From NCBI RefSeq assembly GCF_030936135.1, contig NC_082600.1:27349943-27413942 (forward strand): a DNA stretch of 64,000 nucleotides, read 5' to 3'. Positions 1 to 64,000 of this stretch are shown piece by piece (the first letter of the stretch is position 1; each line of letters starts with the position of its first letter). Under the pieces are notes generated by a model. That model was not told the DNA's origin, made no database searches, and worked only from the letters and a program-made list of their open reading frames with translations. The position numbers and the translations under genes are program-made. Origin of the DNA: Gavia stellata (lineage: Eukaryota > Chordata > Aves > Gaviiformes > Gaviidae).

Positions 1-3000
1 AGTGCTTTCATAGCTGAGTATTTTCTCCAAAACTCCAATGTTTTCCAGATGTTGACTGTACTAAATAAGCATTACACATCAGCTCGCTTGTTTTCTAGAA
101 GAGGAAAAGCAGAGAACGTTGCATCTGGACCTTGGCCAAACCGCTGGGATGGAGCCACACTGACAATTGTCAGGTGGGGGGGCTGGTTCAAGAAAGCTAA
201 GATGGGTATTAACGGGTTATTGATACTTTAGAAGATCTTTTGGGCTGGAGGGTAAAATCCTTGAGGATCCATATGAGGACTGATCTTCCGTATTTTCACT
301 GGCAAGTTGGCATAGGAAGGAGGGGTGCCTTGGTGCCATTTGCTAATGAGACAAAATCAGGAGGGTTTGGAAATACAGAAGAGTAAAGAAACTGGGCTAC
401 CTTGAAGGCAGGAGGGGTGGAGACGGGATGAAATGCAGGGAGGTGTGATGAGGGGTTGCCAGCAGGAATTGCTGCAGCAGGCAGGGAGCTCCTCGGCCGG
501 CAGGGACTGGGGAAAGGCCTGAGCCATTGCTCCAGCGTGAAAAAGGCAGATCTGACATAAAGATCTACAGGGCAAATTGTTTCAGCAAAAGTATTCATGA
601 AGGACAATGGCAAGGCAGCAGTGGGCCACAGCTGGACTCCAGGAGAAATTTTCAGCCACGGTGCATGAGGAGAGATGGGTTTTAATGGGAAAGAGGCAGA
701 GAGGGCTGTAGGAGAACAGGGACCTGGCTGTGGCTGCTGTAACCTGCCGGAGAGAGACAGGTGGTTCCCCACAAATACCCTGGGTGGACCAGGAGGAAAA
801 GGACTGTCGTCTCAACAGCTGGGTTGTAGCCCGGACCCGTGGAAGAACTTACTCAGGGGACTGATCCCAAAGATCTTTTTTTTCCTTTTTCTCCTCATTT
901 TCTTTCCTCCCCTCTCTACATAGAAAGTTGATAATGAACTGCTTTTGTCCTTGTCAGCTCAGAACAGTTTTGAATGGTGGCACTGACTTTTCTATTCTCC
1001 TGCCACTGCTACAACACTACTCCTAGCAAAGCACTGGAGCTATCTTGCAAACCCCAACCCTTTTGCTACTTTGAGATGTTTTTAAGACCAACACTATTTG
1101 CTCTTTGCACCGACAAACCAGCTGTTAGTGCAAAATCTGGAGGCAAAGCGGTGCTTGAGCTAGCACGTATCAGCTACGTGTCCCAAAGCTTTGCTTGGGC
1201 ATACTTAACCATACTAAAAGGCACGGGGTCCAGGCGGCTCCGCTGCGCTGTGTCACCCTCCTCCTGCACCTGCAAACCACTCCCATGGACACGAATGGGG
1301 TGCATTAGTGGTGGAGCAGAGCCCTAAATCACAGGCAGGCAGAGGGCTGTTCCCTGCAGGCTTTGCAGTCCCCCCAGCCTCTGCATTTCAATTGCCTTTT
1401 CATCTCTGTCTTTGCTGGGGTTGCTGCTTTTAAGTGACCGCCTGAGAGGGAGTTCAGGTGACACCTGAGCTAAACCTCGCTCCACACATGGAAAGGGAGA
1501 GATCTATCGGCCAGTGCCCAGCAGTGCAGTGTGAAGCAGCTGGGGCCACCTCTAATTCATCTCCCGCCACCAGCTCAATGTAAGAGCAGCATGATGGGTA
1601 TGAATTGCGTGCTACATTTTCCCCCCCAATTAAACTCTGCTCAGCCACAAACTACATCAGTAAACAATAAGCACCCACCATTTAGGAAGTCCCAACTGGC
1701 AGAGACCCACCATGACCCTGCTGCTATCAAGGCATGGGGAGGGAGAAACATAAGGGCACTTGTAAAACCCCTCAGAGGGATGAGTGTTATTTTCCCACCA
1801 TGCCCCACCCAGGCATCCAGCTAAGGGCAGAAAATCCATCGCACCTAGATCTCTTCACCAGGGATCCTCAAAAATGTCTTGCAAGGGGGTGGTGGAGGAT
1901 GGGGGAAGAGAGCCCAAGGCCAGCACCCAGGAGAGATTAATCATGCAACCACACCCTGGCATGAGGCATGAAACACTCCCAGTTCAGGGAGAGTCAGGTG
2001 ATGGGAAGCAGGAGAAGCCATCCCTCTGCAGAGCACTGGGTACCTCCCACCATGGAGGCTCCCCCAGGCTCTCCTGATGCCCACTTGCCCCCAGCAACAG
2101 CTGGCAGCCACCCACCACGCTATGCCATGCCAATGAATGCCCTGCCACTGCCCTGCTGCCAGGCACGGTCTGCCCCAGGGCCACCCAAATGGGGCATGTG
2201 TTAGCACCCTCAGTGTTTTCACCCTGTGTCAGAAAACCCAACCTCCCTGCTCCTTCCCTCTGCTGAGCCAAGGAAGGGCATGCTTCAGGGGTCTCACATC
2301 CACCTTCACAGCCACTGCTGCAGCCACCACTGCCGCCAAAAGCAGCTATCTATCTCCAGCCTCTGGCAGTTTGGAGACATGGGTAATCATTCTGGAGTGA
2401 TTACCAGCTTACTCCCTTGGAGGAGCTCGCTGGTGAGAAGTTGCTGGCAGCTAATTACTCCAATTACTTCCTGACACAGAGCCCGGGTGCCCAGGGCTCT
2501 CTGCAGCAGCCCACAGCGCTGCTCAGCAGCTCCTGGCTCCCCACATGCCTCCCTCCCCAGGGCACCCGCTGCCCCAGATCCCCTCCTCCAGCACCACACA
2601 GAGTATGCTGGGGTGGATGGCTGATGGCGAGAACCCACCGGCACCAAGGACATGGAGCTAAGCAGTATCTGAAGAGATGCCCCACTGGCTCAGCACTGCT
2701 CCTTCAGGGCTGCCCCACCACATAGCTCAGGCCCAAGGATGCCACAGGATGACCTTGAGCAGGTTGATGCCCAGGAAAGCTCAGCAGGGCTCAGTGGGCA
2801 CAGGTCCCATTCTGCCTAAGAGGTTAGTGGTCAATGAAGCCAGACTGCATCTGGAGCAGGACTGGGCTGCAGCAGGGACTAAGAGGTCCCAGACATACTG
2901 AAGAAAGAAAAATAAGTTATTTGTGAGCAAGGCAGGGGGGATGTTATTGCATCTCAACTCCTAACAAGGTCACTAAAGTTCCCTATCCCCCTGCAAAGGC

Positions 3001-3649
3001 CTGACGGTAAGACAGACAAGACTCAGCCCTGCTGTTAGACCTAGCCTCAGGGGCTGATCTTGTAGGTGCAGGGCTCAAGAGACTCTCACCTTGCATTTGT
3101 AGGATGCTCTGACTCTCAGCAGCTTTGTGGGAAATAAGAGCCAGTACTGCAATTGTCACCCCCTTCCTCAGTCCCTACAGCTCAGTCCTGCACAGCCATG
3201 CTAGCAAACACCACAGGGGAGCTCACACTGTAAGGAGACAAGGCTTTTTGGAGACCAGCAGCCCTGAGATGCTGGCAGGGCAGAGGTGCAAACAGCTGGT
3301 TTCAGCCTCGCAGTACAACACCATCACTTCAGGGCATGACATCTCAGACATTGCCACTGCATCCCTGCCGCCACACAGAGCTATTGCCACTGCATCATCC
3401 CTAGTCTTGCATCTGATCTGGGAGGCGAGTCCTGGCCTCTCACCAGGGAAAGCACAGTCCCCACCAGGCCTCCAGAGCACCACAGAGCAGATGGTCCCCA
3501 CCAGGTCCCAGGAAGCAGAAGAGGACCTTCACAGGAGCAGGGATTGAGGTGTGCGCAGGCTCTCCCTGCCCACAAGCCAGTTTTAGAAGCAGACACGGAG
3601 GGGAGAGCCTTGCCCAGAAATCACACAAGCAAGAGTAAGAAACCACACA
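1..3649. other. Intergenic region downstream of VRTN
   Basis: I see no exon here on either strand. In mammals the next gene beyond VRTN is SYNDIG1L, and I looked for its conserved C-terminal membrane region and found none, so it must lie to the left of the window. Open frames here are short and overlap in several frames, as GC-rich non-coding DNA produces. The only structured part I noted is the AT-rich island near 2380-2470, listed separately. Confidence 0.7.
2382..2470. promoter_or_regulatory. Homeodomain-site cluster with an inverted repeat
   Basis: A perfect 8-base inverted repeat (GGTAATCA, 8-base spacer, TGATTACC) lies at 2382-2405. It is followed by a TAATTA core and a CAATTA core within the next 65 bases, in an otherwise GC-rich setting. 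Four ATTA-type cores in about 90 bases resemble a homeodomain-bound enhancer. Function is inference from motif density only. Confidence 0.3.
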
Positions 3650-4626
3650 GGACTAGGAGTGGAAGAGTCTTTATTGCTTTGGTTTCTTACAAGTGAGATA
3701 TATGCATCTAGGCTTGCTGCAAGGAGATACCCACATTGCATTCAGCTTGCAGCACAGGGGATGCAGGGACACTGGGCACACAAGGTTCGGTCTCTCTGCC
3801 TTCTCCCAGGCACCAGGGAAGAGAAACCCTAGGAAAGTAAGGCAGCTGCCAGCTGTGAGAGTAAAGGATTGTGAAAGGTTATTGCTACAAGACCAGAAAG
3901 GTCAGGGACAGCTTCTCCGGAGCCTGTAAAGAACACCCGCGCCTAGTTTAGCATTCCCAGCAGACAGACTACAGTGGGGACGCAAACAAGTCTCCTCCTC
4001 TACCAGCCTCTGCTGCCTCTAGGGAAGATCAGGGCAGCCAGAGACAGGTATTAAGAGCCAGAAAGCCAAGGTAGCATCAGTGCTGACCCCAAGTGAAGCT
4101 TTTGTTTTCCTTAGTTGGGAAGAACCCAGATCAAAGATGCTCCTCCCATAAAGCTGAGCACTCCCCAAGCCCTTCCTCACCCACAGCTGAGCCAGTGCTG
4201 CTCTGCTCGCTGAGGGGATGCTGGGAACCTCCATGCTCATCCACATTACTCATTGAAGCAAGTGCCTGAGGCAGAGAGACCTTCACATCCTCTGTCTCAA
4301 GAGGCCCAACAGCATCCCATGACACTGGCAGAGTACTGCCTCCCTTGCTCACCCACCAAGCACAAAGAGAGGACAACCCCCCAACCCTTCTCCTTTTGGG
4401 CAGCTCAGTGCCTTCTCCTTCCACTCCTCCCACCTCCATGAATGGGCACTGCGAGGACGCTCCCATACCTGATTGAACCGCACAGAAAAGAAAGCCAGAG
4501 ACTAGGAACAAAACCAAACCAAACCAGAACAAAAGTTAGAGTGGGGCCCTGGCCTGGGCACCCCACCAGAGAGCCAAAGGGCACGTCAGCAGAGGAGCTG
4601 TGGCCAAGCCAGCTGGCAACCATCAC
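3650..4626 (-). other. VRTN: VRTN 3' untranslated region
   Basis: This is the stretch between the VRTN stop codon and a canonical minus-strand AATAAA at 3670-3675 (TTTATT on the plus strand). Cleavage is expected some 15-25 bases beyond the signal. No intron is needed, and the length of about 1 kb is ordinary. Confidence 0.65.
3670..3675 (-). terminator. VRTN: VRTN poly(A) signal (AATAAA)
   Basis: This is the first canonical AATAAA on the minus strand that I noticed downstream of the VRTN stop codon, about 950 bases away. Confidence 0.6.
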
Positions 4627-6654
4627 TCAGGCATCCACAAGCGTCAGCCCATCATGCAGGGCACGCTTCCACATGTAATAAGTGGAACGGGCCGTCAGTG
4701 GGAAGCGGGCACTGAACTCCTTATACGTGGGGAAGGTCTTCGACTCGAAGCGCTGCTGCAGGAACAGCTTGGCCTGTGCCTTGAACTGGGCAGTGGCAAT
4801 CACATCCATCACGAACATCCGGCTGTTCGCTCTCTCCGACATAGCATAGCCTGAAATGGTGGTGTTATACGGCATGGCCAGTGCTGGCTTATCTAGGTGC
4901 TTGGTGGCTACCTCCATGTGGCACTGGGGCTTGCGGACTGGCTCCATTCTCGGAGGCACCAGGGAAGGCACCCGGTTCAATGGCCGGCTGGAGCTGGTCC
5001 AGGGCAGCCGATGCTGCCTGAGGGGCCGGCCACTGCCCTTCCAAAACCAGTAGGCTGTAGAGGAGATAGAGGGGTAGCGCAGGCGGTACTTGCAGAATGG
5101 CAGCTGCCATTGCTGGACCTGCATCCTGGCCACATCTCGCAGCTGCTTTCTCCAGCACAGAGAGGGCTTGAGCTGCAGGAGACTCCTGGGTGCTGGCTGG
5201 TCTCCATTCAGCCTCTTCCTAACAGGCACACTGCTTGGCTTCAACTGCAGGAACGGCTTTCCTATTGCTAGAGGTTTCTGGTTATCCAAGGGAGACTGGG
5301 GGGGTTTGAAGTTAGGGTTCTCCTTGATTGCTTTTCTTCGCCAGTTGTAGTAAGTGGACCTGGAGATGCCAGGGAAGCTACGCTTGAAGCACCTGTAAGG
5401 CACCAGAGTGTTCATGGAAATGCATTTCTCCAGGTAGGATTTGGCTCCTTGCATGAAGATTCCTGCTTGGATGGGGTCTAGGGAAGGACTCGGGGATCTT
5501 AAGCTCCCCCCTGAATTTGCCGGTTCATCCACATCAGCCTTTTTTTGGACATCCCTGTGAAGCTCCTGCAACCCTTGGGCCTCAGCCAGAGCAGAGGCAT
5601 CACCATTGACCATGCTCTGCATCTCATGCTTCCAGGCATAGTATGTGGATCGGGAGATTTCTGGAAACATTTGTCGGAAGTGCTGGAGGGGGATTATATT
5701 GCCCTCCTGAAAACAGGACTGGAGGAAGTGTTTAGCTGCAAACCTGGCAGCTGCTTTCTGCCGGTGTTCACGAGACTGGCGCTTCCAGCGGTAGAAGGTG
5801 CTCTTGGTAATGCTGTACCGGTCACGCAGGTTGGAGTAGGTCAGCTGGGGGTCACTGTTCAGCAGCTCAAGGGTCTTCATGGGCTGGACAGGAGGCTCTG
5901 GTAAAGGCATTGTGGGTTCCAGCTCCTCCAGGCCAACAACAGCCACAAAGTACTGCGCTTTGAAGACCTGCCGGGAGAGCTGCTGCCCTGACCACATGAT
6001 GTGTAGTGTGGAGGTTCGTGGGCCACACTTCCTGGGCCGGATAAGCCGGTTGAAATAGGGACGGATCTTCAAATTACTCATGGGGTAGATGGAGTAGATG
6101 TTACACTGCAGTACTGAGGCAAGAGCATAGACATGCCACATGTTGGCAAAGGTGCCAGGAAAACAGGTAGCTTTGATATCAGCATCAAAGATGGCCTCCA
6201 GGATAGCCATGGGGAGGCTGGTCATCTCCGGGGTCTCCTCAGTGCAGAGGGAGTAGCGGGCAGCCTGCAGCATCACCTTGGAGTCGATCATGCCATTCAA
6301 GTAGTATTGCTTGTGCAGCAGCATCTCCACCACTGTACGGACCTGCAGTTCCAGGCTGAGGCTGGGGTTGCCCCAGAGCAGCACGCTGGCAGCCTCAAAG
6401 AGGCGGTTCCCCTCACCTTTGCAAACCAGAGGCAGCATGTTACTTGGGGCATCCTCAGGATAGAGGCTCCTGGCTACCCGGTCAACCTCCAGCTCCTCTT
6501 GGAACTGCCTCCCACAATAGCCAGGCAGGGAGAAAGATGACAGGGTCCTCTCGGCCTCCAGTGCGGCACTGGTGAGGCCCTCCAGACCAAAGCATTCGGT
6601 AGCTTCCTGCAGCTCCTGCAGCACAGACTGCACCAGCTGGTGCCGCTGGATCAT
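4627..6654 (-). CDS. VRTN: Vertnin (VRTN), single intact coding exon
   Basis: This is a 675-residue protein, close to human vertnin (about 700), and matches it along most of its length. Examples are the LYPEDAP, KTLELLN and C-terminal ALHDGLTLVD segments. Vertnin is a nuclear DNA-binding protein known for control of thoracic vertebral number in pigs and for somite segmentation. I start at Met 6654 because it lies one base after a clear acceptor (pyrimidine tract ending TTCAG); the frame stays open 92 codons further, but that is intron. Residues about 65-240 resemble an OTU-protease fold with the catalytic positions replaced: GEGNRLF at 80-86 where OTUs have D-G-N-C, and QYF at 234-236 where the His lies. 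Five helix-turn-helix-like motifs of the form (S/A)RSTYYxWK end near residues 292, 343, 440, 539 and 663. The fourth (SSTAYWFWK) is the most diverged. There are no frameshifts. The arrangement with ABCD4 is divergent. Confidence 0.95.
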   Translation of the reverse strand: MIQRHQLVQSVLQELQEATECFGLEGLTSAALEAERTLSSFSLPGYCGRQFQEELEVDRVARSLYPEDAPSNMLPLVCKGEGNRLFEAASVLLWGNPSLSLELQVRTVVEMLLHKQYYLNGMIDSKVMLQAARYSLCTEETPEMTSLPMAILEAIFDADIKATCFPGTFANMWHVYALASVLQCNIYSIYPMSNLKIRPYFNRLIRPRKCGPRTSTLHIMWSGQQLSRQVFKAQYFVAVVGLEELEPTMPLPEPPVQPMKTLELLNSDPQLTYSNLRDRYSITKSTFYRWKRQSREHRQKAAARFAAKHFLQSCFQEGNIIPLQHFRQMFPEISRSTYYAWKHEMQSMVNGDASALAEAQGLQELHRDVQKKADVDEPANSGGSLRSPSPSLDPIQAGIFMQGAKSYLEKCISMNTLVPYRCFKRSFPGISRSTYYNWRRKAIKENPNFKPPQSPLDNQKPLAIGKPFLQLKPSSVPVRKRLNGDQPAPRSLLQLKPSLCWRKQLRDVARMQVQQWQLPFCKYRLRYPSISSTAYWFWKGSGRPLRQHRLPWTSSSRPLNRVPSLVPPRMEPVRKPQCHMEVATKHLDKPALAMPYNTTISGYAMSERANSRMFVMDVIATAQFKAQAKLFLQQRFESKTFPTYKEFSARFPLTARSTYYMWKRALHDGLTLVDA

Positions 6655-9600
6655 CCTGAAGGGTGGCAAAAAGAAAGAAGTTACCAGAGGTGAAGGCAGT
6701 GCACGCTCCAGACTGCCAGGGGCCTGACCTCCAGGTCCAGCTCTTCCCCAAACGACAAGACAGGGGAAGAAGGTAGAGGAAAGACCACTGCTCACCCCTC
6801 CACCCACACTCCCAAGGACAAAGGAGGAAGCCTGGGTCCCCAGGCAGACCTGGGATGGGGACATGGGCTCAGTTTGCTCTCCAGTGACCTCCTGTGGGCA
6901 GCACACACAGCATACAGCCTCCAGACACACTTGTCTAGGTGAAACTAAGGAGTGACTGCATCCATTGGAGTGTGAAGCCAGGTCATCTCCTACCTTTGCA
7001 CACCTGGCTTTGCACCCAGCCTCACCCCTACACCCATCTCTTCCACCAGTAGCTCCATCCCTTTTGTTTTACCACCCTGCTACCAGCACCCAGAGAGAAG
7101 AGTGCCTCAAAGGGGAAACATCTGTCACCTCTGCAGGAAGGGACCTGTGACAGAGCAACACTGCATGGGTGTGTGGACAGACCTGGCTCCAGGTGTTCAA
7201 GCCCAACAGAAGAAGGGCAAGGAGGTTGCCCCTCTCTCAGAGCAGGGCACAGCAGCCGCACCCATTGCATACAGTGAAAACTGCTGTCACAGAACCTGGG
7301 ATGGGGGGAAGAGCAGGAGCCAGTTCAAGCCACGGTTACCACGGCCTGAGCTGACACTAGATGTCACTTGCTGCTCAGCAGACACACACCACCAGCCAGG
7401 AAGAAGCTGCAAAAGGAGGGCTTCTCCGAGCTACCAGGCAGGAGGCAACCCAAAAGTGCAGATGGAGCATGAGTGCTGGGTGGGTAGTTCAGAGGTTGTA
7501 TAGAGCCCCCTTCCCTGCCTGAGCCCGTCCCAGTCCTGTCCTCCCTCCCTCCACATGCTAGTTTCCACTCAGGCAATCCAAAGGGTCAAACCAGCATTCC
7601 CCTCTTCGTCATTTTTTTTTTTGACACCTACGTGGCTCTGCCACAGCCACTCCAGGAGCTTTCATGACGACTGCTCAGTCCTTACCCCATGATCCAGCTC
7701 CATCAGTGCAACCCTCTTCAGCACCTTTTCCCCACCAGCCAGGTCAGGCCCCTCACCCCAGTCTCTCCCTCTTGAACCAGTTTTTTTCCTCAGGGACCAC
7801 AACACTTACTCAACCAGGGAACCCAATCTCCTCCATTTTCTCCCAAGGCTCATTCACATGCCACCCCCAATATGTAGGGCATCACTTTGTAGTCTACTTG
7901 ATTCACATCCCAGCCCATGACCCACCTTCTCACAGCACTTCACAAGTATCACTATGCACTCGCAGCTCTGCAGAGACGGGGAAACAGCAGGGCCAGGCAG
8001 GAAAAGCAGCAGCTCTGCAGTAAAGCAGATGTCCTGCCTGACCTCTCCCAATTCTCAGCCCTGCGTCCTGCTGCAGATAAGGTTATTATTGCCATAACAT
8101 CTGCAGCCCCCAGCCACAACCAAACAGCAAACAAAACAAGGTGCCACAGAATCACATGGCCACATCCCAGCTACTTCACCACAGGGAGCCTCCATACTGC
8201 TGCTGCCCCTGCCTTTAATCAGGCCACAGCTAGTCAGCAGGCCCTTCTGCTCCAAGCTCCACGGTCTCCTGCATGTCAGAGGCCAGGGCCCTCTTACAGC
8301 TGTTCCCACAGCTGTGGGGCATCAGGTATCAGAGACAATACAGGAGAACACACACAGCTGTGAAGCAGCGGAGATAAACTTGTCCTAAAATCCTGGTCTG
8401 AGCTAGTATAGGATTGTTACTTTGGGTCAGGTCTGTATTTTTGTTCTCCTGGAGGTTCATAGAAAGTTATTCTGCAGAGCAGTGTTTTGACTAAGCCTGT
8501 GGTGAACATGTGCTTGAGGAGTTGAAGCAGAGGTGCCCTCAGGAAAGCCACAGAGCTGGCAGAGCCCAAGTTCTCCTTCTCCATTGCCTGCCAAACCCTT
8601 TCAGGGCCTACCACCTCCCCCTGCAGCAGCCACCTCCTCCCCTTTCAGCCACCGCAGCCTGACTGAGCACTAGCCCACCAGTGGAGCCAGGAAAGGCAAG
8701 ACAAGCTTTTCCCCTGGAGGGAGTGAAGAGCTAACACAGGCTAGGGAGCATCAGTAACAACCCTGGTCTTTATGACCTGGTGGGCATTTCCCATCCCCTT
8801 ATAGCTGGGGGGGGGGGCAAGAGGGGAAAGCGGGAGGCACAAGACAATACTCTTCTTCAGCAATAACCCCACAGCCTCAATGTCACTGCCAGCTCCTGCT
8901 GCCCAGAGCAACAGGACCTCAAAAGCAATCCTAAAGCAAAACATGCAGCTGAAACAGCACAGATGAGCTCCCAGGGCAGGGTGGAGAGGAGCCAGATAAG
9001 CCAGAAGCAGAAATCAGCCAAGCTGGGGGCTTTGGTTCATCACTAGATAAAACCCAGCAGCTCTCAACACAGAGGACCTGTTGCAAAGGGGACATTTTTC
9101 TACACACACCCACAGCGAAGCCAGCTGAACACGACAGACAAGTGCTCCCTAAACCACCTCAGCACCAAGAGTCAACCAAGGGAGCTTTTCCCGGCTGATA
9201 AAGGAGGCTTTAGCTAACCTGGACGTTTTTGCATTGTAACAGATAAGCAAGCACTTGCAGATCACATTCCCTCACCTAAACTGATGGGCTGGTGGCATCC
9301 AGTAGTGCAAGTTCCCCAAGCCAGCCCCAAAAACGCTCCCACCAGCAGGAATCCAGGAGACCTCAGCCCCTGCTGCCCCGGCTGCTCAGGACTGCTGGCA
9401 GCTTGCAGGAGCAGGGTTGTCCGTGAACCCCAGCCCAGCTGGGTTAGGTGTCTCGCTTCCCAGCCTCAGCTGCAGGCTCAGGCCACCCCAGCAGTAAAGG
9501 CTCTCATTTGAGAGAAGGTTTGAACCACCACAACCACACAACAGAAGTGGTAGTCTCAAGGAGCTATCTAGGCTAGAAATATCACCACACTAGAAATCCC

Positions 9601-10199
9601 GGGGGGGTTCTGGTGGGCGAGCAGCACTGGCAGCCCAGGCAGTGGGAGAAGCCTGCCCCATCTGCCAACACCCACACCTCCACCAAAGCCTTAAAATGGG
9701 GCAACACTCGCCTGGAGAGAGAGAGAAGCCACGGATCTGCCTTAACCTAGGCCAAAGCACCGCAGCTGAGCCTGGTTTCAGCCGTCTCTGGGACGGGGGC
9801 ACTGACCGCGAGTGCAAGCAGCGCCTGACAGCCGTCTCCAGCCCTGTCCACCCGTGAGCGCACACCCGCGGCCGCCCCCACGGCCGCTCACGCCTCTCCC
9901 GAACGCGGCGGAGGCGGCTCCGTGCGGCCGCCGCCGGGACGGGGACAGCCCTGCGCCCCGGGTGGGCTCACGGGCGGCCGCTGCCCTCGCCCGGGAGACA
10001 AAGGGACGCACAGCCCGGGGCGGGGGAGAGGTCGCCGGTGCCCGTGCAAGCGCCGAGCAGGGACCGAGAGCAGGGCGGGCTGGGGCGCCTGCCCGCCGGG
10101 GGAAGGTGCCCGCCGCAGCGGGGTAGCCCGCGGGGTCAGGGAGAGAGGGACGGCGGGGAGCCGCGGCCCCGACGGCGCCTGGCCCGGCTCCGCACTCAC
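6655..10199 (-). other. VRTN: VRTN intron 1
   Basis: This intron joins the non-coding first exon (donor read on minus as CCAG|GTGAGT at 10200/10199) to the coding exon (acceptor ending TTCAG just before 6655). It is about 3.5 kb and GC-rich. I see no coding exon inside it on either strand. It holds an 11-base G run near 8809-8819. Confidence 0.75.
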
Positions 10200-10640
10200 C
10201 TGGCTCCACAGGTCGCGCCCCGCCCGACCCCTCGGCCGCCCGCACCTTTAAGGGCGGCGGCAGGAAGCGGCGCGGACCCGCCGCCGCCGCCGCCCCGGTG
10301 CCAGCCCCGCAGTGACCCTCGGGAGCGGGCGTCCGCGTGCGGCGCCGGGCCGGGCCGAGCCGAGCCGGGCCGGGCCGAGCCGCCCCTCCCCGCCTGACCC
10401 TCCCTCCCCTCCCCCGCCAGGAAGCGGGCCATCCCCGCGGCCCCGGCCCAGATGAAAGCGGAGCGGGCCGGGGGTCACTTCCAAAGCTAAAGTGATAATG
10501 GCCATTGTCCCGCCGCCGCCGTGCTTAAAGGGCCCGCCGCCTCCCGCCGCCCTGCCCCGCTGCGCCCCGCTGCGCCCCGGCACCCTGCCGCCCCACAGCA
10601 TCCTCCTGCCCCATACCCCGCTCGGGTCTGCAGCCCCATG
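9780..10640. promoter_or_regulatory. VRTN: CpG-island promoter of VRTN
   Basis: There is dense CpG and GC content over about 860 bases, with runs of GCCG and CCGCC. The first-exon donor of VRTN lies within it. No TATA box is obvious, as is usual for CpG-island promoters. Long open frames on both strands here are by-products of the base composition. Confidence 0.75.
10200..10420 (-). other. VRTN: VRTN non-coding first exon (approximate 5' end)
   Basis: A textbook minus-strand donor, CCAG|GTGAGTGC, sits at 10200/10199 inside a CpG island 3.5 kb upstream of the VRTN coding exon. VRTN keeps its coding sequence in one exon with an upstream untranslated exon, so this fits. The transcription start cannot be fixed from sequence; the 5' limit given is a guess within the island. 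Confidence 0.6.
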
Positions 10641-10649
10641 GCTCGCGAC

Positions 10650-13600
10650 AGAGCCCACTGGGGATGCTAGGTGGAGCTGGGTGCCGGCATGGGGCACCCC
10701 CTCGTGTCCCACAGGTTGCAGACAGGCCTCGAGTGGGTGTCACTGCAGCCACGGGACTGTGCCGTTGGCGCAGCCCCTGTGAGCATCTGACCCCTCTTCC
10801 CACTCGCTCCTGCGGGGGCCATGGTCCTTCCCCTGGACTGCTAGTTAGGAGACAGTCACCCTTTCCTCTCCCCTCCCTAAGTGGTACCCGTCCCGTCCTG
10901 TCCCCCCCCCGCAAGGCAATGCTGGTGGGACCCCCGGGCTCATAGGGCTGATGAAGCTCAGCTGTGTTGCCCTTCAAAACCTTCTCGTCTGCCTGCGGGA
11001 GGCACCCAAATGACCGCAGCCTTTCCCCTGCCCTCAGCTCTGGGCAACCTCCTGGACGGGCTTCCATGCAGCCACCCATGCCTGGGCCCTCCGTGGAGCA
11101 GCCTTCCTCCCTGCTATCTCTGCCCTGCTGCCTCCCCAGCCTAATCTCGGGGCCGAGGTCCCCCGCCTTAACTCCCACTCGCACAATGGGTTCATCCCAT
11201 CCCTCGGGCATCACGTGAGGCTGTGCAAACAGCCCGCGCGCCAGGCACCTCACTCCCGCATCGCTGAGCCACCAACGCCAGCTCCACCCCACGTCCTCCT
11301 CAGAAGGCCAGAACCCCTAGAGCTTCCTCCAGGACCTGCCCCAAGCTACACCACCCCAAAACAGGTCCTCGAGGAGCCCCTGTGCTCTTGGGTGTGAGGG
11401 CTGGGTGCATTTTAATGAGAGGGGCACAGCTTGGACAACAGGGAAGAGTTGGGCTCTTCACCAACTGGTCTTGGTGCTTCACGTCCCCTGGTTTGTGTAG
11501 CTCTGGGTGCAGGCAGCATCTGCTTTCCTCTCCCCAGCCTACCCTCGGGGACCAGCCCGGGCCCCACCACAACCCCCTCATGCAGTGAGGGACACGAAAT
11601 AACTCCCGATGTCAGACATGGCAAGGGCTTCCTTCCCTGCGTGCCACGACCTGCAGGGAACCTCACGGTGATCACTCATCTCTGCTGCAGCATTTGGCAA
11701 TGAGAGGGCAGGACGGCTCGTGGAGACACCACGTTTGGATTCTTGTGCAATTTGGGCAGAAAACTAAACATGGACCTTTCAAACCGGGGAATTGTGCCCA
11801 GGTCCCCCTCTTGCTGCCCTCCCTTCCATGGCAGTCTGGGAGCAAGCATCACAGCACACATCAAGGCACACCTTCACTGCCCTGCATCCTACTGCCCCCA
11901 GAAGCACATCCCCCAGAGCATTTTTTCCCACTTCTCTTGTCTCACATCTGAGCCCAGGAGCACAGGGGGAGGCTGGGTGCAGAGTTTGAAAGGAGGAACA
12001 GGCTCCCTGGAAGCTGTGGACTGGCTGCTTGTGAGTCCTCCCAGCCTCAGCTAGGAGCCATTATGCGAGCTGATACCGAACCCCAGTGCTCACAGGGGTC
12101 ACTCTCACTGGACACAGGAAAGCTACAGCGCTAGGAAGAGAGATCTAAACCATCCCCTGGTGAGTTTTTTTCCCCCTCAGGCAATCTTCATATCTCCAAA
12201 GCCAGCTCCACTCTCGATATCAACCTGGCCAGTCCTGGATCTTTTCCCTGGCAGGCTGCTGTTCATATCCACAGCTGCTGAGCTCCCCTTCTCATCCTTC
12301 GTCCTTTTAACTTCTTCGGTTGCAAATGCAAAGCGGTGCTCACAGGGCAGTGAAACACTGGTAAATGCCGGAGTCAGCAGGGTCAGTGATTAACATAGGA
12401 GCTGGAAAACACACAAAGAGACAGCCTGGGCAGTTCTGTTATGCAGATGACTGCACACACCGGCTTCCAGCATATAAACAAGTAGTTAGCATTTTTCTGT
12501 TCCTTGGAGGAGGTTGGTGGGGGGACCAGAGTGCTCCCTGATTTGGTGCAGGATGCTTCAGCATGACAGTAGGCTGTGGAGACCTTTGCAGTTTAGCTCT
12601 GGCTACCAGCTTTTCTGCCTGTTGTGGTTTAACGTGCTTGCTGCAGCCCATCCTCTCTCAGACAAGGCCCAGAGCAAAGGTGCAGAGACATCCAGCTGCG
12701 CGTGGGTCTCTGAGCACCGTGTTTCCAGATGTGCTGGAAGGCAGGTTTTACTGCTCCAAGTTTGGGCACAGAGTCTTGTCCCAGGTCAAGAGCAACCTCC
12801 ATGTTCAGCAGGTAAAATTCTTGTTGGTTTGAACCTCATGAGGAAGGGTGTCCCAAGGACTTGGTGCTGGGTTCTTGTATAAGGTAGGGCTTCCTCTGGC
12901 TCTGTCACTGGAACATGACAATCCCAACAGTGCCACACATGGGGACAACATTCAAACACTCAGTTATCCCCCCCCCAGCAGGAAAACTCCCCAGTCCCAC
13001 CTCCACTCCCACCTAGGGGACCTCCAGGAGTGGAGGGAGTCAGAGTACCCTACCCACTGTAGTGCTGTCCATGGGTGGACCAGAGGAGACCATTCAGATA
13101 GGATGGGATATGGCTGACACACCTGGGGCAGCCAAATGCTATTTGGGGCGGGTCAGACTGTCAAGCAGTTGCCAAAACCACCTCTGGAACTGGAACAGGT
13201 TGACCCAAACTGATCCATCTATGATCTATAAATGGGCTAAATTGACGTGTCCATCCCCCTAAAGCCATTGCCGGTGCCCTGGCTTCTGTTTTTCTCATCT
13301 TTCTCCCTCCAGAGCACTGCAGAATCCGAATCCAAGTGCTGGCATCCCTCTGGGGAGTCAGGGGAGCTGGGACTGCTGAGGGGCTGGCAGGACTGAGAGC
13401 ATGGGGGCTTCTAGGAGGGTCCTAAGTGTTTGCTGTCTTGGCTGGGTTTCTCCCCTGTGCCTGGCATTGCTCCAAGAGGAAAGAGCAATGAGCAGAGCTC
13501 GCAGCCTGAGTTGGCAACAGAAATAGGTTTGCTGCAGCTACATCTGCCCACCAGTCTTAGCGGGAAGGAAGGTCAAGTGGTTCTGGTGTGACTACGCCCA

Positions 13601-16600
13601 ACAGGGACCTGGAAAACATGGAGTCTGCCCCAATTTTTGCAGTAACTTGTTCAAACTGAATGACAGAAATCCTGTTTTGGGGTTCACATTGTCTGGTATT
13701 TCTCATTCTCAGCGCTGAAACCATCTCTGAACCCACTGCCTCGTGCCTGTGCTGAAGCCCTTAAAGGGATGCTCAGATAGACAGACCGCTGGGCTCTGCG
13801 GAGAGGTCCCGTGAGGCACCCTCATGTCTGTGCGTGCCCCAGAACAATGCTGAGCACCAGAAGACAGACGATTTTGTTCAGTTCTGCTTACATCATACGG
13901 AGAGGGAGAGTGACAAACTATAGGGAGTTTTCAGCCAGGAGCAATGGAGCTGGAGTGATTGAATTATAGGAGACGATGCGAGGAGCAAAATCTATTTAGT
14001 GGTGCTGAAGTGAGAACTGGCAGGAAGGTACAGCTGAGTGCATCAACCTCAGCGAGTGAGAGAGCAGTTAACAGGGGTGACTTCAGCTGTGTGACTAAGG
14101 ACAGAGGGATGGCACAGAGGGCAGAAGAATGTGGCCTGAACTTTAGGACAGCTTGGCGGCAAGGCTCAGCCAGGCGTTTCATCTTCCAAGGGAAGTGGGG
14201 AGCTGGCCTGGGCACTAGGTCCCATCTTGGACAAGAGACCGGAGACCCCTAAGGCTCTCCCACAGCCTGTCACCCTCTTCCTCTGCAGTGACTCAGAGCT
14301 CGGGGTCCTTCCCCTTCCTCCAGCACCCCTCAGTGCCACCTCCCTCCCATCCCGTAGAGAACACCCAGAACCCCCATGGCTGTTCTCTTGTCTCTGACAT
14401 AAGATCCCTCCTTGTGGGACCAGGGGACCTCAGTGCTGTCCCCTGAGCATCACCCAGGGTACCCTGTCCCTCTCCTAACGGTGGCTGCCTCCCAGTTCGT
14501 CTTCTAGGTGGTGTTCAGGACTGACCATTCTAATGCACCAGGAGTACACAGAAGAGTCAGGTCTGCCTGTCCTCCGCCCTGGGGTAGTGGAGCCCTGACA
14601 GTAGGTCGCACCTCTAATTCTCCTCTGCTTCGCTCAGGGCTCTTTTCCCTTCTGGCTTCTGTCCAGCTGGGCTCCCTCTTCCTTCCCGCTCTGTGAGATG
14701 GGAGGGAAGGTTTGAACTTGGTGCCGGCACTGTGCCCTTGTTCCCTGAGGCTCCCTGAGGCTCCTGGGCAGAAGGGAGGGAATTAAGCATGAAGCACCAA
14801 GTGCAGTACCACAGCGCTGGGCAAGGACTGGGAGTCTTGGCCACATCCTGGGGTCCCAGCAGTAGGTGGGAGGAGTGGGGGAGAGCCAGGAACTGCAGGA
14901 GATTCAAAGTCAAGATCAAAGCGTTTCCCTCTGAAGCCCTAACACTCTCCTCCCCTCCCACTTGCACATAAAAGCACTCTGCCCTCAGCAGGCTCTCCGC
15001 TGGGGAGGGTGGGTGGAGGAGGGGGCTGCTTTCCCCCTCGCTTTTCCTGTGTTACTAATAACTCTTCCCAGAGGTGAAATGGTGAAAATCCTTCCACCCC
15101 TCCTCCCGCATGCCTGCTTCTTGACCAGATCCAAAGGGCCTGAAGCCATTTCAATGACTGTGAGTTCATGGCGGACCTGGCCTGCTTTGGGGTGTTACCA
15201 GCTGCTGCTGGCACCTGGGAGATGCAGCAAGCAAAGCCTTTGAAGTGTACAGTAGAAAGACACTGTTAGAGGCAAAGCATGAGGAAGGAGGATTGAAAAG
15301 AAAGCAGAGCAGTTTGGCCCACAGGAGGGGGAAAGGCTAATTAAGGCACAGCGCATGGAGGAGGAAAAGGCAGAATCATTAAGATATCACAGCAGGAGCT
15401 GCTGGTGGGGCTCCATGAAGGTTTAAGCCACACTGAGCCTGGCCTCTGCTGTTTGCTCCCCCTTGGATCTCCATTCCCACCCTCCATTTTAGGGTGGCAC
15501 AGGAGTGTGTGTGTGTGGGGGGGGGGGGGGTGTCTCTGTCAGTCAGTTCAGGTTGCTGATCCAGCTGAAAATGAGTTTGTTTAGTTCATACCCTAATACA
15601 GACAGCTGAAAATCAGGATGGGAGTCTCCATTAGGTCTTCCCTATTAATGATCAGAGAGAGGGCTAAAGCTTGCAAATGATCCCAAACTGAAGAAGCTGC
15701 AAGCTCCAGTGGGGACAGGCACATACAAAGAGGCTAGAGACTGGAAACATGGGCAGGAAACGGCAGATTCAGTTTTGGAAAGCCTGGGAAGGCGATATTC
15801 TTCTGGCAGTGCTTCATTACGCAACATCGCACAAACCCGGCAGCATTAAGAAAGACCTGGGATGGGAAACCCGAGCGAAAGCAAGCTGCAGAGTCAAGGA
15901 TGCAGTTTTGTGTTTCTTTCGGTGGTCACGGCAGCTGCTGCTTGTTTCAGAGAGCGCCCAGGGCCACTTACCCCCCAAAGGCACTGAAAGATGAGTTTGT
16001 CAGGCTGCTCCCTACAACCCAGCTACAGGCCAGCAGGCAGAGAGGGATGGGAGGGAAGTGACAGCACAGGGGGGCAGTGGGGACTGCCAGGAGACAGGGG
16101 CTGGGAGGCCGGGGATGCAGGAGGATCTGGACGGGGGCTTCCCCCCACCGGTCCTGGGCAGGGGGAAAAAGGCATCGGACAGCAGACAAGGGAGGACGGG
16201 GGATGGGATGTTTCACACCTAGCAAGCAGGAGCAGATGGGGCTGGGGTTAAACACCACAAAGCATTAACTTGCACTGTCACAAGAAGCCGGGGGGTTAGC
16301 AAGCCATGCCCAGCTCTCCCTTCCCTGGGTCCACGGATGACTGTTTAGTGACTACTGGTTAGCAATGCAGAGGGGGTTTCTGTTGGGTCTGTAGCTAGTC
16401 AGGGAGCTGAGATATGGCCCTGCAGTGTAAACAGAGCCATACCACCCTGCGCAAGTTGTGATTCCCCAGTCCTTTCCCAAGCCCTGCCCCCAGGCACACT
16501 ATAAAATGGCCATGCTGTTTGCTGGGGGAGAAACGTGAGAAGTAGAGCTGGAGTGTTGTAAAAGATGTAAATGTGTCAGTGCTGAGAGCAGCTCTGAGAG

Positions 16601-18180
16601 TCTAGGGCACAGCCTCGGCAGGGGGATGGAGAGGCACTGAGAAGGCACTTCTCTGTTGTTCTTGATCTTGGCTGTCTTAGGAGGGGTCCCAGGAAGAATC
16701 CTGGAGTAGATTCACTAAAGTGAGCTCACAGCATGTGCTTTATCATGTGGCGGTCGTGGGGTGACAGGGACAGGACAAAGACCAGGGAGGAGAAGGAGGT
16801 AGGAGGAAGGGTTTGGGATCGACAGTTGTGGCCATGTCATCTCTGTGTCAGATCCCCTGTCTCCCTTGGTGCTGGGAAGCCATTTCATCAGCAGGGGAGT
16901 GAAGGGGAGGAATATCCCCTTGCCATAAGGTGGGTGAGGGAGCAAAGGCGTCAGTTCAGTCCCAGTAACCACTGACATGGTGACACACACAATTGCAGCA
17001 GCTGCAATACTGCACCGTGAGAGGATGTGACTGCCTGGGAGCAAACGTCACCCAGGTCTGATGCAACAGCTGAGAAAAAACCCGATCCTTTTAACATAAA
17101 AATTAGTCACCGCTGAGGTCAGGTTTTCAGAGGGCTGATCTCTGCCCTCTGGAGCTTAACCTTTAGGTATGACTGATAGCATTGTGAATTCCAGCAGTAA
17201 AAGAGCTGAGAGAAGGGAGATGAGGGCAAGGAGAAAGGGACACCACTGAGGAAACAGACCGATGCGCCTTCTTTCATCCCTGAGCGTGTATACTCTGATT
17301 TTGTGTTTTGAAGTACTTGGACCCATGAGCAGATAGCAGCAGAGCGAAGATGAGGGAGACAAGACTGAGGGAGAAGGAGAGGGCTGGGAGGTGAGGAACT
17401 GCCAGGAGAATGAAGCTACTTGGTGTTTGGGAAGAGGGACCTAAGGGTTACGTGCAGAAGCCCAAAGACTCTGCAGAAGAAGCAGCATAAACAGGATGGT
17501 AGGTATGAGAGCTGCTTGAGGAAGGAAGGCACTCCAGCTTGTAGGATTCCTCATCTCTTATCATCAGACTTGTCCAGAAATTTACTTGTGCTGAAACATT
17601 TCATAGCCCAGAGTTCAAGTGACTATCCAAACCTGGAAAAAAAATAGCGGGTTTCTGTATTAAACTTGGGATCATTGAGAAGCCAGAGAAGGTCAATTCA
17701 CTGACACAGCCCATTGCTGCTTTCTTGAAGTCCCTCTCTACTCCACTCAGATTTTCACTCTGCCCCACTTGCTTTCATGCAGGAGAGTGGGGAGCACACA
17801 CTGTCATTCACCATCACGGTGGGGATCGCTGCTTTATCCCGAGGTCCCTGCCTGAGAAATCCCCTGCAGACAGTGACCACCACAAGTTGTGTGTCCTTTT
17901 GAAGCAACCCCAAACTTCACTGCCTGCCCCAAAATAACCCAAACCTGCAGGAATCAGCCCTGCTCCTCCTTTCCCATGTCCCCTGTGACAAGTGGGCAAT
18001 GCCCGCTGCCCACAGGGACCGTCCCTCAGCCTCTGGGGTCCCCAGAGGGAGCAGCTCGTGCTTGTCCAGCACCTTCCTCAGGAGAAGAGACGGCAGTGCC
18101 CTATTTCTCCTGCCGTGCTGCCTGCGGCAGCCAGGACGTGGCTCGGCCTGGAGCCTGCCTGGCAGCCATGGCCCTGCCAA
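10650..18180. other. Intergenic region between divergent VRTN and ABCD4
   Basis: I find no exon with conserved coding sequence on either strand in these 7.5 kb. A GT microsatellite merging into a 14-base G run lies at 15505-15530. A small AT-rich segment near 15340-15400 carries a GCTAATTAAGG-type homeodomain core. The region could hold enhancers for either gene, but nothing in it can be called from sequence alone. Confidence 0.6.
15505..15530. repeat. GT microsatellite fused to a poly-G run
   Basis: This is (GT)6 followed by 14 uninterrupted G residues. It is a simple-sequence tract and probably length-variable. Confidence 0.9.
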
Positions 18181-18430
18181 GCCACAGCCTCCGGGCCTCT
18201 GCCCCGGCTGGCGCTGAGCGCAGCCGTCCGGGACACCGCAGCTCAGCCAGCGGGACGGCTGTGTAAGTAGGTAGCCGGTGAGGAGGCGATAAGGGACGCG
18301 AGCACACTCCGCAGCCCCGGGGCGCCCGCCGGGCCCTGCGCGGGGCGGTCGCGGGTCCGTGAGGAGGCGGCGGGTGCGTGAGGAGGCCGCGGGGCGGGCG
18401 GCGCCGACCGCTCCCCCCACCCGCCCGGTG

Positions 18431-18486
18431 CCGCCAGGGGGCGCTGTGTCCCGCGGACAGCGCGGCGCCTCGCCAGGGGGCGCTCC
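18431..18486 (+). promoter_or_regulatory. Twin CTCF-like motifs, same orientation
   Basis: The 13-mer GCCAGGGGGCGCT occurs exactly twice, at 18433-18445 and 18472-18484. Both copies are in the same direction, 39 bases apart. The first copy, with flanks, reads CCGCCAGGGGGCGCTG, a close match to the CTCF consensus. Binding is inferred from the motif. Confidence 0.6.
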
Positions 18487-18620
18487 CGCTCGGTCGCCTG
18501 CGGGGAGAGGCGGCGCTGGCGGGCGGGATCTCTATGGTGACGGCGCACCCGGAAGCGCTCGGCAGCGGCACCCCCTGCCCGGGCGGGCTGTGCGGGGCTC
18601 ATGCACGGCGAGGAGAGGTG

Positions 18621-18632
18621 ATGAATATTCAT
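18621..18632. promoter_or_regulatory. 12-base palindrome of the MORE (Oct/POU dimer) type
   Basis: ATGAATATTCAT is a perfect palindrome standing alone in a CpG island, 65 bases upstream of the ABCD4 start codon. It fits the ATG(A/C)ATAT(T/G)CAT form bound by POU-factor homodimers. Binding is inference. Confidence 0.4.
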
Positions 18633-18696
18633 GTTGTACCGTCCGGGGAGGCGGGGCCTCGCCCGGGCGGGTCCGGGCGGGTCCGGCCGCGCGCTG

Positions 18697-33995
<15,299 letters not shown>

Positions 33996-34605
33996 AAAAC
34001 ATGCCCTTGTCTGGCCAGCCTCAGAACCTGCACACGTGTCGGAGAGCTCCGAATAGCAGACATGGAGCTGCTGAGCCAGCAGCTGTCAACAAGGGATTCA
34101 TCCAGTGCAAGACCAGTTCTGGATTTTGCTGATGGACACAGAGCCAAGTCTGAACTCATGGTGTGGGGTTTTGCCAGGAGCAGGCACATCTATGCCATCC
34201 TTCTCCCAGCCCCCTTCTTCTGCCTCCCTACCTCTGATGGGGGAAAGGGCTGAACTGCTAGGCTGCTCAAAGAGAAGATGCTGCCTCATGGGGTTTGTAG
34301 AAGCAATGGCCAGGGGAACTTCCACTTGTCCAGGATGCAGTGGTAAGAGGCTAGGATGCAGCCTCCTCTTCTGCCCTCTGTGCCTCGCTGGGACCTCTGT
34401 CTCTTTGATGCATAGCTCTGCAGAACAGACTTCTAGACCTGTGTCTCTGTTGAGGGTTTTGGTCCCCAGCAGGAGCCAAGGGATACACTGTAAGGGGAGG
34501 AGAATGCTGGCACAGAGAAGGGGCATGTCTCTTCTCTCCTTATGACACAGGGTTACAGGTCAAAGGAACATTTTTGTATTAAAATCTGAGGCTTGTTTTC
34601 CAACA
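33996..34605 (+). other. ABCD4: ABCD4 3' untranslated region
   Basis: This runs from the ABCD4 stop codon to just past an ATTAAA signal at 34578-34583, which is followed by a GT-rich GCTTGTTTTCC element. It ends about 400 bases before the last exon of the convergent ACSS1-like pseudogene. Confidence 0.6.
34578..34583 (+). terminator. ABCD4: ABCD4 poly(A) signal (ATTAAA)
   Basis: This common signal variant lies about 580 bases past the stop codon and is followed by a T/GT-rich downstream element. Confidence 0.55.
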
Positions 34606-37600
34606 ATGTTTATGAAGAAGAGTCAGTATTTGTTAACTAGACTGCTGTATCTTTTCCTTCTGGGGTTTGCTTTGGAGGAGATGCTTGCATATTGGCAGTG
34701 GTCCTGGACTAGACTTGCTGAAGAGCAGACCAGGAGTAATATACCTATCCAGGGCTGGGCATCCTGCCCTGCTGCTACCTCCGCAGCTACTGCAAGGCAC
34801 AAGGAGTGCCAAGGAGGGCTTTTGGCCCTCTGCTTTTAGGGGAGGAAACAGAACTTGCCTCCCTTTAGTGTTCTGCCTATGATGAGTCATATTCTCTCCC
34901 CTGCCTCCCATAGGTGTTTGGAGACAGAGGTTTTGAGGGTCTCTGTGCTGTGGAGAGGTCACTCTGAGACTACAGTGGAGGTACGGTCTCTGAACACTTG
35001 CTGGGCACCAGTTGCTTATTGACATTTCTGGATGTGGCCCTGGTTCTGCAGTGAAGGAGCAGGACATGGCTGTTGGCAGAGCCAAGCTAGCAGCTCTTCT
35101 GCCCCTCCACCAAGCACTTGCATCCCTCTGTTATGCTGCATGGCTTCATGGTCATCCAGGATGGTTAGGTCCCCGAGCTCATTGGCCTTGTCCTCCACAA
35201 TTTTCCTTAGCAGCTGATGCATAATCTTTCCTGAGCATGTCTTGGGCAGCTGCTCTGTGACCTGTGATGGAGAGGAGCAGAACTAAGACTGAGGAAAAGG
35301 GGTTGGCCAGGCTGCTGGGGTGGGTGTTGGACCAGCCTGCACACGTTACCTGAAGGTACTCTGGAGCCGCGTACTTAGCGATCTTCTTTGGATCAGCTGC
35401 CGTAGCTCAGCAGCAAGAGTCTCCTGCATGTAGCCACTGTCCTTCTTCAGCACAACAAATGCATAGGCTCCTGGCAGAAGGACCACCAGGTTACTGAGCA
35501 CCATGTCCAGCATGCTCCTGGGAGCCTGCCTGGACTTAGTGCCAGGAGAGGTCCTCTCTGCTGGTAGCCTCAGGGTATGCTGTGTAGCCTGAGCTGCAGT
35601 GCTTTTGGCCATGTTGCTGCTGCTGCCACCTTATGCAAAGCCCGGCTGGTCTCATGTGTAGATTGTGATGGCTGTGCCAAGATCCCTGCTAACATTGGCA
35701 TAGTGTTGCTACCGGGAGTTGGTGTGACAGTGCCACTTCCCACTGCAGTGCAGTAGCCCCAACAGAGATGTTTCAGGGGCAGGAAAGCAATTATCTTACC
35801 TTCTCCCTTGATCTTATGTGGGTAGCCGATGAGAGCAGACTTTGCCACTGCCACGTGGTGATTCTGGAAGAGAACAGGGCTGGGGTTGGGCTCAGTGCTT
35901 TCAGCAGGCTGGCTGCCACCTGGGAGCTGCCCTGACCCAGCTTGGCTGCTGCAGCCCATGGTAATGCGGAGAGATAAGGAAAGGTCCTCAGATGGCCTCT
36001 GCCCTTTTTCCTTCTTGCCTCAGTAGGTCTGTCTGGAAGCACAAGTCTTCCCCACTGCTCCTGGCTGCTTTAGGCTTGCACCTTCTAGACTCTGTTCTGT
36101 GCCTCCAGGTTGCTCCACCAGGTCCCACAATCTTTACTGGCCCACAGATGCTCCTTCTTAACATGCCTGGCTGCTGCTTTGGGATTCACCCACTTACACC
36201 ATCAACCTTATCAGCCTTTGTCCCTACCTTGCTGCAGAAAGCCAGAATGGGAGGGGAGAGGGTGGGAAGCTGTTCCCACAGGCAGGCTGGGGGTCCAACA
36301 CTGCTCCCTGCTGCTACAGCAGCAGTGTGTTTCTGTCTGGGTATTTCAAAGAGGCTTCCCTGAGCACCACCAGTGTGTCTTTGCTGTCCCCTCAGATGGC
36401 TTTACCTCCTACCCACACCTCTTACCACAACATCCTCCACCTCCACAGTGCCCAGCCAGTGTCCGCTGATGTTAATGATATCGCCAGCTGTCCTATCAGC
36501 TGGTAGTAGCCCTCACTGGTATGATACACACTGTCTCCAGTGAAGAAAACCCCTGCAATGGCCAGTACTGTGCCATAGTCACTTGTTGCAGTGAGCATAT
36601 GAGCTGCTCACCAGCCACATTCTCACCCCACCCCCTCTTCCTCTCTGTTGGCACCAGCACTGGCAGTAGTCTGCTCCTTCCTCAACCGCTCAGGGTGAAC
36701 GTGCCTGCCTGCCTTGTTAGTCTTCTGCCTTTGTTGGTACCTGCTTTGTTATCAGGCTCCTTTCCTCATTCTGCAGCGCGCTGGCTAATGCCCAGCCTGC
36801 CTCATCACCGCAAACAGGGAGCACTTTGCTCCAGCGTAGGTGCCTGTGCTCCTGCTGCTTCTCGCCTTCGCTTCACGTCAAGACACACACACTCTTGGGC
36901 TTGCTCAGTCCCTCTGGATGAGTGACAGATGCCAACAGGGTTTGTAAGAGATGCACCAAGAGACCTCTCTGTGCTTGAGGGGACTGGGGGCAGAAGGACA
37001 AATCCACTGCCCTAAAACCACATGTGATCCAAGGAAGAAGGCTGGTGAGAGAGACCCATTCCCAGGGCAGTACTGAGATGTTGGGCATGGGGAGATGAAG
37101 GGCCTCAACACTGTGGAGGGTCTGTGGAAGAATGAAGCAGCAGTACCAGTTCTCCTGAGTCCTTCCCCCGTGCAGAAAACCAGCAGGCAGACCCAACCAA
37201 ACACCTCTGCAGTGACCTGCCATGTATTTTCCTTACCTGGATAAGGAGTCAGATAGGTTTCCAGAAATCTCTTGTGGTCATTGTAAATGGTTCGTGCTAT
37301 ATCTGGCCAGGCTTGTGAGATGCAAAGAGCGCCAGAGATGTTGTTTTCCAGAAGGATGTTTCCCTGTAAAATAGTTACCTTTTAGTAACTGTAGCTGAGG
37401 GTACCTGGGATGTCTAGTCATTGCCTGTTTAACAACCCTGTCATGGAAATGTCAGGCAAGGCAGTGGGGAGAGTCCTGTGCCCCTGGCTCCAATGGGACA
37501 GGCTCACTCTCTCCCAGCAGATGTCTGCAAACAGCTGCCTACCATGGTGGGATGCAGGGCCCCTCCAGGGAGGCTGGCTGTCCCTGCCCACTTACCTCAC

Positions 37601-38543
37601 CTTGGAAAGACATCTGCCAGGGAACCCAAGCACAGCCCATCCTGTCAGGACAGAGCAAGCCAGAAGACAGCTCCTGCACTAGTTGGAAGAACAGCTTCAC
37701 TGTTAGTCCCTTTCCAGTAAGGAAGGTTGCCATCTAGCAGAGATGAGCAGGAAAGATGCGCTTACAGATCTTCACTCTCCTCAGCAAGTACATGCTGCAA
37801 GTGCCTGGGGGTAAGCAGGCTGAGCCAGTGCCTGGGCTGCAGGTTATAAATGTAGCTTGTCATCCACGAGGGAGGGGCTGATCCCAAAAAAGGGTCTCAT
37901 AGCCATGCCTGGAATGATTTCAGCTCCAGGAGTAGAAGGACAGGGTGAGATACAGATGCCTCCTGTTTCTGAAGCAAAAGAAACTGTAATGCTCATCAAA
38001 GTCAGGGACAAGAGGAGAGCTGGGTAGCACTGCTTGGCCAACAGCCTTTGCCCTGGCCCTCACTAGAGGAACAGGGAGAAACTGCTTCACCCCTGGAGAA
38101 GCAGCAGTGGCTTCCTAACCAGAGGAAAAGACTCTTCCCTTCACAGCTCTCCGCTGGGCCCAGCCTGTGGTCTGCTCCTGCGGCAGCAGAACCATTGCTG
38201 CCTGTGTCCTGGCATCAAGCCACCAGCTCCCTGCCTGCTGCAGGTCTCACAGGGTGGCTGTGGCATGTCCCAGCTCCCCTGAGACACCTCACTCCCCAGG
38301 GTTAAGATGGACAGGAGTGGTCTCAAAAAGGACTGTGGCGCCACCATTGCAGAGAGGGCCATAGACCATATAGGTATGCCCCGTGATCCAGCCAATGTCT
38401 GCCACACAGACAAAGATGTCCCTGTCCTGGTAGTCAAACATGTACTGTGCAAGAGAGGAGAGGCAGTGAGGGGTACAGCCTGGGCCTGCCCTCCTGGCAA
38501 GGGGGACAAGTGGGAGCAGTGTACCCTCTCTCAGCCCTAACAT

Positions 38544-38598
38544 TATTCACAGAATCACTAAGGTTGGAAAAGACCTGTAAGATCATCAAGTCCAACCA
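38544..38598 (-). mobile_element. CR1 LINE 3'-end fragment
   Basis: Read on the minus strand, this matches the well-known CR1 3' terminus: GGTTGGACTTGATGATCTT, then CTTTTCCAACC, ending in an ATTCTGTG-like octamer. Only about 55 bases are recognisable. It lies about 100 bases upstream of exon 6 of the ACSS1-like pseudogene. CR1 is the dominant LINE of birds and other reptiles, which supports the host assignment. Confidence 0.8.
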
Positions 38599-38599
38599 T

Positions 38600-38695
38600 A
38601 AAAAAAAAAAAAACCAAACCAAAACAAAACACACCCACCCACAAACCACAAAATACACCACAACCCACACCAAAACAACCCACCCACACCACACA
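38600..38695 (+). repeat. Strand-asymmetric A/C-only tract
   Basis: There are 96 bases made of A and C alone except for one T at 38654. It starts as poly-A, passes through CAAA and ACCC-type units, and abuts the CR1 fragment. It looks like simple sequence grown at or beside the CR1 insertion. Confidence 0.75.
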
Positions 38696-41600
38696 GCATC
38701 ATGCACCATGCATCCTTCTGTCTTCTCACCACCCCTCTAGGGACACCTTCTTCCTGCAGAGTTTTTTAAAACATTATCAGAAAAAAATAAAATGGCAGGT
38801 GCTTTATGAAGGCGCAGAAGGAGAGAGACACATTAAAAAACCAGAAGAAAACACAGCCAAATTTGCTCTTTTCCAAAGGAGAGCGCTACAGCCTTTCCTT
38901 CCTTCTGGTAGTGTTTAGACAAGGCTGATCCAAGGATCCTGTAGCACCAAAATGGGAGAACTTTCAGGGTGAGGATGGTCCCTCCACATCTACATGACTG
39001 CATGGAAGGAAATGAGTTGTAGGCAAGGGCAATGTGGTGGAGGACTCCTTGAGCCACCCCCAGGCACTGCTGGGCTCCAAGCCCACAGTAAACACTCAGG
39101 AAAACCCTGAGCTCAGCAAGGAGCTCAGCATAGGAACACTGAGGCAGCAAGCAGAGGGACTGTGAGGTGCCTCAGCCCAGAGCCACCCCAGCTTGCCCAC
39201 AGGAGTTGGCACCTCTCCGCCTCAGCTGGGTGAGCGCAACCCTGTGCCTGCAGGCAGGCAGAAAGCAGAACAAGCTCTTCTTCTCGCTTCCCCATTTATT
39301 CCTCAGGAGACCCTTGACTACAAGGCTGGAGTATGAGGGAACGACACCTGCCCTGTGCAAGGCAGAACTGAGTGCCATCAGACTGGCAGCAACATGTCCA
39401 GCTTCCTCAAGTACTCACCTCTGGTTCCTTTAGTCAGTGCCAGGAAAGCTCCCCAAGGGGCCGGCCTCCCACTAGCCCATCACTTCTTGCCTTCTGCTCT
39501 AGCATCTGCTGTTTAGGACCTTCCCACCTCTTCCTGCAGCTCCCCGTCTGCAGGCTCCCAGCTGGGGACTCCGGGACCTCACGTGCTCCAGGGTGCTCAT
39601 AATGGAAACTTCCCTTGCTTGTTCTGTCTCTTTTTAGCTGAGCAGTGAATTATGGTAGCAGCGGTCTGCCCCATCCAACTGAAAAATCTGAGCGTGCCAG
39701 CCCTGTGTCATGGTTTCCAGCGCTCCTGAGTGCTAACATGGCCACATGCTGCTCGCTCCCTGCATTGCCATTCTGGGATGGCAGCCCTGGTTCTCGCAAA
39801 CCAGCTCTGATGGTCTCAAGAGGGTCACGTATCATGCTGGGCATAGCTGTACAGACAGCTTAGCTCACAGGAAAACCAAGGGCTTCCACACACCCCCTGC
39901 ACACATGCCAGGAGGTCTGGCCGCCAGCACTCACTGCTGACAGAGAAGCTGTGTCATAGGGTGCGTGGTCTGAGGCACTACTGGAACTTCAGTCACACAC
40001 AGGGAGAGCCAGACCCAAAGCTAAGGGACTGTTCAGAGAGGAACTCCCTCTTCCAGAGGACTCCACATAATGTCTTAGGAAATGACCCTTGCAACCGTTC
40101 CTGCAGCCAAGTGCAGCTCCATGCTGTGCTCAGTTCCCTTTTATCCAGCTCTGTTAGAGTTTGCTTTGGGCATGCTAGGGTTTAAAGGCATTCCTCTTCC
40201 CAAAGATGACCCACAGTCTTCAGGTATAGACCCTTTGTCTTGAGGGCACTCACCAGCTTTTACAGATATCCTCAAATGTGCCCCTCCCAGAAGCACTGCC
40301 TTCAATCTCCCACCTGAGCTGGGGTAGTTACACTTATGGAAAGCAAGCCAGAGGTTTTAGGAGCAAATTAGCATCTTTCTCCTCACCCAGTAATATAAAA
40401 TTACCCTTGCAAGGCTAAGCATCCCTGGCAATGATTCAGTCTAGGATAGGGCAGTGAAAGAAAGAAGAAAGCCAAGAAGGTAGCTCAAAGGAGTATGTGT
40501 TTGGGAGGCCCTGCTCCAGAGCCTATGTTGCTCTTCCCCACTACCTGTAAGCAGATGTGCTCTGCAGGACTGATGCCCTAGGAGGGCTTCCCAGAGACTT
40601 TGCTCTGGATAAAGATGAGCTCATGGTGCAAAAAGGCAGCACATCTATTCCCTGCACTGCCTATGAACTGCTAGCTCATGAGCACTCTGTGGCTGGGATC
40701 CATTACCTTGTGCGTGAGAGCAGCAAACAGCAAGTAACCAGCTTGGGAATGAACCAGACCCTTGGCTTTGCTGGTACTGCCTGATGTGTACAGAAGGAAC
40801 AACATGTCTTCACTGTCCATGGCAGCAGGCTTACAGCACACATCCTCCTTCATCATCTCCCGCAGGAGAGAGAACACCAGTTCTCTCCTGGGGTCTGACA
40901 GGCTTCCCTGTGTTGTCCCTGCACCCGGTTGCGCACTTCTCCCCCGAGCCTCATTCTGAGGACCTGCGCCACCCTGCTCGCCCCATACCATCCTCCCCAC
41001 CTCTGCACCACTGCTCCCCTTGCTCACCAGCCTGAACTCTCTTTCGCCTTGCTGAGCTGGCAAATGCTTTCCTCAGCCAGAGCAGACCTGCTGAGTAAGA
41101 GGCAGCTATTTTTATGCTGCTGCTGCTCTGACCAGCACAGAAATCTTCCAGGAAGCCTTTCTAGCATTAATTGCTTGCAGATGGGATGAGCAGAGGTTGG
41201 GAGACCTCTGTGCAGCTCCAAGGAGCTAATAGAGACGCATGGCAGGGGCTCATCTCTTCAGAAACAGTGCTCCATGCTGGCAGCCTGGCCATCCTGTGTG
41301 CCACGAATAACGGGCACATGAGCAACCACACTGCCTGCTCCCTCGGACACAAGCTGCCAGCAGTGCTCACAGAGGGTGCCAGGTCCACCAGCAGAGCGGT
41401 GTGTGACAGCGCAGTGGCAGTCCCAGGCTGGGCTTCCAATGTGTCAGCCCATGTTTGGGGTGTTTCTAACCCCTGGTCCACCCTGCTATGAGCCCTGGTT
41501 TATACTGCCTCCCCCTGACAGTACAGGGCTGGTGCTGTGGGAAGAGCCACCAGTTACCCAACCTGACATGACAGCTCCTGGGACTGTCCTGAACTCATGT

Positions 41601-43895
41601 GCAGCTCCAGCTGCTGCAGGACAATGTCCCCACGTTGTGTCAACACCAGCAAAACTGTCATGGCCAGCCAGAACCCTCTCTCCACCCCCTGTCCGTGCTC
41701 CCAGAGCAGGCTCATTGCCCAGGGGAAGTGGCAGTAGCGCCGGGCAGCCTCTCACCACCTCCAGTGGCACATCCAGGGCTGTCACGGGAACCTTGTTGTC
41801 AGTCCTCATGGAAACCAGAACCCGTTTCACTCCTGGGCACTGCTTCACAGCCTGGTCCCCTATCTTTAGCTCAATAACCTTGCCGCCTCTCAGCCCTTGG
41901 TTCACTGTGATCACCGTCTCTGACTGGGCTGCAGAAGGCAAAAGAGCCACATAAGCAGCTCTGCTCCTCTCCATCAGTCACACAGCAGTTTGGCTCTACC
42001 ATGACCCTGCACGTCTCCCAGCCCATGTTACTCATGTCCTCCATTTAGCAAAAACAGCAGCTTTGCATCTTTGTTTCCCATTCATTCCTGCCTGTTTTGC
42101 ATCCCCTCAGAGGAGACGCTGTATCCCAGCCCTTCAGTCCTTGGGTGAAGGAAAGAACCAGTCCTTCCCAGGGGCTGGAAGGTATTTAGTGAGCCCATGT
42201 CATTTCCTGGGGTGCTAATCCCCGCTCCATGGCCAAACATCATGGCAGAACACCCTCAGTTAGCCCAGGGAGCCTTACTCAGAAAACCTTTGCCATCAGC
42301 ACAACCCTGAAGCCCCCCAGCTGCTGAACCAACTAGCTCAACACTGTCCCCCAAGGGAAACACATGTCCCTGTTACCCACTGGCTCTTACCATCCCAGAT
42401 CCTGTCTGCTAGGGAGTCTGCACTGAACCCGGCGAACACCACAGCATGCACAGCCCTGATGCGGGCACAGGCCAGCATGCTAGCCACCGCCAGCGGGCAC
42501 GGGGGCATGTAGATTGTCACCCTGTCACCATGTTTCACCCCTTGCCATTTCAAGGTGTTTCCCAGGCATCACGTCATCTCCAGCAGTTCCCTGCCCAAAG
42601 ATGCAATGGCACAGTTAGACACTTTCTTGCAGATCTTACCTGTGTGCATAAAGATGGAGAGCCTCAGAGTCACAGGCACACAGCTTACATCCCTATGCAC
42701 CCTAACCCCCCACACTGGAAGTCCATGGGAGAGCTGTAAAATGGCAGCAGGAAGGAAAGGAGAAGACAGTCTCTAACATGGGCCGTTATTTATGGAAAAG
42801 AAATAAATCAGAATGGCCTCTGTACAGAGCCTGACACTCTCACTGGCCAGCATGAGGAACAAGCCATAGGGCCAGCAACAGCCACTGGCAATTCCTCTGG
42901 CTCAGCAAGCCCACAACACCCCAGCTGACTTTCCCAGTGACAGCCTGCACATGTCTTATTAGCCCATATAACTGGAGTGACACACTACCCTGCAAGGCTG
43001 GAGGCTACACGTGAGGAGTTAGATATCTTCGCCCATGAAAACAGGGCCCCATGCTTTGCTAAAGTCCTCCACAGCTTGTGCCCGCCAGAGAGAACAACAG
43101 CTGTAGGAAAGCAGTGAGCAAAACGATGTCTCCCCCAAGAAGCATCCCTCCCAGAAACCACAGCTTGGCTGTCAGTGACTCATTTCATGGAAGGGCTCTC
43201 CATGCAGGGAGATTGACAGGAGTGGATGGTCATGTTTGTTGCCTGAGGTCTGGAGCCAGAGAAGACAGAGGGACTTGTTCTGTGTGCAGAGGGATTTAAG
43301 TGGATTCTGCAGTGGAGACTCAGAGAGCAGGCAAATTGGGCTGGAAGGTGGGGGGCTCCATACCAACCTGGCACAGCTGGACAGGCAGTCCCCCCAGAGA
43401 GCCAAACCCAGCAGCACTGCTGACGTGCGAATGAGCATGGGACTTGCCAACACCCATGCGGCTGTGAATCTGGTCTCTCTTCCAGACCATTTACCTGTGA
43501 GTTTAGACACCGGGAACCTTGCTGGGAAGGCACAGGTGTGACTTTCCCATGTGGTCTTACCTACAAGCACAGTACTGGCACAAGGGGCTTAAATCTGCCT
43601 CCCCAGCTGGGTAGGGACTCCTCAGGGCCCAGAAGGTTAATCAGGAGGTAGGCTGAAGTCTCAGATCAGCACAGGCAAGCCAACAACCACCACACTGTGG
43701 ATCTATCTATGTGAAGGGGTGCTGCACCCCCTCACATGATGCACATCAGCAGATCAGCCCTGTGCAATGTTCATGCACGCTGCAATGTGTCTCTCGTACG
43801 CTCAGAAGTAAGTACTGACCTGTACGTGACCCGCACCTCCTCTCCTGGTTCATCCTTCTCCCAGATTAAGGCCACATGTCGGTCCAGACAATTCA

Positions 43896-45300
43896 CTGGA
43901 AAAGACGACCCAGTCTCATTGCCAGAGCAACCCTCAGTACCTCTTAACTCCCATAGAGCCAGCACTGATAGTCCCATTTTGAGATCAGAGTCAGGGCTGT
44001 GTGTGAGTCTTCTCAGCATTAGCTTCTTGTATCCACGGAAACAACCTTTGTGTGTACTAGCTGGCAGATCACAAGCACCGTCCCAAGCCCGTTACGCTCC
44101 TCACTACTCTGATACCTACCAATCCTCACTATCAGCTTCACCCTTGATTGCAACCTAGTGCAGTCCAGAGCAGAAACTAACTGAAGTCTCTTTGGCGGTC
44201 ACATCCCCAATGCCCTCAGAGGGCCCAGCAAACATTAACTCAGCCATCACTCCACCCAGCACTGCCTTGCAGCTGCCTCTGGGGTGGACCAGGGCAGTTT
44301 TTTAGTGGTGGTGTTCCTAAATAACAAATGTGGGACAAAGCTAAGTTCTGCACAGGAAGGCTGCAGGGTGCATTTGTCCAAGATGGAAGAGAGCCAGGGC
44401 CAGGAGTGCACAGCCTGTGGCTTTCCAGGGACATAGTAGGCTGAGGCTTTGGCTGTAATTCTTCAAAGAAAAGTTTCCTGCATTGCTGGCAGCTACAGTT
44501 TCCTCAGAAGTCTTGTTCCATTCTGTGTTTTCCTTAAACGTGCTACTGAGGTCATGGGATGATGCAGCAGTCTCAGTTTGCATACCAAAATGCCTTTTTT
44601 TCCCTGATCATTCGTAGTTTTACAGGAGAGAAAGAAACACACATGAAAGAGGGAACGGTAAGATCTCAAATCCCAAAGGCAAATAACTCCTGCTCTCCTG
44701 CCCAAATGGACTCTGTAAGACCTGATTTCTGAGAGGTCTGTCTTGTATTTTGAACATTGGGACCAACAGCACTGTGAGCAAGACACAGTGTCACCAGCCC
44801 CTATGTCTTCCCCTGGTAGCCCCCCTAAGGCAGTAGCCCCAGCCCACAAAAGAAGAGCCTCCCACTGCTGTGGGGACTTCCAGTACCACTCATTGCTCCT
44901 ATGTTTTGCTTTCTGCAGATGCATACTGCCTTTGGCTGGGCAGGGATAGCCTAAATGCAACACTGCCTGCTGAATGGACAGGGTTCAGTGCAGTTGCCTG
45001 TTGTCCTGCAGAACAGAGCCGCTGCACTGCTGTGGGATCCATGGAGGATGAGGGAGAGCTGCCTGGCTCCCAGAACACTCTGATCCAGCTGCAGCCCCTC
45101 CAGCGAGGCCCAGTTGCTCCGTTAGGACCAGCCACATCCTTACACTACAGCCACTGCAGGACGAACCAGACCTTTTGGGGATCCCCCTTGCTCCAACCCT
45201 TTAACTCTGTGCTCCTCCAGTCTGCTCCCGGGGCCAAAGCCCTTCACAGAGAGGCACCCACAGGCACTTGTTGGGCTCCCATGTCCATCTCCCTCCTTAC
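43896..45300 (-). other. ACSS1-like: ACSS1-like pseudogene intron 1
   Basis: The donor GCGG|GTAAGG (45301/45300) and acceptor TTTTCCAG (before 43895) are both intact. I see no other feature in the intron. Confidence 0.65.
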
Positions 45301-45616
45301 CCGCCACGTTCAGCTGCCTGCCCAAGAACCAGGAGACCCTGCCCTGGTGCAGATGGCAGTCCTGGACAGAGTGGAAGGGGGAGATCCAGGTGAGCTGGCT
45401 CCTCCCTAGTGCTCCCCAGAAGGCGTCCCCCTGCTCCACTGACACCTTGTGCAAGCCTTGGTGTTCCTTGGGTCTGGGGAAGGTGACGGCTTCGGGCATG
45501 TAGGCAGTGAGGGGCCCATGGCTCCAGGCTCGGGCAGCCGCCGACCCAGGGGGGCATCTGGGAGCCTGAAGAAGAGCTTTGGGGCAGCAAGCCCTGGCCA
45601 TCAGCCTGGCCATCAT

Positions 45617-47719
45617 TGCAGGGTGCCTGCCTCTCACTGAGGAGATGGGTGCCTGGTGCCCTCGCGGCTGCTTGGGACACCCAACCCAGGCAAGATGGGC
45701 CCCTGTGGGAGCTGGGGCTACATCGCCCTGGGCTGACTGGACACAAAGCACCTCTCCTGCGCAGGGAGCCCGGGCGCCCCTTCTCCCCTGCCTCATTCCT
45801 TTCCTCCTCTCTTCCAGAGCACTACAGCAGAAAAAGAAATTCAGTTTCCCTTTAAGGGAGGGGAAAGGGGTAGGCTGTAGAAATATTTGACTGAAAATAA
45901 CCTTCATGCTAATCTGAGTCCTGACAGCTACTCTTGAACAGCAACCGGGTTCAGCAGGTGCCTGGGCTCCCCGCAGAGGCTGAGGTGCCCAGGCCAGGCT
46001 CTACCAGCGTGCTCCCACTCATGCTCTCCTAGGGCTGCGCTGCCTCCCTGGACCCCTCTGCTTCGCCTCCCCTTGCCCCGCTCCCACATCCCTCTACTCC
46101 TCCCCATCCCCTCGCTCCCCACAGCCCCCCTGCTGCAGCCCCCCAGTCCTCCGCTGGCCACAAGGGCAGCCTGGGGCAGCTCACCTGTAAAAGTTAGGGT
46201 CCCCTCCATGCTCGCCTTGGGTGACAAGACCATCCCTTTCCCAGAATTGAGGCCCATTCCCTGCAGAGCACTAGGCTGTGCTGTTTCTGGAGGCCAGGGA
46301 AGGTTTTCCTCTTGCGGCTGTCTGCTGCAGGAGGGGGATATTGCATCCCATCCCACCTCACTGCAGGGCAGCTATCAGAGCTGTTCTCTCCGGCAAGCTG
46401 GGCTGGGCTCTCTGCCTCCTCCCAACATTTCAGACCAGTCTGTACCACAGGGTGGACTGGGAGTGCTCAAGAAGGCCATGGTGGTGGAGGGGGTGGTGGG
46501 CTGGCATGAAACACTGAAGCCCATCTCCACATGCTGAGACTTCCCACCACCCACTGTAGCAGAGCTAAGCTGCCTCCCTGCCTCCAAACAGCTTTTTTTT
46601 CTGCCTTCCTTTCCTTCCAGCCCTATATAGGTAGTGTTTTTTAAGGCAGAGCTTGGAGGTTTCCTTAATTTCATTGACCAGGTTCCCCTCCCTTCCTAGG
46701 GGGCACAAGAGGAGAGCAGAAAAAGGCTCTACCTGCAAGCAGAGCTGTTCTCAGCCAGGCACACCGATGGGATCAACAGCAGAGATGAGATGGTTAGTAG
46801 ATCTCCTCGTTGCTCTCATAGTGTGACACCATTCCTGGTCTGCAGGGCTGATATGTTTGGTGAACAGGCTGGTCACCAGTGTGGGAGACAGGCACTATTG
46901 ATGGCAGGTGCACTCACTCATCCCAGACCACACACCTGTTTTGTATCAGAGCTGCCCCCAGAGCTAGATGAGGACTACAAGGGCTCTGTCCCCCCGGGGA
47001 AACGCAGTCCTGTGGGCTTACAGCCCTTCCACAGTCAAGCCCAAGCAGCCTCCTTGTTCCACAAGCAATGTCTCTCATTTCCTATGCACACCTGCTCTGC
47101 CTCAGCCATTTTCCCCTGTAAGACATCAGGTTTTTCCATCAGACCATCAGCAGATGCCCTTAGCAGGGCGGGCACATCTCAGCTCCTCCCCTGATAACTC
47201 AGTATGGTATCCCGCTGCTCTCAAATCCGAGCTCGCCTTGCTGGCAATCCCTGTCGGTGCCCTTCCCTCTCAACAAGCTCCCCTGCGCTTCCAGCGTCTG
47301 GCTGCCGCCTTCCACACCTCAGGCCGGCTGGGCCCTGCAGACTGCTCCTGGCAGAGGGGCTGAGCCTGCTCAAAGCTCTACCCGGCTCCCTAACTCCCGG
47401 GCACGTGTGATACGGGGTCACCCAAAGCACCAGGGGTGTTCCGGATGCTGAAGTTACTTGTTGTCTGACCAGTTGTATGCCAGGACGCCTAATTTCTGCC
47501 CCAGGTACAAGCACACCCCTTTCAGCTTCATCTTTCACCGCAAAGGGAGAGCAGTACCCAAGCCCCATCTTCTCCATGCCTGGGTGGGGGTGGGAGGAAG
47601 GTGCAGACCTCTCTCTGTGCCACTTTGCAGCTCCCACCTCACTCTGGCTACAGCCTGACAGCCAACCCCCTCTCAGCTTTGGCTGAATTCACCTCCTTGA
47701 ACATCGGTGACTAGACTCA
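45617..47719. other. Intergenic region between VSX2 and the ACSS1-like pseudogene
   Basis: This holds the presumed old promoter of the ACSS1-like gene (GC-rich around 45.9-46.2 kb on the minus strand) and otherwise nothing I can identify. The open frame that runs from exon 1 out to 45907 is only an upstream extension without similarity to ACSS1. Confidence 0.55.
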
Positions 47720-47740
47720 TACACAGTATTCCTGTTTAGT

Positions 47741-47746
47741 TTTATT
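47741..47746 (-). terminator. VSX2: VSX2 poly(A) signal (AATAAA)
   Basis: A canonical signal on the minus strand (TTTATT on plus), about 1.4 kb downstream of the VSX2 stop codon. Confidence 0.6.
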
Positions 47747-47856
47747 CTTGTTCGTATTTTTACAGAAAATGGCACATAAATCACAGATGCTGGATGACTA
47801 GAAGATGTTACAGCTCCGTATCTCAAACACCTCAATACTGAATTCTTTTCTCACTG

Positions 47857-47873
47857 TATATACATTATTTACA
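47857..47873 (-). promoter_or_regulatory. VSX2: Paired Pumilio response elements in the VSX2 3' UTR
   Basis: In the sense of the VSX2 transcript, UGUAAAUA (47866-47873) is followed after one base by UGUAUAUA (47857-47864). Both fit the UGUANAUA Pumilio consensus. They lie about 115 bases upstream of the poly(A) signal. Regulation is inference from the motif. Confidence 0.5.
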
Positions 47874-49130
47874 CACCATGGGCTATCATCTAACACGTCA
47901 AACAACCGGAGGACAAAGACAAACAGGGGCTGGATGGAAGGGCTTAACCTTTGACAGAAGAAAAACAGTAGCTCTGGGGAAAGAGTGCTCACAGCTGAAA
48001 GCAGAACAGAAAGGGTTGCCTGGAAGTCACTGTCCTACGGTTTTCAGGGAGGAATAGCGCCTTACTGGCATGGGAAAGTGATGGTACCACAGAGCAGGTT
48101 TGGCTGCGTGGGTCTGCGTGTACTTATGCGGGGCCAGCTGGGAGATGTATGTACACGTTACAGGGTGTATCGGGGTGGATGTGCATGGCTGTCATTCCCT
48201 TTAACACTCAGAGGGCGAGCTGGACAAATTTAATTCAATAAATACATTGGGCGGATGTTGTGGTCTCGCCTGGAATAATGTATTCAGTAAATAAATTCAC
48301 CATTCGGCCCCTTCTTGGGGGGGCAGGGCTTTGGCATTTGGGGCAGAGTCAGACCTGGCTGTGGTGGCCAGCCCTGCGGGAGCCAGCGACATGGACTGGG
48401 GTCACCTCCAGGTGACAGGTGGGAACGGGGTGTCGCGCCCGTGGGCTAAACCTGCCTCTCCCTGCCAAAAGGAGGCAAAACTCAACAACTCTAAAGCTGC
48501 AGCCCCTTCCTGACAGACCCCAGTGCCAGGCGGGGAGAGACAGGTGGAAGGTGCAAACCACCCTGGATGGAGAGTCGCCATTTCATGCAAACACTGCCAC
48601 GGGCTTGTCCTGCTGCGGCCTGGGCCAGAGGCAGAGGTGGTGGCCGGGGGAAGGTGGCAAGTCTGCCTGAGGCATGGTGGAATGGGGCGCCAGGGGAAGA
48701 GGCCCAGGCAGCACCAGGGAGAGACGTGCACCAAGGAGGGGCATCGCGGCAGGAGGCAGGCTCACTCCAAGATGGCAGATGGGATCTGGGGCTGGAGCAG
48801 GAGGAGGGAGCCCCAGAGCTGGTGGCAAGGCCGGAGGGACCCAGAGCCTCAGTGTCTTCTTGGGTCGCAACGATGATGGGACACTTCCCGGTCTCCCAAA
48901 AGGAAGAGGGGGGGGGATTGAGGAAGGGCTGGTGGGGCGGAGGAGCGAGGGGCAGGGCTACACTTGAGGGGAGCAGGTGGGGGGCACCCCTGCCAGGCAG
49001 CCCCAAACGCAGAGACCAGGGCCCCGTTCCCCAGGCAGGGGTAGCCAGGGAGGGCTGGCAGTCCGAGGGGGAATGCAGCCCCCAGAGGACACAGTGTCTG
49101 TTGGGGCTGGCTTCCGCTGCCTCTCCCCCC

Positions 49131-50722
49131 CTAGATCAGCTTCTCCTCCTTCTGCGATGAGTTCAACTTCTCCGCCTGTCTCTCATCCTCTGCCGCTGCC
49201 ACCTCCTCCCCTGTCTCCAGCTTCCTGCCTGGGGCCGGGGTGTCCCCAGCGATGGTCCCCAGGACTTTGGTGCTGTGCTCCTGAGCTTTGGCCCTGAGGG
49301 CGGCAATGCTGTTTTCTCTCAGTTCCTCCTGGGAAATGGCGGTTTTGGGATCCGGGCCCCTCTCTTCCTTGTCACCCTTGTCAAGCTTGGGCAGGGCCTG
49401 GCGCTCCACCTCCGTCTTCCTCCCCGCTTCAGCCGCTGCCTCCAGAGACTTTTTGTGCATCCCTAAAAAGAATTGTTGGTATTCGGGTTTAGAAAAGCGC
49501 CTGGGCATGGGAAAGCCATCTTGAACTGAAAACAGCAAAGATAAAGAGAGGCCAGAATTAAGGAAAAGCAGAAACCCTCGCTTCACGCAGCAGTCACGGC
49601 GAGCCGCTCGCTCTGGCCCTCACGCAAGGGCAGCCCAGGCAAGGCAGCTGCCTGCGGGGGCAGCCCGGCCCTGGCATCCGTGGCCTCGGGGATGCCCCCA
49701 AAGGTCTATGATTACTCTTCCCTTCATTTCTCTCTGTGAACCTAAAGCCAACTTGTCCCTGCATGGGGACGAGTGTCTCAGACAGCAGCACAGTTGCCTG
49801 AGCTTCACTGAGGCTGGGGAGGGAGATCCCCCATTGCCTATTCCTGTATCAACGCGCTCCTCACACAACCCAGCCCTCTGCCTCTCTCAGTTTCACACAG
49901 ATGGAAAGACAGGACAGCCCATCGTCAAGATGCCGGACACTAGTTTTGGGGCAGAACCAGCCTGAAAGGTCAGAAAGCGGGAAGCAAAGTGCAGGAGTAC
50001 GGTAGGGTAGCTGCTACCTCCGTGTCTGCATAGAAAACCAAGCGAAACCAGGCAGAAATGTAGCTCCCCCCAGTGCCAAGAGCAGAAGGAGGCAGCACCG
50101 TGTTCCCCCTGGGACTTAGGGCAAGGAGAGTGCATCTGGGGGTCCCAGCACCCCACACAGCATCACAGGGCTGGGGGAGTCAGACAGGGATGACCTCCTG
50201 CCTTGGGCAAGGGTTGGAGCCCCTGCTCCAGGGCTGGGCATGAGAGATGCTCGCGCCATGGGAATCAAAGGCTACCACCAACCTGAGCATGGGGGGCAAA
50301 TTCCTGCCCTGGCCAGATGCTTCAGGCCAGGATCCAAGGACCAGCAGGGATTTGGGATGAGTGGCCAGATCCTATTGACTAGGGCCGTCGGGGGATAGGG
50401 GTGTGGAGGGCGGCAGGGTGGGGGGACCGCGCCCTGCCGCCCTCCACCCATGTTTTCGACACAGATCTGATTTCTTTCTCACATCCCCCCACTTCGTCTC
50501 AACCCACTCACCATCCCCCACGAAGGCGGCTGCTCTCTTACCCAGGAGCCAAGGAGCGCAGGACTCCATGATGCCATCCTTGGCAGACTTGAGGATGGAC
50601 TCGGGCAGCGGGATGGAGTGACGCACCATGGCACCGTAGAGCCCGTACTCAGCCATCACACTGCTTCTGCCCCAGCACTTCTCCCTCTTCCGCCATTTGG
50701 CCCGGCGGTTCTGGAACCAAAC
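49131..50722 (-). CDS. VSX2: VSX2 (CHX10) homeobox protein, exons 4 and 5 (3' part of gene)
   Basis: VSX2 is the paired-like CVC homeodomain factor of retinal progenitors and bipolar cells. Exon 4 (50542-50722, phase 0 in) starts inside homeodomain helix 3 with [15 protein letters not shown]. It continues through the CVC domain ([19 protein letters not shown] ... SCAPWLLG) and ends CTGG|GTAAGAG. Exon 5 (49131-49462) follows a TTTTTAG acceptor and gives [12 protein letters not shown], an acidic/basic linker, the OAR-like [20 protein letters not shown] and a C-terminus ending EEKLI. Together they encode 170 residues, nearly identical to human VSX2 up to the OAR region and diverged only at the tail. 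The coding sequence for the N-terminus and the first two homeodomain helices (exons 1-3) is not in the window and must lie to the right. No lesion is seen. Confidence 0.93.
49463..50541 (-). other. VSX2: VSX2 intron 4
   Basis: This is a 1.1 kb intron with intact donor (CTGG|GTAAGAG) and acceptor (CTTTTTAG|GG). No other feature is seen. Confidence 0.8.
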
Positions 50723-50959
50723 CTGGGGCAGGCGACAAGGAGGGACATGGGGTTTTTTGGGGGAGAAGGTGTGTCAGTCCCCTTCCCGCATGGGAACATA
50801 TGTGTGCTTGTGCAGCGGGATGAAGGCAGACGTGTGGATGCTCATCCCGAAAGCACTGCGACCTCTTCCCCCATGCAGCAGCCGCCGGGTATCTCTCCCT
50901 CCCTCCCTTGCAGGAGCGGCTAGGGCCAAGCATGAGAACAGGTCCCATCCCTCTCTGCA

Positions 50960-52000
50960 GGATGTAATTAATTTGCCATCGCGGTGCCTTTTTCTAGCGG
51001 CTTTTGGCTCTCGTGCCTGGGATTTTCTTTCATTATTTACTGGGTGTCTGAGCTGTGGTGCCGGGCTGTGGGCAGCGGTGCCTGCAGGGAAGGCTGGGAT
51101 TGGGGTGGATGCTCAGGAGAGGCGGGAGAAGGGGGAAGCTGATCTGTGCACTTCGCCCTGAATTCCCAGTTTGAAAAGCCCCTCATCTTCTCAGAAAATT
51201 GGCAGAATAATCTCTGAGCTGTGACCCGGGGGGTAGCGAGCAGAGAGGTGGGTGGCGATGGCAGAGAGGGGGAGGGGATGCTCACAGAAATCTATTAGTG
51301 CTCTCTCTCCGATTTCCATTCCTCTTGTCTCCCTCGCCCTCCTCCCTCCCCGGCTCCCCTCCCTTCCCGTGAGCAGAGGCATCAGCTTTAGATGAAAAAT
51401 TGCTCGAGGTCTATTCAGAAGGAGGCAAAGGAAGAGTCAGCCCCAGGGGCAGCCCAGGCCTGATTGAAAAATAAGTTAATTTCAGTTTGAATCGATGGGC
51501 CTCAGGCACTGAAATATCACGGGAAATTAAAGCAGCTGGTCCCCGGGGAACCATGCCATTGACCTGCGCTAATTAATGCCATGGAGTTACCAGGCCCCTC
51601 TTGGAGAGGCAGCCCCTCCCTCTCCGCGGACACCCCAAACACCTCCTCATTTAACTAATTAGACTCACAGAAAATTGGGTGTTAATTTGTTTAGGATTTT
51701 TTTTTCTTTTCTATTTTTTTCCCTCCCTTTCCTGGAAAGTACACGGCAGAATGGAAATGAATGGCGGGGTCTTGCTGGCAGATGGATGCTCGGGGTCACT
51801 CCGCAATCTTCTCCGACTTGATTGCTTGATTAGGTCGTTAGCACATTAAAAAAAAAAATTGCTTGCCGTCTGGCGCTGGCCTGATGAGTGGGATGAGGCG
51901 GGAATCGCCTGGGTAATTTATCTTTTTATACTGCAAAGAATTTGATTTCAATCTGCAGATATATGGAGGTGCCTTTGACACCTGTTTAACATTACAGAGC
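50960..52000. promoter_or_regulatory. VSX2: Candidate intronic enhancer cluster of VSX2
   Basis: This kilobase holds TAATTA at 50965-50970 and 51570-51575, and the palindrome CTAATTAG at 51655-51662. There are also several TTAAT/ATTAG/GATTA variants around 51450-51960, in low-complexity-free sequence unlike the GC-rich flanks. CTAATTAG is the preferred dimer core of paired-like and VSX homeodomains. Enhancer activity, possibly autoregulatory, is inferred. Confidence 0.4.
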
Positions 52001-53339
52001 TGACAGCTTAACCCTCTCTTGTCCCTGCCGCCCGTAGTCATGGGGGAGCTCAGGCTGCAGTGGGGAGCACTGGGGGCAGACCCCCAGCTCTGCTGTGGGG
52101 ACCACACGACTGATGCTGCCACGACTGATGCTCTCAGCTGGCAAGGCAAGCTTGCCTCTTCTACCTGTGCAGAAGGGAACTGCCCAGCACTGAAGCCTTA
52201 CAGGGACAGAGCTGCAGGACAGGCAGGTGGCTCACTAGTGCTGGTGACAGCCAGCCTTGGTCGTCCCGGGAGCTCGGCCAGCCTGGCCATTCAGGGAGCT
52301 CTGCAGTGTGGGTAGGGTGGTGGTCCCAGCAGCTGTGATCCCAGCTTCTCCCAGCAGAAGACACTCTGTGCATGTCAGAGGGGATTTTACAGCCAGGCTG
52401 CTTCACCACAGGTCACCTCCCCTGCATGAGAAACAGTCTGATTTACACTTTCATACTGCTGATATGTAACTCCTGGACTATGGATGGCTGTGAATCCATT
52501 GGGGCCTGAGCAAGGACCCTCAGGAGCACACAGCTTCCTCTCTCCGCCCACTCCACCATGCCTGTGTGACACACAGGTTTGCTCCGTCATGCAGTTAGTA
52601 GGATGCTGGCAAGATCTCTCACTCCAGGCCACGTGCTCCTCCCGCTCCCAGAGCCCAGAGGGCAGAGCTGGAGGGGACTGGCTCACTCCCTCTCCAACCT
52701 CAGCACAAATCCCTGTGGTTCCTTCTCACCCACCAGACTGGGGCGGCAGGGCAGCCACCCCCAACACCGTGCTGCGAGGGGGTAGCTCAACCCACTGGGG
52801 CCAGGAGAGGAATCCTGCCTCTTCTGCCCTGGATAAACCAGTACAGTTACATCCCTCGCTGCAGAGCTCCTCTCTATCTCCCTTGGCTTCCACGAGAAAT
52901 TCCTGCACAACCCAAGGGCCAGCACCTCGGTCTGGGGCTGCGGTGACACCTTCCCATGTACCCAGAGTGGCTTGCAGGGCTTGGGTCTGCACAGCTGTTT
53001 TTGTCACCAGATACCACACCTGGGATCTCAGCCAGGAACAGTTTTCTCCATCAAGTACCAAGTAGGCAACTTTTTAAACTCTCCCCAATCCTCTTCTATC
53101 CAGGTGCCTCTTCACTGATGCTTTTACCACCTCTCCCTTTCCCCTCCCTCCTTCCTTGATGCCCCAAACATCTTCTCTCATGCGTCATGCTCCCCTGCCC
53201 TTCTCCCTGGCCAAGTCTCAGCCTGCCCCAGCACTGCCTGCTGCCACTATACCTGCTGCCCTGGAGCATCCTCTTTCCCACGGCAGGGCCACACAAATGC
53301 CGGAGCCAGCAGAAGATTTGCCAGCTGGCAGCCCAATTT

Positions 53340-53645
53340 TGACTAGAGCTGGTGGAAAATTTTCAACCAAAAAATGCTGATTCAATCACACACGAAAAAC
53401 TGCATCCGGAAGTTTAATCAAAATTATTCCACACAGTGGAAGTGTAATCAAAATTATCTATGGCTTTCTTCTGAATGCGGTATTTTAATCTCAGCCACCT
53501 AAGACATGCCAAATCTATGCTTTAAAACCAAAGGGGAAAATCAAAATGACATCAATACCTCAGTAAGATCATTCTGAGATTTCCCAAACTACTTTTTGTC
53601 ATTTGATGGGAATTTCCTCTCGGTTTTGACCAGGAAAAAGGAAAG
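53340..53645. mobile_element. Possible old MITE-like or other interspersed repeat
   Basis: The left end (AGCTGGTGGAAAATTTTC) and the inverted right end (CTGGTCAAAACC ... GGAAATTCCCATC read on minus) share an approximate inverted-repeat relationship around an AT-rich 300-base core. The style resembles ancient non-autonomous repeats of reptiles. I cannot name a family. Confidence 0.25.
53408..53457 (+). repeat. 30-base direct duplication (two copies of a 20-base core)
   Basis: The 20-base core beginning GGAAGTTTAATC at 53408-53427 recurs at 53438-53457 with one mismatch, giving a 30-base period. This is a small local tandem duplication inside the possible old repeat. Confidence 0.85.
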
Positions 53646-56083
53646 TTTGAAACCCCAGAATTTCTAGCAGAACAGAAATCAGGAGGACTGACCATCTTGC
53701 TTTAATACCAGGAGCCATATCTTCATCTCAGGCATGAAGTCGAGTGAAACCAATGGTGCTCAATACTGAATATTGCTGGGACAGACCCCAGCTCAGCACC
53801 TCTGCCACAAGCCCGTCCTGAGGAGCACAGAGGGAAGAGCTCCAGCACAGCACTGGCAGCCCTGACACTATTTCCGATCAGCAGAATTATACCCCGTGGC
53901 CCGTTCTCACAATTTTGCCCTGATTCAGATAGCTCTATCAGTAGGACTTTCTTCTGGGAGAAGATCTCACTGCTTTCTTCAACTTTCTTGACATGGTACC
54001 AAAATTTTCCTGTGCCTTGATTCTGAGCTGAATTATGCACCAGCTGAGGTAATTCTGAGGTATTTTCGGCTGTATTTGTACATCAGCTGCAACTTCCAAA
54101 TATGCAGTTATTTACTATTGGCACCTCACTTTTCCAGGAGAGGGTTTCACTCTTACACTTACTTTTACTTGCGGGTTTGGTATTCCATGTCTTCTTTGGC
54201 TGCTTGTTGTCTTTGCTTGGAGATATCTACTCTACAACTTCCTCCAGCTCTGTAAAATTCAGTCTGCTTCAGTCAATGTTTAGGTTTGTCCACATTTCCT
54301 CTTGCCCCTTCCCGTCACGTGGATCGGCTCAGCTTTGTGAAATGCTTTATTGATATGGCTGTGTACCACACACGTTCCTTCTCAGTTGCTTTCATCTGGT
54401 TCTCCATTGCACAGCCCAGGGTATGGTGAAAAGATTGTGTTTGGGCTTCCACACTTCACAAGCAGTGGTGAAAACCCCTAATTAATTTTAGACTGAAGCA
54501 CGTCAAATGTTAGTGCAAAGCTATCACAATCTGATGCACAGAGGTGTCTTTTGGACCGATGTGTTACATCTTAAGATGATTTACAGCTTTTTATTATCGC
54601 ACGAGTACCCTCTGTGAAATATGGGAAGCTTGTTCCAGGAACCCTACCCTCAAAAAAGGGAAAACAGAGTAAAGAGGACAGGTTTGTCTTGCTATCCACC
54701 AAATGCTTTAGCATCTAAGTGCAGTCCATGTATGCATATTTGCTGTTTAGCAGCCCAAAGCCCTCTCCTGGGCGGCTCCTGAAGCTCCACAATTGCCACC
54801 CTTGACACACCAAGGGCTGGATCTGGGGTGGTCACTGCCGTGGCCAAGTTGGGGGCGGCAGCCAAGCATGCCTCTGACAAGGCTGCCAGACACCCTCCAT
54901 GCACCGGCAACAGGATAAGATGATGCTCACCGCACATTGCACACTGCAAGTTGGGTATGCCTGCACACCCTGCAGAAGCTGCAGGCTCTTCTATATCCAT
55001 GGATTTTGGTCCTCTAGGCATAGAAAAGCTGCAAGACCAAAATCCACCTTGCAAAACCTGCTCTCAATATGAATCAGGCATATAGAGTGCAGTAACATAA
55101 CACCTCACTCAGAGAGGATCTGCCCATCAGCTCAATCCCTATCATTTGGTCAGAGCTGAGCATCACACACTCTCTGACCCCACTGGGCACATCACACTGA
55201 CACCGCCTCCTCCAAGAGCAGCCACAGCCTATGAACCAAGATAGCAGCAAACGCCAGCACCTTCAGAGTCATCTCCTGGATCCTTGTTCTGCATGCCTGT
55301 TCTTCTGAGGCCCCCTTACCGAAATCAGCAGTACTGCAAAGCCTTATAAATGGGGATGTTTCTAACCTTAATCATCATCTAATTCTCACCCTCAGTGCCC
55401 ACTGCCCAAAGCAGTAAAAGTTGAGGCACTCTGTGCTTGACCACAGGGTTGCAGTGTTTTGGAGTCAAGACTGGCAAGGTTATTCTTGCCAGTTTCCTCC
55501 TCTGAATCACAAATGACGACCGATACTTCTTCGGATTATTGATGATGCAGAAGAGCAAATTGTAGTAGGAGGCATCTCTCATTTTGCAAAGGGACGTGAG
55601 ACTCAATGTGTCCTTGTTATCTGCATTCATCATATTAGTTAGTTTGTTTACCTAATCAGCTCCTGAAACATTGTCTGCTAAAGAGAGAAATCTCCCTGAG
55701 GCTGGCCATGAGCCAGGAATCTGAATTAGAAAAGGGATATTTTAAGGCATCTAGGGTGTTACTGTGTACTGTTTCTGTATTGTTTCAACCTAAAATTTTC
55801 ACTGGTTACGCTCATTTTCTTGGCTGTTACTTTCCAACCTGGGGCACACAGACAGGAGAATTGGTAGTGGCCTTCTTTGTCTTTCTAATAAAAAAATGTT
55901 ATTTTCCCTGCCCAAGCATTCCTCATCTCTTAAAGGAAAATTCCAGGCTAGATAATGAGGAATTTTTGCTTCACCAAATCTCACATACTGCCTTTGACAT
56001 AGTATTTCAACAGGAGTCTTTCAAGTAAGAAGCTCCGTGGAGCACAAGATGGTCCCAGCCCAAAGCAGTATATGCTGAAATGT

Positions 56084-56097
56084 CCACTAGATGGCCA
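56084..56097 (+). promoter_or_regulatory. CTCF-like motif in VSX2 intron
   Basis: CCACTAGATGGCCA fits most of the CTCF core CCASYAGRKGGCRS. It is a single isolated occurrence; occupancy is inferred only. Confidence 0.35.
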
Positions 56098-59000
56098 CAA
56101 GCAAATGCACGTCCACACATGCACAGACACACAGACACAGGAGCACTCGCCCCACCAGCACATGCCTTTGCCAGACTGCAGGGAGCAACCGCACATGGAT
56201 GTTGGCAAACCAGCAACTAAAGCAAGGGCCAAAATCTCAAGTCCCCCTAGCATCAACGCTGAGACCATCTCCCCCGCGCATGGACTAACAGGCATATCTC
56301 CTTTGCTCTCTGACAATTCTCCTGGCACAAACCTTCAGCTTTGGGGACCCTAACTGTCGCTCTGTACGATCCCTGCAAAGAAGCCGTTTCTGATACTGAG
56401 CTCTTCAAGTGAGGACACAGCAGAGAAACCCTGTCCTGCCCAGCCAGGCAGCCTGTGACTTCTCCTGTGACATTGTCTTGGGTTGTAATCCACTGTCATG
56501 GTCCCACATGACATGACGATGCTGATGGCTTTCTGACCCAACACACTCATGTCCATCCAGCACCACACTCTTCTCCCAGGAATTCAGCCATCTCAAGCTG
56601 AACCGTGCAGAAGCTGAACTTCTCACGTTCATCCACCAGATCTCTTCCCTCTGTGGCATTTACTGCCATGGGAAACATCCACACATCTACACCAACACCC
56701 TGTAGTTGCGTGTGTCCCTTTCCCACCATGCTGCTCTGGACTAATCCTGCCACCTCACTGTATGCACAGCAAAGTATTGGCACAGAGAAGCTCTGTTTCT
56801 CAGTGTAAGCGCTTCACACCTCTGCCTGCATACTGGTTTCCCCTCTCTTGGACTAGAAAAACCTGGTCAGGCCTGCTATCCCCCTCACAGCAGAACACTG
56901 CTCCTAAAATCATGCCCAGCAGCATACCTGTCACTTCCCCACTTGGAGCCCTTCGGTGGGTCCAGCTGCAGACCAGGGAATACCTCCAGCTCACCTCCAC
57001 ACCTGGGGCCCTGCTGCCATCTCAGCACTCAGTTCCTCCTGACAACTACACATCTCCCTTTCTACCTTCTTCCTTTCCAACCCAAGACTCTACAATGAGA
57101 CTAGTCAAAATGAAAACCTCCTCTGAAAAAACAGCAATGTCCTCACCCTCGTATCGGACAGGGCCAGTGGCCCTGGCTGGGTTCAATCTGAGGATGTGAG
57201 TGCTGCAAAGAACGGCCTATCTTCTAAGGCGTGTTCCTATGCGCACTCACAGGCCCTGGGGCTTTATAAAGAATTGCCACAAGAGTGTAAGGTCTGACTG
57301 GGTCCTGGGGCTTCCCCAAATCCCTCCCCTGTAGCGATCACACCAGGAAAACTTCCTGTCCCCAGGCTGCTGGTGGAGACTGCACCACTTGTGTAAGCCT
57401 GGAAACAGTTTATTACTGTCTTTTCAAATGTAATGTCAAAATTATTGGCACTGTTTATGGTGACATCACTTTCTATGGCTGGTGTAAAGTGGGTATGAAG
57501 TTAAATGAGAGCAGTAAAGGTTGCACATGGGCTGCATGGCTGATCACAGGACTCATCATCCCTCCTGTCACTAAACACTGAGAAAGAGCTTTCTGAGCTC
57601 ACGTTAGAAAGAGCAATTCCCATACACAGCATGGCAAGAGCTCTTCTTGGTAACAGCTGGAGTCGTGTCCAACCCACTCAGCTACCCACTCGGCTAACAG
57701 GTCCAACCAGACATACTGAGATGAGCTGTGAGACAGTACTCATCCCTCTCCAGCAAAGACATGATGGTTCATCCAAGCTCGCATCTCCTTTAAGCTAAAC
57801 TAGGGGCACACATTGAATACGGGCTCAATATGGCACCCAGCTGAAATGTACCACGCCACTGGTCCTGCAGGCCAGGCCTGCCTCTGAATCCTGCTCTTAA
57901 AAGCACTACATCAGCCAACTGTAGCTACTTGCTGCAATTTATCTGACTTATGCAGCCAAAGCTGTAAAATCCCTCTCGACCAAGGAACACATCTTAAACT
58001 GTGTCCCCTTGGCAAATCTGGGGTTTTCACCTGGCTTTGCCAGCTCACGTGGCAAAATGTTTTCTCACTTGTAACCTTCAAAAAGTGAAGTTCATCAGGT
58101 GCATGGCTCCCATCTTCCCCGAAGAAAAACAAGTGTGCACAGGATGTGTGCGGTAGGTATAGTGAGATCAGTGGTTCAGCACACATTCGATCTGTGCCAC
58201 ACACCTGCACAGCAAATGCATCTCTGAGACATTGACTTCATCATGGCCAGACCATGATGCCAGCTGGCCAGCAGCTTAGCTGGAGCTACAGCTCCGTATA
58301 GGCTGCCAGATGCTGGGACATGGCAGATAAACACCCAAATTCCTCTTTTCCTAACATGATGATTGAAAAACAGGAAAAACATCAAGGTCGTTGGTGCACG
58401 ATAGTCACAGGAAAGCTGGCAAGGGTGCACCCATCATCCTAGTCCACACAAACCCAGGGACACATTTGCCACTGTCACAAAGGGTGATACTGCACATCCA
58501 TCCTTTGGGTGCTCACAAGGCCTGGCTCCTTTAACCAAGCCGCTATCCTGCCTGTATAATTCCATTTTGCCTCCTTTTCCCCCACTAACACTGCTCTGCA
58601 GGTCCTCTGGCACAGAGGAAACCTTAGCATAGGTCTTCATAAACATCCATATGCAATGCACCCTGTGAACACACAGGGACACACCATATTATCACCTTCA
58701 TGTTAGAGCAATGCGAGTCAGGGCAGTTGGAAGAGAAATGTCACATCCCCTTCATGATGCCTTTCAATGGGCACCAAATCAGAGTTTGGGACACCAGCCT
58801 TCCTCAGAGGCTGTGGACCACTGCCTGTGCTCTGGGGCTGCCCCTTGCATTCCAGAAGCAGCTGCATGTTGTCCATCCCTTTATCAGTACACACAGAGCA
58901 AAGGGCAAAGGTGCACTCTGGCCTTCTCCAGAAAAAAACGTAGGAGCCAGAGGCTGTGCACCAGCAGGAGATGGTGTCTGCAGCACCACCTGGTGCCCAC

Positions 59001-62000
59001 CGTTTCCCAAGATAAGGCTCAAGCCCATCCCTGGGTGCATGGGGACAGCCCGCAAAGTCCCCCATGGGGGCTACAGCGTGGGCTCACCAATGCACGGGAA
59101 CTCTTGGTGTGTTGAAGTATTAGCTGGAAGGTATCTACAGAAACGTGTTATGTGTTGTAAAACATTGTAAAATGTTGTAATAAGTTTCCATACAGCAGCT
59201 TGGACTGAGCACCAGAGAAAGTTGCAGTCCTTTACAATCTTCGCTTAGGAAGATCCATGGTAAGAACAGTGTTAGCAATTCCTTGCTTCATGCAATAAGA
59301 GATATCTAATCACCCAACCTCAGCAAAGCCTCCACTGGGCTCTGTTGAATCTGGGGAAGGAGGAGGACCACCAGAGCCAAAGAGCAGCCCAGAAGAGTGG
59401 TCTGTCCCCTGACCACCACCCAAGAGGTCAGGACTGGCAGTTATGTTGGCTGCACTGGGGTGGCCCTTCAGGGCTCTACTCCTACCATGTGTCTGCTGCT
59501 GGCTCTACATGTTCTTCAGCTCTGTGTTCCCTTAACATTATTTAGGTAATTCTTGACTCCAGGAGTTTTCACATGACACCTTATAGCTGCAGGACACTCA
59601 TGCTCCAGGCACCGGCTGCTGCTATGCCACTGACGCCTACAGCTGACATTGTTGGCTCAGATTAGTGCACAGCACGTCTAATGGTGTGACCTGCAGAGCT
59701 GGCAACACGCAACACACAACCTGCTCGTGGATGCTGCTCACACCAGGGCAGCACGTCCAAGCTCACCAGGACATTTCCAGGTATCCCCAATGCTTAGTCC
59801 ACCCAAGCTAAGATCTCCCAGGTAGGAATCCTCCTTCAGTTGTCATTTAGCCACTGAAGCCTTAATCTCAGTCACGGTCATCATATAAACTCAACAAGTT
59901 GATCCAATCAACTAACAAATGGTGGGGTGCTGTAGTGAGAGTCGTGGGGACCTCTGATTTGGAAGGATGGCAGTGAAGCCAAAGACACAAAGGGACCTAG
60001 AGATCTCAGAAACAGCTGATGGACATAAAACAAGTTATCTTGGAACGGACATCACCAGCACATCTGGCTAAGAGCAGTGACTGGCACAGATAGTCATCAT
60101 GGACATTTACATGGATGGGTTGGCTAGATCCTTCCAAGGAGTTGTTTCCCAACAACACTCACAGTTCAGCCTCCCTCTGGGTGAGCCAAGCAGTGCCTTT
60201 AGAGAGGAAAGGGTAGCACGGATGAGAAGGTATTTCCCCCAGTGGCATACCCTGCGGACCCCGCAGCTGCAGGTGAGCCAGAGCTTCCCAGAAGCATAGG
60301 TGGGCAGCCTGGCTGCACTGGCTTGGCTGAACACCATGGACATGGGCTAACCCAGCCTGGCAAAGTACTGCTGCTTATCCACATTGTAGCAGGTCAACTC
60401 CAACAGCCAGGCAGCAGTCAGTCAGTAGGTTACTTCTAGACCACGAACGGGACATAATGCCTGTGTTTATGAATGTGCAACATGCATGCCATGGGCCTTT
60501 ATATAAGGAAGGTGACCAGGTATAAGCAATGCTTCACTTGCCATGAATTTGGAGTGAAAGCTGCAGCTGAAAGCTCTAATAACTACCAGCCAAAGTTTCA
60601 GCTCTTCAGTTTAGGCTCGGACAGTTAGGAGCCTAACAGAAACCCACTGAAAGAGAAAGTAGGGAGCAAACTCTGCTTCTCATACCAGGCAGGTCCTAAA
60701 CTGAACATCTCTTGCTGCTCCCAGGGCAATGCCACTCAGAGTAGACAGGAGGGCACCTAATGCTTTCTCACAGCCTCTGATGAAGATGCTCTCTGGAAGC
60801 CGCCTTTGCTGCAGGATATTTTAGCAACAGTTTGTTCTCCAACTCAGTTCCTCTTTTCTGCTCCACAGAAGACCTGCCAGCCTCACACATGCAGAGATCA
60901 GGGTCATCTGTATGATGATTGAGGACTAGACTTCTCAACACTGCACAGGCCTGTGCAAAACCTGGCTCGCAGAACACTCGCAAAGAAGGGCAATGAAAAG
61001 GCAGAGGAGGTTCGTGCTGCCAGAGAAGAATCAGAAGAACGTGTTGAGATCTATCAGGATAAAAGATAAACACTATAAAGAAAAATAGATCCACTAAGAA
61101 ATAAAGGGGAGAGTAAATTAACCGTGTCTCTAAAGTACCTGTGTTATTGAACTGTTAAAAAAATCTCTATTCAAAGTCAGGAAAGGAGGAAAACTTTATA
61201 ATAAGGGGTCATTAAAGGAAAACCTGAACACACAACCATGAGCTGGTCCCTCTGCCAGGCAACCTAAGGCTGGAAGGGAATTAACTATTGAATTTTCTGG
61301 GCTGTCCCATTATTTTTTAAAAAAATCAGTTGTGATAAACTGCAGCAGTATCAAAAGAGAGAAAAGAAAGTTCATCATTAAAAGAAGGAGTGAATGCAAG
61401 TGTTCCCAGCACAGGGATTTGGGGTAGTATTTCCAGAAGAGCTTAAGTGATCGAGGAACCACAGTGCCTAAGCTAACTCAGAGAATTGTTACCCTTAACC
61501 TACTGTTGTTAAGAAAATAGGGCTATAAATGCAGGGAAGAGTTGTCACACCCTGGCATTAAGCCTGCAGAGCCATTCCTCCTTCTCCTGGCCGTGATGGG
61601 GAAAGTCTTTGCCAAGGCACTCCGCAGCAATGGGCTACAGCATATTTTGTTGCCTGCCTGTCTTTCCTCTCACAGGGAGCTTAAGTGCCCCAACACTTGA
61701 AGGTACCTGACCCTCGGTGGTGGTGCCTCCAAACCATGGAGAGAATAAGCAAGGAGCTGTCACTGCAAAGCCCCATTTCCCTCCCGATACTGTGGAGGAG
61801 CACGCCAAAACAACACTGTCTCTTATAGCGTGACAGCCATAAACATCTCACGAGGAACAAAGCAGAAGGCAAGGAAAGGCAAGTTTGGTTTTATTTGCCT
61901 TTCTGTCCCATTTAGAAAATTGGTCAGTGGCTGAAGCAACTCAGGGACTGAACATAGAGGGATAAAGCAGCACCTGGGTATACAAAATATTCATAACTCT

Positions 62001-63212
62001 ATACCTCCATCTCTGCACTAAAAAACCACTTTTTAAACTGCACCTAAAGCCCCAGCTGTAGCAGGGTAAATCCTACAAGCTGGCCAGGTAACCCGCATAG
62101 TCTAGCAACAAGCAGCAGAATCCCCACTTCACAGTAAGCTGAAGAGATGTTCCTGGCTCTCCATTTTCCTCCCTGCCTCCTGCCACATTTTCTTACTCTG
62201 TCCAAAAGCATGTGGTATAAGACTTTTCAGACAGTAATCCCTTTGGGAAGGCTTGCCTGGGCCCCTGCTCTTGCTCATCACCCAGCCCCTCTGTTTGCAG
62301 CTCTGGTAATTAACTTGTAAACGAAGTTCTAGCACATGGACTGAAAATGGGCCATAGAAAAAGGGCAATGAAAACACTCCATTACAGAAAGGGCCAAATT
62401 GAACAACTGTTAATTGAAAAATGGAAATGAATATGAATTTAGATCAACTAAACAAGCATGTTATTGAAGAGGCAGCAAAGTGGATGAACTCCTCACATAC
62501 CAATTAAAGACATGGAGGCAGAGATGCACCATACGCCATGCAAAACACTCATAATAATATTCTCACCACGCCAGTAAGTTTGATTAGTTTTATTACTCTC
62601 ACTTGTACACTTCCTACATTTCTAAAAGCATAGGGGAAGTTAATGACACTTATCTGGTATCACACTGCCGTGGCTTGCCCCGGTGCTCAGGAATTATTGG
62701 CAAAGGGAGCCAGCACTAGCTGCTCAGCTCTATTTCATGACTAAATTCTTGCAGGGTTTTTAAAAAAAAAATTAAGATATTGAAATGGTTGGCTCACACA
62801 GCAGCAACACTTTCAGCTTCTCCATCACCTTGGTAATCTACCTCCAACCACCCTAATTGCTCTGGTCATTTCCCTCCAGCTACATGATCTCCATGCAACG
62901 TGATGTATAGAGATACAGGTGGGAACCCACTGGCACTGTGCCTTGTGCTGGTCTTTCTCTCTTCTAAGTGTGAGAGTAACCCAAAGTTTTAGCAAGAATA
63001 GACAGGTCCTCACTTATTGACAGTAACTGTGACAAGCACAAGCTTAGAAAAACCACCACCACCACGTTCTGCAGCACTAAGAAATCCCTTGGCAGCCATT
63101 TCAGACAGATTCAGGAAAGGTCAGCAACTTCATGGAGCAATCATCCCCCTTCCACACTTACACCATGGGATTAGGACTACAATTCAATGCTCTGCAGCAA
63201 GCAGGAAAAGCT

Positions 63213-63239
63213 GGGGGGGGCGGGGGGGGTGGGGTGGGG
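63213..63239 (+). repeat. G-quadruplex-prone G tract
   Basis: G runs of 8, 8, 4 and 4 are separated by single C or T bases over 27 bases. This satisfies the classical four-run quadruplex pattern. It lies deep in the VSX2 intron. Confidence 0.8.
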
Positions 63240-64000
63240 AGAGAAGCCAGGGCTGCTAAAGCTGCATAAAGCCAATTTTTCCTTCACACTTTCTATCATG
63301 TTTCTTGAGGGCACTCCGTGGGTTCACTCCTGCTCAGTGCAATACAGGTTCCTCAGGCCTTTCCAGACTATATTCACCTCTACACATGGAACATCTTTGC
63401 AAAACTGAAGCAAGGTAAGCCTCTTGTTCTGGAAAAATACTCTTGGTACAAATGCTTTACTCCAAATGACCACCCCTCCTGATTCCTCCATCCCTATTCA
63501 ACTCCTAAGGGCTATACAGTGATACTGAAATGTGTTAATCTGATAGCAGCTAAACCAATACATTTTCAATTAAAGTTTTAGTTGGCTTTGTTTTGTTTTT
63601 AGCCAAAATTGACCTCTTAGCTGCCTGACAAAGCTTGCTGGATACACAGACATTCCCCACTCCTCACACATGGCACTAGCATCTCCTTGGGATTCCTTTT
63701 GCTTACATGAGCAATTTTATTTGTCCCAAAATTCTTCATCCATGTAATTACCATACAATCATTTAACAACAAGAACTGACAAGTTTTAGCACTTTTATTC
63801 TCTTTTTTAATGGATTAGTTCCCTTAAAAGGTGAATGTAGTGTCCCCACAATGGCTGTCAGGATCTTATGTTTTGGACATACTGAACTGATTAATCGATT
63901 TGTTTCATCAGTAGGAGACATACTGTAATGACAAACATACACAGTCATTTCAATAATCCCAAATTAAACTGTTACTGAACTTTAATATTGTAGATACCAG

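Follow-up and report, generated by a model that had tools for sequence, protein, structure and literature searches.

The 64,000 nucleotides of Gavia stellata contig C7 analysed here, hereafter the window, hold the remains of an ACSS1-type acetate--CoA ligase gene between VSX2, which adjoins it, and ABCD4. Twelve of the fourteen exons of such a gene are found in order on the minus strand, from 45616 to about 35150. A preliminary description of this DNA had read these twelve exons in the same order and placed the gene at 35016..45616; the upper end of this span holds, while 35016 only marks where the frame of exon 14 ends, at a stop codon in 35016-35018, since the homology to ACSS1-type proteins stops near 35151. 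The features, with lengths compared to those of the intact ACSS1 gene of the same genome, are:

45301..45616, minus strand: exon 1, with the ATG at 45616 and an intact GT donor; 18 nt longer than ACSS1 exon 1
43820..43895, minus strand: exon 2, 76 nt long where the intact ACSS1 has 97; 7 codons missing, in frame
42391..42590, minus strand: exon 3, equal in length to that of ACSS1 (200 nt); holds an in-frame stop
42569..42571, minus strand: in-frame TGA stop, inside exon 3
41756..41928, minus strand: exon 4, 173 nt against 176 in ACSS1; one codon missing
40707..40859, minus strand: exon 5, equal in length to that of ACSS1 (153 nt); acceptor GG against AG in ACSS1
38297..38444, minus strand: exon 6, 148 nt with its end placed at the ACSS1 boundary; donor not GT
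37969..38296, minus strand: interval expected to hold exons 7-8 (231 nt in ACSS1), which are missing
37856..37968, minus strand: exon 9, equal in length to that of ACSS1 (113 nt); CT follows in place of a GT donor
37237..37363, minus strand: exon 10, equal in length to that of ACSS1 (127 nt); canonical at both splice sites
36426..36552, minus strand: exon 11, 127 nt against 128 in ACSS1; frameshift at about 36484-36482
35800..35863, minus strand: exon 12, equal in length to that of ACSS1 (64 nt)
35350..35470, minus strand: exon 13, 121 nt against 119 in ACSS1; net frameshift at about 35390-35388
35151..35261, minus strand: homologous part of exon 14, whose frame runs on to the stop given above

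When the locus is read through its lesions, the translation matches the acetate--CoA ligase family TIGR02188 with 618 bits (E 1.6e-185), the top score among the best 25 of 92 families matched, and a solved Acs structure with E 1.2e-142, so that a chance match is out of the question. The domains ACAS_N, AMP-binding and AMP-binding_C follow each other in this order along the read-through. An intact ACSS1 is encoded at C37:1027939-992210 by 14 exons, with a product of 675 aa and 13 introns that are all GT-AG, its exon boundaries being placed by homology and frame. With this gene as a reference, the exon plan is confirmed and the lesions of the locus become apparent. By inspection, the 10 intron positions between retained exons agree in the two genes, and the ACSS1-like phases that had been proposed are indeed those of the 14-exon ACSS1 of the same genome. 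Six of the 11 exon lengths compared are equal (exons 3, 5, 6, 9, 10 and 12), although the agreement of exon 6 is not independent, as its end was placed by the ACSS1 boundary; four differ through lesions (exons 2, 4, 11 and 13), and exon 1 is the longer one noted above. The remnant retains its ATG, its exon order and most splice sites, with AG at 10/11 acceptors and GT at 9/11 donors.

The locus has neither a single open frame nor a complete adenylation domain, in agreement with the earlier proposal of an intron-bearing gene unable to make an enzyme because of a stop, frameshifts and the absence of exons 7-8. The TGA, the single-base deletion in exon 11, the frame lesion in exon 13 and the loss of the donor after exon 9 had all been recognized and were recovered here. 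However, the count of about three frame lesions given then was an understatement: exon 2 lacks 7 codons and exon 4 one codon, the exon 5 acceptor and the exon 6 donor are non-canonical as well, making three such splice sites with the exon 9 donor, and conserved sites show an excess of changes. The gene should be called dead rather than dying. In exon 5, an in-frame AG is found 3 nt downstream of the GG acceptor.

We considered whether this could be a functional gene with false breaks due to sequencing or assembly errors, given that the lesions are known from one assembled sequence and that the lesion in exon 13 lies at a short A run. Against this reading stand a stop, two frameshifts, deletions of 21 and 3 nt, three splice sites, two missing exons that a search of the whole assembly (4 candidates scored) did not recover and a missense excess, together with an ACSS1 that is intact in the same assembly and an 813-codon frame that is open at 4627-7068 of the same window. 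Lesions of so many kinds make sequencing error a poor explanation, as had been argued before from fewer of them, and we regard it as extremely improbable; several independent disabling lesions are present at the locus.

Exons 7-8, which encode a conserved stretch of the adenylation domain, had been described as leaving no trace, and our searches bear this out: neither the 326-328 bp that separate exon 6 from exon 9 nor the rest of the window gave a credible match. Queries with 75 prokaryotic enzymes gave weak and scattered matches to these exons, the best with E 0.02, and correctly placed matches to exons 5, 6, 9 and 10 in 75, 75, 75 and 72 cases, respectively. Across the genome, the four matches to exons 7-8 (4 candidates scored) fell only in ACSS1 and an ACSS2-like gene; a more distant gene on C4 was not returned by this search, which may therefore overlook a copy that has diverged strongly. 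The possibility that the missing exons persist within the intron, in other parts of the window or on a different contig was rejected, as these searches yielded nothing credible. Short matches to exons 7-8 cluster at 9.7 kb (59/247 matches; 9 residues with E 4.5 in another search), and this cluster is taken as chance.

The loss of constraint is also visible in the retained exons. The prokaryotic set comprised the 75 of 80 loci with a frame of 560 codons or more, 5 being dropped. At 124 columns conserved to 97% in these enzymes, 14 are changed in the locus only, one in the ACSS1 of the same genome only and seven in both. The 86 columns with 100% conservation show 11 changes in the locus and 4 in ACSS1, with eight changed in the locus only and one in ACSS1 only, a small excess (unpaired Fisher 0.10). 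The invariant residues replaced include the glycine and the proline of the TSGSTGKPKG loop, in exon 5. Conserved arginines are changed at 5/13 positions in the locus, 2/13 in ACSS1 and 1/13 in each of two fungal enzymes, and the five in the locus have become Q, W, C, H and Q, residues expected from CpG decay. A rough neutral model puts the change accumulated since the loss at about 0.034 substitutions per site (0.016-0.058). It assumes a yearly rate of 2.0e-9 substitutions per site and one indel for every ten substitutions; taken singly, the measures yield ages of 9, 15 and 34 million years, to be read as an order of magnitude only.

A genome-wide search for the family returned 24 matches (31 candidates scored), 12 at this locus, 7 at ACSS1 on C37, 3 at the ACSS2-like gene on C20 and 2 on C4, which we take, by guess, to be ACSS3; among them there is no second copy of the same paralogue. 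Since its introns are retained, the locus is not a retrocopy. The shared 14-exon plan and phases would also suit an ACSS1 duplicate that arose recently within this lineage and then decayed. However, the locus is nearer to a provisional human ACSS1 sequence (59.6% identity) than to the ACSS1 of its own genome (56.1%), while those two share 73.8%. In a tree of 13 sequences, with 6 of the 75 prokaryotic enzymes and the ACSS2 of this genome entered as 395 residues of pieces, the bird ACSS1 and the provisional human ACSS1 group together with support 98 and leave the locus outside. The locus also lies beside VSX2, in a block duplicated with respect to that of VSX1. A recent copy was rejected on the tree and the block, and we hold it to be very improbable.

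The block is outlined by VSX, phosphorylase and GDA1_CD39 gene pairs common to C7 and C37. Among 31 homeodomain matches, the one ranked second (88%), of VSX1 type, is located on C37 at 1269055, 241 kb from the intact ACSS1 and on the same strand; nearer by, no VSX1 match was found in C37:965001-1085000, which reaches 57 kb upstream of ACSS1. All 25 phosphorylase matches are on C7 or C37. Of the 42 GDA1_CD39 matches, 4 fall at C7:27.55 Mb or C37:1.31 Mb, and this pair alone proves little because the other 38 are on C9, C24, C6 and C31. As read from these sequences, the human ones being provisional, the duplication predates the bird-mammal split, and the locus copy and ACSS1 are most likely sisters left by a genome duplication; its dating to 2R is our inference.

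A remnant placed between VSX2 and ABCD4, with its ATG, exon order and most splice sites, may still serve a noncoding role, either as a transcript or as regulatory DNA of one of these neighbors. We consider this improbable: the window has no Rfam match at gathering scores, and the exons are altered at sites that ACSS1 keeps, both findings being silent on regulatory DNA. The window has 8 rows of tandem repeats, none inside the gene.

Taken together, the locus is very probably a unitary pseudogene, the dead remnant, in its native place, of an ACSS1 sister born in the early-vertebrate genome duplication. In this sense, the 2R duplication would have produced ACSS1 and a sister copy beside VSX2, which presumably encoded a mitochondrial enzyme forming acetyl-CoA from acetate, ATP and CoA, and which the stop in exon 3, the two frameshifts, the three non-canonical splice sites and the absence of exons 7-8 now disable. 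The loss may have been tolerated with ACSS1 intact and ACSS2-like exons present. The gene loss is confirmed and yet unsurprising, not a new kind of thing, as patchy retention and loss of the ACSS1 sister paralogue among vertebrates is already known; a second Acss1 paralogue was reportedly treated by Castro et al. in 2012 (Gene 497:249). No paper describing the locus as a bird pseudogene was found in the open-licence PMC literature. It offers a clean and checkable case of the late loss of a genome-duplication sister, with the dead copy, the living sister and both blocks in one assembly.

In chicken, ACSS1B/ACSS1L (E1BZT9) is a liver protein, reported as protein and mRNA, that counts among the regulated acetate enzymes and appears in laying and heat-stressed liver (PMC10531955, PMC8566343, PMC7764366, PMC8147372). 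Our locus is probably its orthologue, judging by the name, and the retention of a working copy in birds would follow from these papers and gene names; the Gavia stellata genome would then provide a second bird, without a working ACSS1B/ACSS1L. It is doubtful that the loss is common to an entire clade of birds and reflects a genuine change in how liver mitochondria of that clade use acetate, the remaining ACSS1 having taken over; if so, the enzyme of laying or heat-stressed chicken liver would have no counterpart in these birds. By inspection, the locus resembles its living sister on C37 in domain order, exon plan, intron positions and phases, and differs from it, at the identity given above, by nine lesions where ACSS1 has an intact frame and splice sites. 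With the chicken ACSS1B/ACSS1L it shares being the second ACSS1-like gene of a bird, but protein and mRNA are reported there, whereas the gene is dead here.

The window (C7:27349943-27413942) lies on contig C7 of an assembly of 1.32 Gb and 1185 contigs, probably of a bird, judging by its genome size, its gene order and the CR1-like repeat end described below. It contains, from left to right:

4627-7068, minus strand: open frame of 813 codons with helix-turn-helix matches, transposase-like, which we take to be VRTN
exon near 29.6 kb, plus strand: ABCD4 (best solved structure ABCD4, E 3.5e-24)
45616 down to about 35151, minus strand: twelve exons, in order, of the decayed ACSS1-type gene (the locus copy)
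49.1-49.6 kb, minus strand: frame with an OAR motif, presumably VSX2, so named for 93% identity, across 46 residues, to a provisional homeodomain sequence; its main homeodomain exon is just outside the window

Translated through its lesions, the locus copy shows ACAS_N, AMP-binding and AMP-binding_C domains and is matched by solved Acs structures up to E 1.2e-142. It scores 618 bits against the acetate--CoA ligase model TIGR02188, below the cut-off of 724.95, and lacks 75 residues present in all 75 aligned prokaryotic enzymes. Intron 5 carries a CR1-like repeat end (38560-38587, by a provisional CR1 consensus) and, directly after it, a simple stretch rich in A and C, both within 38560-38690.

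When the whole genome was searched with this read-through, 24 matches came up, spread over four contigs: C7 (12, the locus copy itself), C37 (7), C20 (3) and C4 (2). The C37 gene, its exon boundaries being set by homology and frame, splices 14 exons into 675 residues with GT-AG at 13/13 introns. With 73.8% identity to a provisional human ACSS1 sequence, it was taken as the ACSS1 of this genome. The C20 gene is similar to a provisional ACSS2 sequence. The preliminary description had borrowed its 14-exon count and phases from human, and the exon plan of the C37 gene shows that both agree with ACSS1 here. Exon lengths are equal in 6 of the 11 exons compared, among them exon 6, whose end in the locus copy was set by ACSS1. 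Exons 1 and 13 of the locus copy are longer by 18 and 2 nt, and exons 2, 4 and 11 shorter by 21, 3 and 1 nt. Beyond the window, at C290:489563-505723, AMP-binding exons matched four times at intervals of about 5 kb, three of the matches being equal in score, with similar ones on C269, C286, C314 and C767; the C290 set may be a family of acyl-CoA synthetase-like genes, or of copies, arranged in tandem.

Exons 1-6 of the locus copy keep a continuous frame apart from one TGA, and exons 9 and 10 are also in frame. We found the following lesions:

lesion 1, 42571-42569, minus strand: TGA in exon 3
lesion 2, exon 11: net frameshift
lesion 3, exon 13: net frameshift
lesion 4, exon 2: seven codons missing; all five solved homologues listed have them
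lesion 5, exon 4: one codon missing
lesion 6, exon 5 acceptor: GG
lesion 7, exon 6 donor: other than GT
lesion 8: exons 7 and 8 missing
lesion 9, exon 9 donor: CT

The stop, the two frame lesions and the lost exon 9 donor had all been noticed earlier, and each was recovered. Splice sites are canonical at 10/11 acceptors and 9/11 donors. An in-frame AG 3 nt downstream of the exon 5 GG could serve as substitute, so this acceptor alone need not be fatal. Exons 7 and 8 total 231 nt in the intact ACSS1, and the frame therefore survives the loss of these 77 codons, to which the conserved GEPIN and DTWWQTE stretch belongs.

The absence of exons 7-8 was likewise upheld, no credible trace being found in the window. 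There, 75 prokaryotic Acs queries gave 247 weak exon 7-8 matches from 68 queries (best E 0.02; largest pile 59/247, at 9.7 kb), and placed the exon 5, 6, 9 and 10 equivalents correctly in 75, 75, 75 and 72 cases. Exons 7-8 of the intact ACSS1 gave a best window match of E 3.3, against 2e-21, 2e-25 and 2e-16 for its exons 5, 6 and 10. Genome-wide, the two exons matched four times, in no genes other than ACSS1 and the ACSS2-like one; this search missed the more distant C4 gene and thus has limits.

Loss of constraint was assessed at columns conserved in 100%, 97% or 90% of the 75 prokaryotic enzymes. At 100% columns (n=86) the locus copy has 11 changes versus 4 in the intact ACSS1 (unpaired Fisher 0.10; locus copy only 8, ACSS1 only 1, both 3). 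At 97% (n=124) the counts are 21 and 8 (Fisher 0.017; 14, 1 and 7 when paired, with a hand sign test of 14 versus 1 giving about 0.001), and at 90% (n=179) 46 and 28 (Fisher 0.026; 25, 7 and 21). Strict columns changed at 4/88 in each of two fungal enzymes and at 4/86 in each of the provisional human ACSS1 and ACSS2 sequences. Conserved arginines changed at 5/13 in the locus copy, 2/13 in the intact ACSS1 and one in each fungal enzyme. All five replacements are residues expected from CpG decay, but one site varies among prokaryotes (70 R and 5 N among 75), so not all changes are telling.

Identity of the locus copy is 59.6% to the provisional human ACSS1, 56.1% to the intact ACSS1 and 41.0% to the provisional ACSS2. 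In a tree of 13 sequences, the bird and (provisional) human ACSS1 group with support 98, ACSS2 lies elsewhere and the locus copy falls just outside the ACSS1 group, so the duplication predates the bird-mammal split. A block test took its prediction from the human chromosome regions 20p11 and 14q. Among 31 homeodomain matches to the VSX2 exon, the one ranked second (88% identical) is on C37 at 1.269 Mb, sharing both contig and strand with ACSS1. Phosphorylase matches lie on C7 or C37 in 25/25 cases, and of the 42 GDA1_CD39 matches C7:27.55 Mb and C37:1.31 Mb have two each, with 38 on four other contigs. The VSX, phosphorylase and GDA1_CD39 pairs mark a duplicated block at C37:1269055-1341162 and C7:3709779-27550635; they lie within 75 kb on C37, and a distance of 24 Mb separates VSX2 from the phosphorylase gene on C7. 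Whole-block duplication is the simplest reading of these paired genes, which would make the locus copy an ohnologue of ACSS1. The gene first described as dying is real and was read correctly, and is a dead ACSS1 paralogue, most likely an ohnologue, whose living sister is intact.

A crude neutral model, fed with a single stop, three damaged splice sites and five indels (exon 7-8 loss entered as one), put the substitutions accumulated since the loss at 0.034 per site (0.016 to 0.058). If a rate of 2.0e-9 per year is assumed, the gene may have been lost roughly 8 to 29 million years ago, which is a soft estimate. It is ordinary in kind, with some use as a datable loss. Our literature search, in open-licence PMC papers, found none on this pseudogene. 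One passage of PMC3890633 cites Castro et al. next to 'lost in tetrapods', which would not fit a bird copy unless loosely meant. In passages of five other papers, chicken ACSS1B or ACSS1L is reported as protein or mRNA (PMC10531955, PMC8566343, PMC8147372, PMC7764366, PMC11426133).
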